The notes under the pieces: model-generated
What the model was told of the DNA's origin: nothing
The model's input: only the letters and a program-made list of their open reading frames with translations
Databases searched by the model: none
Assembly (NCBI GenBank): GCA_002402105.1
Contig: NVVD01000001.1
Span: 513,345 to 577,344 of the forward strand
Direction: 5' to 3'
Origin: Candidatus Cloacimonadota bacterium
GTDB taxonomy: Bacteria; Muiribacteriota; UBA6191
Length of the DNA: 64,000 nucleotides
Part shown: positions 1-64,000 of the stretch, in pieces
Position numbering within the stretch: position 1 is the stretch's first letter
Layout of the letters: the number at the start of each line of letters is the position of its first letter
Program-made: the position numbers and the translations under genes

Positions 1-18
1 TATGAAAACTAAATATAA

Positions 19-285
19 TTAGATACTTTGCTGATCATTTAAAGAGCTTTGAATAAAAGATTTTAACCTAAATTCAGTTTCAATTTTATAAAGTTTTCTT
101 AAGATAGTAATTTTATCTGAATAATCACCATTTAAAAACTCTTTAATGGATTGGTATCTAACTTTTGGGCTTTTGTTCATTAGAGACTTTATATCAATTT
201 TTTGTATTTCTCCAAGAGAAAATGGCATAGAATTTTCATCGTTTTTTTTGGAGTTTAGTAGCGAGTCATAATCTTTTAAATTCAA
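19..285 (-). CDS. Small HEAT-like hypothetical protein (88 aa)
   Basis: No recognised function. The start is a TTG at 283-285, chosen because a strong AAGGAGA Shine-Dalgarno sits about 6 nt upstream and no ATG is better placed. Residues 38-80 read as two amphipathic helices with the pattern SPKVRYQSIKEFL, which resembles the N-terminal HEAT unit of the 614-aa protein at 59228-61072 (NPELSVRHQALKQL). It could be a small HEAT or TPR-like scaffold. There is no signal peptide or membrane segment, so it is probably cytoplasmic. It is divergent from the chemoreceptor gene at 481. The family relation is an inference from reading only. Confidence 0.6.
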   Translation of the reverse strand: MNLKDYDSLLNSKKNDENSMPFSLGEIQKIDIKSLMNKSPKVRYQSIKEFLNGDYSDKITILRKLYKIETEFRLKSFIQSSLNDQQSI

Positions 286-429
286 GTAAGTCTCCTTTTT
301 TTGGCTATTACTCTATATTAAACTATACCTAACTCATGGTATAGACTTCAAGTAAATATGATTCTTTATTTATTTATATCTTTAAAATGATAAATACTTT
401 CTTAAACTTTTTGCAGAAGTTTACTTGAA
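281..429. repeat. TTCAAGTAA direct and inverted repeats in divergent promoter region
   Basis: TTCAAGTAAG at 281-290 (overlapping the TTG start) and TTCAAGTAAA at 347-356 are direct copies. TTTACTTGAA at 420-429 is a perfect inverted copy of the second. They sit in the intergenic region between the 88-aa gene and the chemoreceptor gene, so they could be binding sites for a regulator, or coincidence in AT-rich DNA. Confidence 0.35.
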
Positions 430-480
430 AATGAGATAATAAATTAAAAGTTAATAAGATTTAACATAAATAGGGGATAA

Positions 481-2400
481 ATGAATTTATCAAATCTAAA
501 AATTCGTAGTAAAATTTGGTTGAGTGTTTTAATTATAGTTTTTGGTTATGCTCTTACTCTATTTATGAACGGGTATTTAGATAAAAAAATAGCTTTAAGA
601 CTTGAATCTACCATTTCTATTGTTTTACCCTTATCTCAAGCTTTAAAAGAAAATGTTACCTTATTTAAAGCTCAAATAAAATCATATGAAGATGGAGTTT
701 TATCTGGTGAAGAAGAAGATATTACTTTAGCTTTAAGTTTTAGAGATAAAATTATTAGTAATATTAATAAATCTATAGAGATGGACAGTGATAATACTAA
801 TTTTAACTTTAAACTTGAAAGTTTAAAAGCGAATCTTCAAGATTATAGTATTAAAGCAGATAAAACCTACAAACTACTGGCAGCAGAAGATGAGAGTGAA
901 AGGGTTCAAATTGAAGCAAAGACTTTGTCAAAAACAAAAAAAAAGTTAGCTACCAAATTTTTTGATGTTTCACTTGAACAAGAAAATAAATTAAAAAACT
1001 CTTTAAAACAATGTATTTCTGAAAAAGTAGATCAACAACAAATGATTTATATTATTTTCTTTAGTACTTTATTATTGTCATACCTTTTCATTGCTTTATT
1101 GATTAATAAATATATTTCTAAACCAATTAAAGAAGCGACGGACTTTGCTTTTGAAGTTCAAAAAGGAATTTTATCAAAAAGACTAGATGTACAATCAAAA
1201 GATGAGATTGGTGATCTTAGCCGTGCTTTAGACAATATGGCAGATGAGCTACAAAGCAAAGCAAATATGGCAAAAATTATTGCGTCTGGTGATTTAACCC
1301 AACAGTTTTCTTTGGCATCTAATGAAGATGTATTAGGCATATCTTTACAAGGTATGTTAAATCGCTTAAAAGAGCTTGTAGAAAAAGTGACTATCTCTGC
1401 TAATGGAGTGACATTACAATCGGGTCAAATATCAGATTTCAGCCAATTATTAGCCGAAGGTTCTACTCAGCAATCTAGTGCAATTCAAGAGATTACAAGT
1501 ACCATGACACAGATTAGTGCTATGTCGACACAAAGTGCTAAAAATGCAAAAGAAGTTTATGAACTATCAAAACTTGGCAGTGAATCAGCATCTATGGGCA
1601 CAATCCAAATGAAAAAACTAGTAGATGCAATGGATAAAATACAAAACTCTTCTCAAAGCATGGCTAAAGTTATTAAAAATATAGATGAAATTGCTTTTCA
1701 AACAAATATGATTGCATTAAATGCAGCTGTAGAAGCAGCAAGAGCAGGACAAATGGGAAAAGGTTTTGCAGTAGTAGCAGAAGAAGTCCGCTCATTAGCT
1801 GGACGTAGTGCAGAAGCTGCTCAACAATCAACCGTTATGATTGAAGGATCTTTTGAAGAAGTAAAGGCAGGACAAGAAGTTTTAAGCTCAACAGAGCTAG
1901 CTTTATTAGAAATAGTAAAAAGTTATGAGCAAGTATCCTCACATGTATCTACTATTTCAGAAGCATCTGTTGAACAAGAACTAGGCATTAATGGAATGAG
2001 TAATAGATTAGATCAAATTGATGACGTTACTCAAAAAAATACAGCAAATGCAGAAGAGATGGCATCTGCTGCAAGCGAGCTAGCAAATGGAGCAAAAGAG
2101 TTACAGAAATTATTAGCTAACTTTAAAGTTGAGAGAGCTTCTAATAAAATTAAAAGTATTATTAAAAGAGAAAAAAAGTTTGTAGCTCCAAAAGTTCAAA
2201 AAACTATCAAAAAAGAGATAAAAAAGGCCGTGAAAGAAAGCCCGATTCAAGAAAAGTCAAACAAAGAAGCTAGTGGTTGGGATAAAATCAAAGAGCAAAG
2301 TGATAAAGGTTTTCAATTAGACTTAGACTCAGGAGACGATTACATTATTACTCCTAATGATAAAGTATACGTTGACGAAAAAGACTTTGGTCGTTTTTAA
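481..2400 (+). CDS. Methyl-accepting chemotaxis protein (639 aa)
   Basis: Transmembrane chemoreceptor that signals through CheA/CheW to the flagellar motor. Membrane segments lie at about residues 12-30 and 188-207, enclosing a short periplasmic helical sensor of the four-helix-bundle type. A HAMP domain follows at about 208-260, with a second HAMP-like stretch at about 265-300. The signalling domain spans about 300-540 and its hairpin tip is highly conserved ([20 protein letters not shown], then [12 protein letters not shown], at 401-437). The tail after about 555 is lysine-rich and then acidic, ending in DFGRF, not the NWETF-type tether of enteric receptors, so CheR/CheB docking may differ. 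An AGGGG Shine-Dalgarno precedes the ATG. Its stop abuts the convergent tonB stop with no gap. The ligand cannot be told from sequence. Confidence 0.95.
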
Positions 2401-3030
2401 TTAAATTTTAAAACGAAACAGGAGTTTATGATAAGAGCTTTCATAAATTCCTTTATTATTTTTTTGTGCTAAATATTTAGACTTTTTTGCAGCATTTAAG
2501 GCTTCTTTATCTAAAATATTATTTCCACTAGACTTTAAGATGATAGCTTTATGAACAAGATGGTCTTTTTTGATGAAAACCTGAACAATAACTATACCTT
2601 CAACTTTTCTTTTTTGTAATATCTTAGGGTAATTTGGTTTTTTTTGAAATAAGACTTGAGCTGGGTTTAATTTACTTTTTGATAAGACCTGTTTACTTGT
2701 TACGATTTGCTTTGATTGTTTAAACTCTTTGAGGGATTTTTTACTTTTTTGGTTTGACCTTTTTTGAGTTACTTTTGATCTAACTTGTTTTGTTTTTTTG
2801 ATAATACTTTTAGCTTTTTTATTTTTTACTTTTTTTGGTAATTTTATACGAGTTTTCTTTTGCTCAGTACTTTGATCTATTTGTTTAGAAACTTTTTTAT
2901 AGAAGCAATATTGCATTTTAATAAGCTCACTTTTATTATTAGAAATTCGTTTAACCTGTTTTTTTGAATAATGATTATTAAAAATTAAACAATGGATTAA
3001 AAGAGATAAAATAAGAGAGATGAATTTCAA
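2401..3030 (-). CDS. tonB: TonB energy-transducing protein (209 aa)
   Basis: Couples the inner-membrane proton motive force to the outer-membrane receptor encoded upstream. There is one N-terminal membrane anchor (residues 1-17), then a long Lys/Ser-rich periplasmic spanner (about 40-125) in place of the usual Pro-rich one. The C-terminal TonB fold covers about 126-209, with PNYPKILQKRKVEGIVIVQV and SSGNNILDKEALNAAKKSKY matching the family pattern of YP..a...gveG.V.v.f and gs.g...LD.aal.a. It is the last gene of the btuB-exbB-exbD-tonB operon and overlaps exbD by an ATGA. The lysine-rich linker suits a low-GC genome, where Pro codons are rare. Confidence 0.9.
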   Translation of the reverse strand: MKFISLILSLLIHCLIFNNHYSKKQVKRISNNKSELIKMQYCFYKKVSKQIDQSTEQKKTRIKLPKKVKNKKAKSIIKKTKQVRSKVTQKRSNQKSKKSLKEFKQSKQIVTSKQVLSKSKLNPAQVLFQKKPNYPKILQKRKVEGIVIVQVFIKKDHLVHKAIILKSSGNNILDKEALNAAKKSKYLAQKNNKGIYESSYHKLLFRFKI

Positions 3031-3425
3031 CTTTTTTCAACTTCAAGCTGTAGACTTTTAAAATTATTATTTTTTAGTATATTAAATATATTTATAAATT
3101 GTTGTAATGAAGTTGATTTAGAAGCTCTGATAGTTAAAGTTTCATTGGATGGGATATTTTGTTTGTTTAAACAATGTATAAGACTATTGTTACATTGTAT
3201 TTTATTAATAAATATTTTTGTTTTGCTTAGACTAAGTGTATTGTTTTTTTGACTAGATGTTTGAAAAGAGCTTGATTGGTTTAATTTCATTGCAATAAAG
3301 TGATAAGGTTTGGCATTCATTGCATAAATGATAAATAAAATAAGAAGTAAAAATAAAATATCTAATAAATAAATTAATTCAATTTTAATCTCTTTATTTA
3401 TTATTGCATAAGGATCATTTTGCAT
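3027..3425 (-). CDS. exbD: ExbD/TolR-type biopolymer transport protein (132 aa)
   Basis: Proton-channel partner of ExbB that energises TonB. A single N-terminal membrane helix (about residues 17-36, ELIYLLDILFLLLILFIIYA) carries the conserved Asp at 22 expected for proton relay. The periplasmic domain contains LTIRASKSTSLQQFINIFNILK, which matches the ExbD pattern of v.i.aDk...y..vv.v.d.l. The length is normal. It overlaps exbB by 11 nt and tonB by 4 nt, so translation is likely coupled. TolR is the alternative, but the location between exbB and tonB under a B12 riboswitch argues for ExbD. Confidence 0.88.
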   Translation of the reverse strand: MQNDPYAIINKEIKIELIYLLDILFLLLILFIIYAMNAKPYHFIAMKLNQSSSFQTSSQKNNTLSLSKTKIFINKIQCNNSLIHCLNKQNIPSNETLTIRASKSTSLQQFINIFNILKNNNFKSLQLEVEKS

Positions 3426-3999
3426 TTGATTCCTGAGTTAAAATTTTTTGATAAATTATGCGAAAAGAGCCTTGTATTTTATCAATATGAGAGTTTATAA
3501 GAGAGTAGAAAAACTGTGATAGACTAGCTAAAGATAAGCCATAAATACTAGTTATTAAGGCTTTTGAAAATCCCTTACTTACTAAAGATATATTGTTTGC
3601 TTGAGATAAATCAAGACCCTCAATACTCTGCATTACGCCAATAATGGTGCCTAATACTCCTAAAATGGGAGCAAGCTGAATAGTTAATTGTATAAACCAT
3701 AAACCTTTATTTAAGTTTTCAATTTCAATTAGGGTATGTTGTAAGTAAAGTTGAGAGTTATTTAAAGATTGTGTGATAAAACTTTTGTGGTAGTTATTGT
3801 ATTTTGTAGTATCAAATAAGTCAGCTGGTATTTTATCATTTCCTTTATTTGGTGCTTTAAATAAATAAAATAAAAAACAAAAAATCTTTTCAATACATAT
3901 GGATAAACTAATGATAGATAAAATAGCAAGAGGAATAAAAATAAGCCCCGCTTGTTGATAGGTTTTATATATAAAAGATGTGTATTCGTTTAAATTCAT
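3415..3999 (-). CDS. exbB: ExbB/TolQ/MotA-family proton channel protein (194 aa)
   Basis: Inner-membrane channel subunit for TonB-dependent uptake. Membrane segments are visible at about residues 16-44, 104-125 and 143-165. The signature LAPILGVLGTIIGVMQSIEG followed by SKGFSKALITSIYGLSLA matches the MotA_ExbB domain (GllGTv.Gmi..F followed by i..AL.tTa.Gl..A). It lies 97 bp downstream of btuB, with an 11-bp hairpin in the gap that may act as a partial terminator or mRNA stabiliser, which would set exbBD-tonB levels relative to btuB. It overlaps exbD by 11 nt. Confidence 0.9.
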   Translation of the reverse strand: MNLNEYTSFIYKTYQQAGLIFIPLAILSIISLSICIEKIFCFLFYLFKAPNKGNDKIPADLFDTTKYNNYHKSFITQSLNNSQLYLQHTLIEIENLNKGLWFIQLTIQLAPILGVLGTIIGVMQSIEGLDLSQANNISLVSKGFSKALITSIYGLSLASLSQFFYSLINSHIDKIQGSFRIIYQKILTQESNAK

Positions 4000-4026
4000 G
4001 TGATCCTTTTAATATGTTTATGTAAA

Positions 4027-4055
4027 TGCCTACTTACAAATAATGTAAGTAGGCA
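4027..4055 (-). terminator. Intercistronic hairpin between btuB and exbB
   Basis: A perfect 11-bp inverted repeat (TGCCTACTTAC and GTAAGTAGGCA) with a 7-nt loop lies 42 bp past the btuB stop. On the minus strand it is followed by a mixed, not U-only, stretch, so it is at best a leaky terminator; it could also stabilise the 3' end of the btuB message. Confidence 0.55.
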
Positions 4056-4096
4056 ATATTAACTCAGTAACAACTAGAAAAACTAAGTTAAATTCA

Positions 4097-5944
4097 TTAA
4101 AACTTTGTTTTTAAACCCAAGTAGATAGCACGTTTAGAGGTTCCAAATTCATAGAGTTCTTCATAGTTTTCATTTAAAAGGTTCTCTAGTCTCAAAGAAA
4201 GTAAAAACTCTTTTGATAGCTCTTTTTGAAAGTTTAAGTGTAGTACTTTATAGGAGTCTAGCTTTAGTCTTTTTGCTGGAAATAAATTAAAGTTTTTATC
4301 ATCTCTTGCACCTACAATCATATAAGTAAGATTTAATTTATTCTTTTTATCAAAATGATGATCTAGTGAGATATTATGCTTTTGAACAGGTCGCCTTAAA
4401 AGGCTTAAATTTGTAGCTTTATCTATAGACGTGGTTCTATTATAGCTATACTGTAAATTAGATTTATTTGATAACTTTGATCTTATATATGCTTCATATC
4501 CAAAAGTATCAACTTGTGATAAATTTTGATATTTAGCTGTGCCTGCTGTAAAACTAACAAATTGAATCAAATTATTATAATCAGTTTTAAATTTAGTTAA
4601 ACCAAAGGTAGTTTTATTATTTATTTGATAATCAATACCAAAGTCAAAAGATTTACTTTCTATAGGTTTAAGCCCATCATTACCTGTACCATTGTATAAT
4701 TGGTATAAAGAAGGAGCTTTAAAAGCTGTTGAAATACTACTAAATAACCTGATCTTATTATGTAAATAAGAAGGAGATATTCGGTAAGTAGAATGACTAC
4801 CAAAATCAGAGATATTATCTTTTCTTACTCCAACTTGTAAATTGAAACTTTTACTAATTTCAATTAAGTCATTTAAAAAGATAGATTGAATTTTATTTGA
4901 GTTGATTTTAAATGTAGAAAAAGCATTTTGAGCACTACTATTTAAATGTTCTAAACCCAAACTCAAAGTATGTTTGTCTAAAAAATAACTTCTAATATAA
5001 GATAAGTTTTGATCTTTAGATTTATATTCAGCAGGTAAACTATTTGTATTCAATTCATTTCTATCTACTCTTGCTAAAGAGTATTGATATTTTTCTTCAT
5101 ATATTCCGTTTCCACCAATTTTATCATGTGATAGAGCAAAGATAGTTTGGGTTGCTTCTGAAATAAATCCAAATTCACTACTAAAACCGTCATAGTCTTT
5201 TTCAGATTCATTTCGTTTGATAATAATGCTAGTATTTTGATCAGACTTACCTTTGAAATCAAGCTTTAAGTCAATGTTTAAACTTTCGTAACCATCATCT
5301 TCAATAAAACCTCTTTTTTTAGATTTAGAACTAAAGCCATCAGAGTCGGTATAATTGACACCTAGATAATAATTAGCAAAATCATTACCTCCAAAAAAGC
5401 TAATTTGACTCTTTAAAGTAGAAAAACTACCATACTCTATATAAGCTTCACCAGAATCAATTTTATTACCTTTTTTAGTAATAATATTTATTACTCCTGC
5501 CATAGCATCAGAACCCCAAATACTACTTTGTCCTCCTTTTAAAATTTCGATTTTTTCAACATTATCAAGAGAAATATGTTGAATGACTGAACCTTTAGCG
5601 GGGCTAGAGTTATCATGAAACCTTACTCCATCAATTAAAAATAGAGTAAATTCAGAGTTAGATCCTCTTAAAAATAATGAAGAGCTAGACCCAAGACCAC
5701 CATTACTAGTAATAAATAGTGATGGAATTGTTTTTAAAAGGTCTGTTAATTGGTGAAATCCAGACTCTTGTATTTGTTTTTGAGTGATAACTTTTATACT
5801 ATGCCCTAAGTTTTTAAGGCTTGTATTTGTTTTTGTAGCACTAATTACAATTTCGTTTAAATAAACATTGTTGTCAATAGTTGTAAATTGAATCTGATTA
5901 GAGATTGCAAAAAGTGATAGACCAATAAGAGATAGTCTTTTCAT
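4097..5944 (-). CDS. btuB: TonB-dependent outer-membrane vitamin B12 receptor (615 aa)
   Basis: Outer-membrane beta-barrel that imports cobalamin with energy from TonB. A signal peptide (about 1-18) is followed by a TonB box-like stretch (EIVISATKT, about 31-39). A plug domain spans about 45-155 (LLKTIPSLFITSNGGLGSSS, LFLIDGVRFHD, VEKIEILKGGQSSIWGSDAM, GVINIITKKG) and the 22-strand barrel ends in a terminal Phe. The substrate is inferred from the cobalamin riboswitch immediately upstream and from a BtuB-like length (about 600 aa, shorter than siderophore receptors). A GGAGG Shine-Dalgarno precedes the ATG and is occluded by a 6-bp hairpin (5947-5965). The gene heads the exbB-exbD-tonB operon; btuFCD are not in the window. 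Confidence 0.92.
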   Translation of the reverse strand: MKRLSLIGLSLFAISNQIQFTTIDNNVYLNEIVISATKTNTSLKNLGHSIKVITQKQIQESGFHQLTDLLKTIPSLFITSNGGLGSSSSLFLRGSNSEFTLFLIDGVRFHDNSSPAKGSVIQHISLDNVEKIEILKGGQSSIWGSDAMAGVINIITKKGNKIDSGEAYIEYGSFSTLKSQISFFGGNDFANYYLGVNYTDSDGFSSKSKKRGFIEDDGYESLNIDLKLDFKGKSDQNTSIIIKRNESEKDYDGFSSEFGFISEATQTIFALSHDKIGGNGIYEEKYQYSLARVDRNELNTNSLPAEYKSKDQNLSYIRSYFLDKHTLSLGLEHLNSSAQNAFSTFKINSNKIQSIFLNDLIEISKSFNLQVGVRKDNISDFGSHSTYRISPSYLHNKIRLFSSISTAFKAPSLYQLYNGTGNDGLKPIESKSFDFGIDYQINNKTTFGLTKFKTDYNNLIQFVSFTAGTAKYQNLSQVDTFGYEAYIRSKLSNKSNLQYSYNRTTSIDKATNLSLLRRPVQKHNISLDHHFDKKNKLNLTYMIVGARDDKNFNLFPAKRLKLDSYKVLHLNFQKELSKEFLLSLRLENLLNENYEELYEFGTSKRAIYLGLKTKF

Positions 5945-5946
5945 GT

Positions 5947-5965
5947 TTCCTCCATAAAAGAGGAA
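5947..5965 (-). promoter_or_regulatory. Shine-Dalgarno-sequestering hairpin of btuB
   Basis: On the minus strand TTCCTC pairs perfectly with GAGGAA across a 7-nt loop, and the second arm is the ribosome binding site of btuB (GGAGGAA, 3 nt before ATG). This is the expected output element of a translation-controlling riboswitch located upstream. Confidence 0.6.
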
Positions 5966-6079
5966 CGTGGAGAAGATAATTGATAAATTAAATCTTCAAA
6001 AATATTTTATTTTTATGTAAGAAAGATCAAAAAAATTGTCATTCTTAACCCCATGTCCCGAGAGTTGCTAAGTGAATAC

Positions 6080-6225
6080 AGTCAAAAAGTCGGTCTTCTG
6101 GCTTATGGCTCAAACCTACTTATCATACCTTCCCATTAAAAACAGTGGTATCTATGACTTTCGTAACCAATTACAGCGGCGGGTCCGCAACGGAATTTAA
6201 CCGTTTTCCCATTACTTCTTGAAAA
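6080..6225 (-). ncRNA. Cobalamin (AdoCbl) riboswitch
   Basis: Read on the minus strand, the leader has the family landmarks in order: AATGGGAA, then ACGGTTAAATTCCGT, then GCGGACCCGCCGCTGTAA, then the B12-box-like AAAGTCATAGATACC (about 6147-6161), a GGGAAGG helix and the closing CCAGAAGACCG (about 6081-6091). It senses adenosyl- or related cobalamin and should turn down the btuB-exbBD-tonB operon when B12 is plentiful. About 135 nt separate it from the btuB start, and the Shine-Dalgarno hairpin at 5947-5965 suggests translational control. The spacer has no clear intrinsic terminator. Confidence 0.92.
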
Positions 6226-6237
6226 TTAAATTTATTT

Positions 6238-6261
6238 TACTTCATAAAATTTTATGAAGTA
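6238..6261. promoter_or_regulatory. 24-bp perfect palindrome at btuB promoter (candidate operator)
   Basis: A perfect palindrome with half-site TACTTCATAAAA lies just upstream of the riboswitch. On the minus strand a good -10 (TATACT, 6258-6263) overlaps its upstream edge, and a TTGACA lies at 6291-6296 with a spacing that is off (27 bp to TATACT, 18 bp to TATTCA). The palindrome therefore covers the predicted start region, as expected for a repressor site; a hairpin at the 5' end of the transcript is the alternative. Confidence 0.5.
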
Positions 6262-6311
6262 TAGTATGAATAACAGCAAATGATACTCGATGTCAATAAA
6301 AAGCTTACTTC

Positions 6312-7340
6312 TTAGGAAAAGGGTTTATTTATGTGTGGTTTTTCAATAGTTTTAACTAATTCTTCATGTGCACTTTTCCAAGAGTCTCTTTCTTTTTCTA
6401 AGACTTCTATATAGTCTATTAGTTCTGTATTTTTTTGTTCTAAATTTTGTTTGATTCGTTTATATTCATTTACTTCTTCCCAATAAAAATTACTATCATG
6501 AGAAGTTTGATCTTTTAGTTGACTATTTTGGCTTTTTTCATAACTTGTTGTTGGAAAACTTGAACTTGGAGATACATTTGGTAGTTCATCAAAAAATGAC
6601 TCTGTTTCTGAGTTTATATGTTTTCTTGCTATAATCATAATTCGCTGTGAAGCAGGAAAACCCTCTACTGTTTTTCCGGTTGAATAATGAAAGCCAAAAG
6701 GGTTTTCAGGTACTTGAGGAAAATAGTAGCTTTTTACGTGGGGAAAACCACAAGTTCTTAGAAAACCTTTGATACATTCCTCACCAGGTACCCACCAAGA
6801 ACTGTCATCATTTCTAAAGGTATGCTCTACAAATTGCATTTTATGAGTATCATCTGGTGAGACTAAAGCTTCTGTTTCTATTACAATCATTTCAGTAGTT
6901 ATTTTAGCTAATTTCTCAATAGCTAAAAATGGATGCTTTAGATGATAAAGTAAACCCATAATAAGGCTAATTTGAAATTCTTTTTTGGGGGGATCAAATA
7001 CTGAACAAACTGCAAAGTCTACATTCTTAATTTTTTTAAAGTTTTTAATAAAATTTGCTTGATTAATATAATGATTACAATCTATACCAAATACTCGATT
7101 TGCACCCATCTCTTCAGCTTTAAAAGCAAAGTATCCAGCATTACAGCCTGCATCTAAAACACTTTTTCCTTTAAAGTTTACTGGCATAGAATCTAAAAGA
7201 CGCCATCTATGTTCAGTATCTAACGGACCAGGAGTATGAATATCTGCCATTACATGGATAGACTGACCCCATGGCGCTAATTCTTTTAATTTATTTTGTA
7301 ACTGGCTTCTATCAATGTTCGGGTTTATTATACTGGTCAT
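6312..7340 (-). CDS. SAM-dependent methyltransferase, CmoB/DUF1698-like, with coiled-coil tail (342 aa)
   Basis: Class I methyltransferase. Motif I is VLDAGCNAGYFAFKA (about 60-74), followed by the acidic loop FGIDCNHY (about 83-90) and a SLIMGLLYHLKHPFLAIEKL segment typical of the CmoB/DUF1698 fold. The C-terminal third leaves the fold: a Ser/Asn-rich linker (about 255-280) leads into a heptad coiled coil (about 285-335, NEYKRIKQNLEQKNTELIDY and following). CmoB acts on tRNA wobble uridine, but the coiled coil is more like methyltransferases attached to glycan assembly, so the substrate is undetermined. It lies 14 bp downstream of psuG on the same strand and shares a divergence-free border with the B12 operon promoter at its 3' side. 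Confidence 0.8.
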   Translation of the reverse strand: MTSIINPNIDRSQLQNKLKELAPWGQSIHVMADIHTPGPLDTEHRWRLLDSMPVNFKGKSVLDAGCNAGYFAFKAEEMGANRVFGIDCNHYINQANFIKNFKKIKNVDFAVCSVFDPPKKEFQISLIMGLLYHLKHPFLAIEKLAKITTEMIVIETEALVSPDDTHKMQFVEHTFRNDDSSWWVPGEECIKGFLRTCGFPHVKSYYFPQVPENPFGFHYSTGKTVEGFPASQRIMIIARKHINSETESFFDELPNVSPSSSFPTTSYEKSQNSQLKDQTSHDSNFYWEEVNEYKRIKQNLEQKNTELIDYIEVLEKERDSWKSAHEELVKTIEKPHINKPFS

Positions 7341-7354
7341 TAGTGTCTCATTAT

Positions 7355-8269
7355 TTATTTCAAACTTTTAAGTTCAACAGCAAGCTGTGCAGCAACAAGG
7401 GCATTATTATATACAAGTTTTTGATTAGAGTATAAACTTGTACCTTCTGTTAGTTCATCGATTCTTTTTAATAAAAAAGGTGTGACTTCTTTACCAATCA
7501 AACCTCGTTCTTCAGATTCTTCAATGGCATCATCAATGGCTTCTTGAATAATTTCATAGGGCATTTCAAATTCTTTTGGAATTGGATTTGCTATAATCAT
7601 TCCGCCTTTTAGTTTTAAATCAAGCTTGGCTTGGAAAGTAGTTGCTAACTCTTGGATGGACTCCATAGAGAAATCAACTTTAAAGCCACTTTTACGGGTA
7701 AAAAAAGCAGGAAAGTTTTTTGTTTTGTAGCCAACGATTGCCACACCATGAGTTTCTAAATATTCAAGAGTTAAACCAATGTCTAAAACAGATTTACAAC
7801 CAGCACAAACAACAGCTACTCTTGTATTAGCAAGCTCCATTAAATCAGCTGAGACATCAAAACTTTTTTGAGCTCCACGATGCACTCCACCAATACCACC
7901 TGTAGCAAAAACTTTGATACCAGCAATAGAGGCAATAATCATAGTGCTTGCAACTGTGGTTGAACCATTTAATTTTTTTGCAATGACCATAGGGATATCA
8001 CGACGGCTTACTTTTAAGACTTCTTTTGAGGTTCCAAGGAGTTGAAGTTCATCTTTGTTTAAGCCTACTTTTAGTCGGCCATTAATAATAGCAATAGTGG
8101 CAGGTATAGCACCATTTTCTCTAACGATATTTTCTAGCTTTTGGGCTGTTTCTATGTTTTTAGGATAGGGCATTCCATGAGCTACTAAGGTAGATTCAAG
8201 CGCAACAATAGCTTGGTTATTATCAAGGGCTTTTTGAACTTCAGGGCTGATTTCCAGATATGGGTGCAT
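7355..8269 (-). CDS. psuG: Pseudouridine-5'-phosphate glycosidase (304 aa)
   Basis: Cleaves pseudouridine 5'-phosphate to uracil and ribose 5-phosphate, in pseudouridine salvage. The family signature VALESTLVAHGMPYPKN is at 22-38 (Glu25), with KVSRRDIP (Lys86), TGGIGGVHRGA at 123-133, Asp142 and CAGCKSVLD (Lys159, the likely Schiff-base lysine of the family). Length is typical. The usual kinase partner psuK is not adjacent, so the phosphate donor step must be encoded elsewhere. It precedes the methyltransferase gene by 14 bp and may be cotranscribed with it; no functional link is obvious beyond both touching RNA nucleoside metabolism if the methyltransferase is CmoB-like. Confidence 0.95.
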   Translation of the reverse strand: MHPYLEISPEVQKALDNNQAIVALESTLVAHGMPYPKNIETAQKLENIVRENGAIPATIAIINGRLKVGLNKDELQLLGTSKEVLKVSRRDIPMVIAKKLNGSTTVASTMIIASIAGIKVFATGGIGGVHRGAQKSFDVSADLMELANTRVAVVCAGCKSVLDIGLTLEYLETHGVAIVGYKTKNFPAFFTRKSGFKVDFSMESIQELATTFQAKLDLKLKGGMIIANPIPKEFEMPYEIIQEAIDDAIEESEERGLIGKEVTPFLLKRIDELTEGTSLYSNQKLVYNNALVAAQLAVELKSLK

Positions 8270-8367
8270 TTTTTTCCTTAACTTGAATGAACGAATGAAG
8301 GATATTTTAACAAGCTAGCTTTAAATGGGCAATTAAAAGCTTTATAAAAAAAAGATTCTTTTATTTA

Positions 8368-10896
8368 TTAATCAATAGTTTCAAAAAGCTCTAAAAAAAT
8401 GACTTCAAAATCTGATTGTTTCACGGGCTTTGAAAGAAATTGATTCATTCCTGATTTGATACATTTCTCTTGTTCTTCGTGTAATACATTAGCAGTCATA
8501 GCTATAATAGGTACTTTAGATTTTTCATTAGAAAGTTTACGAATTTGTTGAGTTGCTTCAAATCCATCAAGTTCAGGCATCTGGCAGTCCATAAAAATGA
8601 TATCGTAATTAAACTCTTTTTGCATTTTAACAGCTTCTAAGCCATTGGATGCTTTATCAATAACTTTTAAGCCAAGGTTTTTAATCATTTGAATGGCAAC
8701 AATTTGGTTGACTTGGTTATCATCAACTACTAAAGCTCGAACTATAGGATCAAATTGAGAAGGTTTATTTTTCAGGACTATTTTACTTTCATTAAGAAGG
8801 ATTCCTGTAGAACATTTTTTTTGAGCAAAAATATTATTAATTAACTCTAGTAAGAGGTTTATTTTATAAGGGCGTTTGATAAATGAGTGGATACCAATTT
8901 GGTGAAGTACTTCAATATTTTGATCTAATGGTTCTACAGAAACTAAAATACTTAAGAAATCTTTGTTTTCTTTGCTTTTATAGATTGATTCTGCTAACTG
9001 GATACCATCCATCTGAGGCATTTTATAGTCTAAAATACCAAAGTCATAAGGAGCTTTATTTTTATTGGCTAAGTCGATTTCTATAAGGGCGGCTTTTCCA
9101 GATTCTACAGCTTTTACATTTATTTGATACTTTTTAAATTGCTCAATCAAGACCTCTCTATTAATAAAATTATCATCTACAATTAATAGTTTGAGACCAG
9201 AAAGATTAGAATATAAACTATCTTGTTGAGGGGCCTCTAAATTAGCTAAAGAAAGATTAAAGTAAAAGTTAGAGCCCTGTCCTTCTTTACTTTTAACTTT
9301 AATTTCTCCTCCCATTAACTTTATGATTTTTTGAGATATTGAAAGGCCTAAACCAGTACCTCCAAATTTACGAGTTGTTGAAGTATCTGCTTGAGTAAAT
9401 CTATTAAAAATAGAGGCTAATTTATTAGTAGGTATTCCAATACCATCATCTTTAACAGAAAATTGGATGGTAGACATTTCATTTTCTTGTTTTACTTTTT
9501 TAACATATACTATTATATTCCCTTGTGGAGTAAACTTAATAGCATTAGAGATTAAATTAATAATTACTTGCTTTAACCTTAATGAATCACCAATAAATTG
9601 TGATTTTAGTTCTGAGTCATAATGTAGGACTAAATAGACCTTCTTTTTCCAGGCTTCATAAAATAATATTTCAATAGTTTCTTCTAAGCAAGTTTTTAGA
9701 TTGAATTTAATATTTTCGATTTCAAGTTGATTTTGTTCTGCTTTAGAAAAATCTAAGATATCATTTATAATCCTTAGTAAAGACTCTCCACTAGATCGAA
9801 TAATATTTGTGTAATTTAGCTGAGTACTACTTAAATTTGTTTGGGCAAGTAATCCAGACATTCCAAGAACTCCATTCATAGGGGTTCGTATTTCATGAGA
9901 CATGGTCGCTAAAAATTGAGACTTGGCTATTACGGATTGTTTCGCAGTTTCATTTGCTTTTATAAGATCTTTTTGGTGTTTAATTTCATCTAGATATGTA
10001 TCGATATAATCATAGATTAAACCAATAAGGGGTATTGTATAAGCTACAATTTTCAAAAAATGAGCAATATTAAAATGATTGTCAAATAAATTAGTAGATC
10101 CAAAGGCCATGTGTAATTCAATGGCAAGTTCTGGTATTACTGATATGAATAAGGCATGAGTAAAATAATCAGGATGTATTTTATATAATTTAGGATATAT
10201 AAAAATAGCAGCAAAAAGAGTTAATAATAAAGGAAAAACATCCCATGGTCTTGTAATAAAAGAGTCAGGATACATTGTTTGTGGTAAGGATGAGGAGTTA
10301 GCACAAATATGAATAATTATATAGGATAGTAAAAGTAATATAGCACTACTTTTTAACATGAAAGAGTAATCATTTTTGATAGATTTAGATTGCTTTTTAT
10401 ATAATATAAGGTAAGAACCAATGATTAAAATTGTAATATTAAAAACTCTTGAAATTGCCCAAGTAAACGGTATCAAATTACTATTTTCAGCAACAGACTC
10501 GATTAATCTTGAGGCTGCTAATGTATGAAAAGCGTCGACACAACCAGAGCAAAATAAAGCTAAACCAATAATTGGTGTTGCACTATCTTTTTTTAGGCTA
10601 AATTGTACTAAAGCTAGAAGATAAGAAAAAATAGCTATAGAAACAGAACTCCACTCTAAAAGAGTGTGAGTAAAAGCTCCTCGAAGTCGATAAAAAAGAG
10701 CATCAATTAGCTCACTTTTTGGAAGTTGTAATAAATTAGTCTCAATTTGTTGAATGTGAGAGCTAAAGTCAAAACCTAAAAAGTTTAAACAAGTAGGCAA
10801 TAAGCAAATGAAAATAGTTAAATAAATAACAGTAGTGGGTAGCTTTTTTTGTTTTATAATTAAGTTGTTCATGGCCCCTATATTGTTTATAAACAT
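8368..10896 (-). CDS. Membrane hybrid histidine kinase with two receiver domains (842 aa)
   Basis: Sensor kinase of the two-component type. About eight membrane helices fill residues 20-300 with no large periplasmic loop; the pattern (CVDAFHTLAA, AISRVFNITIL, NIAHFLKIVAYTIPLIGLIY) resembles MASE3-type integral membrane sensors. HisKA carries the phospho-acceptor His334 in TMSHEIRTPMNG, followed by a HATPase domain with KDDGIGIP and GGTGLGLSIS. Two receivers follow (LKLLIVDDNFINRE with ILDYKMPQMDG; VRALVVDDNQVNQI with FMDCQMPELDG). There is no HPt at the C-terminus; the free HPt protein at 17446 could serve. Start is ambiguous: ATG 10894-10896 has a weak site, ATG 10870-10872 has AGGGG only 2 nt away. 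Confidence 0.92.
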   Translation of the reverse strand: MFINNIGAMNNLIIKQKKLPTTVIYLTIFICLLPTCLNFLGFDFSSHIQQIETNLLQLPKSELIDALFYRLRGAFTHTLLEWSSVSIAIFSYLLALVQFSLKKDSATPIIGLALFCSGCVDAFHTLAASRLIESVAENSNLIPFTWAISRVFNITILIIGSYLILYKKQSKSIKNDYSFMLKSSAILLLLSYIIIHICANSSSLPQTMYPDSFITRPWDVFPLLLTLFAAIFIYPKLYKIHPDYFTHALFISVIPELAIELHMAFGSTNLFDNHFNIAHFLKIVAYTIPLIGLIYDYIDTYLDEIKHQKDLIKANETAKQSVIAKSQFLATMSHEIRTPMNGVLGMSGLLAQTNLSSTQLNYTNIIRSSGESLLRIINDILDFSKAEQNQLEIENIKFNLKTCLEETIEILFYEAWKKKVYLVLHYDSELKSQFIGDSLRLKQVIINLISNAIKFTPQGNIIVYVKKVKQENEMSTIQFSVKDDGIGIPTNKLASIFNRFTQADTSTTRKFGGTGLGLSISQKIIKLMGGEIKVKSKEGQGSNFYFNLSLANLEAPQQDSLYSNLSGLKLLIVDDNFINREVLIEQFKKYQINVKAVESGKAALIEIDLANKNKAPYDFGILDYKMPQMDGIQLAESIYKSKENKDFLSILVSVEPLDQNIEVLHQIGIHSFIKRPYKINLLLELINNIFAQKKCSTGILLNESKIVLKNKPSQFDPIVRALVVDDNQVNQIVAIQMIKNLGLKVIDKASNGLEAVKMQKEFNYDIIFMDCQMPELDGFEATQQIRKLSNEKSKVPIIAMTANVLHEEQEKCIKSGMNQFLSKPVKQSDFEVIFLELFETID

Positions 10897-11110
10897 TAAC
10901 TCATTATCGACCGTAAATATTTATTTAATATTGAGGATATCATATTATGATTGGTCTTTTAAAGAAAAGTGACTTTCTAAAAATTATTTCTTTATAATTT
11001 TTTGTTTTCTTTGATAGAGTTTTGTTATACTTAAGGTGTGTGTCTACTAAAAGCTTTAAGTGTAAAAGAGTAAAATCAAATACATTTGGATGTAAAAATG
11101 GGAACTAAAA

Positions 11111-11539
11111 ATGTTAGATCAATTATCAGATGAAAAAGAAGTTTTAGCTTCTAAAAATAAAGAAGCAGAAGAGTTGCTCAAAGATAAAAATAAAACTTTT
11201 GATATTTTAGAGAAAGCCCAAAACAAGTCTAAAAAAAGAAAAAATAGATTGCAAGAAGTTCGTGATCATATTTCAACTTTAATTCGTTTTGTGAAAGCAT
11301 GTATTAGTGGTGAATATAAAAACTTTGTGAAAACAAATATGGTTTTAGCAATGAGTGCTATCTTATATTTTTTATCACCAATTGATTTAGTTCCTGATAT
11401 TATTCCAACCTTTGGTTTTTTAGATGACATGGCTGTTATTGCTTTTGTTATAAGTATTTTAAAAGAAGAATTAGAAGCTTTTTGTGATTGGGAAAAAGAA
11501 AATAAAGAAGATACAAGTTTAAAAGAAAGTTTAAAATGA
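11111..11539 (+). CDS. DUF1232 (YkvA-like) membrane protein (142 aa)
   Basis: Small membrane protein of unknown role. The N-terminal 50 residues are a charged coiled coil (EVLASKNKEAEELLKDKNKT). The DUF1232 core is at about 77-110: an Ala/Met/Leu-rich helix, then the diagnostic YFLSPIDLVPDIIPTFGFLDD motif. An acidic tail ends the protein. It overlaps the nuclease gene by ATGA, so the two are translated together. DUF1232 proteins have no firm biochemical function. Confidence 0.85.
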   Translation: MLDQLSDEKEVLASKNKEAEELLKDKNKTFDILEKAQNKSKKRKNRLQEVRDHISTLIRFVKACISGEYKNFVKTNMVLAMSAILYFLSPIDLVPDIIPTFGFLDDMAVIAFVISILKEELEAFCDWEKENKEDTSLKESLK

Positions 11540-12303
11540 AAAAATTATTCACAGCACTTTTTATAACAATTATTACATCAAATACAAGCTTATTTACTTG
11601 GGGACAAATTGGTCATCGAGTAGTTGGAGACATTGCCCAAAAGTACTTAGATCCTATAGTTTTAAAAAAAGTAAACACTTTATTAGAGGGTAGAGATCTT
11701 GCTATGGTTTCTAATTGGTGTGATCATATCAAATCTTTTAAAAAGCATGACCATACTTTTTGGTGGCATTTTGTAAATGTTGAAGACGGTAAACGATATA
11801 GCGAAGTTACACATAATAAAAATGGAGATATTGTTGAGGCAATACAGCGCTTTAGCAAGCAACTTGCCAATGATAAATTATCATTTCAAAAAAGACATGA
11901 AGCATTAAAATGGCTAGTACATTTACTTGGAGATATTCATCAACCTTTACATGTTGGTTATGCTAAAGATCAGGGTGGAAACTTAATTTCAGTGAAATGG
12001 TTTGGAAAAAAATCAAATCTTCATGCAGTATGGGATGAAGGAATAATAAATCACCAAGAGCTTAGTTATACAGAGCTTAGTAAATTAATTAATTTTACAA
12101 ATGTGGAGCAACTTAAAAAACTACAAAATTCAGATGTAAACGTTTGGTTAAATGAAGGTATGAAGCTAAGAAAACGAGTTTATGATTTAAAGTCAAAAGA
12201 GCTCTCTTATGCTTACCAAGCTCATAATGTAGAGTTTTTGAACTCTCAACTGCTTAAAGCAGGTATAAGATTAGCTGGTTTATTAAATAAGGTTTTAAAG
12301 TAA
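11536..12303 (+). CDS. Secreted S1/P1-type zinc nuclease (255 aa)
   Basis: Exported phosphodiesterase acting on single-stranded DNA/RNA with 3'-nucleotidase activity in the family. A signal peptide (1-21) should be cut just before Trp22, which leaves the N-terminal Trp whose amino group binds zinc in this family. All nine expected ligands can be placed: Trp22, His27 (WGQIGH), Asp63, His78 (WWHF), His129 and Asp133 (HLLGD), His139 (QPLH), His163 and Asp167 (HAVWD). Length is slightly short of the usual 270-290. It is coupled to the DUF1232 gene. It would suit nucleic-acid scavenging in the periplasm or outside, which fits with psuG and the nucleoside phosphorylase in the window. Confidence 0.92.
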   Translation: MKKLFTALFITIITSNTSLFTWGQIGHRVVGDIAQKYLDPIVLKKVNTLLEGRDLAMVSNWCDHIKSFKKHDHTFWWHFVNVEDGKRYSEVTHNKNGDIVEAIQRFSKQLANDKLSFQKRHEALKWLVHLLGDIHQPLHVGYAKDQGGNLISVKWFGKKSNLHAVWDEGIINHQELSYTELSKLINFTNVEQLKKLQNSDVNVWLNEGMKLRKRVYDLKSKELSYAYQAHNVEFLNSQLLKAGIRLAGLLNKVLK

Positions 12304-12307
12304 TTTT

Positions 12308-12787
12308 TTATTCTCTTATAAAATGACCAGACTTTCCACCTTGTTTTTCTTGTAGACAAATGTCTGAAATAACCATTTCTTTGTCTATGGCTTTACACAT
12401 ATCATAAATTGTTAAACAAGCTACACTTACAGCACTTAGAGCTTCCATTTCTACGCCTGTTTTACCACTAGTTTTAGCAGTAGCAACAATATAAACATGA
12501 TCTTTTAGTATTTCAAAACTTAGTTTTACGCTATCAAGAAAAAGTGGATGACAAAGTGGTATTAAATCACTTGTTTTTTTAGCTCCTAAAATACCAGCTA
12601 TGTGAGCTGTAGTAATAACATCACCTTTTTTCATTTGATTATCTTTAATTTTTATTAATGTTTCTTTTTTACCAAAAATTTTACCCGAAGCTATAGCTAT
12701 ACGTTGTGTTGTTTCTTTGTGGCCGACATCTACCATTGAAACCGAACCATTTTTATCTACATGTGAAAGCTCATTTTGTGATGTCAT
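12308..12787 (-). CDS. moaC: Cyclic pyranopterin monophosphate synthase MoaC (159 aa)
   Basis: Second enzyme step of molybdenum cofactor synthesis, making cPMP with MoaA. The sequence follows the family along its full length: VDKNGSVSMVDVG, ITTAHIAGILGAKKTSDLIPLCHPL (catalytic region), GKTGVEMEALSAVSVACLTIYDMCKA and EKQGGKSG. I place the start at ATG 12785-12787, because AAGG lies 6 nt upstream and the family usually begins near there; a longer form starting at 12802 would overlap the upstream gene by 14 nt. The TPR gene stop is 1 bp upstream, so the pair is probably one operon. moaA and other moco genes are not in the window. Confidence 0.95.
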   Translation of the reverse strand: MTSQNELSHVDKNGSVSMVDVGHKETTQRIAIASGKIFGKKETLIKIKDNQMKKGDVITTAHIAGILGAKKTSDLIPLCHPLFLDSVKLSFEILKDHVYIVATAKTSGKTGVEMEALSAVSVACLTIYDMCKAIDKEMVISDICLQEKQGGKSGHFIRE

Positions 12788-12788
12788 A

Positions 12789-15548
12789 TTAGACCTTTTC
12801 ATTAAAGTTTAAAAAGTTTTTTGCAAACCTTGAGGTATTATTAGAGGATATTAAAAAGTCTTTTAATTCTTTGGGGGCTATTTTAGAAAAAGAAAGAAAA
12901 AGATTATAGTTTGTTGGGTATAAATTAAAAATATTGAAGCAGTTTTCTTGAAATGATCTATTTTGATTTAATTGTAAATATATATGTAGTAACTCAGGAC
13001 AATGTTCTAAAGATTGTAAAAGTAAATGAATGATTTCAGAGATTATAGCCTTATCTTTTTGAAGATATTGAAAGAAATCATCATAGCGACTAGAGCAGGC
13101 TGTTATCCATTTAAAGACTTCTATAATTTGTAAATTAGATAAAACTTTTTGTTTCATACCCTCTATTAAAAGTTGAATAGCTTTATCGGATCGAAACTCA
13201 TATAAAGAACAAATAATTTGTAGTCCATATTTATGCCCATGAGTAAAAAAACGATTGACTAAAAACATATAATACTCAATATCTCCTCTTAAAAAGTATT
13301 GTCGAGCTAGTAATATTTTAGATTCATCATCACTTTTCATTAAAAAAAGTAGGTCTTTAATAGGAGAGTTATCAACCCACTCACTATAAGTTAAAATGAG
13401 CTCTTTGCTTAGTAAGGTTTTTAACTTAATGTTGGATAGTATTTTTTTAAGGTTTGGGTAAAAGCTATGATTTAAAAGTAAAAACTTTTGAAATGAAAGT
13501 TTATTTGTATCATCTACATTTTGTTCAAACCATTGTATAAAGCTTTTGTTTTCTAACTTATAAAAGCTTTCAAAAGAAAATTGATCTTGGCGTTCTTTCC
13601 AAAATGAGTTCCATTCTTCTTTAAAAAAAGAAATCAAAGAAAATTTAGCAATGCTTAAAGTATATAACTGATGAAACCTGTTTTCTTTTAACCATTTTAA
13701 CCAATGTTTGGGGTAATGACTTTGTCTATCAGATAAATAATGAACTAAAAATTCATCTGGTTGTTTGATTAAATCAATTACATTTGAAATGAAAGTTACT
13801 TCTTGTTTATTTTGATGAAAATATTGAAGGATTAAAGACTTTTCTAAATCACTACTCGTATCTGATAATAATAGTGTTTCTAATATATTTATCAGTGGTG
13901 TAGGGCTTTTTAATTGAGCAAGGCATTTTAATATTGCAATTCTAATATTATTATTTTTTAATAATATTTTTTTTAGATTGGGGTAAAAGCTTGGGTGAGC
14001 TTCTAACTCTATCCAATAATGAGCTTTTTCAAAAAATCTACTTTGTAAAGTAGACTCTACTCGAAACCATTCAAGTTGAAACTCTTGTGTTTTGTAATGA
14101 TTTAAATGATAAAAAACATCAACAAAGTTAGGGTTTTTTTGATTTTTTTGATATTGAGTAAAATAAAAGTTTAGACTTAGATTTACATCATATTCAAAAA
14201 GTTTTTTAGCTATTTTTGGGTAGTTAAAGTTATAACTTTTATGTAGTTCACAAACTTTTTCAAAATTGCTTTTATTAATTAAATTATTTTTATGTATATA
14301 GGAGTTTATATATAAAAAACCATCGGTATCAAGAGAGTTTTCAAATGTGTCTATACTTCTATTACTAAAAATATTTTGATGTTGGTTTGTTTTGAGAGAC
14401 AATACATTTTTTCTTGGATCAATATGATTTTTATCGAGATATGAATGATCAAAGCGTGTGTATAGTATTTCTTGACCTTTATGGCTTAAAGTAGAAATAT
14501 GTTTTTTATTTTGCATTAAGTTTAAAACATATTCAGCTTGTTCTGTTGCTTTGATAAATGAGTCAAATCTTTTAGATAATACAATTTGAGAGATAAACTC
14601 GGGGTAGGTCTCTAAGTCATGATTAGCTTGCATAAAAAAATAGACTTGATTTTCTTTTTTTTCAAGATTGTTACATTCTAAGCCAACAACAAGAGTATTA
14701 TTATGATTATCATGGATATTAAGCCCTAAAATTGTAGTTAAAACTTGAGCTAAAATTTCAGATTTTTTATCGTAAGCTAAAATGCCTGAAAACTTTATTT
14801 TATGAAACTTTATATAATCTGTAAACCTTAGTAGGGTTTCATAAAACGAGTCTAAATCAAAAAAGTACTCGTCATAAACTTGAATAGACTCATTTTGATC
14901 TAGGTAACTGCCTAGATGTATGGTTCCATGTTTTAAAAAAAGTTCATCCTTTAAATTTTTACTTACTCCAACTTCGATATTACGCTGAACTTTACAAAGT
15001 AGCTCAGGGATATTTTGTAAATAATGCTTAAAGCGATTTAAAATTTGGGAAAGAGTCATTAAGTTTGCAGTTTGAATGGCTAAATCAATTCTTTCTGATA
15101 AAAATAGCTCCTGTGGAAAACCATTTTTATCTAAGGTTTCTAATAGTTCAGAAGAGCGATCAAATAAACCTAACTCAAGGTATAATTTTAAAATATGTCT
15201 AATATCATCGGTATGATCTATTTCTATTGCAAATAATAAAGAAAAAAAGTAAAGGACTTTTTGATATTCATGAGTTTTTTGGTGTATTTGTATGAGCTCT
15301 TTGAGGAGTAATGAACTCTTAGGATTGTCTTGTAATAAAGGTTGTAATATGTTTTTTGCTTCTTGTAAATTGTTTCTCATTTTTTGTGTTTTTGCTAATA
15401 AAACTTTACAAGAAAGGTCCATTTTTTCAAGAGGAATCTCACAAAGTATTTGAAAACTCTGATCATAGTTTTTTTTTTGAAAATTATTTAAAGCTGACTC
15501 TTTTAAGTTTTTAAATTTATGAGTCAGTGAAAAGGGATTATCACTCAT
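12789..15548 (-). CDS. Large TPR/helical-repeat protein of unknown function (919 aa)
   Basis: The N-terminal part (about 15-185) reads as tandem TPR units (ALNNFQKKNYDQSFQILCEI, AKTQKMRNNLQEAKNILQPL). A middle segment (about 200-300, HLGSYLDQNESIQVYDEYFF to TTILGLNIHDNHNNTLVVG) has mixed alpha/beta character and matches nothing I know. The rest (about 430-900) is alpha-helical and HEAT-like; the phrase FYPNLKKIL occurs twice, near 515 and 680, evidence of internal repetition. No signal peptide or membrane helix. It sits directly upstream of moaC with a 1-bp gap. It is probably a cytoplasmic scaffold; nothing in the sequence ties it to molybdenum cofactor synthesis. Confidence 0.8.
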   Translation of the reverse strand: MSDNPFSLTHKFKNLKESALNNFQKKNYDQSFQILCEIPLEKMDLSCKVLLAKTQKMRNNLQEAKNILQPLLQDNPKSSLLLKELIQIHQKTHEYQKVLYFFSLLFAIEIDHTDDIRHILKLYLELGLFDRSSELLETLDKNGFPQELFLSERIDLAIQTANLMTLSQILNRFKHYLQNIPELLCKVQRNIEVGVSKNLKDELFLKHGTIHLGSYLDQNESIQVYDEYFFDLDSFYETLLRFTDYIKFHKIKFSGILAYDKKSEILAQVLTTILGLNIHDNHNNTLVVGLECNNLEKKENQVYFFMQANHDLETYPEFISQIVLSKRFDSFIKATEQAEYVLNLMQNKKHISTLSHKGQEILYTRFDHSYLDKNHIDPRKNVLSLKTNQHQNIFSNRSIDTFENSLDTDGFLYINSYIHKNNLINKSNFEKVCELHKSYNFNYPKIAKKLFEYDVNLSLNFYFTQYQKNQKNPNFVDVFYHLNHYKTQEFQLEWFRVESTLQSRFFEKAHYWIELEAHPSFYPNLKKILLKNNNIRIAILKCLAQLKSPTPLINILETLLLSDTSSDLEKSLILQYFHQNKQEVTFISNVIDLIKQPDEFLVHYLSDRQSHYPKHWLKWLKENRFHQLYTLSIAKFSLISFFKEEWNSFWKERQDQFSFESFYKLENKSFIQWFEQNVDDTNKLSFQKFLLLNHSFYPNLKKILSNIKLKTLLSKELILTYSEWVDNSPIKDLLFLMKSDDESKILLARQYFLRGDIEYYMFLVNRFFTHGHKYGLQIICSLYEFRSDKAIQLLIEGMKQKVLSNLQIIEVFKWITACSSRYDDFFQYLQKDKAIISEIIHLLLQSLEHCPELLHIYLQLNQNRSFQENCFNIFNLYPTNYNLFLSFSKIAPKELKDFLISSNNTSRFAKNFLNFNEKV

Positions 15549-15676
15549 AGTTGAAATTTCTTTTTAAACTTGTTCTAAAATGATTTATGAAAGGAACATA
15601 GACAGAAGCAAATGAAAGTTGTATTTTATTTCGACAAAATATCAAATAATATTGAGAGAACTTGATTAGGAAAGCA

Positions 15677-16693
15677 ATGACATTAAAAAAAGCCTATATT
15701 TTTGACAAAGATACAGTAGAGTTTATTTATCCATCAGAAAAAGGAAAAATAGTTTATTGGGTAGGGGATTTTAATGATTGGCAAGCTAGTGATCAAATTG
15801 TCTATAATAAAAAAAGAAAAGCTTATATTTTTAAAATGCCAGCATATGCAAGTGGAGTTTACTTTTATAAATGGGTAGTTGATGGAGAGTGGCTTCTTGA
15901 TCCAAATAATAAAGAAAGTTATCAAAACGGTGTTTTTGGTATAAATTCTGTTGCTAAAATGCCAGACTTTATAGAGCATTTTGAATTAAAGAGCGATGAT
16001 TCTATTCCAAAAGGAAAAATAGAGAAGTTTGACTTAGATGCAAAAAAGTTAAAAGAAAAGCGAGAAATTTTTGTTTACACTCCAGCTAATTATGATAAGG
16101 ATAAAGTTTATTCTTTATTGGTACTTCAAGATGGTAGAGAATGTGTAGAGTTATTTCCAGCTCATCAAATTTTTGATAACTTAATTTATCATAAGTTTTG
16201 TAATGAGTTTATTTGTGTTTTGGTGAGCCCAAAAAGCTCTTCAAAAAGAGAAGAAGACTATACTTTTAATGATGACTTTGAGCATTTTTTGGCAAATGAC
16301 TTAATATCTTGGTTAAATAAAACTTATACAATTAGTAAAGATAAAAACCAAAGAGCTATTTTTGGATATTCGCTTGGTGGTTTAGTCTCTATTAGAACAG
16401 CAATTCATTATCCAGATGTGTTTGGTTTATGTGGTGGAGAATCTAGTGCATTTTGGCCTCACGATGGTCAAATTTATAAAGAAATAAGAAAAAAAGCACC
16501 TTTTGATTCAAAAATATATTTAGGTGTTGGTTTTTTAGATGGTGGAGAAAAACTAACGGCATTGATGGCTGATTTTTTACAGGAGTTAGGTGTTTGCCAT
16601 CAAGCTAGGTACTCACTTGGCGGACATGAGTGGTATTATTGGAAATCTCATTGTAGGTACTCGCTACAATACTTTTTTCCTTATACTCCTTAG
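15677..16693 (+). CDS. Enterochelin esterase-like hydrolase with N-terminal CBM48-type domain (338 aa)
   Basis: Alpha/beta hydrolase of the esterase-D/Fes type. Residues about 1-85 form an early-set beta-sandwich related to CBM48/AMPK glycogen-binding domains (IVYWVGDFNDWQ, MPAYASGVYFYKWVVDGEWL, DPNNK). The hydrolase follows, with RREIFVYTP-like strand (KREIFVYTPANYDKDKVYSL), nucleophile Ser in FGYSLGG (about 237) and the terminal His in LGGHEWYYW. The start is ATG 15677 with AGGA upstream; an in-frame TTG at 15662 would add five residues. There is no signal peptide. Substrate is unknown: this architecture occurs in ferric-siderophore esterases and in carbohydrate esterases. Its stop overlaps the stop of the convergent cyclase gene. 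Confidence 0.85.
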   Translation: MTLKKAYIFDKDTVEFIYPSEKGKIVYWVGDFNDWQASDQIVYNKKRKAYIFKMPAYASGVYFYKWVVDGEWLLDPNNKESYQNGVFGINSVAKMPDFIEHFELKSDDSIPKGKIEKFDLDAKKLKEKREIFVYTPANYDKDKVYSLLVLQDGRECVELFPAHQIFDNLIYHKFCNEFICVLVSPKSSSKREEDYTFNDDFEHFLANDLISWLNKTYTISKDKNQRAIFGYSLGGLVSIRTAIHYPDVFGLCGGESSAFWPHDGQIYKEIRKKAPFDSKIYLGVGFLDGGEKLTALMADFLQELGVCHQARYSLGGHEWYYWKSHCRYSLQYFFPYTP

Positions 16694-17334
16694 ATATTAG
16701 CCCAAATGGTTACAGGTGCTCCATCTGCTTGGTCTATCATCAATGGTGAAATTAAAAGGTTTTTTAAGTTTGAAAAACTTCTTAAGTCCATGTCTTCTAT
16801 AATACAAATAGGGCTTTTGTTTTGTAAAAAAGCTTTGTGAGATTCTCTTCCCATCTCTCTATTTGTAAAACTGGATAAAGAAATGAAATCAAAACCAATA
16901 GCCCTCACTTTTGGAAACTTCTTTCTTATGTAATCAGCACAATCTTTGTGGACTCCTGGAGGAGTCATCATATAGCTTGTAAGGTTTCGCTTATTTGACC
17001 ATCCAGTTTTAAATAAAATAATTTCGCAAGTTTTGTTTGCCTCAAACTTAGATAAATCTTGGGCTGTTATAAGTTCTGATTCGTTTTTATTGATTTCAAA
17101 AGTTAGTATATTTTGAAAAAAGAAAAAATCATTGGAAAAGTCACTTAAATTTTTACCTTTTTTATCAAAATGATAAGGAAAGTCTATATGTGTACCTAAA
17201 TGATTAGACATAGAAAAATTTAAAGTATTGCAACTATCGCCATGATTTAAACATTTTACTTGATTTAGAGACAAAGAATCTCCATTACCATATGAAGGTG
17301 TATTTGTTTCTAAATTCCAAGAGAGTCGAATCAT
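16690..17334 (-). CDS. Cyclase-family metal-dependent hydrolase, KynB-like (214 aa)
   Basis: Belongs to the putative cyclase family that includes bacterial kynurenine formamidase and isatin hydrolase. The metal-binding signature HxGTHxDxPxH is intact (NHLGTHIDFPYHF; His45, His49, Asp51, His55 in this numbering), followed by LFKTGWSN and a late ICIIEDMDLRSF-type segment typical of the fold. I prefer ATG 17332-17334, since the family usually begins close to the first strand (MIRLSWNLETNTPSYG); a GTG at 17350-17352 would add six residues. The gene stands alone, convergent with the esterase. No tryptophan-degradation genes are nearby, so the substrate is unknown. Confidence 0.8.
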   Translation of the reverse strand: MIRLSWNLETNTPSYGNGDSLSLNQVKCLNHGDSCNTLNFSMSNHLGTHIDFPYHFDKKGKNLSDFSNDFFFFQNILTFEINKNESELITAQDLSKFEANKTCEIILFKTGWSNKRNLTSYMMTPPGVHKDCADYIRKKFPKVRAIGFDFISLSSFTNREMGRESHKAFLQNKSPICIIEDMDLRSFSNLKNLLISPLMIDQADGAPVTIWANI

Positions 17335-17445
17335 AATAAATCTTTTATTCACTTAATTTTTTAATCTATTTATTGTAAGATGAAAACATAAAACTATTCA
17401 AATACCTAAATTTAATTTAGATACGAAGACTACAAAGAGAAAGCA

Positions 17446-17796
17446 ATGAGCGAAGATTTAGTAAAACTAGATGCCTTAAGGGATATGGCTGATGGTGACT
17501 TAGAGTATGAATGCGAAATTATTGAAGATATTATTGAAGAAGGCGATATAGTATTTTTAGAAATAAGAGAGCTTCATAAAAAAGAGAATGCTGTACAGCT
17601 TGGTGAGTTAGTACATAAATTTAAGGGTTGTTTATCATATGTTTCATCAGACTATGTGGTGAATGAACTTCATCGTATAGAAAATATGTCTAGAAAAGAT
17701 AAAATTCTTCCAAAAATTGAAGAAATTAATGCTTTAGAATCTATGTATACTTCTATTAAAGAAAAACTACAAGAATACGTTAAAACAATATCATGA
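17446..17796 (+). CDS. HPt phosphotransfer protein (116 aa)
   Basis: Single-domain histidine phosphotransfer protein. A four-helix pattern with the phospho-accepting motif LVHKFKGCLSYVSSD at about 55-69 (His57, Lys60, Gly61) matches the HPt consensus of aH.lKGss..vGa. It would shuttle phosphate between receivers, for example the hybrid kinase at 8368-10896, which has two receivers but no HPt of its own, and the free receiver at 38558. Its stop overlaps the kdsB start (ATGA), so it is translated with the Kdo/LPS operon. This placement is unusual and suggests that the relay touches envelope biosynthesis, or simply that the genes share a promoter. Confidence 0.85.
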   Translation: MSEDLVKLDALRDMADGDLEYECEIIEDIIEEGDIVFLEIRELHKKENAVQLGELVHKFKGCLSYVSSDYVVNELHRIENMSRKDKILPKIEEINALESMYTSIKEKLQEYVKTIS

Positions 17797-18539
17797 GTGT
17801 TTTTGCAATTATTCCTGCCCGTTATGATTCAAGTAGATTTCCTGGTAAACCATTAGAAAAAATTGGTGAAAAAGAAATGGTATTACATGTTTGTGATAGA
17901 GTTTCTTTATGTAAGTCTTTAGTGGGTTTTGCAGTAGCAACAGATGACTCTCGTATTTTTGATTGTGTGAAAAATGCTGGTTTTGAAGCTTTTATGACAA
18001 GAAAAGATCATGAAACAGGTACAGATCGTTTAGTTGAGGTTGCATCTCATCTAGAGCATGAATATATTTTAAATGTTCAAGGCGATGAACCTTTTTTAGA
18101 GCCTAAAGTTATAGATAGCTTTGTTGAATCTTACTTAAAAAATGGTAGCCACTGTGAAGTCGGTACTATGTCAAATCGGCTTGAAAATAAAGAAGATGCG
18201 ATTAACCCAAATGTAGTAAAAGTGATTGTAGATAAAAATCAACAAGCAATTTATTTTTCTCGCTCACTAATACCTTATCCAAGAGATGGTTTTGATGGTG
18301 CAAACTCTTTATATTTTCGTCATATAGGGGTTTATTTATATCAAAGAGATTATCTTTTAAACTTTCCAAACTTAAGCGTGTCTTATTTAGAGCAAACAGA
18401 AAAATTAGAGCAATTAAGGGTGATGGAAAACGGTGGTAAAATCTTTGTTCAAGAAGTCAACGAAGCATCTTTTGGTATAGATACTCCTCAAGATTTAAAA
18501 AAAGCTCAAGAAATCTATAAAAACCTTTCTTTACTTTAG
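17793..18539 (+). CDS. kdsB: CMP-Kdo synthetase, 3-deoxy-manno-octulosonate cytidylyltransferase (248 aa)
   Basis: Activates Kdo with CTP to CMP-Kdo for LPS inner-core assembly. Family motifs are IIPARYDSSRFPGKPL at the N-terminus, ATDDSRIFDCV, RKDHETGTDRLVEVA, LNVQGDEPF, SRSLIPYPRDG, YFRHIGVYLYQRDYL and LEQTEKLEQLRVMENG. Full length. It overlaps the HPt gene by 4 nt and is followed 57 bp later by pyrG, which supplies the CTP it uses. Confidence 0.97.
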   Translation: MSVFAIIPARYDSSRFPGKPLEKIGEKEMVLHVCDRVSLCKSLVGFAVATDDSRIFDCVKNAGFEAFMTRKDHETGTDRLVEVASHLEHEYILNVQGDEPFLEPKVIDSFVESYLKNGSHCEVGTMSNRLENKEDAINPNVVKVIVDKNQQAIYFSRSLIPYPRDGFDGANSLYFRHIGVYLYQRDYLLNFPNLSVSYLEQTEKLEQLRVMENGGKIFVQEVNEASFGIDTPQDLKKAQEIYKNLSLL

Positions 18540-18578
18540 TCATCTCATGTACAATCGCAATTAGATTGTAAACACTAA

Positions 18579-21019
<2,441 letters not shown>

Positions 21020-21025
21020 TTAAAA

Positions 21026-21985
21026 ATGTCAGATTTTATTAAAATTGCAAAAGAGTTAGTTGAAGTAGAAATCGAAGCTTTAAAAGGTTTAGAGTCAACT
21101 TTAGAGTCTAAAGCTTTTAGTGATGCAGTAGATTTAATTTTTCAATGTAAAGAGAGATTAGTCATAACAGGAATGGGAAAATCTGGTATTATTGGTAATA
21201 AAATAGCAGCGACTTTATCATCGACTGGTACTCCAACGATTTGTTTGCATCCAGCTGAAGCTTTGCATGGTGATTTAGGTGTAGTTAGAGAAGGTGACGT
21301 TGTTTTAGCCTTATCAAACAGTGGTGAAACAGAAGAAATTATTTCACTTTTACCATCGATTAAATTATTTGGAAATAAATTAATTTCTATTACTTCTAAT
21401 ATAGACTCTACTTTATCAAAAGAATCAGATGCTCCTATTGTTTATAAAATTGATAAAGAAGGTTGCCCTTTAAACTTAGCTCCTATGGCTTCAACAACGG
21501 TTTCTTTAGTACTTGGTGATGCTTTGAGTGCTGTACTTATGAAACGTAAAAACTTTCAAGCTAGAGACTTTGCAAGATTTCATCCAAAGGGTAGTTTAGG
21601 GCGTAGGCTTTTAACAAGAGTTAAAGATTTAATGTGTAGTGACTTACCATGTTTGACTTCTGATAAAACAATGAAAGATGCGATTGAATTGATGATATCA
21701 ACAAATATGGGTGCTGTGTTAATTCAAGATGATGATTTACTCGGTATTATTTCTGATGGTGATGTTAAAAGAGTTTTAAATGAAAACTCCTCTTTTATGG
21801 AGATATCAGTTTTAGATGCTATGACTAAAACTCCAATTACCGTTAAACCAGATCAAATGGCTGAAGAAGCTCTACGTATCATGGAGGATAGGTCAAAGCT
21901 TATTACGATTTTACCAGTTGTTGAAGACAAAAAAGTTGTTGGCATGATTAGGCTACATGATATTCTACAAGCTAAAATAGGTTAA
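21026..21985 (+). CDS. kdsD: Arabinose-5-phosphate isomerase KdsD/KpsF (319 aa)
   Basis: Converts ribulose 5-phosphate to arabinose 5-phosphate, the KdsA substrate. The SIS domain (about 35-180) has ITGMGKSGIIGNKIAATLSSTG, HPAEALHGDLG and ALSNSGETEEI. The FHPKGSLGRRLLTRVKDLM linker leads to two CBS domains (about 205-319). Full length. It lies between kdsA and kdsC in the expected pathway order, with gaps of 6 and 3 bp. Confidence 0.96.
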   Translation: MSDFIKIAKELVEVEIEALKGLESTLESKAFSDAVDLIFQCKERLVITGMGKSGIIGNKIAATLSSTGTPTICLHPAEALHGDLGVVREGDVVLALSNSGETEEIISLLPSIKLFGNKLISITSNIDSTLSKESDAPIVYKIDKEGCPLNLAPMASTTVSLVLGDALSAVLMKRKNFQARDFARFHPKGSLGRRLLTRVKDLMCSDLPCLTSDKTMKDAIELMISTNMGAVLIQDDDLLGIISDGDVKRVLNENSSFMEISVLDAMTKTPITVKPDQMAEEALRIMEDRSKLITILPVVEDKKVVGMIRLHDILQAKIG

Positions 21986-21988
21986 TAT

Positions 21989-22492
21989 ATGGTAATTAAA
22001 GCAATACTTTCTGATGTTGATGGAGTCATGAACGATGGTGTTATTTTTATAGATTCAAATGGTGATGAATCTATAAAATCTTTTCATGTAAAAGATGGAA
22101 TGGGAATTAAAACTCTTCAACAACAGAAAATATTTTTTGGGGTTATTAGTGGAAGAAGCTGTAAAGCTTTAGTAGCTAGAATGAATCAACTGGGTGTATT
22201 TGACTTATACCTTGGAAAACGTCATAAGTTAGAGTCATTTGAGCACTTTTTACAAAAATATAATCTAAAAGCTAGTGAAGTAGCATATATTGGTGATGAT
22301 TTAAATGATTTAATACTTATGGATGTGGTAAATAAAGCGGGCGGTTTAAGCGCTTGCCCGAACGACGCTGTTACGAAAGTAAAAGAGATGGCACAATTGT
22401 CCTTAGAAACTAATGGAGGGCATGGAGTTTTGAGAGAGCTAATTGATTTGATTTTAGATAAAATAAAAGTTAAAGATGCAATTCAAGAATAA
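21989..22492 (+). CDS. kdsC: Kdo-8-phosphate phosphatase (167 aa)
   Basis: HAD-family phosphatase that releases Kdo from Kdo 8-phosphate. The nucleophile motif is LSDVDGVMNDG (Asp9, Asp11), then GVISGRSCKALVARMNQLGV and the metal-binding GDDLNDLILM. The small C0-type HAD size and the absence of a cap domain match KdsC tetramers. A purine-rich region and ATG follow the kdsD stop by 3 bp. It completes the set of Kdo synthesis enzymes kdsD-kdsA-kdsC-kdsB in this operon. Confidence 0.95.
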   Translation: MVIKAILSDVDGVMNDGVIFIDSNGDESIKSFHVKDGMGIKTLQQQKIFFGVISGRSCKALVARMNQLGVFDLYLGKRHKLESFEHFLQKYNLKASEVAYIGDDLNDLILMDVVNKAGGLSACPNDAVTKVKEMAQLSLETNGGHGVLRELIDLILDKIKVKDAIQE

Positions 22493-22498
22493 GGTTTT

Positions 22499-23158
22499 AT
22501 GATAAAAAAGTTACTTAATTTTTTATTGACTATAGCTTTTGGTTATAGTTTATTTTGGATATACGATAAATATTATATTCGTGTTTCTGAGATAATAGAA
22601 GCTCCATTAAGTAATACTGATTTACCAAATATAACAGTCTCTCAGATTCAATTACAATCATTAAATGATGACGGAAGCATAAAGTTTAGACTATTTGGAA
22701 AGGTAGCAGAGTTAAACGAAAAAACTCGTATTACTAAAACGGTTCCGATTAACTTGATTATTTATGATGACAAAGAAACAAATAAACAGCAGATAACTAT
22801 TTTAGCAAGAGAGGGTTATCACCACCGCTCTGTACCAGAGTATTTTGAGCTCATTGGTGATGTAGAATGTAATATTGCTGGCGAAAAAGATTTAAAAAAA
22901 AATACGGATGGATTTAATTATTTAAAAAAAATATTCACAGAAAAGCTATTATACTATCCTAAATTAGATAAATTTATTTCACCAGGTAAGGTGAAAATTA
23001 TTGATACAAATAAAAACATGATCGCAACTGGTGACTCTTTTACCTACTATCAAAAAGAAGAAAAAGGTGAAATTGAAGGTTCAGTTGTGATTCGTTTACA
23101 TGAAGACCCAAGGGTTGTGTTAGCTGAAATGAATCGGGAGTTACAATATGACTTTTAA
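22499..23158 (+). CDS. lptC: LPS export protein LptC (219 aa)
   Basis: Bitopic inner-membrane protein that hands LPS from LptBFG to LptA. One N-terminal membrane helix (about 5-22) is followed by a periplasmic beta-jellyroll rich in short alternating strands (ITVSQIQLQSLNDDGSIKFR, YFELIGDVECNIAG). Sequence conservation in LptC is always low, so the call leans on length, topology and position: directly after kdsC and overlapping lptA by 11 nt. Confidence 0.85.
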   Translation: MIKKLLNFLLTIAFGYSLFWIYDKYYIRVSEIIEAPLSNTDLPNITVSQIQLQSLNDDGSIKFRLFGKVAELNEKTRITKTVPINLIIYDDKETNKQQITILAREGYHHRSVPEYFELIGDVECNIAGEKDLKKNTDGFNYLKKIFTEKLLYYPKLDKFISPGKVKIIDTNKNMIATGDSFTYYQKEEKGEIEGSVVIRLHEDPRVVLAEMNRELQYDF

Positions 23159-23924
23159 AAAAATTATTCTTATTTTATTGTTTTGTTCTTTAAGTTTTGG
23201 AGCAAATGATAAAAAAGTTGTTACAAAGGCTTTATATTCATTTTTTAATCAAAAAAGTGGAGAGCTAATATTAAAAGGTAATGCTGAGATTGTCAGAGAA
23301 GACATCAAATTATATGCAGATGAAATCTTTTATAATGAAAAGAAAAAAGAAGCTTTTGCAGTAGGTAAGGTAAAATTAGATAGCAATGACTTTGTTTTAG
23401 AGAGTGGGCAGGTACGTATTTATTTACCTGGTAATGCTAACTACTCATGGTTGTCATCAGATGAAATGGTGATTATTGCCCAAAAACATCCAAAATTAAC
23501 TCAAAAAGTTGGTAAGAGTAAAACTTATACACAAATTACGGCTGTAGAAATAAAGTTTTTTAAAGAAAGTGAAAAAATAGAAGCATTTGAAAATGTACGA
23601 ATGGTGCAATTAAAAGTAGACGGTTTAAAAGTACAAGAAGATGTTGTGATTACAGGTAAATATTTAGAATATTTAAGTAAACAAAAAAAAGCTTTAGTTA
23701 AAGGTGATGTTAATTTAGAGACTCAAGATATGGGGGCTGTTGGTCAACGTTTGATCTTTTATCAAGAGCAAAAAAAATTTTATGTTATTGATAAAGCAAA
23801 AGTATTTCAATATGATAAAGACGGTAATGTAGAAAACGAAATTCGTGGAAATAAGATATTACATTTAATTAAAGAAGATAGGACAATTTTGATGGGGAAT
23901 GTGGAAGGCTCACTAGACTATTAA
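23148..23924 (+). CDS. lptA: LPS transport periplasmic bridge protein LptA/OstA (258 aa)
   Basis: Periplasmic OstA-fold protein forming the LPS bridge between membranes. It has a signal peptide (1-18) and then OstA repeats: GELILKGNAEIVREDIKLYA, DEIFYNEKKKEAFAVGKVKL, LEYLSKQKKALVKGDVNLET. Typical LptA is about 180 aa; at 258 aa this one carries extra strand repeats, as in several non-enteric lineages. It overlaps lptC by 11 nt. Downstream, 321 bp with a structured repeat separate it from the next gene, so lptB may be transcribed partly on its own. Confidence 0.9.
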   Translation: MTFKKIILILLFCSLSFGANDKKVVTKALYSFFNQKSGELILKGNAEIVREDIKLYADEIFYNEKKKEAFAVGKVKLDSNDFVLESGQVRIYLPGNANYSWLSSDEMVIIAQKHPKLTQKVGKSKTYTQITAVEIKFFKESEKIEAFENVRMVQLKVDGLKVQEDVVITGKYLEYLSKQKKALVKGDVNLETQDMGAVGQRLIFYQEQKKFYVIDKAKVFQYDKDGNVENEIRGNKILHLIKEDRTILMGNVEGSLDY

Positions 23925-24001
23925 ATTTTTGGTAGGTGGGGTAGTAAGACTTTTTGAGTACTCTAGGTATGGCGAATTTTTATTGCTTTTTGGGGCTTTT
24001 C

Positions 24002-24110
24002 TTTTATGCGGTCGCATCTAATTATTATCTTTTGCTTCTCTTCATTTTCTCGTGTACATTCGTACACGTCGAAAATGAGATGAAACAAAATATAACAATT
24101 ATCTGCAACC
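24002..24110 (+). repeat. Structured intergenic element, copy 1
   Basis: One of three copies of a dispersed element. It opens with TTTTATGCGGTC (24002-24013) and closes with TGCAACC (24104-24110). The ends pair as GGT/ACC, a C-A mismatch, then GCA/TGC. Inside, CATTTTC and CGTGTAC pair with GTACACG and GAAAATG to make a long hairpin (about 24043-24081). It lies about 80 bp past the lptA stop, in the lptA direction. The upstream flank CTTTTTGGGGCTTTTCTTTT is also shared with copy 3. Confidence 0.75.
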
Positions 24111-24175
24111 TAAGAGTGGAGTAGTTGATGGATTTTTTTTCGAGTAGTAAACTTTAGTTGAGTTTTATTCCTCAT

Positions 24176-24199
24176 GATCTTGAGCGAAGTCGAAAGATC
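24176..24199. repeat. Small palindromic repeat with GAGCGAAGTCGA core
   Basis: GATCTT and AAGATC form 6-bp arms around GAGCGAAGTCGA. The core closely resembles a short palindromic repeat (CCTGAGCGAAGTCGAAGG) that I recall from intergenic regions of many unrelated bacteria. Only this copy is seen in the window. Confidence 0.55.
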
Positions 24200-24245
24200 T
24201 AAATTAACAAGGCTGAGTTGTTTTAATATTTAGTTAAATAGGATT

Positions 24246-24464
24246 ATGAAAAAATTGATGCAGAAAATAGATATTAAGATTTTGGTGATGGGGAGTTTGA
24301 CTTTGGGTTTGGCTCCTTTTACTCCTATGCCTCATTTGTTTGAAAAGTTGATGATGTTATTTTCTGGTGTTTTACAAAGGCCAATGGATATTTTTGATTT
24401 ATTTATGCATGGGTTTTTTCCGTTTTTATTGTTGTTAAAATTGATTGTTGGTAAAAATGATTAA
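24246..24464 (+). CDS. Small membrane protein of the 'RND transporter'-annotated type (72 aa)
   Basis: Two hydrophobic segments (about 11-24 and 50-68) flank a conserved middle: LTLGLAPFTPMPHLFEKL and QRPMDIFDLFMHGFFPFLLLLKL. Short proteins with this P.PHL.EKL...G.L..P.DIFDL..HG pattern occur widely and are often labelled RND transporter in annotation, without function and without resembling a full pump. AGGA precedes the ATG. The stop overlaps the lptB start region (the lptB ATG lies 8 nt inside), suggesting translational coupling. Confidence 0.75.
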   Translation: MKKLMQKIDIKILVMGSLTLGLAPFTPMPHLFEKLMMLFSGVLQRPMDIFDLFMHGFFPFLLLLKLIVGKND

Positions 24465-25191
24465 ATCAAAAGAGTTAGTAGTTAGAAATCTTCAAAAAAG
24501 CTATGGTGGTCGACAGGTTGTTGCAGATGTTAGTTTATCTATGAAAACAGGTGATATCATTGGTCTTTTGGGGCCAAATGGTGCAGGTAAAACAACTTGT
24601 TTTTATATGATTGTAGGTTTAGTTAGGCCTGATGCTGGCACAATATTGATGGATGGCAAAGACTTAACTAAGTACCCAATGTATCAACGTGCTCGTATGG
24701 GTATTGGTTACTTGGCTCAAGAAGCATCTGTTTTTCGTCATATGAGTGTGATTGATAATATTGTGTCTATTTTAGAGTTTGTCATGAGTGGTAGAAAAAA
24801 GAGAATCCAAAGAGCAGAAGAGTTAATGGAGCATTTATCTTTGACTCATGTTAAAAACTCATTAGGCTCTGCCTTATCTGGTGGAGAAAGAAGACGAGCA
24901 GAGATTGCAAGAGCTTTAGCCACTAATCCAGATTTTTTACTTTTAGATGAGCCTTTTGCTGGGGTTGACCCGATTGCTGTTGCTGAAATTCAATCTATCA
25001 TTAAAAAACTTAGAGAAGAGATCGGTATTGGCATTTTAATCACCGATCATAATGTTAGAGAGACTCTAAAAATTTGTGACAGAACTTACGTAATGAATAA
25101 AGGTCAAATTTTAGTTTCAGGAAGCGTAGAAGATATTACAAACAATGAAGAAGCTAAGAGAATTTATCTTGGTGAAGATTTTTCAATGTAA
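24457..25191 (+). CDS. lptB: LPS export ABC ATPase LptB (244 aa)
   Basis: Cytoplasmic ATPase of the LptBFGC extractor. Walker A GPNGAGKTT, Q-loop region GYLAQEASVFRHMSV, signature LSGGERRRAEIARAL, Walker B FLLLDEPFAGVDP and the H-switch ITDHNVRETL are all present, and the LptB-type sequence around the Q-loop distinguishes it from other ABC ATPases. Start taken as ATG 24457 (MIKSKELVVRN), which overlaps the preceding small gene by 8 nt; an in-frame TTG at 24445 lacks support. lptF and lptG are not in the window. Confidence 0.96.
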   Translation: MIKSKELVVRNLQKSYGGRQVVADVSLSMKTGDIIGLLGPNGAGKTTCFYMIVGLVRPDAGTILMDGKDLTKYPMYQRARMGIGYLAQEASVFRHMSVIDNIVSILEFVMSGRKKRIQRAEELMEHLSLTHVKNSLGSALSGGERRRAEIARALATNPDFLLLDEPFAGVDPIAVAEIQSIIKKLREEIGIGILITDHNVRETLKICDRTYVMNKGQILVSGSVEDITNNEEAKRIYLGEDFSM

Positions 25192-25805
25192 TGACTTTTA
25201 GGTTCATTGATACAATAGTTTTATCAATAAAGTCTTTTATTATTTGTTCAACTATACTTTATTTCCATAATTTAACTTTTATTAGTTATGATTTTCCACT
25301 TCAAGAGTTTAAGCGCTGCTTAGTAAATCAAAGAGCTTTACAAGACTTTTTAAAAGAAGAGGCTGAATTTAGTTCAATATCAATGATTCAATCAAAAAGT
25401 GATCTAAATAAAGCAAAAGATTATGGACTCTTTCCACGTTTACTAAAAGCTCATCCTTTTTATATAGGAGAAGAAATCTACCGAACTTATAAAACAAAAG
25501 TTTGGTGTGATTTTCATGGAGAAAGTAGAGCAATTTTTTATAAAATAAAACAATATGAAAAAGTTTATCAACAAAAGTTAAAAAAACGATTTTATTATTT
25601 ATTTATATTTGATGCTTTTATTTTATTTGGTTTCGCTTATGTATTTAAAATATATAATCACTCTATTAATACTAGTTTTGAATTGAGTTTTTGTTATATT
25701 TTATATTTACTTTTGGTGTTTATTTCAATGAGTAATTTTCTATTATTTTTACCAATAGCTTGTATAGTCGGTTTATTGTTATTGATGATTCCATTGCTAC
25801 TTTAA
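25191..25805 (+). CDS. Hypothetical membrane protein (204 aa)
   Basis: Not recognised. One hydrophobic segment lies near the N-terminus (about 8-28), then a soluble region of about 100 residues with several Cys and Trp (VWCDFHGESRAIFYKIKQYE), then three closely spaced hydrophobic segments (about 133-152, 162-180, 183-204). The start codon overlaps the lptB stop (TAATG), so translation depends on lptB. Its last 9 nt overlap the convergent PelA-like gene. Position suggests an envelope role, but lptF/G are much longer and it is not a fragment of them. Confidence 0.75.
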   Translation: MTFRFIDTIVLSIKSFIICSTILYFHNLTFISYDFPLQEFKRCLVNQRALQDFLKEEAEFSSISMIQSKSDLNKAKDYGLFPRLLKAHPFYIGEEIYRTYKTKVWCDFHGESRAIFYKIKQYEKVYQQKLKKRFYYLFIFDAFILFGFAYVFKIYNHSINTSFELSFCYILYLLLVFISMSNFLLFLPIACIVGLLLLMIPLLL

Positions 25806-28319
25806 TATAATTTCAGCCTGAGGGGAGTCACCAATAGTTAAGTAAGTGACATTGAGCTTTTTATTATAGGTAACTTTAATAATATTTTTAGTAGATTTGA
25901 TTTTAATTTTTTTGTTGAATCGTATTTCTTTTAAGTCGGTAGCATTGGATATTTTAAAATGTTTAGGACTTATTTTTTTGATTTTTATGGTGTAAAAATT
26001 ATGAGCAATTTTGATAAACTGACTAGGGTAAATTATGGCTATATTTTTTTGATTTTTATATAAGTAGTCATATAAATAAATCAAAGCCCGATAAGAACCA
26101 AGTTTAGCAAGTGAATAAAAGTGATAATACATATTCATAGGTTTGAGACGTTTAGGGTAACCCGTATTGTCCCAAGTTTCTTTAACTCTAGCAAAACCCC
26201 AAAATCTATCGTTCCAAAGGTCGGTATAAGTGTTTTCGTTGGCATTAGAGCTATATATTTGTTTGTAGCCATCTATGTCTTTACCAAGTGCTTTTACATA
26301 AGATAAGCTATTAAAGTTGTGGTCAAAGTAACTATCTCCTCCATTAAAAGCTAAGATGTTATTAGTCTTTAAATAGATAAGTTGTTGTTTAGTTGGAACA
26401 CAATCACCAGAGTAATAAATAACATCTAACTTTTTTCCTTTTGGTAAAAACTGGGATAAATATTCGATTGACTTTTTAATTTCAAAATCTAAATTTAAAA
26501 TACCTCCGACTTCTTGTTTTGCTTTAATAATACCATCCCATAAAGTGTCGGTTGCATTTTTATCAATGGAAAAAGCTACTATCCCTTTTTTCCATGAAAA
26601 TGGGTGTGAATAAGTATGAGATGCAGGTTCAATGTAGGGAAGGGCAAAAGTATCACTTACTACTTGTTGTGAAATTGCATTGCCTTGAAAGTTATCATCT
26701 ATTTCATTTGCTATAAAAGAGACTCCTGTTTTTAATTTATATTTTTTAAATATTTTTTTGATGGCTACTTGGCCACAGCTTTTCCCAGCAGATATCTCAC
26801 TTAAGCTTAAAACTCCATCACCATCAATATGTATATAACTGATTCGTTTTCCTTTGATAGTAGTAGTATCTGGTATAGGCCAATGTTCTTTATAAAATAC
26901 TTTTTCAATAATTGTAAAAGGATTCATATACCACCTAGATTGATATTCAGAACCAGCCAAAAATGCTTTACTAGAGTCTAAAAAAACGCCCCAATCACTA
27001 AAAAAACAAGGAGTTGTATCCTTAAACTTAGGAATTGAAATTGTAAGAATTGGCTCTTTGAGGGAGTCTATTTTTATATCATATGCCTGTATACTATCTA
27101 GTTTAGTTTTAGATAGTTTTTTTTCAAAATGAAAATCAGGATGAGAATAAGAAATTTTAGCATTAATATTTTTGAAAAAGTAATAAGGGCCAACTTTGAT
27201 ATTAAAAGCTTCCCAAATTAATTTATTCAATTTAATTTCTTTAGGGTAGTTTTTTGGAATAGGGGGAAACCCTCCAATCCAGAAGATAGGTAAACCTAGT
27301 GATTTTGCTTTAGATAAAAGATAAAAGAGTTTAAAAGGATCCTCTAAATCATCTCCTTTTAACCATAGTAAGACTCCATCATAACTATGAAGCTCTTTAG
27401 GTAAATCATTAAAGGGTTTGTTAAAACAATGCATACCATAATAATTTAAAGTAGATTCCATATGGATATGAATAGCACTTCTATCATATTCGTCCACACT
27501 AGAGATAGCTAAAATATTTCTAATTATAGGTTTGTTTTCAAAGTCTACTTTTACACTATTAAAATAAAGTTTACGTTCAAAGTCATAAAGTAAAATAGGT
27601 TCTTGTTGTAAATCAATGGTAGAAATTAATGGTATATAGCCTTTTTTAATTGCTTTTTGATAGAGTAGTTTAATAGTTTTATGGTCACTACGAGGCCAAT
27701 AATCTAAACTAAATATTTTAATCTTAGATGGAACTTTTATAACTTCATTAAAAGCCAAACTATGTTTTTTTGTTTTAAAGTCATAGTGAGACAGGGTCGA
27801 CTCTAAAAGCACACTATCTACATTTAAGTCTTTTAAAAGAGAGAAACCTCTATTTGCCATTAACTTTAATTTAGGATATCTAGCTTTTATAGAGTTAATT
27901 AATTCAATAATTAATTTACGATTTTGTTTTGAAACAAGTAATGAATCCAATGTATCTAAAAAAATACCTTTATAACCTTTTTCTAATACATTAGGGATAA
28001 TTGTTTCTAATAGGTAGTTTTTCCAAATATCATTTTTTAAGGATACATATCTAGCATCAGGCCATTCAGGATTTACTGCTTCTAAGATTCCTTTTTTCAA
28101 TAATAGATTATAATATGAGCGAAACTTTTCGACTTCACCCATACTAATATAAGCATAAGTTTGATTAGAAAACTCCCAGACATTTTGATATTGATCGGGG
28201 TCGATTACTAAATCGTCATATTTGTATAGTTTATATTCAGGAATTTCATTTCCGTAATAAATTAGAAACGGTAGTGCGAATTGAAATTTAATAAACATCA
28301 AAAATAAAAGTAATTTCAT
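25797..28319 (-). CDS. PelA-like glycoside hydrolase/deacetylase, second copy (840 aa)
   Basis: Exported two-enzyme protein. A signal peptide (about 1-15) is followed by a GH114/GH166-type TIM-barrel (about 16-250: DDLVIDPDQYQNVWEFSNQT, AYISMGEVEKFR, GYKGIFLDTLDSL), a central linker domain (about 270-480), a CE4-like deacetylase (metal-binding Asp499/Asp501 in HIDGDG and His568/His572 in SHTYSHPF; also YYSGDCVPT) and a small C-terminal beta domain. In Pseudomonas PelA this architecture hydrolyses and deacetylates the GalNAc-rich Pel polysaccharide. The Asp pair and the His-x3-His motif are intact, so the domain is probably active. It is coupled by ATGA to its paralogue upstream. No other pel genes are in the window. 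Confidence 0.85.
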   Translation of the reverse strand: MKLLLFLMFIKFQFALPFLIYYGNEIPEYKLYKYDDLVIDPDQYQNVWEFSNQTYAYISMGEVEKFRSYYNLLLKKGILEAVNPEWPDARYVSLKNDIWKNYLLETIIPNVLEKGYKGIFLDTLDSLLVSKQNRKLIIELINSIKARYPKLKLMANRGFSLLKDLNVDSVLLESTLSHYDFKTKKHSLAFNEVIKVPSKIKIFSLDYWPRSDHKTIKLLYQKAIKKGYIPLISTIDLQQEPILLYDFERKLYFNSVKVDFENKPIIRNILAISSVDEYDRSAIHIHMESTLNYYGMHCFNKPFNDLPKELHSYDGVLLWLKGDDLEDPFKLFYLLSKAKSLGLPIFWIGGFPPIPKNYPKEIKLNKLIWEAFNIKVGPYYFFKNINAKISYSHPDFHFEKKLSKTKLDSIQAYDIKIDSLKEPILTISIPKFKDTTPCFFSDWGVFLDSSKAFLAGSEYQSRWYMNPFTIIEKVFYKEHWPIPDTTTIKGKRISYIHIDGDGVLSLSEISAGKSCGQVAIKKIFKKYKLKTGVSFIANEIDDNFQGNAISQQVVSDTFALPYIEPASHTYSHPFSWKKGIVAFSIDKNATDTLWDGIIKAKQEVGGILNLDFEIKKSIEYLSQFLPKGKKLDVIYYSGDCVPTKQQLIYLKTNNILAFNGGDSYFDHNFNSLSYVKALGKDIDGYKQIYSSNANENTYTDLWNDRFWGFARVKETWDNTGYPKRLKPMNMYYHFYSLAKLGSYRALIYLYDYLYKNQKNIAIIYPSQFIKIAHNFYTIKIKKISPKHFKISNATDLKEIRFNKKIKIKSTKNIIKVTYNKKLNVTYLTIGDSPQAEIILK

Positions 28320-30850
28320 TGTATGGTAATCTCCGCTTGGGTGTAGTTTCCGATAGTGAGATAAGTTACGTCTAATTTTTTATTATAGGTGACTTTAGAG
28401 ATGTTTTTACTAGATTTGATTTTAATTTTTTTATTAAAACGTATTTCTTTTAAATCAATAGCATTAGAAATTTTAAAATGTTTTGGGCTAATTTGTTTGA
28501 TTTTTATGGTGTAAAAATTATGAGCAATTTTGATAAATTGACTAGGATAAACCAGAGCTATATTCTTTTTATTTTTATGAAGGTAGTCATATAAAAAGGT
28601 TAAAGCTCGGTAAGAGCCCAGCTTAGCGAGTGAGTAATAATGATAATACATATTCATGGGCTTAAGGCGTTTGGGATATCCTGTATTATCCCAAGTTTCT
28701 TTTACTCTAGCAAATCCCCAAAACCTGTCATTCCAGAGATCAGTGTAGGTGTTTTCATTAGCATTAGAGCTGTATATTTGTTTTTGACCACCTACATCTC
28801 TACCAATGGGAGTTACATAAGATAAGCTATTGAAGTTGTGATCAAAATAACTATCTCCTCCATTAAATGCTAAGATATTATTTTTTTTGAGATAGATAAG
28901 TTGTTGTTTTGTTGGGACGCAATCACCAGAATAGTAAATAATATCTAGGGTTTTATTTTTTGGTAAAAATTGAGATAAATACTCCATTGATTTTTTTATT
29001 TCAAAGTCTAAATTTAAAATACCTCCTACTTCTTGTTTAGCTTTAATTGTGCCATTGTCCCATAAAGCATCAGTAGCATTTTTATTTATAGAAAAAGCTA
29101 CGATTCCTTTTTCCCATGAAAAAGGGTGAGAGTATGTATGAGAAGCAGCTTCGATATAATCAAGAGCAAAAGTATCGTAAGCTACTTGTTGAGATACAGC
29201 ATCCCCTTGAAAATTATCATCAATTTCATTTGCAATAAATGAAACACCAGTTTTAAGTTTATATTTTTTAAATATTTTTTCAATAGCAACTTGTCCACAA
29301 CTTTTACCAGCTGATATTTCACTCAAACTTAAAACTCCATCTCCATCAATATGTATATAAGCAATACGTTTACCTTCTATTGTGGTAGCATCAGGTATAG
29401 GCCAGTGATTTTTATAAAAAGTATTTTCCATAATAGTATAAGGGTTCATATACCATCTAGATTGATGACTAAACCCCTCTAAAAAAGCTTTTCCAGAATC
29501 TAAAAAAGCTCCCCATTCACTAAAATAACAGGGAGTTGTATTTTTAAAGTTAGGAGTTGATATAGTTAAAATGGGTTGTTTTATAGAGTTTGTTTGAATT
29601 GTATATGATTGAATACTAGTTAATTTAATTTTTGAGAGTTTTTTTTCAAAATGATAATCAGGATGAGAATAAGATATTTTAGAATTAATATTTTTAGTAA
29701 AATAATATCCTCCAGACTTAATTCCAAAAGCTTTAAAGATTAGTTTATCTAATTCTTTTTGTTTTAAAAACTTTTTTGAAACACTAGGCAATCCACCCAT
29801 CCATAGAATAGGAAGTCCAAGAGATTTGGCCTTTGCTAGAAGTTGAAATAGCTTGAGTGGATTTTTGAGTTCAACTCCAGTTAGCCATAGTATAACTCCA
29901 TCATATTGAGCTAGTTTGGTTGGTAAGTGACTTGTATGTCTAGTTAAGCAATGCATTCCGTAATAATTCAAAATGGCTTCGATATTTAGGTGAATACCAT
30001 TAGTATTAACATCTCCATAATCATAAATACCCAATATTTTTCTAGCAGTTTGTTTTTTTTCAAACTGTAGTTTTATGCTATTAAAAAAGAACTTAGTTTT
30101 AAGGTCGTAGAGTAAAATAGGCTCTTGTTGTAAATCAATGGTAGATATCAAAGGGGTATAATTTTTTTCGACTGCTTTTTTGTAAAGTGATTTAATTGTT
30201 TTTTGATCATCACGAGGCCAATAATCTAAACTAAATATTTTAATTTTAGAGGGTACTTTTATGGAGTAATTTGAAGCTAAACTATGTTTTTTAGTTTTAA
30301 AATCATAATGAGATAGGGTTGACTCTAAAAGCACACTATCCACATTTAAGTCCTTTAAAAGCGATATCCCTCGATTTGCCATTAACTTTAATTTAGGAAA
30401 TCTAACTTTTATAGAGTTAATTAATTTGATTATTAATTTACGATCCTGTTTTGAGGTAATCAATGAATCTAATGTATCTAAAAAAATGCCTTTATAACCT
30501 TTTTCTAATACATTAGGTATAACTTTGGTTAAGAGATATTTTCTCCAAATATCATCTTTTAAAGAAATATATTTAGCATCAGGCCAATCTGGATTTGTTT
30601 TTTTTAAAATACCTTTTTTGAGCATTAAGCTATAATAGGAGCGATATTTTTCAATTTCTCCCATACTAATATAGGCGTAAGTAGTATTAGGAAATTCCCA
30701 AACATTTTTATATTGATCTGGGTCAATAACCAAATTATCATATTTATATAGCTTATATTCGGGTATTTTGTTTCCGTAATAAATTAGAAAGGGTAGTGCG
30801 AAATGGGCTTTAATAAAGATTAGAGAAAGTATTATTGATGATATTTTCAT
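28316..30850 (-). CDS. PelA-like glycoside hydrolase/deacetylase, first copy (844 aa)
   Basis: Tandem paralogue of the next gene, with the same domain order: signal peptide (about 1-18), GH114/GH166-like barrel (about 19-255), central region, CE4-like deacetylase with Asp502/Asp504 and His571/His575, and C-terminal beta domain. The two are nearly identical over the deacetylase (for example DDNFQG, NANENTYTDLWNDRFWGFAR) and more diverged in the central region (about 255-470), suggesting selection for different binding or substrate there. It overlaps the second copy by ATGA. An intergenic region of 161 bp separates it from the divergent small secreted gene. Confidence 0.85.
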   Translation of the reverse strand: MKISSIILSLIFIKAHFALPFLIYYGNKIPEYKLYKYDNLVIDPDQYKNVWEFPNTTYAYISMGEIEKYRSYYSLMLKKGILKKTNPDWPDAKYISLKDDIWRKYLLTKVIPNVLEKGYKGIFLDTLDSLITSKQDRKLIIKLINSIKVRFPKLKLMANRGISLLKDLNVDSVLLESTLSHYDFKTKKHSLASNYSIKVPSKIKIFSLDYWPRDDQKTIKSLYKKAVEKNYTPLISTIDLQQEPILLYDLKTKFFFNSIKLQFEKKQTARKILGIYDYGDVNTNGIHLNIEAILNYYGMHCLTRHTSHLPTKLAQYDGVILWLTGVELKNPLKLFQLLAKAKSLGLPILWMGGLPSVSKKFLKQKELDKLIFKAFGIKSGGYYFTKNINSKISYSHPDYHFEKKLSKIKLTSIQSYTIQTNSIKQPILTISTPNFKNTTPCYFSEWGAFLDSGKAFLEGFSHQSRWYMNPYTIMENTFYKNHWPIPDATTIEGKRIAYIHIDGDGVLSLSEISAGKSCGQVAIEKIFKKYKLKTGVSFIANEIDDNFQGDAVSQQVAYDTFALDYIEAASHTYSHPFSWEKGIVAFSINKNATDALWDNGTIKAKQEVGGILNLDFEIKKSMEYLSQFLPKNKTLDIIYYSGDCVPTKQQLIYLKKNNILAFNGGDSYFDHNFNSLSYVTPIGRDVGGQKQIYSSNANENTYTDLWNDRFWGFARVKETWDNTGYPKRLKPMNMYYHYYSLAKLGSYRALTFLYDYLHKNKKNIALVYPSQFIKIAHNFYTIKIKQISPKHFKISNAIDLKEIRFNKKIKIKSSKNISKVTYNKKLDVTYLTIGNYTQAEITIQ

Positions 30851-30921
30851 GATTCAACTATCGTCAAAACAGTATGCTTTAGTCATAAAACATAAAAAAT
30901 AAAAAAAAATTAAATTAAGTA

Positions 30922-30949
30922 TTGACGCTTTAAATAACTTTCTTATAAT
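30922..30949 (+). promoter_or_regulatory. Sigma70-type promoter for the 118-aa secreted protein
   Basis: TTGACG (30922-30927) and a perfect TATAAT (30944-30949) are separated by 16 bp, about 63 bp before the ATG at 31012. It is the best vegetative promoter match I can see in the window. Confidence 0.65.
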
Positions 30950-31011
30950 GAGCGAAATTGAATTAGTAATACTTAAACACAAATATACGTTTTGAGCTTT
31001 AGGAGCCAGTC

Positions 31012-31368
31012 ATGAAATTGTTTACATTAATTTTAAGTTTTTTATTGGTAGTAAATAGTAATTTTGCAAAAGATAGTTGGGTAAGAGGCTATACAAAATC
31101 AAACGGTACTGTTGTAAAAGGGTACTTTCGTACTAAAGCTGATAATAACAAATTTAACAATCATTCTACTAAAGGACACGTAAATCCATATACTGGTAAA
31201 AAAGGTTCTTATAAGCCAAAGACTGGTACTTGGGTTGGTGGATATAAAAAATCAAACGGTAGAGTTGTAAAAGGTTATTGGAGATCAAAAAAAGATAAAT
31301 CTAAATCTAATAACTGGTCAAGTATAGGTAACTCAAATCCATTCAATGGTAAAAAGGGTAAACGATAG
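31012..31368 (+). CDS. Small secreted protein with two tandem 45-aa repeats (118 aa)
   Basis: A signal peptide (about 1-19, cleaved near NFA-KD) is followed by two copies of one motif: WVRGYTKSNGTVVKGYFRTK...GHVNPYTGKKG (about 23-66) and WVGGYKKSNGRVVKGYWRSK...GNSNPFNGKKG (about 74-117). The motif, a positively charged GY.rsnGt.V..Y.Rs....N.s..GN.NP.tGk pattern, is widespread in small bacterial secreted proteins of unknown role. AGGAG precedes the ATG, and the gene has its own promoter and terminator, so it is monocistronic and likely well expressed. Confidence 0.85.
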   Translation: MKLFTLILSFLLVVNSNFAKDSWVRGYTKSNGTVVKGYFRTKADNNKFNNHSTKGHVNPYTGKKGSYKPKTGTWVGGYKKSNGRVVKGYWRSKKDKSKSNNWSSIGNSNPFNGKKGKR

Positions 31369-31383
31369 TTTTAAGACCCAATT

Positions 31384-31425
31384 AAAAAAAGACCTCAAAA
31401 TTTATTTTTGAGGTCTTTTTTGTTT
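31384..31425 (+). terminator. Rho-independent terminator
   Basis: An A-run plus GACCTCAAAA pairs with TTTTTGAGGTC across a short loop and ends in TTTTTTGTTTT. It closes the 118-aa gene 16 bp after its stop. The A-run on the other side would allow it to work on both strands. Confidence 0.9.
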
Positions 31426-31485
31426 TCTAGCATAAGTTTATGTTTGTACTTTCTTGTTTGTTTTTGTTTAAAAATTAATTAAGTC

Positions 31486-31513
31486 TAAAGATTCTGGTTT
31501 GATATGTCGATAA
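31486..31513 (+). promoter_or_regulatory. Possible sigma28 (FliA) promoter for the hook operon
   Basis: TAAA (31486-31489) and GTCGATAA (31506-31513) resemble the flagellar sigma28 consensus TAAA-N15-GCCGATAA, with one mismatch and a 16-nt spacer (one longer than standard). It lies 128 bp before fliK. The match is suggestive only. Confidence 0.35.
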
Positions 31514-31640
31514 TTTATGAGAAGGGTAATTGCTCTTCTTCGATCAAATGGAGTTGATTGAATCCAAACTCTTCAAGGATGAAGGTAGATAAGTCTAATA
31601 AAAGGTAACTTTAATTAAATTTTAAACTTTAGGAGAACAG

Positions 31641-33926
31641 GTGGATTCTGTCCATAACGACATATCAGTTTTATTTGATGTTTCAAAAGCACAAACAAAT
31701 GTAGCTAACAAGCAAACAAAAAACCAAGTTTTTGAATCTATTTTAAACTCTTTACAAAAGGGTACAAAAAAATCACTTAAGCTAAAAATACCAACTAAGG
31801 TAAAAAAATCTGTTTTAGATGTTAAAAAAGAAGAACCAAAGACAAAAAAAGACTTTTTAAATGCTAAAAAAATAGAAACAAAAAAATCATCTAAGTTTGG
31901 TCATGAACCAAAATCGAAACTAGATTTAAATAAAGAAAATAGTCAAAAAAATATAGAAGAGAACCAACCAAAATCTCAAGATAATGAAATAGCTTCATCA
32001 ACTACTGCCAATGTTGATAAAAATGTTTCTCAAGAAAAAGAGCCATTAAAAGAAACTAATTTAAATTCAAAAAAAGAAGAAAAAAGCTTAGATATTGGCC
32101 TAGAAGTCTCTTCAAATACAGAAGATGATAAAGCTTTAGTACTAAGTTCACTAGAACAAAAAGCAAAAGAGCTTCTATATTTAAATATTGAGCTAGAAAG
32201 CTCTTCTAATGTAGAAAATAATGAAGACTTAGAGTTAAACTTAAATGAAACGTTAGAGCAAAAAAAAGGTGAACTTGTAAATTTAGATCATAGCGAAGCT
32301 ATTGTAAGTAATGAGAAATTAACTCAAGAAATACCAGAGATAAAGTTAGAAAGTCAATTAGTAGAGAAACCACTAGAAGCAGAAGATGATTTAATTATTT
32401 CAGAAGTAGTAGGTTCTGATATTGTTGAGCAGACAGCTTCTGATGTAACAGAAGTTGTTAACACAGAGCAAAATATACCAGATGTAATAGAGCCTGTTCA
32501 AATAGAATCAATTAGTGATGAAATAGAGGTTGCACAAAGCGTAGACAATTTTGATTTAAAAGGTATATTACAAAATGTAGAGCTACTTCAATCAAGTCCT
32601 GAGTTAAGAGAAGTAGTTGAGAGAGTTTTAGATGTAGTAGAAGACTTTTCAGATCAAGACTTACAAAAACTAGAGATTGAAAACCCACAACGACTTAAAG
32701 AAATTATAGAGGTTTTATCAACGTATCTTGAAAAGCCAACAAAAGAAGATGCTTTATTTTTAAAAAATGAAGAGGTCAAAAATACTTTAGAAAACATAGA
32801 AATGATAATTTTAAAGTCTTTTGAAATATCTTCAGGAGAAATAGATATATCATCTTTTGAATTAGTAGATGAAGTACAAACAATTGAAGCTACTGAGTCA
32901 GATGAAACCTCATTAAAAGATACCTTTAAAGATTTAGAAATTAGTGAAGTATCGTATGAAGAAGCCGAACCAGAGCCACAGAAAAAAGAATTTTTATCAG
33001 TAGACGAAATTAAAAAAGATTTAAAAATGATGAGTAGGGATGTTGATAATAAAAACATTCAAAAAGAAGAAATTATTAAAGAAAGTTTAAAGTTAAAAGA
33101 GTCAGGTACTAAGTTAGTTGAAAAAGTTAGTGATGAATCAAGTGAACTAGTTAAAAAATCTCAGACCTTAGTTAGAGTTGTGGTAAAAGCAGAATCTGAA
33201 TATAAGCAAAATCCGAGTGAAACAGTAAAAGTTGATATGGTTGATATCAGCGAGTCATCTGAAAACTCATCAAATACAAATGATCAAGAAAAAAGTAAAA
33301 GTGAAGAAGACTTTCTAGCATTTACAAAAAACTTTACAAAAAATCAAAATAAAAAATCAAATGAGAAAGTATCTAGTAAATTTGACTTAGCTATGCAAAA
33401 AGCATCTTTAGTGACAGAAAAAGTGGTTTCAAAAGAGATTGGTTTAAGCATTGATGGCTCAAGAAAAATAACTTTAACAAAACTTGTGAGACATCCAGGG
33501 TTTCAATCTAGTACTAAAGTGATTGTAAAACAAATTCAAGATATGACAAAGTTGATAAACCCTCCAAAGGTAAATCGATTAACTATGCAGTTAAAACCAG
33601 AGCGTTTGGGTGAGGTTCGTTTAGAAATTAAACAAGTAAATGGAGTTATTAAATTAAGCTTTGAAGTTGAAAATCAAGCAGTAAAAGAAATTATTGAAAA
33701 AAACATACATCAATTAAAAGAGACATTAAAAATCCAAAATATTGATGCTAGCGAGGTAGAAGTAAATGTTAAAGAGCAAAAAGAACAAGATGCTTCAAAT
33801 AAAGAGCAACAATCCTCAAAAAATTCTAAAAGAAAAAATCAAAAGTCTTTTGATTTAGAAGAAGAACTAAAAGAGTCAAAAGAAATAGAAATCGAAGAAA
33901 ACTATAGAGTAAATCAATACGCCTAG
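31641..33926 (+). CDS. fliK: Flagellar hook-length control protein FliK (761 aa)
   Basis: Molecular ruler of the hook and export-specificity switch. The first 600 residues are low-complexity, Lys/Glu/Ser-rich and disordered. The C-terminal Flg_hook domain (about 640-715) is recognisable: PPKVNRLTMQLKPERLGEVR followed by LEIKQVNGVIKLSFEVENQAVKEII. The start is a GTG at 31641 with AGGAG 6 nt upstream. At 761 aa it is about twice the size of enteric FliK, which fits with the very large hook protein two genes downstream if the ruler and hook scale together (inference). It heads fliK-flgD-flgE. Confidence 0.9.
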   Translation: MDSVHNDISVLFDVSKAQTNVANKQTKNQVFESILNSLQKGTKKSLKLKIPTKVKKSVLDVKKEEPKTKKDFLNAKKIETKKSSKFGHEPKSKLDLNKENSQKNIEENQPKSQDNEIASSTTANVDKNVSQEKEPLKETNLNSKKEEKSLDIGLEVSSNTEDDKALVLSSLEQKAKELLYLNIELESSSNVENNEDLELNLNETLEQKKGELVNLDHSEAIVSNEKLTQEIPEIKLESQLVEKPLEAEDDLIISEVVGSDIVEQTASDVTEVVNTEQNIPDVIEPVQIESISDEIEVAQSVDNFDLKGILQNVELLQSSPELREVVERVLDVVEDFSDQDLQKLEIENPQRLKEIIEVLSTYLEKPTKEDALFLKNEEVKNTLENIEMIILKSFEISSGEIDISSFELVDEVQTIEATESDETSLKDTFKDLEISEVSYEEAEPEPQKKEFLSVDEIKKDLKMMSRDVDNKNIQKEEIIKESLKLKESGTKLVEKVSDESSELVKKSQTLVRVVVKAESEYKQNPSETVKVDMVDISESSENSSNTNDQEKSKSEEDFLAFTKNFTKNQNKKSNEKVSSKFDLAMQKASLVTEKVVSKEIGLSIDGSRKITLTKLVRHPGFQSSTKVIVKQIQDMTKLINPPKVNRLTMQLKPERLGEVRLEIKQVNGVIKLSFEVENQAVKEIIEKNIHQLKETLKIQNIDASEVEVNVKEQKEQDASNKEQQSSKNSKRKNQKSFDLEEELKESKEIEIEENYRVNQYA

Positions 33927-33934
33927 GAGCAATT

Positions 33935-34465
33935 ATGCCAGAGATTAATCCATTACAATCATCACTTGATCCAACATATGAGCCGCCAAAGCGAAAAATA
34001 AATAATGTACTTGGTAAGGATGAGTTTTTACAATTAATGATTGTACAACTTCAACATCAAGACCCATTAGAGCCAATGGATAACTCAGAGTCAATTGCAC
34101 AACAAGCTCAATTTTCATCACTTGAGCAAATGCAAAACTTAAATACATCAATGGAGAGTTTACTGAGTGCATATCAAAATAGTGAAAAATCGAGTGCTTT
34201 ATCAATGATTGGTAAAGAAATAGAAGGCTTTATTACTAGTACAGATGCTGATGGTAAATCAGAAACTACAGAAGTTAGTGGTAAAGTTAAAGGTGTAGAT
34301 TTTACATCTTCTCCTCCATTAATTATTGTTGATTCGGGAGGTAGTGAAGTAAAAGTACCTCAAGGTCAAATTAACTCTGTGAGAGTAGTGAAAGAAGCTA
34401 CTGATACCCCAGATGAGACTGACGATTCACAAAGTGATGAACCAGATACACAAGAACAATCATAA
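33935..34465 (+). CDS. flgD: Flagellar hook capping protein FlgD (176 aa)
   Basis: Cap needed for hook subunit assembly. The conserved N-terminal region is clear: VLGKDEFLQLMIVQLQHQDP followed by LEPMDNSESIAQQAQFSSLEQM. The rest is short, a single beta-rich segment (SGKVKGVDFTSSPPLIIVDS) and an acidic Asp/Glu/Ser tail, so the Ig-like C-terminal domains of longer FlgD proteins are missing, though short forms are common. It starts 8 bp after fliK. Confidence 0.93.
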   Translation: MPEINPLQSSLDPTYEPPKRKINNVLGKDEFLQLMIVQLQHQDPLEPMDNSESIAQQAQFSSLEQMQNLNTSMESLLSAYQNSEKSSALSMIGKEIEGFITSTDADGKSETTEVSGKVKGVDFTSSPPLIIVDSGGSEVKVPQGQINSVRVVKEATDTPDETDDSQSDEPDTQEQS

Positions 34466-34504
34466 TTGTTCAAAAAGTTTAAGAAAATAATTTTTAGATA
34501 GAAT

Positions 34505-34527
34505 GTTCTTTCAAGGATCGAAAGAAT
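34505..34527 (+). promoter_or_regulatory. Hairpin in flgE leader
   Basis: TTCTTTC pairs with GAAAGAA around AAGGATC in the 102-bp gap between flgD and flgE. No U-run follows, so it is not a terminator; a role in message stability or in hook-gene translation is possible but unproven. Confidence 0.35.
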
Positions 34528-34567
34528 AAGAAGGGAAAAGGATTTCCAAAGAAATTTGGAGGCTAAC

Positions 34568-37500
34568 ATGGCACTATCAAGAGCTTTGTTCACAGGTATT
34601 TCAGGCTTAAAAGGTCAAACAGTTAAATTAGATGTTATTGGTAATAATATCGCAAACGTAAATACAGTTGGTTTTAAAAAATCAAGAGTAAGTTTTTCTG
34701 ATTTATTTTCAGATACATTATCAACAGGTAATGGACCAACAGGAACAGTCGGTGGTACAAATCCATCTCAGATTGGTTTAGGAGCAGCAACTCCAAAAAT
34801 TGAACAAATTATGACAGAAGGTGCTACAACTACTACTGGTATTGCAACAGATTTAGCAATCTCTGGAGATGGTTTTTTTGTTGTTGGTGGAAGTGGGTCT
34901 AGTGGTAAGTTATTTACAAGAGATGGTAACTTTAAAATTGACTCTAATGGAGATATTGTTGCATCGGGCTCTAGTCTTAGAGTAAAAGGTTGGATGGCTG
35001 GAAGAAACTTAGATGGTTCTTTTGAAGTAGATACATCAAAAGCTCTTGGTGATATAAATATAAACCTTAATAGAAAGCAATTTGCTAAAGCTAGTGATAG
35101 AGTAGATTACTCTTCAAATTTAAATTCAGGCTCTGGTGAAAGACACATTGGACAAGCTGATACTTTTATTAACTTTAAAGATGACTCATCTATTGACCCG
35201 TTAAAGCAAAAAACTCAAAAACTATCTTTTACATATAATAAAATTAATGGTCGTGTTTATACTTGGTCAGCTAATGATACAACAGGTAATACGGTTGGTA
35301 CAGGTAGATTAGAGTTTAATGATTTTGGTGAAATTTTAAAAAGTACGGTAACACCAGCTGGTGATACCCAAGTAAATTATGATTTTGAAAGTACTGCTTT
35401 TCCTGATATTTTTTCAACGAGTACATCTGGTAAAATTGACCCTAATAACTTAGGTACAAACCAGCCAGATTTAAAAGCTGATGCGATGTTTAACCCAGAT
35501 GCTCCTGACTTTATAGCATTAAATGGTCTTGCCAGACCAAATGCTTTTTCATTTACTTATGACCCTGATGGTAAGTATACTCCGGGTAGATGGTTAAATC
35601 CACATGGTGTAAAAAACTTAGATTTTGCTAGTGGAAATTTGGCAACTGATAGTATTGATCCCATTACTGGGGCTCCAACTACTCTTGTTGGAGGGGTTAC
35701 AAAGTTTTCAGTAAAAGATATAAAAATTAATAATAGTTTTGAAAATCAAAATAAAGGTGTACAGCTTGATAATTATCCAGGGTTAAGTATTGGAGGGGCT
35801 ACTGCTGTATCTCCATTTGGACAAGTTAGAATAGAAATGGTTCCAGATACCTCAGGTAATCCAGCTGCTGACCCAAATAAAATGGATGTACTGATTTTTG
35901 TTGGTCCTTTAGGAACTGCAGGAACAGGAGCTGCTGCTATACCTCCAGAACAACCTTTAGGTAGAATGATAGGGTTAGATAGAAGTATTGTTGATTTAAA
36001 AATATCTGTACCAGGGCAATTGTCATTTACTATGAGTAAAACAGATGCTCAATCTAACCCTTGGCAAGACTCAACAGCAGGTATTGGAGCAGATGGAGCA
36101 AGGTTTGTATTTAGTGCTCAATCACCAGGTAGTTTAAATCCAACTGATGACTCATTATTTTATAAAAACTTACTTGCTGGATATCATGATGGAGCACAAG
36201 GGCCATCAAGGTTTGAATTACGAAATATAGATGCCTCACAATCAGAATATACAGGAGATTTAAAAATAGTTTTTAATTCACCAACGTCGTTTCAGGTGAT
36301 TGATGATAATCAAGTAGTTAGGGTTGCTGGTTCTTTAAGAGATGAAGAAGTAAATACTTTAGTTGAGTTTGATGGAATTAGTTTTGTAATCAATAGAGCA
36401 GGAGCTGCATTAACCCCAAAAGATTTAGATGAAAATGGTTTTTTTGGAGTAGAAATATTTTTACAGGGTTTTACGCAAGCAGAGGGGCAGGCCTCAGCTA
36501 TTACAGTAAATATTCCAAAACCATCTGAAATTAGTGAAAGAACAGGACAAATCACAAAATCAGAAAAAGATATTGAATATAACTTAGGCTTTTCTCAAGC
36601 CAAACCTGCAGTTAGAAAGAACTTAATTAATTTAGACCCTGCTTTTACTAGCTTAGATTCAACTTTTCCAACGGGTACAGTTACCATTGATACCTCAAAA
36701 GCACAATCAAATGCTGTTGGCAGCTATCGTATTGAATTTGGCATTAGAAATACTCCCAATACTGTTGACCCCTTTAGACCTCATGATGATGTAACTTTTG
36801 GTGTGTCACCTGGAGAAAATTTAAATAATCAGGTTTTAAAGGTATTTGTAAATGGGGCTCCAAGTCCAGTTTATCAGATTGATTTAAATCCATTAGATGA
36901 TGCTTTAGGTACTTCACGGCCGAATGTTGGGTCTGATGGGACAACTATATCAAATAATACAGACTATGCTCCAGAATATAATTTTTTTGCAGAAATGCAA
37001 ACGTATAACCCAAACTTAGGTATTGCTCCAAATATAGCAGCAAACTCGATGGGGGATATGTATGAAAAAGTAAGAAGACAAATTCATTTACCAAATGGTG
37101 TTGTAATAAATGTGGCAAATATTGATCGATCTGGTAAAGTTGGTAGAAATGCTGGTAGTTTTACAAGTGGTTCAGCTAACTTTGTACTGGGTGACTCGTA
37201 TACTTTTGATGTGACAGATGTTAAAAAGGCTGGATTAAAAGAAATAGGTACTTATTCTGCAACGTATGAAAGTGGAGAAAGACATTCAACAAATATTGAA
37301 GTTTTTGACTCTCTTGGTGGCTCACATATTTTAACAACTACTTACGAGCATGTAGATAAAAATTTAGGTGAATGGGCTTATTTTATAAGCCTAGATAATG
37401 ATGACTCACTAGTACAATCATTCTTGTTTACCCCACCTCCTGGTTTTAAAATTAATGATCCAAAAAACCCAACAGAAGAAGAAATTAGACAGGCCAATGA

Positions 37501-38059
37501 TTTTATTATCAGTGGTGGGCGACAAGGCAAATTATTTTTTACAGAAGAGGGGAAAATAGATTTATTTAACTCTAATATCCCAAATGTGACTTTTAAACCA
37601 TCTGATGCTGAAGGAGTTGAGATAAAGTTGGACATGAACTTTGTCACACAGTTTGAAGCTGAATTTGGTACAGCTGCTAGATTCAGAACTGGTAACGCTA
37701 TGGGACTTTTAGAAAGCTTTTCGATTGACCCATCTGGTGAGTTGATAGGGTCATTTTCAAACGGAAACAAAGCAGCTATTGCACAACTTGCTATAGCATC
37801 TTTTAATAACCCTGCTGGTTTAGTGAAAAAAGGTACAAATACTTTTTCAGTAACATCAAACTCTGGTTTAGCCAGAATTGGAAAAGCAGGACAAGATGAT
37901 AGAGGGCTTTTATCATCAGGAGTTTTAGAAGGCTCTAACGTTGATTTAACCGAAGAGTTTACAGAGTTAATTGTGACCCAAAGGTCATTCTCTGCAAACG
38001 GTCGAATCATCACAACATCTGACGAGTTTCTACAGGAGATTCTTCAGCTGAAACGATAG
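34568..38059 (+). CDS. flgE: Flagellar hook protein FlgE, extended form (1163 aa)
   Basis: Structural subunit of the flagellar hook. The N-terminal rod/hook signature is ALFTGISGLKGQTVKLDVIG followed by NNIANVNTVGFKKSR; the D1 strand DLAISGDGFFVV follows at about 105; the C-terminal helix has SNVDLTEEFTELIVTQRSFS and ends TSDEFLQEILQLKR. Between about 150 and 870 is an insertion several times the size of a normal hook protein (about 400 aa total), made of varied beta-rich segments without an obvious repeat. I chose ATG 34568 with GGAGG upstream; an in-frame TTG at 34556 would precede the Shine-Dalgarno. I noticed no Cys, which speaks against spirochete-type lysinoalanine cross-links. Confidence 0.95.
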   Translation: MALSRALFTGISGLKGQTVKLDVIGNNIANVNTVGFKKSRVSFSDLFSDTLSTGNGPTGTVGGTNPSQIGLGAATPKIEQIMTEGATTTTGIATDLAISGDGFFVVGGSGSSGKLFTRDGNFKIDSNGDIVASGSSLRVKGWMAGRNLDGSFEVDTSKALGDININLNRKQFAKASDRVDYSSNLNSGSGERHIGQADTFINFKDDSSIDPLKQKTQKLSFTYNKINGRVYTWSANDTTGNTVGTGRLEFNDFGEILKSTVTPAGDTQVNYDFESTAFPDIFSTSTSGKIDPNNLGTNQPDLKADAMFNPDAPDFIALNGLARPNAFSFTYDPDGKYTPGRWLNPHGVKNLDFASGNLATDSIDPITGAPTTLVGGVTKFSVKDIKINNSFENQNKGVQLDNYPGLSIGGATAVSPFGQVRIEMVPDTSGNPAADPNKMDVLIFVGPLGTAGTGAAAIPPEQPLGRMIGLDRSIVDLKISVPGQLSFTMSKTDAQSNPWQDSTAGIGADGARFVFSAQSPGSLNPTDDSLFYKNLLAGYHDGAQGPSRFELRNIDASQSEYTGDLKIVFNSPTSFQVIDDNQVVRVAGSLRDEEVNTLVEFDGISFVINRAGAALTPKDLDENGFFGVEIFLQGFTQAEGQASAITVNIPKPSEISERTGQITKSEKDIEYNLGFSQAKPAVRKNLINLDPAFTSLDSTFPTGTVTIDTSKAQSNAVGSYRIEFGIRNTPNTVDPFRPHDDVTFGVSPGENLNNQVLKVFVNGAPSPVYQIDLNPLDDALGTSRPNVGSDGTTISNNTDYAPEYNFFAEMQTYNPNLGIAPNIAANSMGDMYEKVRRQIHLPNGVVINVANIDRSGKVGRNAGSFTSGSANFVLGDSYTFDVTDVKKAGLKEIGTYSATYESGERHSTNIEVFDSLGGSHILTTTYEHVDKNLGEWAYFISLDNDDSLVQSFLFTPPPGFKINDPKNPTEEEIRQANDFIISGGRQGKLFFTEEGKIDLFNSNIPNVTFKPSDAEGVEIKLDMNFVTQFEAEFGTAARFRTGNAMGLLESFSIDPSGELIGSFSNGNKAAIAQLAIASFNNPAGLVKKGTNTFSVTSNSGLARIGKAGQDDRGLLSSGVLEGSNVDLTEEFTELIVTQRSFSANGRIITTSDEFLQEILQLKR

Positions 38060-38084
38060 TTTTTAACATATTAATTAGTCAATG

Positions 38085-38155
38085 ACTAGTCCTCCATGGG
38101 CTCGACTGGGTGAAAACCCTCCCTTCATTGATTTTTTGACTGACATACATCTTAT
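38085..38155 (+). other. Structured 3' leader/trailer after flgE
   Basis: AGTCAATGA and TCATTGATTTTTTGACT form nested inverted repeats around a GGGT-GAAA-ACCC hairpin, a GNRA-type tetraloop stem. AGTC (about 38096) also pairs with GACT (about 38117). It could be an RNA element in the flgE 3' UTR or a first weak terminator before the strong one at 38168. Confidence 0.4.
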
Positions 38156-38167
38156 TTTATTTTATAC

Positions 38168-38197
38168 AAGGTCTCCCACGGGAGACCATTTTTTTTG
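38168..38197 (+). terminator. Rho-independent terminator of the hook operon
   Basis: GGTCTCCC and GGGAGACC form a perfect 8-bp stem with a 2-nt AC loop, followed by ATTTTTTTT. It lies about 110 bp past the flgE stop. Confidence 0.92.
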
Positions 38198-38272
38198 GGG
38201 TTTTAAAATGGGTAAATAAGGCGCTATGGTAATTTATTTTCAGGCGGTAGTTCTTGACTTTGTTGAGTCGTT

Positions 38273-38380
38273 TTTTATGCGGTCGTATATGGTGGCAGTT
38301 TTTCCTTTTTTTTTATTTATTCTAGTAGCCTACTACTAGTCATAAATAAAAAGAGGAAAATCTACTCACCCTATACAACC
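38273..38380 (+). repeat. Structured intergenic element, copy 2
   Basis: Opens with TTTTATGCGGTC (38273-38284) and closes with ATACAACC (38373-38380). The ends pair GGT/ACC, a C-A mismatch, then GTATA/TATAC and GG/CC. Inside is a long hairpin (38301-38360): TTTCCTTTT with AAGAGGAAAA, TTTATTTA with TAAATAAA, and CTAGTAG with CTACTAG. It lies downstream of flgE and its terminator, in the same direction. The 498-bp gap 38060-38557 holds the structured trailer, the terminator, this element and a promoter, and I see no further gene in it. Confidence 0.75.
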
Positions 38381-38487
38381 TGAGGAAAATATTTCAATTG
38401 AGATGAAGGAGTCTAAGAGCAATAAAAACTATCGATAGCTACATTGGTAAAATAATTTTTGTTTTTGGTGATTTTTCATTGTTGAAA

Positions 38488-38516
38488 TGGTCAAATGTTA
38501 TGGCTTTTTGTATAAT
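38488..38516 (+). promoter_or_regulatory. Candidate promoter for receiver-psd operon
   Basis: A perfect TATAAT (38511-38516) has TGGTCA (38488-38493, 4 of 6 to consensus) 17 bp upstream, about 42 bp before the ATG at 38558. Confidence 0.45.
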
Positions 38517-38557
38517 GATAAATATACTAAATGTAGATGAATTGAAGTAGATAAAAT

Positions 38558-38938
38558 ATGACAAAAATTTTGGTGATGGACGACGAGATTTTTATTCGAG
38601 AAATGATGGGCGATATGCTCAGTTTTTATGGATACGAAGTCACTCTTGTTGATGATGGTGCTCGTGTTTTAGAACTACTTGCAATCAATCATTATGACCT
38701 GTGTATTTTAGATGTTTCTGTACCAAAAGGTTTAGGTGCTGTTGAGACTTTATTTTTAATGAAGCAAAATAAAACTTTTGTAAAAAGTATATTATCTACT
38801 GGTTACTCTGATATTGATTTAGTTAAAAATTATAAACAACATGGTTTTTGTGGTTTGTTAACTAAGCCTTTTGATATAGAAACAATCAAGCTTTATATAG
38901 ACTCTTGTTTAGAAGCTAAAAACTTAAGTAGCCTATGA
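38558..38938 (+). CDS. Single-domain response regulator (126 aa)
   Basis: Stand-alone CheY-like receiver. Acidic pair Asp8/Asp9 (ILVMDDE), phospho-acceptor Asp52 (CILDVSVP), the switch Thr/Ser in LSTGYSD and Lys in LTKPFD are all in place. There is no output domain. The 3' end overlaps psd by ATGA, so it is made together with a phospholipid enzyme. It could take phosphate from the hybrid kinase through the HPt protein, but pairing cannot be told from sequence. GYSDID after the fifth strand differs from chemotaxis CheY, so I do not call it cheY. Confidence 0.9.
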   Translation: MTKILVMDDEIFIREMMGDMLSFYGYEVTLVDDGARVLELLAINHYDLCILDVSVPKGLGAVETLFLMKQNKTFVKSILSTGYSDIDLVKNYKQHGFCGLLTKPFDIETIKLYIDSCLEAKNLSSL

Positions 38939-39828
38939 CAAAAGTACAGTTTATTGATCGAGAAAGTTCTAAACTATCCCAAGAAATTGTTTATGGTGAA
39001 GAGGCTTTAAGATTTTGTTACGAGTCTTTTTTAGGACAGCTTTTGTTAGAAAACTTTATAAAATATCCTTGGGTTTCAAAACTATATGGTCTTTATCAAG
39101 ATACAGAGATGTCGTCTCATAAGATACCAAGTTTTATAAAAAAGTTAGGTATAGATGAAAACTCTTCAGAAAAAGAAACTTATGAATATAAAACTTTTAA
39201 TGAGTACTTTAGTCGTACATTAAAAAAAAGTGTTCGACCCATAGATAATGATGAAGATATAATTTGTTTACCAGGCGACGGAAGATTAAGTATTTTTCCA
39301 AAACTTTCTAATAAAAGGGTATTTTCAATCAAGGGCCATTCTTTTACTTTAAAAGACTTTTTACAAAGTGAAAAGTTGGCTACTAAATATGATGAAGGCT
39401 CTTTAGTAATACTTAGACTATGCCCAGCAGATTATCATAGATTTCACTTTCCTTGTGATGGTAAAATTAGTAAATCTCATCGCATACAAGGAGTTTTATA
39501 CTCTGTTAATCCAGTTGCGATTGAAAAAATACCCGATTTATTTGCTCAAAATGAGAGACAGTTTTCTACTTTAAAAACTTCAAAATTTGGCGATATTTTA
39601 ATGGGAGAAGTTGGGGCTACTATGGTTGGTAAAATAGTACAAAACTATAAAGCCGATACTCTGGTTAAAAAAGGTGATGAAAAGGGCTATTTTGTATTTG
39701 GGGCATCAACGGTTGTTTTATTATTTGAAAAAAATAAAGTAAAATTTTCGCATGACTTATTAGAGTATAATAAAATGGGTTATGAAACTTTATGTAAGAT
39801 GGGTACTGCTCTAGGAAAATCTTTGTAA
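38935..39828 (+). CDS. psd: Phosphatidylserine decarboxylase (297 aa)
   Basis: Makes phosphatidylethanolamine from phosphatidylserine at the inner membrane. It is a pyruvoyl enzyme: self-cleavage is expected at Ser258 in the FGASTVVLLF motif (the LGST-type site, here GAST). Catalytic Asp115 (LPGDGR) and His168 (PADYHRFHFP) are present, as is VGATMVGKI. N-terminal domain residues 1-105 (EYFSRTLKKSVRPI) match the longer Psd class found in several Gram-negatives and plants. It overlaps the receiver gene by 4 nt and the convergent unknown gene by 18 nt at the 3' end. Confidence 0.95.
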   Translation: MTKVQFIDRESSKLSQEIVYGEEALRFCYESFLGQLLLENFIKYPWVSKLYGLYQDTEMSSHKIPSFIKKLGIDENSSEKETYEYKTFNEYFSRTLKKSVRPIDNDEDIICLPGDGRLSIFPKLSNKRVFSIKGHSFTLKDFLQSEKLATKYDEGSLVILRLCPADYHRFHFPCDGKISKSHRIQGVLYSVNPVAIEKIPDLFAQNERQFSTLKTSKFGDILMGEVGATMVGKIVQNYKADTLVKKGDEKGYFVFGASTVVLLFEKNKVKFSHDLLEYNKMGYETLCKMGTALGKSL

Positions 39829-40881
39829 AAATTTCAATATTTGTTTACTACTTGAAAAGTTTAATATTTGTTTTTCACTTATTTTAAACTTTTGCATTAA
39901 GCTAGCTAATATCTGTGGACTAGTATCTAAAAAGTTTGCAGAAACCAAAGAGAATAAAAATCCACTATTAGAGTTATGACTTAATATCATTTTAATTGTA
40001 TGATTTAAACTGTCATAAAGAGTATTTTCAAGCGGTAGTAAGTAGGCTATATTTCTACTTGCAATTGAATCTAAAAACTGCTTAGAAAATATAAAGTCTT
40101 TAGTAAAAAAATGGCTTAATAAGCTCATGTCGACAAATGGAAACTGATGGTCATTATGATACTTTTCAAAGTTAGAGATATTTTTAAATTGAGAATGTCT
40201 CTTTGGTATTTCTATTAGGCATTGTAAATCATTTTTATCGTAGTTGCTTGGATGAAATAACCAGTCAACTTGGTTTAAAAATATTTGTTCGTTTGTATGG
40301 TAACTGTTTAACAACCTTGGTGAGTGTAAATAAAATCCTAAAGTTTTTGATGGTATAAGGGTTGCTTTATCAAAATCAATTGTATGATAAAAGTAGTCTT
40401 TTAATTTTCTTTCTTCTTGGGTATAAAGTATTTGATGAGATTTAAAATAATCTAGTAAACAAAAAAATAAAACTTCATTTTGAGATTGAGATTCTATTTT
40501 GTGGTTAGCCTTAGCAAGAGTGTTTCTTATATTATATTCAAGTTTATAATTTAGTAAAAATTGTGGAATGTCTAATTGTAAGTTTTGTAAATAGTGAGAG
40601 CAATTGTCAGATTCTAAAAAGTGATAAATTTCATTTTCAATGCTTTGTCCTATATCTTCTATGGTGGATAAGGTCTTATTATTGATAAGCTCTATAAAAC
40701 GATCTTTTAATCCATAGAGTTTTATTTTTGCTTTTAACCAAGCTCTGATTCTAAAGTTATTTTCATTTTTAACTTTTAAAACCCAAGCAATGATATCTAA
40801 ATGGTTTTCAACTTTATGAATTAGAGTTTCAAGCTCTTCATCAGAGATAGATATATTGATAGTAAATGTTTTATTTTTCAT
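39811..40881 (-). CDS. Hypothetical protein (356 aa)
   Basis: I do not recognise this protein. It is predominantly alpha-helical, rich in Leu, Asn, His and aromatic residues, with no signal peptide and no membrane helix. N-terminal residues (SISDEELETLIHKVENHLDI) look like an amphipathic helix pair. No catalytic motif is visible. The 3' end overlaps psd by 18 nt on the opposite strand, and a 109-bp gap separates its start from the divergent glycosyltransferase gene. The ATG is preceded by an A-rich region with only a weak Shine-Dalgarno. Confidence 0.75.
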   Translation of the reverse strand: MKNKTFTINISISDEELETLIHKVENHLDIIAWVLKVKNENNFRIRAWLKAKIKLYGLKDRFIELINNKTLSTIEDIGQSIENEIYHFLESDNCSHYLQNLQLDIPQFLLNYKLEYNIRNTLAKANHKIESQSQNEVLFFCLLDYFKSHQILYTQEERKLKDYFYHTIDFDKATLIPSKTLGFYLHSPRLLNSYHTNEQIFLNQVDWLFHPSNYDKNDLQCLIEIPKRHSQFKNISNFEKYHNDHQFPFVDMSLLSHFFTKDFIFSKQFLDSIASRNIAYLLPLENTLYDSLNHTIKMILSHNSNSGFLFSLVSANFLDTSPQILASLMQKFKISEKQILNFSSSKQILKFLQRFS

Positions 40882-40990
40882 AGTTAATTTTATTTTAAAT
40901 TTAAGAATATGAGTATATAATCTGAAAAGTATTTTAAATGAAAGATAAATATTGGTCTAGTTTTTTCTTTGGTGTCTAAGGAATGGTTAA

Positions 40991-41746
40991 ATGGGTGTAG
41001 CTATAAGTGTAGCAATTATTACAAAAAATGAAGAAGAGATGTTGCCTAAAACCTTAGAGGCGATACAAGATTTGGCAAATGAAATTGTAATTGTAGATTC
41101 ATTTAGCACAGATAAAACAAAAGAGATAGCACTTTCTTATAAGGCTCGATTTTTTGAAAATAAGTGGGAAGGGTTCTCTAATCAAAAAAACTTTTTGATA
41201 GATAAGTGCCAAGGAGACTGGATATTATTAATTGATGCTGATGAACTTGTTTCTAAAAATTTAAAGAAAGAAATTTTAGAAGCGATTCAATCAAATAAAT
41301 ATCAAATGTTTGAGTTTTTATTTCATTCGTATTGTTATGGTAAACTTGTACAGTATGGTGGTTGGAGTGGTTTTTATAAAATAAGACTGTTTAAAAAAGG
41401 AGCAGCTAGATTCGGCAAAGAAAGAGTTCATGAAAAATTTATTTATAATGAAAATATATCTATTGGAAGGTTAAAAGAACCATTACAGCATTATACTTAT
41501 TTAAGCATGGATGAAACAATAGAAAAAATGAACTCTTATTCAACGGCTTCATCTTTAGATGCTTTTTCTAAACAAAAAAAGTCCTCAATTTTAAAGGTTA
41601 TTTTTTCTCCGATATTAATGTTTTTGAAGGCATATATTTTAAAGTTAGGCTTTTTAGATGGCTTTAGAGGTTTTATACTGGCAATTGTAAATGCTATTTA
41701 CCACTTTTTAAAATACTCAAAACTTTATCTTTTAAACGAAAAATAA
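40991..41746 (+). CDS. Family 2 glycosyltransferase, WaaE/KdtX-like (251 aa)
   Basis: Transfers a sugar from a nucleotide donor onto LPS core or a related glycan. The GT-A fold motifs are ISVAIITKNEEEMLPKTLEA, IVIVDSFSTDKT and the metal-binding Asp82-x-Asp84 in WILLIDADEL. QYGGWSGFYKIRLFKKGAARF plus VHEKF and LQHYTYLSMDETIEKMNSYS are hallmarks of the WaaE/KdtX (beta-1,4-glucosyl) subgroup. A hydrophobic C-terminal region (about 195-240) may touch the membrane. It sits 1 bp ahead of an asparagine synthase, so both likely act on the same surface glycan. Confidence 0.88.
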   Translation: MGVAISVAIITKNEEEMLPKTLEAIQDLANEIVIVDSFSTDKTKEIALSYKARFFENKWEGFSNQKNFLIDKCQGDWILLIDADELVSKNLKKEILEAIQSNKYQMFEFLFHSYCYGKLVQYGGWSGFYKIRLFKKGAARFGKERVHEKFIYNENISIGRLKEPLQHYTYLSMDETIEKMNSYSTASSLDAFSKQKKSSILKVIFSPILMFLKAYILKLGFLDGFRGFILAIVNAIYHFLKYSKLYLLNEK

Positions 41747-41747
41747 T

Positions 41748-43514
41748 ATGTGTGGTATTTTTGGAGTAATAGGCTCAAGTGATAAATTTAATATGAAAGA
41801 CTTGCTTTTATTATTAAAACATAGAGGTCCAGATGAGCAAGAAATTTATCAAAATAATCAAATAGCTTTTGGACATACTAGATTATCAATTATTGCTCAA
41901 GATGAGGGTACTCAACCGATTGTTGATGATGAGGGCAATGTATTAGTATTTAATGGAGAGATTTATAACTTTAAAGAGTTAGCTAAAAAATACTTAAATA
42001 AAAACTATTGTAGTGATTCTTTAGTTCTATTTGATTTATTAAAAAAATTTCAGATTAAAATTCTTTCAGAATTAAGAGGGATGTTTGTTTTTGCATTTTA
42101 TCAAAAAGTTACAAAGACAACTTTTTTAGCTAGAGATGCTTTTGGTATGAAACCCCTGTTTTATTCTAAAAGTAAAAATAGCTTTTATTTTTGTTCTGAG
42201 TATTTAGCACTTCAAAAAATGACATCTACTAATTTATCAAAAAGCGCATTTTATGATTATTTGCAACTATCTTGTACCGTAGGTAAAGAAACTTTAGACA
42301 GTAACATTAAACAGTTATTACCAGCAGAAGTTTTAATCATCAAAGAGAAAATAATTGAGTCAAAAAGTTATCTATCTTTAGAAGATTTATTAGAATTGAA
42401 ACAAAAAAAAGGTTTCACTAATGAGTTTGATAAAACCTGTAAAAGGCATTTAATTGCAGATGTAGATGTTGGATTAATGCTGAGTGGTGGAATGGACTCT
42501 ACTAGTATTGCATTATCATTAAAAAACTCAGGTATAAAAAATTTAGACTGTTATTCTTTGTCTTTTTCAGATGTAGAGTTTGACGAGAGCGTACAAGCAA
42601 AAAAAATAGCAGATTATTTAGGATATAATCATATTAAAGTTAGTTTTCCACAAGATAACTTTATTGATTACTTAGAAGAAGCCTTAGATAAACTTGATGG
42701 ACCTTTTGGAGACTCTTCATTTATTCCTACTTATTTTTTATGTAAAGAGATTTCAAAAACTAAAAAAGTAGTTTTATCTGGTGATGGTGGAGATGAAATA
42801 TTTTTTGGTTATCCAACCTTTATGGCAAGCAGAGTACAAGATTTATTACCTAAAATAGTTCAAAAATTAATTGCTTATATGTATGAAGATAGTAAGATTG
42901 ATTCTTATACTAGGGTTAATTTTTCTGAAAAACTACAAAGATTTTCTTGGGGAATGGATAAAAGTGGTATTTTGAGGCATTTAGCTTATATGAACTCGAT
43001 TTCTCCAAAACTTTTTAATGGTAATTTTTTAAAAACAGGAAAAAAATTAATAGATTTCTCTCAAAATAGTAATCAAGAGTGTTTTTATTATTTTAGGCAG
43101 TATTTATCTCAACAGATTTTAATAAAAACAGACCGAGCATCAATGGCAAACTCTTTAGAAATAAGATGTCCATTTTTAGATGTGGACTTTGTTAAAAACA
43201 CTTTTTTTTACCCGTCTAAAACTTCTTTGATATTTCAAAAAAGTAAGGCTCCGATTAGAGATTATTTAAAAAATAATTTGCCAAAAAGTTTATTAAACTT
43301 TCAAAAAAAAGGTTTTAGCGCACCACTATATAAAATTTTACCATCTTTAAAAGCCTTGGTCGAAAGAAAGCATCAGTTAAATTTAAACTGTACTCGTGAG
43401 AAATTATTTCAACATAGATTTTTTTCATATAACCTTTTAGTTTATTTATATTTTTATCCGAGTGATGAGGCTTTAAAAGTATTTCATGAACGTATTTCAT
43501 TAAATTGTGAGTAA
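41748..43514 (+). CDS. asnB: Glutamine-hydrolysing asparagine synthase family protein (588 aa)
   Basis: Two-domain amidotransferase. The glutaminase domain has the nucleophile Cys2 (MCGIFGVIG), HRGPDEQ, GHTRLSI and FNGEIYNF. The synthetase domain has the pyrophosphate loop LMLSGGMDSTSIA (about 245) and LSGDGGDEIFFGY. Full length. In an operon with a WaaE-like glycosyltransferase, homologues often amidate uronic-acid residues of O-antigen or capsule, so a glycan role is as likely as free asparagine synthesis. The C-terminal 60 residues diverge from housekeeping AsnB. Confidence 0.92.
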   Translation: MCGIFGVIGSSDKFNMKDLLLLLKHRGPDEQEIYQNNQIAFGHTRLSIIAQDEGTQPIVDDEGNVLVFNGEIYNFKELAKKYLNKNYCSDSLVLFDLLKKFQIKILSELRGMFVFAFYQKVTKTTFLARDAFGMKPLFYSKSKNSFYFCSEYLALQKMTSTNLSKSAFYDYLQLSCTVGKETLDSNIKQLLPAEVLIIKEKIIESKSYLSLEDLLELKQKKGFTNEFDKTCKRHLIADVDVGLMLSGGMDSTSIALSLKNSGIKNLDCYSLSFSDVEFDESVQAKKIADYLGYNHIKVSFPQDNFIDYLEEALDKLDGPFGDSSFIPTYFLCKEISKTKKVVLSGDGGDEIFFGYPTFMASRVQDLLPKIVQKLIAYMYEDSKIDSYTRVNFSEKLQRFSWGMDKSGILRHLAYMNSISPKLFNGNFLKTGKKLIDFSQNSNQECFYYFRQYLSQQILIKTDRASMANSLEIRCPFLDVDFVKNTFFYPSKTSLIFQKSKAPIRDYLKNNLPKSLLNFQKKGFSAPLYKILPSLKALVERKHQLNLNCTREKLFQHRFFSYNLLVYLYFYPSDEALKVFHERISLNCE

Positions 43515-43633
43515 TGAAATACAAAAAACAAAGATGTTTGAAAGCTTTGTTCATGTTAAAAATTTGAATTTATTTTTTGGCCTTAAATAAGTCGATAGAT
43601 AGATATTCTCAGTAAATAACTATAGGTTTTATT

Positions 43634-44119
43634 ATGAAAAAACAATTAATACAATTTGGTCTTTGTTCATTTAGTATATTAGTAATAAATTACTCGTATG
43701 ATGATGGCAGAAGGTTTTTTATGGATGATGAAAAAATGGCTTATTCAGCTAATCCATCAATTTATAAAGATATTCATACTCAAAACTGTTTTAAAAAGTA
43801 CTTTTTTAAACAAAAAGATAATAGTTATTTACCTGATTACATAGAAACAAAATGTCCCAGCAATCAATGGAAATTTCTATGGCCAAAACCTAAACTTGTT
43901 CAAATGAACAATACTTTATATCAAAATAAAATGAATACAAGCCCAAAACTACACGGACAAGTTATTAGAAGTACTTTTGAAAAAGGCTTTTTAGAGTTTC
44001 CAAGAAATGCTATTAAATGGCCTGCAACTACTGCTATTAAAATCATAAAAAAACTAAACCATAAAAGACTATCTGCTCAAAATAAAGCAGAACAAAGCAA
44101 AAGAAAAGTTAAAAAATAA
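43634..44119 (+). CDS. Hypothetical protein (161 aa)
   Basis: Not recognised. A short N-terminal hydrophobic stretch (KQLIQFGLCSFSILVINYSY) could be a weak signal anchor. The rest is basic and rich in Lys, Asn and aromatic residues; four Cys-containing positions are spread out without a metal-binding pattern. The C-terminus is strongly basic (KIIKKLNHKRLSAQNKAEQS). It is preceded by a 119-bp gap after asnB and followed by a 121-bp gap. It may be secreted or DNA/RNA-contacting; I cannot choose between these. Confidence 0.65.
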   Translation: MKKQLIQFGLCSFSILVINYSYDDGRRFFMDDEKMAYSANPSIYKDIHTQNCFKKYFFKQKDNSYLPDYIETKCPSNQWKFLWPKPKLVQMNNTLYQNKMNTSPKLHGQVIRSTFEKGFLEFPRNAIKWPATTAIKIIKKLNHKRLSAQNKAEQSKRKVKK

Positions 44120-44208
44120 ACTTTTACTTAAGTCGGAGATGGGTCTTTGACTCCATTATATAATTTTTTTATTGGAATGAACTCCAATTTACAAAAGAGT
44201 GAAAGGTA

Positions 44209-44225
44209 AAAGTGTCAGACACTTT
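44209..44225. repeat. Perfect 17-bp palindrome AAAGTGTC-A-GACACTTT
   Basis: AAAGTGTC and GACACTTT flank a single A. It lies just past the nptA-type gene's 3' end, between two converging genes. Palindromes with a GTGTCAGACAC core recur in intergenic DNA of many bacteria, often near REP-associated transposases; none is present here. A smaller 6-bp inverted repeat (ATTGGA/TCCAAT, 44171-44188) lies next to it. Confidence 0.45.
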
Positions 44226-44240
44226 CTAGTCTGGTTGCAA

Positions 44241-45914
44241 TTAATCTTTAAAAGAGTCTATAGCTTTGTTGATACCTGCAATGTGTCCATTGATTTTTCT
44301 AAGAGCTACAATCATATCAGTGAATGTTAAGTTTGTAAGTGGAGAGTAGTCTCCAGTTTTTACTCGATTTAAGTGGTGTACTTTAATCTCTTCTGCTTTT
44401 TCTTTAAGGTGAGCAATGATTCTATCAAAACGTTGTAAATCTACACTTTCAGGGTTTTTAACCTCTTCTAAAATTGTTGCATATGCAGATTTAACTAATT
44501 GAAAAAACTCTTTAAGCTCTTGTTTAGTTTCTTCTTTGAGGGCATGATTGTCATCAAAAAGTCGCTTTCTGTAGCGTACTAGATTTTGGCAGTAATCTCC
44601 GATGCTTTCCATATCATCTGAGATGCTAATCATAGCATTGATTTGTAAGGTTTGTTGATGAGAAAGCTTTTTCTCCATAACCTTGATTAAAAAGAGTAAA
44701 ATTTCTTTTTGGATATTGTCTGTAATATCTTCGTATTTATAAACTTTGTCTTTTAGTTCAGTATTTCTAACATCTCTAATGACATACTCTTCGGTGTAAT
44801 CAATGAGTCGACCAGTAATATCCCCCATTCTAATAAGCTCTGCATAACATTGCTCAATAGCGATTACTGGTGATAGTTGAGATGGATTACCAACAAGTTC
44901 TAATCGGTTTTGTTCTTCGTGATCTGGACGAGGTACTAGTTTACAAACAAATTGGGCAAGATATTGTAAAAAAGGTAAAAATATTAATGTTGCAGAAACA
45001 TTAAAAACTGTATGTACAGCAGCAATATGAGTAGCAATATTTGGTTTGCTACCATCAGGTGCTAAAAAGTCTGGGTTTCCTGCTATTAGCTTATCTACTA
45101 ATGAGATGTATGGTCTAAATAAAATAACGATTGTACAAACAGCTGATATATTAAAAATAGCATGGGCATAAGCAGCACGCCTAGCATTTGTGTTTGTACC
45201 AACGGCAGCTAAAATAGCTGTAATTGTTGTACCAATGTTTTCACCAAGCACTAAAGCTGCTGCTGTTTGAAAGGTAATTGTACCAGTAGAAGCAAGGGCA
45301 ATAGTAATACCAAGCATAGCCGATGATGACTGAACCATGATTGTTAATAAACAACCCATTCCGACGGTTGCAATTAAAGATAAAAAAGTATCTGCTGTAA
45401 AGTAGGTTAAATAGCTAATAAAAGTAGGGTCTGTACGAAGAGGCTTAAATGCTCCACTCATAGTTTCTAAACCAAAGAAAATTAAACCTAGTGCAAAAAA
45501 TAAAGCACCGATTCGTTTGAGAGTAACATTTTTAGTAAACATCATTGGTATAGCGCCTATACCTATCATATGAATGCCATATTTTCCGATTTTAATGGCG
45601 ATAATCCAACCTGTTATAGTTGTACCTATGTTTGCTCCAAAAATAACTGCAATAGCTTGATTTAGGTTCATAAACCCAGCATTTACAAAACTTACAGTCA
45701 TTACAGTAACAACAGATGATGACTGCACCAAACAGGTAATTAAAACTCCAACAGAAACTCCAAGAAGTCTATTAGTAGTGATACTATGCAGAACCTTTTT
45801 GATGAGGTTTCCAGACATAGATTGTAAAGAGTCTGAAAGTTGTTTCATTCCAAAAAAGAAAAAACCAAGACCACCCAAAAACTTTAAGATTGTATCGAGC
45901 CAATTAATTTCCAT
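44241..45914 (-). CDS. Na+/phosphate cotransporter NptA-type with PhoU-like domain (557 aa)
   Basis: Inner-membrane sodium-phosphate symporter. Two inverted Na/Pi repeats each carry QSSS (CLVQSSSVVTVMTVSFVNAG and MVQSSSAMLGITIALASTG) with GANIGTTIT and GENIGTTIT. About eight to ten membrane helices fill residues 8-325. A cytoplasmic PhoU-like helical domain (about 345-555; ISDDMESIGDYCQNLVRYRK) matches the YjbB/NptA architecture and may sense or regulate. The 279-bp region 45915-46193 upstream shows no gene and no clear terminator. It stands alone, with no phosphate-regulon genes nearby. Confidence 0.92.
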   Translation of the reverse strand: MEINWLDTILKFLGGLGFFFFGMKQLSDSLQSMSGNLIKKVLHSITTNRLLGVSVGVLITCLVQSSSVVTVMTVSFVNAGFMNLNQAIAVIFGANIGTTITGWIIAIKIGKYGIHMIGIGAIPMMFTKNVTLKRIGALFFALGLIFFGLETMSGAFKPLRTDPTFISYLTYFTADTFLSLIATVGMGCLLTIMVQSSSAMLGITIALASTGTITFQTAAALVLGENIGTTITAILAAVGTNTNARRAAYAHAIFNISAVCTIVILFRPYISLVDKLIAGNPDFLAPDGSKPNIATHIAAVHTVFNVSATLIFLPFLQYLAQFVCKLVPRPDHEEQNRLELVGNPSQLSPVIAIEQCYAELIRMGDITGRLIDYTEEYVIRDVRNTELKDKVYKYEDITDNIQKEILLFLIKVMEKKLSHQQTLQINAMISISDDMESIGDYCQNLVRYRKRLFDDNHALKEETKQELKEFFQLVKSAYATILEEVKNPESVDLQRFDRIIAHLKEKAEEIKVHHLNRVKTGDYSPLTNLTFTDMIVALRKINGHIAGINKAIDSFKD

Positions 45915-46193
45915 ATGAGAGTATCCTTAGAAATGGTTGAAAAAAAGAGGAGGGAGTACCTAAAACTGCAAACTTTGGTAAGACCAGTAAGTTAAGCAAG
46001 TAAGTAGTAAAGTAAATGATAGATTGTACTAACATAATTTTAAAAAGCCAAAAAAGTAAACTTGTAAAGTGATCGAAGATTAAAAACTAGGCTTTCGATA
46101 TTTAAAGTATCAAAAAAAAGAAGATTTGTGGGAACTATTTTTATTTTTGGAGATTTATTTTTAAAAACTATTCATTTTTGTATAAATAAGACT

Positions 46194-47393
46194 TTAATTT
46201 GACTGTATTTTATTAGTTTTATCAATAGTTTGAAAGCAAATAATAAAAAGTATCAAACCACCTGTTCCAAAAATAAAAAAACAATTGAAAAAAGCAATAT
46301 TAGAGTTTTGAGTATCAACGATTGAGCCAATATAAGGGCCAATTAAACAAAAAAACAACCTCATAAATAGGTTTTTAATAGATAAAATAGTGGCTCTTTG
46401 ATGACTAGGAATCAACTTGTTTATCATATCTCTACTAATAGGGCCCATCATAGCTCGGTTGAAGAAAAAGATAAAAAAGATGATTAAACCATATGGACTA
46501 GCATTATAACTCAAAGCTAAATACCCAAAACTTATAAAACATAAAAAAGAAAATAAACTTTGTTTTTGGGATAGTAAAGAAGCAAACTTACTTGTGTAAT
46601 TAGAAAATATACCAGTTGAAAACTGTAAGATGGCCCATATTAAACCAAAATAAATAAGAGGGGTATTTAACTGTTTTAAGTAAGCTTGAACTTGCCACAC
46701 AAAAGTAATACCACCTGCGTTTAACCATGCAAAATAAAAGATTAAAGATAATAACAAAGGATTAGAAAGTAAAAATTGAATAGTTTCTTTGATAGTACTT
46801 GTTTCTTGCTTTTCTTTATTTGATGTGGGTTCTTTTAATGAAAGTATGAGTGGTAAAATAAAAAGTATAATAACTGCTTGTGCGATATAGGGGCTTCTAA
46901 GTGAATAAAGAGCTAATCCTCCACCAATTAAACCGGCAAATCCTTCTGAATAATAAGCTGCCCTATACATTTTACTATCCCAAAAAATATATTCATCTTT
47001 TTTGTCAAGTTCAAGCAATGTGTCGTATAACAAGGCAGAGTCACAACCAGAAATTAAACTAGAGCCAATTGCTAGAAAAAAAACAGCAACTAAAAAGAAG
47101 TCAAATTGATTAGCAAAAACATATACAAAATCGCCAAAGCAAATAAATAAAGCTCCAATAAACATAGATTTTTTATATGAATAACGATCAGCAAACCAAC
47201 CAGATGGAACTTCTGCTACTAATATTATTAATGAAAAAAAAGCTTGAATCCAAAAAACCTGTTGAAGGTTTACTCCATTAGATTGATAAAATAATACAGC
47301 TATGGGTAAGCCAAGTAAAAACCACCTTAGTGCTTGTATAAAAGGTAGTTTTATTAAATTAGATGTGTAGCTAGCTGATTGCATTGTAAGCAT
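46194..47393 (-). CDS. MFS transporter (399 aa)
   Basis: Major facilitator with about twelve helices. Motif A is present after helix 2 (EVPSGWFADRYSYKKSMF), followed by FLAIGSSLISGCDSALLYDTLLEL, a segment seen in MFS efflux families. The long ORF would start at 47435, well inside the upstream FAD gene. I prefer ATG 47391-47393, 3 nt after GGAG, or ATG 47382-47384; either leaves a short overlap (about 14-23 nt), typical of coupling. It is the last gene of the operon that starts at 51730. Substrate unknown; the partner FAD oxidoreductase suggests export or import of the compound it acts on. Confidence 0.85.
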   Translation of the reverse strand: MLTMQSASYTSNLIKLPFIQALRWFLLGLPIAVLFYQSNGVNLQQVFWIQAFFSLIILVAEVPSGWFADRYSYKKSMFIGALFICFGDFVYVFANQFDFFLVAVFFLAIGSSLISGCDSALLYDTLLELDKKDEYIFWDSKMYRAAYYSEGFAGLIGGGLALYSLRSPYIAQAVIILFILPLILSLKEPTSNKEKQETSTIKETIQFLLSNPLLLSLIFYFAWLNAGGITFVWQVQAYLKQLNTPLIYFGLIWAILQFSTGIFSNYTSKFASLLSQKQSLFSFLCFISFGYLALSYNASPYGLIIFFIFFFNRAMMGPISRDMINKLIPSHQRATILSIKNLFMRLFFCLIGPYIGSIVDTQNSNIAFFNCFFIFGTGGLILFIICFQTIDKTNKIQSN

Positions 47394-48921
47394 TGACTCC
47401 AGCTTGAAAAGCTTCTTCAAATAGAGGTAGGCCATAACTATCGCTATTGGCTAAAACAATCGAGTTTTGATTTTTATTTTGTAAAGAGGGCAAAATATAG
47501 CCCTTTGGACAAAGTCCCATAGCATGACCAATTCGTTTAAAACACATAGATTTAAGATAGGGTATGAGCTCTGGGCTAATTTGTTCAAAATCATCTAGAA
47601 CTAAGTTCATTAATTGTTTTTTTGAAAGTTTATACAAATCTTTAGAGGATAATTTTGCAAAGGCTTGAGTCGGAAAAAAGTGAGTTAATAAAAGAGGATT
47701 TTTAAACTCTTTTTGAAAATAGTTTGAAGCAATATAGCCAACAGAATCACTATCTTTTCTGATGTTATCCCAACATAAATAAGATAAAGGGTAATTATCA
47801 GGTAGTTGAAAATTGAGCTGTGTAACTAACCACGGTACTTGCTTTTGAGTTTTAACTTTTGGATTTTGTGGAAAAATATACGGTATAACATGAGATTTAC
47901 CTGCAAACACAAGATGTTTAGAATAAATAAAATAAAATTGATTATCTTTAAAAATAAGTGACTTATGAAGCCCATTTTCTTTTATTGAATAAGCTAATAA
48001 ACTTTTTGTGCTTAAGTTTTTTGAAGGGATATTTTTTAAAAATATATCAATTAAAAAGCCGTTACCCTTAGAAGAAGATAGGGTGTAATGACTTCTATTT
48101 TGATCACGACAGCAAAAATAATGTAGTCCAACCCAAGCACTAACTTCATGAGCTAAGCAACCATAATCATCCATGCAAGCATAGTTTACAACATACTCGA
48201 CTTCACTATCCCACATATCATTTTGTTTTAAGTAGGATATAAAGTCTAAATGAAATAGACTCATGGATTTTTTATCTTTAGAAGAAAACTGGGTAGGTAA
48301 AGCAAACCATAATTTATTATCACTACCTTTTAGAGTAGATAAAAACCGACAAAAACTTTTAAATTTTTTAAGTTTTTTAGATGGTCTATTTAAATACTCT
48401 CCAATTTCAAGAGTCCAACTATCATCATGTAAAGACCTTTCTTTAGAGTCTGTGTCAGTTACGATATAATCATTATTATAAATAGCTAAGTCATTATCAA
48501 AGCCTGTAATAATATTTGACTCAACATAAAAATCAATTAAATCTTTAGCATAATTATTAGCAGTTATTATATAGTGAGCTCCACTAGGCAATTGATGCTT
48601 AGAAAAGGGCATACTAGCAGAAGTACCCCCCATTTCATTAGCGGGGTCGAGTAGTAAAAAGTCTCTTTTGTCTTTTGATAATAAACGAGCACAATTTAAA
48701 CCAGCTACGCCTCCACCTGCTATTAAAGTGTCTGTGTGTAAAATATCTTTTGTATTTAATAAAGCATCTTTTATTATTTTTGGGTCTCTTAGTTTGTGTC
48801 CAATGCTCATTTCATCTTCATATAAGCTTAACTTTATATTATTAGATGCTTTTTTAGCAAAAAGAGTTGAGCTGAGACCAATAGTACTTAAACCTTTTAT
48901 AAAGTTTCTTCGATTTATCAT
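47371..48921 (-). CDS. Tat-exported FAD-dependent oxidoreductase (516 aa)
   Basis: A twin-arginine signal (NRRNFIKGLSTIGLSSTLFA, about 3-22) implies folding with cofactor before export. The Rossmann FAD-binding motif is DTLIAGGGVAGLNCARLL (about 61-78) and the following LLLDPANEMGGTSAS fits flavin amine oxidase/phytoene dehydrogenase-like proteins. The C-terminal GLPLFEEAFQAGVNAYNAI matches the second FAD-contact motif of that family. The central part is not diagnostic, so the substrate is unknown. It overlaps the AAA+ gene upstream by ATGA and the MFS gene downstream. Confidence 0.88.
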   Translation of the reverse strand: MINRRNFIKGLSTIGLSSTLFAKKASNNIKLSLYEDEMSIGHKLRDPKIIKDALLNTKDILHTDTLIAGGGVAGLNCARLLSKDKRDFLLLDPANEMGGTSASMPFSKHQLPSGAHYIITANNYAKDLIDFYVESNIITGFDNDLAIYNNDYIVTDTDSKERSLHDDSWTLEIGEYLNRPSKKLKKFKSFCRFLSTLKGSDNKLWFALPTQFSSKDKKSMSLFHLDFISYLKQNDMWDSEVEYVVNYACMDDYGCLAHEVSAWVGLHYFCCRDQNRSHYTLSSSKGNGFLIDIFLKNIPSKNLSTKSLLAYSIKENGLHKSLIFKDNQFYFIYSKHLVFAGKSHVIPYIFPQNPKVKTQKQVPWLVTQLNFQLPDNYPLSYLCWDNIRKDSDSVGYIASNYFQKEFKNPLLLTHFFPTQAFAKLSSKDLYKLSKKQLMNLVLDDFEQISPELIPYLKSMCFKRIGHAMGLCPKGYILPSLQNKNQNSIVLANSDSYGLPLFEEAFQAGVNAYNAIS

Positions 48922-50897
48922 AGTATTTTATAGGTTAAATGAAATAAGGTTTTTTGTAAGTGTGAAGAGTCTTTAGGCTCTTTAGATAACTTAAAAAAAA
49001 ATTCATTTTTTTTAGAGTGAAAATAAACCTTTTCAACTAAATCAAAAAAACCAAAGTAAGGCTCATTATATGTGATTAAGTTTTGTTTAGAAACTTTTAA
49101 AATTAGTTGTCTTTTGTCTTCTTCAAATTCATCTAGTACTTTCATCAAAAATTCTTCTTGAATATTTTGAAGGACATGAAGAGGCCCAATGATATTTTTT
49201 TGAGTGTTAAACTCTCCGTATAAGTAAAATACTAGTTGTTCTTCTTCTATGAGTTGTTCTACTAATAAAAATTGAATCTTAGAAAAGTCGATTTCTTGGT
49301 TACTCTGTAAAATATAACGATAGGTATTTTCATTTTGTTTGAAAAAACACTCTATACGACCTTTAGAATCTAAGCGTAAGGTATCTTTTGCTAAAAACTC
49401 AATTTTTGGTTCGTCTTCATCATCGTATCTAGGAAAAGAAGAAAAGTATTGGTGTACATCTGACTTTAATTGCTCTTCTTGTACTCTATATTTTAAAACA
49501 TTTGTATATACTTTTTGACTAGGGGTTTTAATATCTGAGGAGGTTTCAGTAATTTTTAAAACGGACCAAAGTTTTTTAACGAGAGTTTCACTATCATTTT
49601 CAAATTGGGCTATGACAGTTGAAAAGACTTTGATGCCAAATTGAAGATCATTATCTGGATACAATCGACCATCGGGAAAAGAATCAAAAATCATAAACAA
49701 ATCAACATTAGAAACTTTTGATTGACCTGAATGAATATCTTTAAGGTTTTCTATTTCAGTTAAGTTTGTTTTTAAAAAATCTTGCCATTCTATGACAGCA
49801 GATTGAATAGGAGTAAGTACTTGGTTTGACGTAACCTGCTGATGTAGATTAAAATGTCTTGAATTTAGTATAAAGTCACCATAGTTTTGAGATAAATGAT
49901 TAATTATAAATTTTGAAATTTCTTGCTCATCTTTTAATGATTGGTTTAATTTAATCTCTATTATATTTTCAGTAGTCTTGGTTAAAAAAATATCTTTTAA
50001 CTTTTGAAAATTGATTGTAGCAATATCATTAACAATATTTAAGTTAGTTTTTGAGAAATAGCTCATACAAGCTTTTATGAGGTGTACATGAGCTGATTCC
50101 ATAGCTTTATGGAGTTCTCTAAGATTTTGTGGCCAGTGATAACTTTGTAAATAGTTTGAAGTCTCTTTTAATATTAAAGGTATAGTAGAAAAATAATTAA
50201 AGTTTTGATAAATGGATTGATTGTAGCTATTTATTAAAAATAGAAGATCATTGGGTCTTTTTCTTAGTGGAGGAAGTTGAATCATAAATCCGTTTAGTCT
50301 AGCAAACAAGTCGGCCTTCATGCTTTTTCCATCTTCAATGTTTTTAAGAAGATTGGTGTCATTGGTTGCTGCTATGATTCGTAAATCAAGACTTTCGCTT
50401 TCAGTAGATGCACCGACTTTTGTGATTTTTCTTGTATCAATAGCTCTTAATAACTTGGCTTGGTGATGTAAAGGAAAACAAGTAATTTCGTCTAAAAATA
50501 ATGTGCTTTTATTAGCTTGTTCAAAAAATCCGATGGTATTTTTATTTGCTCCAGTAAAAGCATTTTTAACATAACCAAAAAAGTGGTTCTCAATAAGGCT
50601 TTCTGGGATGGCGGCACAATTAACAGCAACAAAACCGTTTTGCGCTTGTGAGAAAACCTGTTTATCCTCGACTCCGTCAATATGTAGTAATCTTGCAATT
50701 TGTTCTTTACCAGTACCAGTTTCCCCAATAATTATTATATTTTTAATCTTTAATAAATTGATAGCTTTTATTTGTTCATAAATAGCTTGAATATCTGGCA
50801 AAGTTTGAGAGTTGACATCAATACTTATTTTTTCAACTTCAGGTTTTTTTTTAGCCTTTTGAAATAACTTAGGAATTTTTAGTTTTTTTAAGACCAT
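48918..50897 (-). CDS. Sigma54-interaction-type AAA+ protein with unusual C-terminal region (659 aa)
   Basis: N-terminal AAA+ domain of the bacterial enhancer-binding type: Walker A IGETGTGKEQIA (57-68), the sigma54-contact loop as KNAFTGANK (111-119; canonical GAFTGA becomes NAFTGA), Walker B TLFLDEI (132-138), sensor RIIAATND and RLNGFMIQLPPLRKRPNDL (arginine finger region). No receiver, GAF or PAS sensor precedes it. The C-terminal 350 residues (about 310-659) contain no helix-turn-helix that I can see and are a mixed alpha/beta region of unknown nature. It may act without specific DNA binding or may have been repurposed. It is the second gene of the nucleosidase-FAD-MFS operon, ATGA-coupled to the FAD gene. 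Confidence 0.82.
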   Translation of the reverse strand: MVLKKLKIPKLFQKAKKKPEVEKISIDVNSQTLPDIQAIYEQIKAINLLKIKNIIIIGETGTGKEQIARLLHIDGVEDKQVFSQAQNGFVAVNCAAIPESLIENHFFGYVKNAFTGANKNTIGFFEQANKSTLFLDEITCFPLHHQAKLLRAIDTRKITKVGASTESESLDLRIIAATNDTNLLKNIEDGKSMKADLFARLNGFMIQLPPLRKRPNDLLFLINSYNQSIYQNFNYFSTIPLILKETSNYLQSYHWPQNLRELHKAMESAHVHLIKACMSYFSKTNLNIVNDIATINFQKLKDIFLTKTTENIIEIKLNQSLKDEQEISKFIINHLSQNYGDFILNSRHFNLHQQVTSNQVLTPIQSAVIEWQDFLKTNLTEIENLKDIHSGQSKVSNVDLFMIFDSFPDGRLYPDNDLQFGIKVFSTVIAQFENDSETLVKKLWSVLKITETSSDIKTPSQKVYTNVLKYRVQEEQLKSDVHQYFSSFPRYDDEDEPKIEFLAKDTLRLDSKGRIECFFKQNENTYRYILQSNQEIDFSKIQFLLVEQLIEEEQLVFYLYGEFNTQKNIIGPLHVLQNIQEEFLMKVLDEFEEDKRQLILKVSKQNLITYNEPYFGFFDLVEKVYFHSKKNEFFFKLSKEPKDSSHLQKTLFHLTYKIL

Positions 50898-50899
50898 TT

Positions 50900-51730
50900 T
50901 TAGTTTTCAAATTTTAATAGGGTATTTAAGTTTTCAATAAAAAAGTGGTTGAGTTTGTCCATAGACTCTTTAATAGTAGAAGATGAAAACTTAGGATTCC
51001 ACTCTTCTTTACTTAAAGTATCAGATACTATTAAAAAGGTTGAAATACTAAAGTTACGAAATTTTGCCAAAGAAAATAAAGCACTAGTTTCCATTTCAAC
51101 ACCAAGAGTGATTTTTTTCTTCCAGTAGGCAATTTTCTTTTTTGTTTCTCGATAAGGAGCATCTGTTGTCCAACAAAGTCCGAGTTTAAAGTTTATTTCA
51201 CTTTGTTGCATCTGTTGATTTAAAAATTCAGTAAAACCAAAGTGAGGATAAGAAAAGATAGAAGCTTCTTGGTAATGCATACTTGTGCCTTCATCTCTAA
51301 TGGCTTGGTCAATTAAAAAGATATCACCGATATTAGTATCATCTTGTAAACCACCACAAATAGAGACTGAAATAAACTTATCAAAACCAAGAACTTGAAT
51401 TTCTTCAAGGGTTCTAACGGCTGCTGATGCTCCCTCTGGTAAGAGTGCTAACCCAATATATTGACCATCTTTTTCATAAACTTCAAACTTATAACCCTTC
51501 AATGGATTACTTTTTATTAAGTTGAGTCCCATTTTTTCTCTAAAATTTTTTCGGAATGATTCATGAAAAAATAAAAAACAGGTGTTATAGCTTTTATCTA
51601 ATATCTTTTCAATAGCATTTTGAGAGGCTTGTGAACGCAAAAAATATTGCTTTGGAGAAAAAAGAGCAGGGTCTTTAGGAGTTGAAAGCTCTTGTGCATA
51701 TTTTATAAAATCATCTTGAATTTCATTCAT
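50900..51730 (-). CDS. Nucleoside phosphorylase family protein (276 aa)
   Basis: Member of the PNP/UDP-phosphorylase superfamily, splitting nucleosides with phosphate (or hydrolysing them). Family landmarks are the base/ribose site SICGGLQDDTNIGDIFLIDQ, GLCWTTDAPYRET and GVEMETSALFSLA with Glu-Met-Glu for ribose binding, then LIVSDTLS. Its layout resembles uridine phosphorylase more than PNP. The N-terminal 40 residues are extra. Two bp separate it from the AAA+ gene. With S1/P1 nuclease and psuG elsewhere in the window it would fit nucleoside salvage; whether the operon partners share that pathway is unclear. Confidence 0.85.
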   Translation of the reverse strand: MNEIQDDFIKYAQELSTPKDPALFSPKQYFLRSQASQNAIEKILDKSYNTCFLFFHESFRKNFREKMGLNLIKSNPLKGYKFEVYEKDGQYIGLALLPEGASAAVRTLEEIQVLGFDKFISVSICGGLQDDTNIGDIFLIDQAIRDEGTSMHYQEASIFSYPHFGFTEFLNQQMQQSEINFKLGLCWTTDAPYRETKKKIAYWKKKITLGVEMETSALFSLAKFRNFSISTFLIVSDTLSKEEWNPKFSSSTIKESMDKLNHFFIENLNTLLKFEN

Positions 51731-51813
51731 AACTTTTAAACCTATTTCATAATTTAGAGAGGTACTAATACAAACTAAAGTTTACAATAAATAAGCCCAA
51801 AGGGTAAGGGGTT

Positions 51814-52599
51814 TTACTTTAAATGAACTCTTTGGTTCATGTCTAATTGATAAACATGACCAGTAAAAGAAAATTGATCTAAGTAGGTTTTAAATTGTTG
51901 GGGAGTGCCAGTTAAAAGAGGATAAGTGCCCCAATGTACTGGTAAAACAGAAGAAGCTTTAATCATATTGGTAGCTAATGCTGCTCTTTTTGGTCCCATT
52001 GTAAATTGGTTTCCGATGCATACAATAAATAAATCTATCTTATGAAATAAAGGTATGAGTTTCATATCAAACATTAAATCAGTATCACCAGAAAAATAAA
52101 CAGTTTTGTCATTTTTGATCTCGATAATAAAACCAACAGATGGCCCAGTATTGTGTAAAATACCCTTAGTATCAATAATTTCACTAGAGTGAATAGCTTG
52201 TGTAAAGGTAATTTTAATTTCAGGAGTGATTTGAATTTCTCCCCCAACATCACCTAAGTTTTTTTGTAATACCCTATCTTTGGGGTATTTTAAAATAGAA
52301 AGTAAATGATTGCCAAGACTATAACTAGTAATGATTTTAGCATTACTATTTGATAATATATCTCTAGTATCACCTATATGATCTCCATGTCCATGAGATA
52401 GTAAAATATAGTGAGTATCGTGTAGGCTAGTTAAAATAGTTTTACCATTTGGATTTTTGGGGTTATTAATCCAAGGGTCAATCAGTATCTTTGTCCCATT
52501 TGGTGTAATAATCTCTATACTAGAATGACCAAACCATCTGATATTTGAACAACTTACAAGTGATACTAGAATAAAAAAAAGAGAAAAGTGTCTAAGCAT
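51814..52599 (-). CDS. Lipoprotein metallo-beta-lactamase-fold hydrolase, UlaG/UPF0173-like (261 aa)
   Basis: Zinc hydrolase with a lipoprotein signal: MLRHFSLFFILVSLVSC, with the lipobox Cys at residue 17. Metal-binding motif HGHGDHIGD is present, followed by HSSEIIDT, FSGDTDLM and a final PVHWGTYPL, which together match the UlaG-like branch. The preferred ATG 52597-52599 overlaps the upstream stop (ATGCTTAG). A longer form from 52623 would put the lipobox further in. A membrane-anchored UlaG-like enzyme is unusual; its substrate is unknown. It is the third gene of tyrS-PyrE-like-hydrolase. Confidence 0.85.
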   Translation of the reverse strand: MLRHFSLFFILVSLVSCSNIRWFGHSSIEIITPNGTKILIDPWINNPKNPNGKTILTSLHDTHYILLSHGHGDHIGDTRDILSNSNAKIITSYSLGNHLLSILKYPKDRVLQKNLGDVGGEIQITPEIKITFTQAIHSSEIIDTKGILHNTGPSVGFIIEIKNDKTVYFSGDTDLMFDMKLIPLFHKIDLFIVCIGNQFTMGPKRAALATNMIKASSVLPVHWGTYPLLTGTPQQFKTYLDQFSFTGHVYQLDMNQRVHLK

Positions 52600-53119
52600 T
52601 TTCACTTTTTGCAGTATTTTCATTTAAAATATCTGAATATTCTTTTTCACTAATTAAATGTAACTCTTTATACTTCTCTAAAATTTCACCAGCTGCAACT
52701 AAGCTAAGAAGACGTGGTTCTTCGGTATTTGGTCTCATTCCTAAAAAAGAATAAACAGCAATAATTTCTAAACCTTGCTTTTTGCATAACTCATGAATTA
52801 AAGTCATGTCTTCTTCACTTGGACTCACTAGAGTAATGTAAATAATTCTTTTAATATCTTTAATATCACCGATTATGTCTTCACCATTTAGCCATAAAAA
52901 GGGAAGCTCTAGGCGACTTGCTAAGTGTGGCATGTAAGGTAAAACCTCAGAGCCACATACTATAGCATCAATTGCATAATCATCTAATATTTCAATGCTA
53001 GCATCAGCCAAAAATGGAAATACATCAGGGTGTGAAAAGGCTTTTGAAAAGTCTATGCTATTTTTATCGAATCTAATAATATCTGTTTCATAAAACATTT
53101 GTGCTAATTGATCACTCAT
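52592..53119 (-). CDS. Degenerate orotate phosphoribosyltransferase-like protein (175 aa)
   Basis: The layout follows PyrE-type type I PRTases: an N-terminal hood (IIRFDKNSIDFSKAFSH for the loop that normally reads L.SG..S..f), a central Rossmann-like half (DAIVCGSEVLPYMPHLASRL, ELPFLWLNGED) and the OPRT-type C-terminal tail (LLSLVAAGEILEKYKELHLI). The PRPP-binding signature, normally VVVVDDVITTG, is replaced by IKRIIYITLVSPSEEDM, with no Asp-Asp and no glycine turn. It is probably inactive as a PRTase and may be a regulatory or binding relic. It lies 9 bp after tyrS. Confidence 0.6.
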   Translation of the reverse strand: MSDQLAQMFYETDIIRFDKNSIDFSKAFSHPDVFPFLADASIEILDDYAIDAIVCGSEVLPYMPHLASRLELPFLWLNGEDIIGDIKDIKRIIYITLVSPSEEDMTLIHELCKKQGLEIIAVYSFLGMRPNTEEPRLLSLVAAGEILEKYKELHLISEKEYSDILNENTAKSENA

Positions 53120-53128
53120 TTTAGCTCC

Positions 53129-54394
53129 TTAATTTGTAAAATTTGCTAAAGCGTATTTTTTCTTACCGCTTCTAACTATCATAATAGAGTCAGAAGCTAA
53201 ATCTTCTTCACCTAACATTTTTGTTTCGTCACTAACTTTTTGATTGTTTAGATAGACTCCACCTTGTTTGATAAGTCTTCTTGCTTCACCCTTTGATTTG
53301 CAAAGACCAGCTGAAGATAATAAATCTAAAATACCAAAACTTTGATTATTTAACGAACTTTTTGAACATTCAATAGAAGGTACATCTTTAAAGATATTTA
53401 GTAAAGTTTCGTCATTTAAACCATCTAAACTACCACCAAATAACACTTGAGTTGCTTTAATTGCTAAATTAACTGCATCTTCATCATGTACAAGTTTTGT
53501 AACTTCAAAAGCTAGTGTTTTTTGTGCTTCTCTTTTGTGCGGTTCTTGCTCTAGACATTGTTGAAGTCTTTCAATTGTTTCATCAGGTAAAAAAGTAAAA
53601 TATCTTAGGTATTTGATGACTTCTGAGTCTTCTCTTTGTACCCAAAATTGATAAAATTCGTATGGGCTTGTTTTTTTAGGGTCTAACCAAAAGTTATCAC
53701 CAGTAGAGGTTTTACCAAATTTTTCACCACTGCTTGATTTGATTAAGGGAATAGTCATTCCATAAGCCTTATTGCCATTTTTTTTACGAATTAAATCAGT
53801 GCCAGCTGTGATGTTACCCCATTGGTCAGAGCCACCAACTTGTAAATTACAGTCGTGATTTTCATTTAAATATAAATAGTCGTATGCTTGTAGTACTTGA
53901 TAAGAAAATTCAGTAAATGACATTCCTTCATCAGAGCTTAGTCTTTTTTTAACGGATTCTTTTGCCATCATTTCAGTAACACGAAACATTTTACCAATAT
54001 CACGTAAAAAACTAACAAAATTATGAGTTTTGAACCAGTCCATGTTGTTTACAATTTTGGCTCCATCTTCAATTTTGATGAACTTTTTGATTTGTTTTGA
54101 TATGCCTTTTAAATTATGGTCAATGATTTCTTCTGTAAGTAAAACTCTTTCTTTTGACTTACCAGAGGGGTCACCAATCATACCAGTAGCTCCACCTAAA
54201 AGAGCGATAGGTTTATGACCAAGTTTTTGTAGTCTCATCATTGTTATTAATAGATATAAATGACCAACATGTAAAGTGTCTCCAGTTGGGTCAAAACCAC
54301 AATAAAAGGTATATGATTTATTATCTAAATCAATTTCATCCGAACTCAATTGGTGGATAAGCTCATGTTTTAAAAAGTTTTCAACAGATGACAT
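53129..54394 (-). CDS. tyrS: Tyrosyl-tRNA synthetase (421 aa)
   Basis: Class Ic synthetase charging tRNA-Tyr. The HIGH motif is HVGH in CGFDPTGDTLHVGHLYLL, the tyrosine pocket is QVGGSDQWGNITAGTDLIRK and the KMSKS loop is KFGKT(STGDNFW). An S4 RNA-binding domain closes the protein (about 355-421; GEARRLIKQGGVYLNNQKVS). Full length. Start ATG 54392-54394 preceded by an unremarkable GAG. It heads a minus-strand group with the PyrE-like and lipoprotein hydrolase genes. A T-box leader is not visible in the 233-bp upstream gap, which holds no other feature. Confidence 0.97.
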   Translation of the reverse strand: MSSVENFLKHELIHQLSSDEIDLDNKSYTFYCGFDPTGDTLHVGHLYLLITMMRLQKLGHKPIALLGGATGMIGDPSGKSKERVLLTEEIIDHNLKGISKQIKKFIKIEDGAKIVNNMDWFKTHNFVSFLRDIGKMFRVTEMMAKESVKKRLSSDEGMSFTEFSYQVLQAYDYLYLNENHDCNLQVGGSDQWGNITAGTDLIRKKNGNKAYGMTIPLIKSSSGEKFGKTSTGDNFWLDPKKTSPYEFYQFWVQREDSEVIKYLRYFTFLPDETIERLQQCLEQEPHKREAQKTLAFEVTKLVHDEDAVNLAIKATQVLFGGSLDGLNDETLLNIFKDVPSIECSKSSLNNQSFGILDLLSSAGLCKSKGEARRLIKQGGVYLNNQKVSDETKMLGEEDLASDSIMIVRSGKKKYALANFTN

Positions 54395-54627
54395 TTGTTC
54401 CTCGTTTGCTACTACAAAAAGTTAATTTTATTTAATAAAAAAGTATACTAAAAGATTAACTAAAAGCATTCAAGCTTTAAACAAATATGAGTCCAAGAAA
54501 AGTTGAGTTATTTTGAGGATAAAGGTAAAACTATAAAAAGGTGCTTATTAAATTGGATTAAATAAATGTGAATATGATATAGTTTTGGAATAAAACTTAT
54601 GGAGTATTTAATCATCAAAAACAAACA

Positions 54628-55305
54628 ATGAATAACTCGACTGATATTAGCTTACATTTTTTTGTCACAACAAAATATGCAGATTTAATTAATAAAGCAC
54701 CGTCTGAATTAGATAAATATAAACTATTAGTGGAATGTATGAAAGAAATTCACAAACCTTTAGGAATTAAAGCATATAATTGGTTAATTGACTCTAAGCA
54801 TAATTTTGAATATTATAATATTTTTAAATCTTTTGTGTGGGGATATATAAAAGGCGATAATTTATTTAAAATAAGTAATCAGAATGAAATTAAGAGATTA
54901 GATTGGTTTCAAGAACATTATATTGATAAGATTAAAGTTTTTTTTAAAGAAACACTAGTGGATATAGCGATAACTTTTAAAGAAAATAAAGTTAATATTC
55001 TTAATGAAGTTAGTTTAAAGTTTATGATGATGTCTATTCCAAGAACAACTAAATTATTAAACATATTTACAAAAAATGCCGATATGTCTAAGCAAACAAG
55101 GTTTTCGATAGAACAGCCGATTATAGCATATGTTGCGGTTTCTGATGCAGGTTTTGTAGCTACAGATAATTTAAATCTAGGTAGGGCGACGCTAGGCAAT
55201 ATTTATCCACATATAGAAAGTACTCCAGGTTTAAATTCAAACTTCCATTATAGAGGAATAATTTTTGATGCCAGATCTATAGATAAAATAGAAGTGAGGA
55301 AATAA
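54628..55305 (+). CDS. Hypothetical protein, first gene of three-gene cassette (225 aa)
   Basis: Not recognised. Helical and basic over the first 110 residues (SELDKYKLLVECMKEIHKPL, DWFQEHYIDKIKVFFKETLV), then strand-rich in the last 70 (EQPIIAYVAVSDAGFVATDN, NFHYRGIIFDARSIDKIEVR). No signal peptide, membrane helix or catalytic signature. A clear Shine-Dalgarno is absent before the ATG, and the codon use is AT-rich like its neighbours. The next gene starts 2 bp after the stop (TAATAATG), so the two are coupled. Possible roles include an effector in a toxin-antitoxin or defence cassette, inferred from context alone. Confidence 0.65.
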   Translation: MNNSTDISLHFFVTTKYADLINKAPSELDKYKLLVECMKEIHKPLGIKAYNWLIDSKHNFEYYNIFKSFVWGYIKGDNLFKISNQNEIKRLDWFQEHYIDKIKVFFKETLVDIAITFKENKVNILNEVSLKFMMMSIPRTTKLLNIFTKNADMSKQTRFSIEQPIIAYVAVSDAGFVATDNLNLGRATLGNIYPHIESTPGLNSNFHYRGIIFDARSIDKIEVRK

Positions 55306-55307
55306 TA

Positions 55308-55769
55308 ATGTATGAAACTTTAAGAGATTTGAAGTCTGATAAAGGCTTGGAACTTCTGGCTTATGAAATAGTATTAGAAATTATTGGAAATAAACTTTAT
55401 TCAACTTGTGATAAAGGTTTCACTAATTTTATTAGAAACCATTTATCAAGTGATGATAAAATTGATAAAATTTATGAAAAATACCCTAAAACATTAGTTA
55501 GAGTATTAGAAAAATTAAGAGAAAACCTACAAAAACGAGTAGAAGACCTTCCAGTTTTTGAAAGCTTTGAAAAAGAAGTTAGACAGCTATTTTTAAAAGA
55601 ACACTGTGTAGATTTTATACAACTGGATGGGAATATGCACTTGGGACCTAACTCATTTTTAAAAAGAGAAAAGTCTTCAATATCAAAAAGAAAAAGAAAA
55701 CCAAAACCAATACAAATTCAAAGTGGTAGTATTAGCCCTAGATCATTCGGTTGTGCTTTAACTGTATAA
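55308..55769 (+). CDS. Hypothetical protein, second gene of cassette (153 aa)
   Basis: Not recognised. The first 110 residues are helical and charged (SDKGLELLAYEIVLEIIGNK, IDKIYEKYPKTLVRVLEKLR, LRENLQKRVEDLPVFESFEK). The C-terminal 35 residues are a basic, probably flexible tail (KREKSSISKRKRKPKPIQIQ) ending in SFGCALTV. It is tightly coupled to the first gene and 18 bp from the third. The basic tail could contact nucleic acid or a partner protein. Confidence 0.65.
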   Translation: MYETLRDLKSDKGLELLAYEIVLEIIGNKLYSTCDKGFTNFIRNHLSSDDKIDKIYEKYPKTLVRVLEKLRENLQKRVEDLPVFESFEKEVRQLFLKEHCVDFIQLDGNMHLGPNSFLKREKSSISKRKRKPKPIQIQSGSISPRSFGCALTV

Positions 55770-55787
55770 ATATTAGAGGTAACTTAG

Positions 55788-56153
55788 ATGATAGTTTCTA
55801 AAATTGATTATGACGAATGTGAGTATTATCCAGATTTAATTAGTGATGAAGAGAAAGGAAACTCTTTAGAGCAGCTTTGGGATAGCTATATTTTAGAGAA
55901 TACTTCTGAATTAATTAGGTTTGCAGCAAGAATAGAAGTTAAACTTGGTGCTAAAAAGGTTTTAACTTTTAGAATAATAGGTACTTATAAGAAAAGTGAA
56001 AGTATTCGTCTTTCTGAACGGCAAGTTTATGCTGAAGCAAATAGGCAATTGTACCCGATTATGCAAACAATGGTAGAGCTATATACAGACGTAATGGGTA
56101 GAAAACTTACGATTCTTCCATCTATAGAAAGTTTAGACCTATTTTTGGAATAA
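55788..56153 (+). CDS. Possible SecB-like chaperone, third gene of cassette (121 aa)
   Basis: A short acidic N-terminus (IDYDECEYYPDLISDEEKGN) is followed by two long strands (RFAARIEVKLGAKKVLTFRI, IGTYKKSESIRLSERQVYAE) and a C-terminal helix plus hydrophobic end (NRQLYPIMQTMVELYTDVMG, TILPSIESLDLF). The order strands-helix-LxP.I resembles the end of the SecB fold (LFPYAR...L....FPPL.L.PVNFDALF). SecB-like proteins also occur as chaperones of toxin-antitoxin-chaperone modules. The match is by eye and weak. It lies 18 bp past the second gene and precedes structured element copy 3. Confidence 0.45.
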   Translation: MIVSKIDYDECEYYPDLISDEEKGNSLEQLWDSYILENTSELIRFAARIEVKLGAKKVLTFRIIGTYKKSESIRLSERQVYAEANRQLYPIMQTMVELYTDVMGRKLTILPSIESLDLFLE

Positions 56154-56172
56154 ATATCAAAGCTTAAACCAA

Positions 56173-56280
56173 GGTTACAGATGATGATTGTATTTTTCTA
56201 TTTTTATTTTCGACTAGTAGTTTACTACTTGAGAAAATAAGGAAAAGAAAAAGACATTTATCAGATGTGACCGCATAAAA
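56173..56280 (-). repeat. Structured intergenic element, copy 3 (inverted)
   Basis: On the minus strand it opens with TTTTATGCGGTC (56280 to 56269) and closes with TGTAACC (56179 to 56173). The ends pair GGT/ACC, a C-A mismatch, then ACA/TGT. The inner hairpin pairs TTATTTTC with GAAAATAA around AAGTAG-TAAA-CTACTAG. The upstream flank CTTTTTGGTGCTTTTCTTTT is shared with copy 1. It lies 77 nt past the stop of the phosphatase gene, in that gene's direction, between converging genes. Confidence 0.75.
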
Positions 56281-56356
56281 AGAAAAGCACCAAAAAGTCC
56301 TCAAGACACCAAAAATTTTAGACTTACAAGCCAATAAAACTTCTCACCCTCAAAAA

Positions 56357-58201
56357 TTATTTGAGTTTGGCTACGTCGATTAACTCACCTGTCGATGAAA
56401 TTGCTGAAAGAAATACACCATTTTCTTCGATATTAACTAAGATAAAATGTTGTTTCCAGTCAAACTTTTTAACATTTTTTGACCAAGGTAAGTTTTTGAC
56501 TTGATAATAATAAGGAGCGCCAACGCCACCAGAAATCATTTGCCAAACATCATGTTTAAAACCTAAGTCTTTGTTAGATGGGACGATTGTTCTTGAGTAG
56601 TTGTGCTCATCTCCAAACATTGCAAAAACAGTTTTTGAAGAAGCTGAAATACTTTTCCAAAATCGGTTTCGCATGATGTTTACATAGTTTCTATCAAAAC
56701 CAGAGTTAAACTCTTTTTTACCGTTGCCATAATACATACCGTCTGTCCAATGGACACTATTTGGGTAAGCAGGCTCATGGGTAAATACAAAAATATATTT
56801 AATGTTTTTATCATTATGAAAGTTTTGGACGGTTTCATCAATCCATTTTAGTTGACCATCCATGATATGGCCCTCTAGGTTTCCACCATTTAAAACCTCT
56901 GGGTCTGATGTATACCAATAATTGGTATTTGCCATAATAAAACCAACTCCGTTGTAAGAGTATGAGTAAACATTTTCCTTGTAAGTTGGAGTGTTTTTAG
57001 CTTCTGGTTTTGGGCCATTTGTTGGGTTTACAAAATGTTTGGCAAATAAGCTTTCTGTAGAAATATCAGGGTGAGGAATAGAAAAACTCCCCCATTTTGC
57101 TTTTGGAGCAGTAGTTTTATCCTTTGCTCTAAAGCGTCCAAGTAGGGCTTCGTGGTTTCCCATTCCCTCATAGATTGGTATATATCTACCAACTGGTGTT
57201 GAGGCCTTTTTCCAGGCTGCTATTTGTTGATTAAAGTCACTAATACTTGTAGTATAACCATCAATTAAATCCCCAGGAAATACAATGAGTTCAGCACCTT
57301 TATCATAGGCTTTACGAAATAAGTTTTTAATAGATTTTGTATTTGTACCTTGTAGCTCGACCTCTCCACCACCAAGACCAGAGCGAGAGTCAGACATACA
57401 AGCAAATGAAAATGGAATGAATGAGTCTGAGGATGTTTTGATATTTAGTTTGGGATAATTATACCATGAAGATATTTTACTGTTTTCGATATTAGGTAAT
57501 TGTACTTGATAGGTGTATTTTTGATTTTGCTTTACATCAATCTTAATTTCATGGTGTTTTGACTTTTTAAAAGGGATAACTCGAAACTCTGTTTTGTTTT
57601 CTTCTTGTAGTGTAATTTTACCTTCAGAGGCTATATCTAAATCAAAGCTAATGATAATTTCTCCAGCTTTATGTGTATCGTAAAAAGGGCCGTAAAGAAG
57701 GTTAGATTGTAGTGATCTTTGGTTTTGTTTATTTTTATAATATCTAAAACTAGTTTGATATATATCATTAGCTTGTTTTTTTGGATTATAAAACTCAAAT
57801 TGTAAGGGGACAATACCACCAGATACAGCATAACCAGCAGCATCATATTTTGTTTTTTCAGGGGAGTATCTTGATTTAGGGTTAAAATTAAAAGAAAACT
57901 GATGCTTTTTATCAAAATTTTGTGAATTTTCTTTGAGTTTATATCTTAATCTTGGATAAGGAAAGTTTTGGTTTGGATGAATATGACCAAAGTATAAAAC
58001 TCCTGGATGGGTATCTTTTAGAGTTTCGATTTTGATCTGAAGCTCTTGATCTTTTGAAATAGTAATAGAGGGTTCTGATTTATAAAATTGAATGCCTCTT
58101 TCTTCTTTGATTGTTTCAAAGTTAGCTTTTGGGCTTAACTTTAGGTTAGGGGTAAAAGAAAAAGTCGTTGAACTAATAATTAAAGCTAACAAAAAATACA
58201 T
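56357..58201 (-). CDS. Secreted purple acid phosphatase-like metallophosphoesterase (614 aa)
   Basis: Exported phosphoesterase. A signal peptide (1-15) is followed by an N-terminal beta-rich domain (about 20-265) and a calcineurin-like catalytic domain (about 268-590) with motif order CMSDSRSG, FPGDLIDG, YEGMGNHEALLG, FVFTHEPAY and MFGDEHNYSR, which supply the dimetal ligands Asp, Asp, Asn-His, His and His. The N-terminal domain may bind substrate or the cell surface. Structured element copy 3 lies just downstream. Phosphate scavenging together with the NptA transporter is plausible but not shown. Confidence 0.88.
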   Translation of the reverse strand: MYFLLALIISSTTFSFTPNLKLSPKANFETIKEERGIQFYKSEPSITISKDQELQIKIETLKDTHPGVLYFGHIHPNQNFPYPRLRYKLKENSQNFDKKHQFSFNFNPKSRYSPEKTKYDAAGYAVSGGIVPLQFEFYNPKKQANDIYQTSFRYYKNKQNQRSLQSNLLYGPFYDTHKAGEIIISFDLDIASEGKITLQEENKTEFRVIPFKKSKHHEIKIDVKQNQKYTYQVQLPNIENSKISSWYNYPKLNIKTSSDSFIPFSFACMSDSRSGLGGGEVELQGTNTKSIKNLFRKAYDKGAELIVFPGDLIDGYTTSISDFNQQIAAWKKASTPVGRYIPIYEGMGNHEALLGRFRAKDKTTAPKAKWGSFSIPHPDISTESLFAKHFVNPTNGPKPEAKNTPTYKENVYSYSYNGVGFIMANTNYWYTSDPEVLNGGNLEGHIMDGQLKWIDETVQNFHNDKNIKYIFVFTHEPAYPNSVHWTDGMYYGNGKKEFNSGFDRNYVNIMRNRFWKSISASSKTVFAMFGDEHNYSRTIVPSNKDLGFKHDVWQMISGGVGAPYYYQVKNLPWSKNVKKFDWKQHFILVNIEENGVFLSAISSTGELIDVAKLK

Positions 58202-58216
58202 GGAGTTCTCCTAGAA

Positions 58217-59098
58217 TTAGTCTTGAGGATAAATATCTTCATTAAGTTTATAGATACTAAATTGAGATGAGTGAACATTCCAAGAAACTTCAAAAAGTTT
58301 ATGATCTGTACTTCTGTATATATCACCAATAGAGCTTTTGAGACTAACAGAGTTTTGAAGTGGAATTTTCTTTTTGTGTGTTATTACAAATGGTTTGTAG
58401 CTATGCCAAAAAACATTTTGATTAATTAAGAAAATATCTCCACTATTTGGGTCTATATTGCTATGCATGATAAAGGGTTTTTTACTTTTAGTCTGAAAAT
58501 AGATAATTTTATTTCGTCTAATAATAATTAGCTCATCTTGAGAGCCTACAGTAAAATTAGAGACATTGAAGTTTTTGATAGGTGCTTTAAAAACTTTTCT
58601 TTTAAAATTATAAATAAATAAAAACTGAACAAATTGGTTATTTATTCCATAAATATAGAGATTATTATTTGATTGTTGTATTTGATTAATTGAGATTTTA
58701 AAGGGTAGTTTGATAGTAGAGTTGATTTTTTTATCTACATCATATTGCATAATTTGATTTTTATGAGAATAAAATAAAGAGCTTTTATATTGGATAATAT
58801 TGTTATTATTATTTTTTTGTAATAAAAAACCTGTTGTTAAATGAGTAGTTTTTTGAGATTGGCTATTAATAATTTGCCAATTTTTTAACTCAGGATGAAA
58901 AACTAAAAGATTTTTTTTAGATAATAGATAAATTTTTGGAGGTTTTTGGCTTTTCTTTTTAAGTTTTAAATTTACAACGGCTTTTTCTTCGAGTAGAGAC
59001 GCAGTAGATAAAGTTTCACTTAAGAAAAGTCCAGGAGGGTTGGCACAAAATAATTTTGAAGCCAAAAATAGATAAAAAATAATATAAATAATTTTCAC
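58217..59098 (-). CDS. Secreted beta-propeller-like hypothetical protein (293 aa)
   Basis: Unknown function. I place the start at GTG 59096-59098, where AAGGA lies 5 nt upstream and the product begins with a clean signal peptide (KIIYIIFYLFLASKLFCA); the longer frame from 59188 lacks such support. The mature protein is a succession of short beta strands with repeated (I/L)-x-x-Y or W turns (FHPELKNWQIINSQSQ, LYIYGINNQFVQFLF, NKIIYFQTKSKKPFI, IFLINQNVFWHSYKPF), as in beta-propellers. It is 15 bp before the phosphatase gene and may act with it in the periplasm or outside. Confidence 0.7.
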   Translation of the reverse strand: MKIIYIIFYLFLASKLFCANPPGLFLSETLSTASLLEEKAVVNLKLKKKSQKPPKIYLLSKKNLLVFHPELKNWQIINSQSQKTTHLTTGFLLQKNNNNNIIQYKSSLFYSHKNQIMQYDVDKKINSTIKLPFKISINQIQQSNNNLYIYGINNQFVQFLFIYNFKRKVFKAPIKNFNVSNFTVGSQDELIIIRRNKIIYFQTKSKKPFIMHSNIDPNSGDIFLINQNVFWHSYKPFVITHKKKIPLQNSVSLKSSIGDIYRSTDHKLFEVSWNVHSSQFSIYKLNEDIYPQD

Positions 59099-59227
59099 TT
59101 TATTCCTTAGAATTTGTTTTTTGAGTATTCTAATTGCAAAGGATTTTTTTTGCAACAATGCCAAAGAAATAAGGCTCATTTGAAACATAATTATTTCGTT
59201 TCATCTTAGTTTTGACCTAGTTTTCTA

Positions 59228-61072
59228 TTATTTCTTTTTAAATAGCTTAGTAAAAAATGCCTTTACTTTTCCTTCTGGTTTTTTGTCTTCATTTGGAGGA
59301 GGTTCTTTTAGGTCTTTTTTAGTTTCATTAGGGTCTTTATTTTCATTAGAATTTGGGTTCTCTTTTACCTTTTCTTTGACTTTAGTTTCTGTTTTAATTT
59401 CAGCTTTTTTTTCAGAAGTATTTTTTGAATCTGTTTTTTGGGTTTCATTAGAGTCTTGAGCTTCTTTTACTTCGTTTTCATCTGTTTGGTTTTCTTCGTC
59501 TAATATTTCTTCTTCACTAATTTCTTGTTCTTCCATTTCTGCAAGAACTCCCCATTGGTTGGCTAACTTTATTGCACAATCTTCTTTTAAAAGTACAAAA
59601 ATCTTTAAGGTTTCAATTGCTTTTGAAGAGACCTTAGGGTTTGGGGCATCCATGGCGAGTTCAAGAAGTGGGATATATTCAGAGTCAGAAATATCTGTTA
59701 TGGCAAAAATTGCACTCAACTTACGGTTATCACTGCGTGACTTTAGCATAGAACTTAATATTTTTTTTGTATCAGAAGCGCCTAAAGGGTGTAAAAAAAT
59801 GAGAGCACTTGTTTTTACACGGTCATGATTTGATTCAAGAAGGGGAAGAATTTCATCTTTTAATTCATGTAAACTTAAATTTTTAATAGCATCAATTGTA
59901 TTGGCTTGTACTCTAGCATCTGGATGTTTTAAACATTCGCTTAAAAAGTTTTTGTGAGATATGTCTTTAGATTGAGAAATAACAATTAAATAGCTTGCTA
60001 GTAGTTTTCTACTACCTCTTTCTACTATTTTTTCACGTAAAGCTTTAAGGTTTGAAAAATACTCTTTTGACATAAGTTCAAATAATGAATCAATTGCATC
60101 TTTTTCTTCACCATGAGTGATTGTTCTTAGGATTCTTTCTTCATCTTCATCTGCAACAATTTCTTCATCTTCAAGAGGAGGAACTTTTTCGTTTGACTGC
60201 TCGTTTTGTGAGCTTTCTTTTTGATCTGTAGAGGGGGCTTTTTGCTCTGTTTCTTTTTTTTCAATACAATAAATGTTTTTTCGTTTGAGAATCTCAATAG
60301 CTTTGATGGCATTAGCAGAAACTTTTTGATTGGAGTCCTTACTTAATTTTTCGAGTAGATAAAAGGCTTCTTTTATTTCTAATCTTACGATTGTAAATAG
60401 TACAGCATCTTTATAAACAGCATTTTCTTTTTGAATGAGTTGTTTTAAAACAGAAAATATTTCTGGGTGTGTGAAGCTTTGAAGACCAACTAACGAACTA
60501 TTTCTGACAAGTTCAGAAGAGTCTCTTGTAAAACGAACCACTAATGAAATGGCATCATCTCCTTTAATTTTTGCTAAGGAGTCTAAAACAGACTTTCTGA
60601 TAATTTCATTTTTAGAGCGTAAAAAGCTAGCAATAAATGGTATAGAACTTGTTTTCCCTAAATCAGATAGGCATTCTATGGCTAAAGTTAAAACCTCAAC
60701 TTCTCTTTCTGTTTGTAAAAATCGACTTAGTTGGTCAATAATTTTTTGATTTTTAGAGTTTTTTAATTGAAGTAAGGCTTCTTTTCTAGAAGAGGGTTCA
60801 GGGCTTTTTAATTGTAGTAAAGACTTTTTTTCTTGTTCGGAGTATGGTTGAGCGATGTCTTTTTTTTCTTGGTTAGAAAAAAGAGACTTTTGTACAATTA
60901 AAGATCCTTTTTTGGCTTCATGTCTAGTTTCAGGAGAGAAGTGGTTATTTGATATATACATCAAAAGACCGTAGGACTCATGGTTTGCAAGTTGTACAAG
61001 TTGTTTAAGGGCTTGATGTCTTACAGATAGTTCTGGATTATTAGTTTTACTTTGTAGTTCGCTGATACTCAT
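59228..61072 (-). CDS. HEAT-repeat protein with charged tail (614 aa)
   Basis: Scaffold-type protein. Two HEAT blocks are visible, at about 5-265 (PSSRKEALLQLKNSKNQKII, NEIIRKSVLDSLAKIKGDDA, ELVRNSSLVGLQSFTHPEIF) and about 310-520 (DARVQANTIDAIKNLSLHEL, DRVKTSALIFLHPLGASDTK), joined by an acidic linker (about 270-310). The last 95 residues are a highly charged, Glu/Lys/Asn-rich tail ending in KLFKKK, likely disordered. No signal peptide. Start ATG 61070-61072. The N-terminal repeat resembles the 88-aa protein at 19-285. The partners are unknown. Confidence 0.82.
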   Translation of the reverse strand: MSISELQSKTNNPELSVRHQALKQLVQLANHESYGLLMYISNNHFSPETRHEAKKGSLIVQKSLFSNQEKKDIAQPYSEQEKKSLLQLKSPEPSSRKEALLQLKNSKNQKIIDQLSRFLQTEREVEVLTLAIECLSDLGKTSSIPFIASFLRSKNEIIRKSVLDSLAKIKGDDAISLVVRFTRDSSELVRNSSLVGLQSFTHPEIFSVLKQLIQKENAVYKDAVLFTIVRLEIKEAFYLLEKLSKDSNQKVSANAIKAIEILKRKNIYCIEKKETEQKAPSTDQKESSQNEQSNEKVPPLEDEEIVADEDEERILRTITHGEEKDAIDSLFELMSKEYFSNLKALREKIVERGSRKLLASYLIVISQSKDISHKNFLSECLKHPDARVQANTIDAIKNLSLHELKDEILPLLESNHDRVKTSALIFLHPLGASDTKKILSSMLKSRSDNRKLSAIFAITDISDSEYIPLLELAMDAPNPKVSSKAIETLKIFVLLKEDCAIKLANQWGVLAEMEEQEISEEEILDEENQTDENEVKEAQDSNETQKTDSKNTSEKKAEIKTETKVKEKVKENPNSNENKDPNETKKDLKEPPPNEDKKPEGKVKAFFTKLFKKK

Positions 61073-61293
61073 AGTTGTGTCCTGATTAGTTTAGAATCAT
61101 AGTATACTTTTCTTTTATTGGATTCTCAAAGTTTCATAGATTAAGTTTTATTTATATAGTTTGTTTTTTAAAGTTTTAGTTAATTGTTAAAAAATAAAAA
61201 CAAAAAACAACAAAAACAGCTAACTTATGTATACAAATTGTCGATATATGGACTGAGTTTTGTTTAGATTTTTCTTAAGAAGCAAGATTTAAA

Positions 61294-61311
61294 AGCCAAA
61301 AGGGTTTGGCT
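61294..61311 (+). promoter_or_regulatory. Hairpin in the leader of the low-complexity secreted protein gene
   Basis: AGCCAAA and TTTGGCT form a 7-bp stem around AGGG, 49 bp before the ATG. No U-run follows, so it is not a terminator; it may affect message stability or translation. The rest of 61073-61293 is AT-rich with poly-A/T runs and shows nothing else. Confidence 0.4.
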
Positions 61312-61359
61312 AAATTAAAACTCAAATTTTAAAGTTATTCGCTAGCTTATGGAGTTGAA

Positions 61360-62466
61360 ATGAAACGTAAAGCAATATTAGTAGCAATATTTTGTGCATT
61401 ATTGGGATCAAGTTTTTCTCAGGGTGCATATTCATCGTATCAAAAAAATGATTGGGATTCTATATCATCATATAATTCAAAAAATGATAATTATAATAGG
61501 ACATCTAGATTTGCTTCAGATGAAGCCGTTCAAGATAATAGAAGTTATGTTATAAATGAGCAAACTGGTGAAAAGCTATATCTGGATGAAATGAGAAAAG
61601 CTAAAGAAGCAGTAAAAAAGAATGTATCTTCAGTACAAAATCAAGCTAAAGATACTTGGTCTCAAATGAAAAAGATGAATAAAAGCCAATCATCTAATAA
61701 TTATTCACAAAATCAACATAACTCTAGAGACTACAGGCAAACAGATTCTAATTATGATAATCGCTCAGATCAAACTAGAAACTCTTATAATTCAAGAGCA
61801 AAAAAATATGATAGAAGAGCAGACCAATATAACTCTGCTAGTAGAAATAACTACCAAGATAGTACTTCTAATTATGATGATGGTTATGAACAAAGTTCAT
61901 TTGAAGATAAGACATCACGATTTTCTTCAAATAATAATTATAATGAAAGAGATAGTTATAAGCAAAATACTGGTGTTACAAATTATGATTCAGGTTCAGA
62001 AGATTCTTATAACTCTTATCAAGAAAATAGAGCAAATACAAAAAGAGATTTTTCTCAGTCATATGATGACTCTTCACATACTCAAGGTTCATATAATGAA
62101 GCTCCAATGAGACAAAATGATGATATGAGTACATCTCAACAAAACTCTTATAGTAGAAATTATAAACAAGCAGAAGAACAAAATGTAGGTGCTTCTAATT
62201 ATAATACTCAAAGAGATCAAAACTATTCACAATATGACTCAAGAAATGAAAGATCATTTGATACGAATTATTCTGATGTTAATTATTCTCAAAATACGAA
62301 TGACTCGTATAGTGATAGAGGTAGAAGTGCCAACTTTGAGTCAAAACGGCCAAAAAAGCTAAGAGTAAATGTACAAAAATCTTCTAATAAAAAAAGAAAA
62401 AAGTCTATTTTTGGAAATCCATTTCGAGGGGTAAGTAACTTCTTTCGATCAGCATTTAAAAGATAG
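61360..62466 (+). CDS. Secreted Asn/Ser/Tyr/Gln-rich low-complexity protein (368 aa)
   Basis: A signal peptide (1-20) is followed by a prion-like region (about 25-335) dominated by Asn, Ser, Tyr, Gln, Asp and Arg (for example SYNSKNDNYNRTSRFASD, NSYSRNYKQAEEQNVGASNY). A short helical segment interrupts it at about 70-105 (EKLYLDEMRKAKEAVKKNVS). The last 35 residues are basic with Phe/Arg pairs (KRKKSIFGNPFRGV, FFRSAFKR). No enzymatic motif is present. Such composition suggests a flexible surface, matrix or amyloid-like component. It is monocistronic with a bidirectional terminator downstream. Confidence 0.75.
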   Translation: MKRKAILVAIFCALLGSSFSQGAYSSYQKNDWDSISSYNSKNDNYNRTSRFASDEAVQDNRSYVINEQTGEKLYLDEMRKAKEAVKKNVSSVQNQAKDTWSQMKKMNKSQSSNNYSQNQHNSRDYRQTDSNYDNRSDQTRNSYNSRAKKYDRRADQYNSASRNNYQDSTSNYDDGYEQSSFEDKTSRFSSNNNYNERDSYKQNTGVTNYDSGSEDSYNSYQENRANTKRDFSQSYDDSSHTQGSYNEAPMRQNDDMSTSQQNSYSRNYKQAEEQNVGASNYNTQRDQNYSQYDSRNERSFDTNYSDVNYSQNTNDSYSDRGRSANFESKRPKKLRVNVQKSSNKKRKKSIFGNPFRGVSNFFRSAFKR

Positions 62467-62472
62467 GACAAC

Positions 62473-62512
62473 AAAAAAGCCCCAGTTACATTTTGTAATT
62501 GGGGCTTTTTTT
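62473..62512. terminator. Bidirectional rho-independent terminator
   Basis: AAAAAAGCCCCAGTTAC pairs with GTAATTGGGGCTTTTTT across a 5-nt loop, with one A-G or G-T type wobble. A-run on one side and T-run on the other serve both converging genes, the low-complexity protein and the DUF1304-DUF1499 gene. Confidence 0.92.
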
Positions 62513-62515
62513 ATT

Positions 62516-63319
62516 TTAGTTTAAATTTAATTTAACCTGGTCAAAAAAGTCTAAGATTCGTTTAGAATTAACCCCAAAGTCAGATTTACCAGAGCGTGAT
62601 TTTGATCTCATATGAACCTCTGATAATTGATCATTTATTTTTCTAACTTCAATGACTATATCATCAATAAAACCTAAAAATTGTGTTTTAGCTTGAGCTT
62701 CAATTTTAAAATCATTTGGTATAGTTTCTACGATGTTCCAAGCAAAAATCTCTGCAACATTTTTGACTGTAGAAAAGGTCTTTTCTTGAGATTGGTTTAC
62801 CTGTAGAGGTAGTACCAAAGGAAAATATTCTTTTTGTTTTTGTGAAAATTGCTTTATTGGGTAGCTAAAATCTCTATTTTTATTATTTTTAGCAATAACA
62901 TCAAATTGGGGCGGATTGTTAAAGCTTGTAGTTATATCATTAATTTTAGGCTGTGCAAGGTTTGCAATTACGATAAATAAAGCAAATAAAGCGGGTATAA
63001 CTTGTAAAAATAATATAGTTTTACCAACGGTTATTGTTCCGTAAATTCCGACTCCTACAATAAAAATAAGTATAAAAATTTTGATAGGTGTAGATTGAGA
63101 GGGGATTTTTGAAAAAATAGTCCAAATTAACCCTATAGCTAAAAGTAAATTATAGACACCTTGGTTAGCGGCAAATGTAGAACAGGTTTGAACTTGTTCG
63201 GCAGTCATTTTAAATATTTTTTGTCCCATTGGGGTTAAGATTATATAACGCTCTAAAATAAAGAAATAGATATGTAAAAAAGTCACAAGTGAAAGAAGAA
63301 TTTTTTCTAGTTGAATCAT
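62516..63319 (-). CDS. DUF1304-DUF1499 fusion membrane protein (267 aa)
   Basis: Two families of unknown function in one chain. The N-terminal four-helix DUF1304 unit (about 5-122) has LERYIILTPMGQKIFKMT and FAANQGVYNLLLAIGL; the C-terminal soluble DUF1499 unit (about 135-265) has FSTVKNVAEIFAWNIV and the late FIDDIVIEVRKINDQLSEVHMRSKSRSGKSDFGVNSKRI pattern (signature SRSGKSDFGxNxxRI). This would face one side of the inner membrane with a soluble domain attached. It begins 59 bp after the spondin-type gene stop on the same strand. Confidence 0.88.
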   Translation of the reverse strand: MIQLEKILLSLVTFLHIYFFILERYIILTPMGQKIFKMTAEQVQTCSTFAANQGVYNLLLAIGLIWTIFSKIPSQSTPIKIFILIFIVGVGIYGTITVGKTILFLQVIPALFALFIVIANLAQPKINDITTSFNNPPQFDVIAKNNKNRDFSYPIKQFSQKQKEYFPLVLPLQVNQSQEKTFSTVKNVAEIFAWNIVETIPNDFKIEAQAKTQFLGFIDDIVIEVRKINDQLSEVHMRSKSRSGKSDFGVNSKRILDFFDQVKLNLN

Positions 63320-63378
63320 AATTTAATCCTGCTAATAGTAAAAGATAGAGAATAGTATGAGTTACTGTATAAAAAAAT

Positions 63379-64000
63379 TCAAGATTGTTTTAATCTTTTA
63401 ATAGTAATTTGAGCGACAGGGTTGTTAAATTTATGACTTTGATCTAAAACAGAGTTAGCTAAACCATCACTAGATGTAATGACTCCCCTATGAATTGATA
63501 AAAAAATTTCATCATTAGAGTTAGTGGGAGAAACCGCTTTAGCAAGAGTACTTTGATCACCATGAGGGCCAGACATTGTAGAGGGGGTTTCAGAGTTAAA
63601 CTCTGTTCCGCAATCAAAGGCATTTGCATCAAAGGTTTTAGTTTCACCAACATTCAAACTATCTATTTGTATATGAGTAGCTCCAGTCATACCATCGTTT
63701 GTATTTACTAGCATATTAGCCCATGTAAAATAGATGTCTTCTTTAGACTTTATAATAAATGTACTGACATTAGACTTTGAATGAGAGTTTGTTTCTAGGC
63801 CTATAAATGTTTGATAAACATTACCATTAATATTTGCATTATTAATCCATTTTTGACTATTTCCAGTTTCACAAAGTTCTTCTAAAGAGCTTTTTATAGC
63901 TTTAGATAGGGTCCATTCTTTTATTAAAATATTTTTATGAAATATAAAAGATGATTTAGAAAACTTTTGATTAAAAGTAAGATTTGTAATTTGTATATCA
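63379..64000 (-). CDS. Spondin-domain secreted protein, 5' end beyond the window (partial)
   Basis: The reading frame stays open from the stop at 63379 to the window edge (206 residues visible), so the ATG at 63714 is internal, not the start. The visible sequence matches Spondin_N-type proteins of bacteria: a strand-rich first half (GNVYQTFIGLETNSHSKSNV), WANMLVNTNDGMTGA, DANAFDCGTEFNSE and FLSIHRGV with NPVAQITIKRL at the end. Such proteins are usually secreted and surface-attached, acting in adhesion. The signal peptide is outside the window. The DUF1304-DUF1499 gene follows on the same strand. Confidence 0.75.
   Translation of the reverse strand, partial: DIQITNLTFNQKFSKSSFIFHKNILIKEWTLSKAIKSSLEELCETGNSQKWINNANINGNVYQTFIGLETNSHSKSNVSTFIIKSKEDIYFTWANMLVNTNDGMTGATHIQIDSLNVGETKTFDANAFDCGTEFNSETPSTMSGPHGDQSTLAKAVSPTNSNDEIFLSIHRGVITSSDGLANSVLDQSHKFNNPVAQITIKRLKQS

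Follow-up and report, generated by a model that had tools for sequence, protein, structure and literature searches.

Dispersed, imperfect palindromes of about 100 nt lie at the 3' ends of genes and transcription units in the genome of this organism. They occur in many copies, have evolved by compensatory changes, and keep a fixed distance and orientation to the gene ends. The element is absent from the orthologous gene end in another species, and the coding tail adjacent to it is recoded in two distant lineages. Clearly, the copies serve some purpose for which they are maintained. Our preferred explanation, which we put forward tentatively, is that they are maintained for folding as DNA, in a manner resembling the REP/BIME palindromes. 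Dispersed palindromes are common, but we know of none that keeps a fixed distance to stop codons and is accompanied by synonymous recoding of the gene tail. Since gene ends that carry the element can here be matched with ends that lack it, and covarying structures and two independent lineages are at hand, the role of extragenic palindromes at gene ends, which is an old question, becomes directly testable.

Copies, fold and compensatory change

The window, i.e., the whole stretch of 64,000 nucleotides under analysis, holds three copies (Table 1). As an initial annotation had described, they share TTTTATGCGGTC (at 24002 (+), 38273 (+), and 56280 (-)), their arms terminate in AACC(T), their closing and inner stems change in sequence while the pairing is kept, and a gene on the same strand lies upstream of all three. 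Each GGT...ACC hairpin of the window has TTTTATGC directly in front of it. The fold z-scores of the three copies are -8.9, -9.2, and -5.7, and none of 200 shuffles folds as well. The C-A mismatch that had been called invariant turned out not to be so: several copies (e.g., L002, L012, L001, and most of the "V" copies) have a normal pair in its place, and in copy L148 it is reversed to A.C. The sole Rfam match over the window is a cobalamin riboswitch, the hairpin copies being above no gathering threshold, and seven further loci had no match in Rfam. We discarded an in-frame peptide, as the frame through ATGCGG differs between copies, and a replication-oriented element, as the GC skew keeps its sign across the switch of orientation in the window and copy 3 just follows its gene. 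About 2 kb to the left of the window there is an intact Y1 (IS200-type) transposase gene (G000 C40:511195-511560).

Table 1. Hairpin copies and other features of the window, in window positions
Feature	Position	Strand	Remark
Cobalamin riboswitch	6071-6234	-	Rfam match
Recoded coding tail, last 8 codons of LptA-like gene	23898..23921	+	
Spacer of copy 1, T/G-rich, 85 nt from stop codon to hairpin	23925..24009	+	
Hairpin copy 1 (GGT...ACC)	24010..24110	+	behind LptA-like gene
Intrinsic terminator GGTCTCCC/GGGAGACC with T-run, before copy 2	38170..38196	+	
Spacer of copy 2, 84 nt from end of terminator T-run to hairpin	38197..38280	+	read directly from the sequence
Hairpin copy 2	38281..38380	+	behind flagellar-hook-like gene
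Hairpin copy 3	56173..56272	-	behind metallophosphoesterase gene
Spacer of copy 3, 84 nt	56273..56356	-	
Recoded tail of metallophosphoesterase gene	56360..56383	-	in the last 8 codons, all 4 with a final pyrimidine have C

In the draft genome of this organism (hereafter G000; 8.6% estimated contamination), the exact 12-mer is present 16 times. A covariance model built on 12 copies found approximately 27 full copies there, plus some remnants, and we put the family at around 30 copies in this genome, a count slightly inflated by the duplicated copies that contigs C5 and C34 hold. The same model identified around 45 copies, including class A/V relatives and a subfamily borne by miniature transposons (MITEs), in the sole other genome of the genus, a draft of another species that is 86% complete (G001; its contig C8 is JAGSHD010000006.1, deposited as Candidatus Cloacimonadota MAG GY13CL_bin.7). 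G001 has no equivalent of the Y1 transposase gene mentioned above. Two other genomes of the family, searched with the covariance model, had zero copies. Three weak matches to this first model in a distant genome of the same phylum, from another family (G012), led us to build a separate model, which revealed at least about 85 distinct copies of its own hairpin family (at least 88 matches before opposite-strand hits were removed). The R1 match L138:3044-3174 was judged a chance palindrome and excluded. Half copies were considered as carriers of cargo, an idea that we rejected as most resemble decayed remnants. One copy, L009 (G000 C14:38954), has around 115 nt of extra DNA in its right arm, and this insert itself contains inverted repeats.

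We aligned 34 copies from the two species with MAFFT, on sequence alone, and RNAalifold predicted a single hairpin of 35 pairs, of which 23 have changed on both sides. Doubly changed, compensated cells number 169 vs 48.7 in shuffles. Pairing is kept in 94.3% of the cells and drops to about 45% when the structure is slid, while the covariation score is 0.411, vs 0.143 for shuffled alignments and at most 0.087 for slid structures. Columns 22/99, for example, read GC 15 times, CG 8, UA 6, and AU 2. At class-V sites shared by the two species, stems have changed in a compensated way from one genome to the other, as behind a SPOR gene (GGTCTTAT/ATAAGACC vs GATCTCAT/ATGAGATC). The positions that do not pair are largely fixed, reading C.A, C.T, T.T, and TC/TC on the plus strand and G.T, A.G, A.A, and tandem GA on the minus strand. 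The foot of the hairpin is GGT/ACC or TGCG/CGCA. The initial annotation had made its case depend on further copies and on covariation among them; with dozens more copies in G000 and G001 and strong covariation across the 34 aligned ones, neither check refutes it. Copy number, covariation, and the anchoring described below support its claim of a dispersed element kept by folding and tied to the 3' ends of genes.

Placement at gene ends and recoding of the coding tail

Among the non-MITE copies with a detected upstream ORF, this ORF is on the same strand in 45 of 48. The distance from its stop codon to the hairpin is either 84.9 nt (SD 4.0, 23 copies) or 5-18 nt (13 copies). Other copies are anchored to ends of another kind: window copy 2 starts 84 nt past the T-run of a strong terminator, three copies of G001 lie about 85 nt past 5S-rRNA terminators, and one copy each was found behind tRNA-Val and behind the rplQ terminator. 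The 85-nt spacers are T/G-rich and dissimilar in sequence; the rRNA paralogues have near-identical hairpins and different spacers of equal length. A conserved fold was sought in the spacers, which gave a mean z of -1.2 and no common structure. An upstream ORF was detectable for 30 of the G012 hairpins, and 27 of these abut or overlap its stop codon, starting anywhere from 25 nt before the end of that codon to 12 nt after it. In the stretches of G012 that we read, the hairpins are mostly found behind the last gene of a same-strand run. The neighbours are often central genes, such as rpsB, eno, flagellins, pyk, sucD, ahcY, lpd, prs, acs, and nrdB, which were named partly by reading their proteins. 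Behind sucD and ahcY, the hairpin lies between the stop codon and the terminator.

Two kinds of repeats were also observed at these loci. The 3' ends of 5S-rRNA and their terminators are partly tandem-duplicated, with a hairpin after each (starts of L124, L118, and L168; L144:2830-3285). Long T/G-rich noncoding stretches behind nrdB, oppF, and a cytochrome gene (L164:1900-3110, L160:1-400, L162:3192-3335) carry locus-specific short TTCG or TTTG hairpins in tandem, such as a unit of 82 nt present in 3 copies, two of them identical.

The genes followed by a hairpin are recoded at their ends. In their last 8 codons, 112 of the 170 pyrimidine-ending codons (66%) end in C, vs 44 of 190 (23%) in the genes of the window that lack a hairpin (p=2e-16). 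When orthologues with and without the element are compared at third positions encoding the same amino acid, T to C dominates in the last 8 codons (22 vs 6) and A to G in codons -9 to -30 (38 vs 8), and the changes are balanced farther upstream. Genes beside MITE copies lack the recoding. The tails of G012 have been recoded independently, with NNC/NNY ratios of 0.49, 0.68, and 0.45 vs 0.17-0.18. The effects on spacer and tail could be mutational or selective. A recoded tail may leave the DNA or the mRNA next to the hairpin free of interfering pairing; most tests for pairing between the C-rich tail and the flank showed no gene-specific complementarity (1 of 11 at p=0.046).

Gain, loss and mobility

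At 19 gene ends, the hairpin is present in one of G000 and G001 and missing behind the orthologue of the other, which shows that copies come and go. At lptA-lptB, gmd, prs, acs, and nrdB, the next gene of the hairpin-free species starts directly after the stop codon, and at rplQ the native terminator has been retained, with the hairpin after its T-run. The two species have seven sites in common (eno, moaE, sucD, oppF, a cytochrome c, a SPOR gene, and lpd), the one at lpd being a half copy in G000. We discarded a conserved distance to the next gene: occupied sites differ in the net length that they have gained, so these comparisons do not demonstrate simple insertion of a fixed unit.

The class-B copies of G001 are MITE-like, with inverted ends GTAATTATTCAG/CTGAATAGTTAC, of a type typical of IS66-type elements, and 8-bp target duplications around the hairpin (e.g., AAAAACTC, AATACTTT, and TAATAATC). 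They (e.g., L121, L129, L170) are MITEs of approximately 230 bp with GTAA ends that have acquired the hairpin. With the 19 hairpin-free orthologous ends, they bear out the earlier suggestion of mobility for part of the family. One could then regard all copies as purely selfish, non-autonomous transposons devoid of host function, for which this subfamily and the hairpin-free gene ends would speak. We consider this improbable: neither terminal inverted repeats nor target duplications were seen in the class A/V copies, and the precision relative to the stop codon, the compensatory evolution, and the recoding of coding tails, which is missing beside the MITEs, all require selection. As a separate observation, neighbouring pairs of tyrosine recombinase genes are present in G000 (C39, C27) and G001 (C17, C6) and possibly belong to RIT-like elements.

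Nature of the folded molecule and comparison with known systems

In the well-paired columns of 50 aligned copies (1590 cells), we counted 1453 Watson-Crick pairs, 28 G.U, and 40 A.C, and one-sided changes are rare in the stems. The control, which comprises only 9 tRNAs from the same loci, gave 183 Watson-Crick pairs, 14 G.U, and 0 A.C in its stems, a difference in wobble pairs that is significant (Fisher p=3.5e-5). The hairpins of G012 have 8 G.U vs 17 A.C. The tolerance of G.U over A.C that marks the stems of RNA elements is thus seen neither in the family nor in G012. Because G.U is no commoner than A.C, unlike in tRNA stems, the constraint looks like that on a folded DNA and not on a sense-strand 3'-UTR RNA, and the folded molecule is more likely DNA than sense RNA. 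If a single strand acts, it would be the bottom one, on which the conserved non-pairs are not pyrimidine mismatches but G.T, A.G, and tandem GA. Among the options that the initial annotation had left side by side, the data speak more for a single-strand DNA or mobile element, whereas a family of structured sense-strand RNAs in 3'-UTRs is disfavoured by the wobble pairs and by the several copies behind intrinsic terminators. An RNA role for the transcribed copies may exist all the same.

In this last view, the sense strand would form a 3'-end RNA in which the transcribed hairpin acts as a factor-dependent terminator, a barrier to 3'-exonucleases, or an RNase III site in highly expressed operons. 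The hairpins are positioned and oriented like terminators and 3'-UTR stems, those of G012 mostly end same-strand gene runs, and the neighbour genes often belong to kinds that are generally expressed at high levels (rpsB, eno, flagellin, pyk, sucD, rrn). Several copies, as at sucD and ahcY, are located after the stop codon but before the terminator and are transcribed, which counts against the DNA reading. The strongest objection to the latter is that only translation knows the stop codon: a DNA-level process has no obvious means of recognizing it, which favours a role linked to translation or transcription, and makes sense RNA or transcription end a close second. The low G.U could also result from selection for very stable RNA stems. 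On the other side, besides the wobble pairs, no T-run follows the hairpins, so they lack the GC-rich stem plus T-run of intrinsic terminators; paired copies of DNA uptake sequences do have a T-run after them. Copies also occur behind terminators (window copy 2, rplQ, rrn), even if our terminator scan is too strict to be used as a count, and at some sites, such as lptA-lptB, the other species has the next gene right after the stop codon. On balance, we regard a sense-strand RNA as a real possibility, less likely than folded DNA.

Under our preferred reading of palindromes kept for folding as DNA, the palindrome would fold as a hairpin in one strand, or as a cruciform whose extrusion might be driven by the supercoiling that accompanies transcription. 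It could play a REP/BIME-like role as a structure that ends transcribed units and is recognized by a putative host protein. Spread would proceed by small insertions or replacements that survive only beside a gene end. In a broader formulation, which we consider rather unlikely, the palindromes would represent a gene-end system that has not been described before. It would put a DNA palindrome capable of folding at stop codons, terminators, and tRNA ends genome-wide, and the process or selection underlying it would recode the final 24-90 nt of the gene as well, from T to C within the last 8 codons and from A to G ahead of these. At least two families of a single phylum would each have evolved a separate hairpin family.

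The REP/BIME palindromes of the GTAG/CGTC families are likewise extragenic and dispersed, form species-specific families, keep certain positions unpaired, and are mostly found downstream of coding regions, but they measure 20-40 nt (PMC3733652), whereas the hairpins described here have about 100 nt, a fixed distance to the stop codon, and a recoded coding tail. The foot of the palindrome shows neither of the tags GTAG and CGTC. We found no Y1 (RAYT) transposase in G001 despite its many copies, and one intact gene plus one partial match in G000. The target hairpins of diversity-generating retroelements (DGR) are also DNA hairpins or cruciforms near the stop codon of the target gene in which stem structure matters and sequence does not; unlike the present family, they have stems of 7-10 bp and GRNA loops and need a reverse transcriptase (PMC3240598), of which G001 (86% complete) gave no RVT_1 match. 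Pairs of DNA uptake sequences serving as terminators (PMC1852404) are another dispersed repeat family reused at gene ends, but these sequences are short, unlike the imperfect hairpin of 100 nt.

Finally, the family recalls the attC sites of integrons, i.e., bottom-strand hairpins of 57-142 nt conserved in structure and placed behind cassette genes in the same orientation (PMC2727003). Accordingly, a tyrosine recombinase could act on the folded bottom strand, for instance the integron integrase encoded in both species (TIGR02249, 461 bits in G000 and 464 in G001, cut-off 265), and the gene-oriented placement behind stop codons, the bottom-strand folding signature, and the length all match. This seems improbable. 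The aligned copies end in GGT...ACC or close variants and lack the R'/R'' core boxes (RYYYAAC...GTTRRRY) with their AAC...GTT, and they are scattered behind core genes, away from the integron, instead of being arrayed. No family hairpin adjoins intI as a tandem cassette array would have it; the DNA flanking this gene has GTTAGAC boxes and different repeats. The two integrase genes (L287:859-1809 on G000 C43 and L292:653-1600 on G001 C9) lie at contig ends, with repeat-rich DNA and the GTTAGAC boxes beside them.

Follow-up and report, generated by a model that had tools for sequence, protein, structure and literature searches.

Some toxin-antitoxin-chaperone (TAC) systems protect bacteria from phages, and the two described designs with which we compared the locus reported here are CmdTAC (PD-T4-9) and HigBA-SecB. 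Published work on CmdTAC describes the toxin CmdT as an ADP-ribosyltransferase with an HY-[EDQ] triad, ascribes the loss of CmdA during infection to ClpXP, and reports that defence requires ClpP (PMC11618068). A second account gives the mutual identity of TAC chaperones as being as low as 14% and describes chaperone-addiction tails as sharing no common sequence (PMC5105189). The CmdTAC operons that we collected encode toxins of 172-204 aa (n=15), antitoxins of 76-149 aa (n=16), and chaperones of 125-145 aa (n=16). All 15 complete CmdT-like proteins carry the first CmdT motif, with His at its first position in 13 of them and Gln in L042 and L058, and all 15 likewise carry the G.G.Y or G[YF]Y motif. 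The CmdA-like antitoxins (the L013, L039-L042, and L056-L068 set) end in -AA in 14 of 16 cases, with L042 and L067 as exceptions, and otherwise differ widely in sequence; the -AA end would suit a ClpX-type degradation signal.

TAC-like modules occur both in the genome that contains our locus (G000) and in its phylum. In G000, a CmdTAC-like operon (L107, also L013; Table 1) encodes a toxin, an antitoxin, and a chaperone of 201, 79, and 126 aa, respectively. The toxin carries FHGT and GIGTYF motifs, the antitoxin ends in -AA, and the chaperone matches PD-T4-9_C (E 8.5e-36) and SecB (E 2.6e-7). The L013 toxin has no match to PADLOC PD-T4-9_A at E≤1, a model matched by five other toxins (L040, L058, and L061 at 4.5e-5 or better, L067 at 0.002, and L064 at 0.0072), and it is similar over 48 residues (E 4e-8) to the L039 toxin, which itself has no PADLOC match. 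Because of its motifs, its similarity to the L039 toxin, and the adjacent chaperone, we read the L013 toxin as CmdT-like (ADP-ribosyltransferase-like). A tyrosine-recombinase-like ORF fragment was seen by eye just upstream of this operon.

Among relatives in the phylum, SecB-like genes lie behind HTH-type antitoxins in G034 (L015), in G014 (L016 and L023, the latter with a shortened toxin ORF), and in G023 (L017). Domains were scanned for L015 and L016: L016 has a Gp49/RelE-type toxin and an HTH antitoxin, and the Gp49 match of the L015 toxin falls below the cut-off. Two of the 39 phylum genomes have a gene above the cut-off of the SecB model PF02556, one of the two being the L013 chaperone, and ordinary SecB seems rare in the phylum as judged from these matches. 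No toxin-antitoxin neighbours were recognised beside the other PF02556 gene (L014:1414-1872, in G003). Since TAC chaperones thus circulate in both genome and phylum, the prior for finding another TAC module at our locus is raised.

The locus lies in a stretch of 64,000 nucleotides, analysed as a whole and called the window below. As the earlier note had described, it comprises three tightly spaced genes (Table 1), with 2 nt between genes 1 and 2 and 18 nt between genes 2 and 3, and the flanking genes that the note had named, tyrS and a phosphatase gene, were recovered by family searches; both are on the strand opposite to the cassette. As read from the sequence, GAGG/AGAGG-like ribosome-binding sites precede genes 2 and 3, and gene 1 has no obvious one. 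GC3 is 0.19, 0.149, and 0.213 for genes 1, 2, and 3, respectively, compared with a mean of 0.188 (sd 0.026) for the window's 46 large ORFs, a set that includes genes 1 and 2 themselves. The values for all three fit those of the window, so these appear to be genuine genes whose codon usage is native. A foreign composition of the cassette was rejected, GC and GC3 both being native. Short direct repeats are present in the tyrS-phosphatase interval; they were viewed with no control set, and nothing is concluded from them.

Table 1. Positions of the cassette, its neighbours, and related features (window coordinates unless a contig is named)
Feature	Position	Strand	Remarks
Gene 1	54628..55305	+	ORF, 225 aa; proposed toxin; no recognisable family
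Gene 2	55308..55769	+	ORF, 153 aa; proposed antitoxin; weak resemblance to LanM N-terminal region
Gene 3	55788..56153	+	ORF, 121 aa; proposed divergent SecB-like chaperone
tyrS	53129..54394	-	left flank, outside cassette; TIGR00234 E 7.8e-118; orthologue in G033
Metallophosphatase gene (calcineurin-like phosphoesterase)	56357..58201	-	right flank, outside cassette; Metallophos PF00149 E 5.9e-8; orthologue in G033
Hairpin repeat copy, 115 bp	56168..56282	+	just 3' of cassette; inside the stretch that G033 lacks
Hairpin repeat, further copies in window	38271-38385, 24000-24115		between large ORFs, as is the copy above
tyrS of G033	C32:28977-30236		85% identity to the window's tyrS
Phosphatase gene of G033	C32:30467-32305		83% identity to the window's gene
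CmdTAC-like operon L107 (also L013)	G000:C7:60733-61951		same genome as window; assigned by motifs and chaperone match

Comparison with G033, the sole other genome of the same genus searched, identified the cassette as an accessory, insertion-like block inside a syntenic region. The distance between tyrS and the phosphatase gene is 230 bp in G033, where the cassette is absent, versus 1,962 bp in the window. The region had been called otherwise stable, which holds for gene order, with ~18 kb collinear between the window and G033, but not for the cassette itself or for two further length differences of ~2.1 and ~0.6 kb. The ~2.1 kb is extra DNA in G033 (L012:5513-7716, corresponding to window positions 51743-51865) and contains one long ORF of 595 aa that is repetitive and has a lipoprotein-like start. 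Because 38 of the 39 phylum genomes have no match to gene 1 at E≤0.001, the single match being in the window's own genome, gain of the cassette in the window's species is the simpler reading, with its loss in G033 as a live alternative. Divergence of the intergenic DNA blurs the exact ends of the cassette.

Weak matches to gene 3 in nine other genomes among the phylum relatives (E 0.06 to 1) look like chance, as do those to gene 2 in four other genomes (E 0.013 to 0.095). None of the collections searched yielded a relative of the trio. IMG/VR scans returned none for gene 1, for gene 2, or for gene 3 either alone or in alignments A2, A3, and A4, nor did an IMG/VR scan with the L016-type chaperones (alignment A7) or a scan of a genome-contig collection with gene 1 and alignment A5. 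Plasmid searches with genes 1 and 3 and with the L015 and L016 chaperones were likewise empty, a phage search with gene 3 gave no relative, phage searches with genes 1 and 2 gave nothing better than E 3, and PDB sequence searches gave no convincing match for the cassette proteins. Since the pattern scans detect fairly close relatives only, distant relatives of the cassette may exist.

The family searches agreed with the earlier note that the genes match no known family, in that Pfam, NCBIfam, PHROGs, and PADLOC gave no convincing assignment for any of the three. The best library matches of gene 1 were PglZ (E 0.004, marginal, from a defence library) and GldC (E 0.061), and those of gene 2 were DUF7203 (E 0.004, 17.7 bits with a cut-off of 27) and LanM (E 0.031). 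Gene 3 came closest to a PHROG without assigned function (E 0.027) and to a transportin repeat (E 0.059). The DUF7203 lead was rejected, as its cut-off was reached in none of the 19 genomes searched. Beyond the marginal PglZ match of gene 1, the defence libraries returned nothing for the cassette, and defence or mobile genes were not recognised among the scanned neighbours. These results, together with the native GC3, would suit lineage-specific genes with an ordinary, unrelated function (regulation, metabolism, or envelope) that form no conflict system; we nevertheless consider this quite unlikely, since three small genes packed closely together, of sporadic occurrence and sited at an indel, are what an accessory module typically looks like.

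The note had also seen a weak SecB-like ending in gene 3, which stood out against one profile but less so in other comparisons. That profile was built from 22 SecB-like proteins: L013 from the window's genome, five each from relatives and plasmid records, and 11 from IMG/VR, the last representing 11 of 17 loci after L063, L065, and L069-L072 were dropped as near duplicates; the starts of L062_C and L064_C were chosen by hand. Gene 3 scored 7.0 bits, its residues 42-113 aligning in register with the conserved part of these proteins, and 3 of 5,000 and 7 of 10,000 shuffles scored as high in separate runs. It was above all 1,000 shuffles with an earlier 11-protein profile, and 16 of 5,000 shuffles matched its score with a five-protein profile that lacked CmdC. 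When 192 real ORFs served as decoys for the 22-protein profile, the only one to beat gene 3 was the L072 chaperone, one of these near duplicates.

Against a CmdC-only profile, gene 3 gave no signal (rank 193 of 988): its score was reached by 208 of 5,000 shuffles and by 5 of 192 real ORFs, a TAC chaperone among the five. Adding E. coli SecB to the 22-protein profile weakened the match of gene 3 (238 of 10,000 shuffles). Global alignment with a second scheme, the first having been discarded as powerless because E. coli SecB itself failed, placed 95 and 246 of 10,000 shuffles as high as gene 3 (z 2.66 and 2.15), compared with z 1.84 for reversed gene 3 and z 1.79 for gene 1. The five SecB-like positive controls, each scored with a profile from which it had been omitted (L016 together with its two near relatives), were all far above gene 3: they reached 16-46 bits, a level attained by 0 of 10,000 shuffles, and global z values of 5.1-9.2. 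Comparison of gene 3 alone with CmdC by hhalign gave a probability of 0.2%, and gene 3 had no Pfam SecB match and no PADLOC PD-T4-9_C match at E≤10. Its single-sequence AlphaFold2 model was too poor to interpret (pLDDT 54.6), and no SecB was among the 50 PDB matches listed for that model. Identity of gene 3 to the six other members of alignment A1 is 12-23%, a range that includes the 14% given above as the low end for TAC chaperones. Taken together, the resemblance of gene 3 to SecB is suggestive but borderline and falls short of establishing homology.

Genes 1 and 2 gave no signal against the CmdT and CmdA profiles, with 342 and 291 of 5,000 shuffles, respectively, scoring as high. Gene 1 had no PADLOC PD-T4-9_A match, contained neither of the CmdT motifs ([H/Q]-[T/A/C].. 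and G.G.Y/G[YF]Y) by regular expression and by eye, and has no motif of the HY-[EDQ] type; its single-sequence AlphaFold2 model was too poor to interpret (pLDDT 33.2). In Pfam, gene 2 matched no HTH domain, and neither gene showed a RelE/HigB-type toxin or HTH antitoxin domain. The C-terminal tail of gene 2 is basic and Ser/Pro-rich, and the protein ends in -ALTV. The cassette resembles CmdTAC in its three genes, their size order, their close spacing, and a possible SecB-like third gene, but differs in that gene 1 lacks the CmdT motifs and profile signal, gene 2 is dissimilar to CmdA and lacks the usual -AA end, and gene 3 lacks a PD-T4-9_C match. With the HigBA-SecB modules (L015, L016, and L017) it shares a three-gene layout in which a possible SecB-like gene comes last, but the Gp49/RelE-type toxin and the HTH antitoxin, both present in L016, were not found in it by Pfam.

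An insertion-like, species-specific block of three short, co-oriented genes whose first two members are unlike the CmdT and CmdA profiles, and whose third gives a borderline SecB signal, below those of all five controls, could also be an accessory conflict module of another design (toxin-antitoxin or abortive infection), with gene 3 not SecB-like and its resemblance due to chance. We regard this as rather unlikely given that the SecB match of gene 3 is in register and in the right operon position, and that TAC-like modules are already present in the window's genome.

The leading explanation, which we hold tentatively, is instead that the cassette is a very divergent, species-specific TAC module. 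Its gene order, sizes (225/153/121 aa), and close spacing are like those of the collected CmdTAC operons; its absence from the G033 interval and the restriction of gene 1 to 1 of 39 genomes are as expected for an accessory module; gene 3 scored above 4,997 of 5,000 and 9,993 of 10,000 shuffles with the 22-protein profile; and a CmdTAC-like operon occurs in the same genome, with SecB-like genes behind HTH antitoxins in relatives. Weighing against a TAC module are the lack of a Pfam or PADLOC match for gene 3, its null result with the CmdC-only profile, and the far better scores of all five controls, as well as the lack of an HTH domain, CmdA similarity, or an -AA end in gene 2 and of any trio relative in the searches. 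Of the earlier proposal of a toxin-antitoxin, defence, or secretion module, the accessory, insertion-like state and the TAC-like order and sizes stood, and TAC-like modules are present in genome and phylum, but SecB homology of gene 3 was not established.

For the roles of all three genes, and for the mechanism as a whole, we infer the following. Gene 1 would encode the toxin; the product of gene 2 would be an antitoxin whose C-terminal tail serves chaperone addiction, and that of gene 3 a SecB-like chaperone that would stabilise the antitoxin in the resting cell. Diversion of the chaperone, which in CmdTAC is by newly made phage capsid protein, would lead to degradation of the antitoxin, and the freed toxin would then stop growth and phage production. 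The fuller proposition, that this TAC module has undescribed toxin and antitoxin families and the most divergent SecB-like TAC chaperone compared, and that it exists beside a CmdTAC-like module in the genome, is possible but doubtful. If the cassette is a TAC module, chaperone addiction would extend beyond the HigBA, MqsRA, HicAB, and CmdTA families, and the cassette would supply both a toxin and a phage-sensing chaperone-antitoxin pair that are new and could be tested; if it is not, it would be an accessory cassette of orphan genes, and the firmer outcome would be the family of covarying hairpin repeats described below.

Two blind searches with gene 2 agreed on one family, the LanM type 2 lanthipeptide synthetases: NCBIfam TIGR03897 was the LanM library match given above, and in a plasmid search Priestia LanM was the sole match (2 records, E 1). 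The likeness consists of a weak alignment of residues 14-137 of gene 2 with LanM 171-297, in the N-terminal region, and the pairwise match reached 42.7 bits (29% over 133 columns), extending to a GD.H ... YKPR stretch. Gene 2 scored 13.4 bits against a profile of 11 LanMs and 11.3 bits after removal of Priestia LanM, and 0 of 10,000 shuffles reached either score, in a test that is not independent because LanM was chosen post hoc from large libraries. Gene 2 might accordingly be a free-standing protein related to the LanM N-terminal region, or a remnant of that region, and the trio might belong to a peptide-modification context. This appears very improbable: one of the 11 LanMs matches gene 2 well pairwise, with two more at E 0.1; in a phmmer search of the PDB with gene 2, no LanM was among the matches at E≤10; neither gene 1 (-2.4 bits) nor gene 3 (-1.2 bits) is similar to the LanM profile; and a Pfam scan found no lanthipeptide genes among the scanned neighbours. 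Gene 2, at 153 aa, is also about one-seventh the length of the 1,073-aa Priestia enzyme, most of which is missing from it. We treat the resemblance as a lead only.

The structured element that had been reported to adjoin the cassette was borne out, with intergenic positions 56154-56356 folding at -42.4 kcal/mol (z -5.1). The hairpin that it contains belongs to a dispersed, covarying 115-bp repeat family, of which three copies lie in the window. Of the 39 phylum genomes, two contain the repeat, both of the window's genus, with at least 49 and at least 50 matches (E≤0.001), counts that include opposite-strand duplicates and come from at most 95 candidates scored per genome; in G000 it occupies at least 28 distinct places. 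No Rfam family reaches its gathering score at the repeat. The alignment was made from 17 of 19 sequences, L104 having been dropped as a partial match and L092 because its aligned row looks identical to that of L091, although the whole stretches differ. Across these 17 aligned copies, the 34 hairpin pairs are kept in 96.2% of cells, and 16 of the 34 show compensatory changes on both sides. None of 500 shuffles reached any of five measures; with the structure taken from these very sequences and the copies related to one another, such controls are flattering, yet the number of compensatory changes is large. Elsewhere in the window, a cobalamin riboswitch is found at 6071-6234 on the minus strand (88.7 bits).
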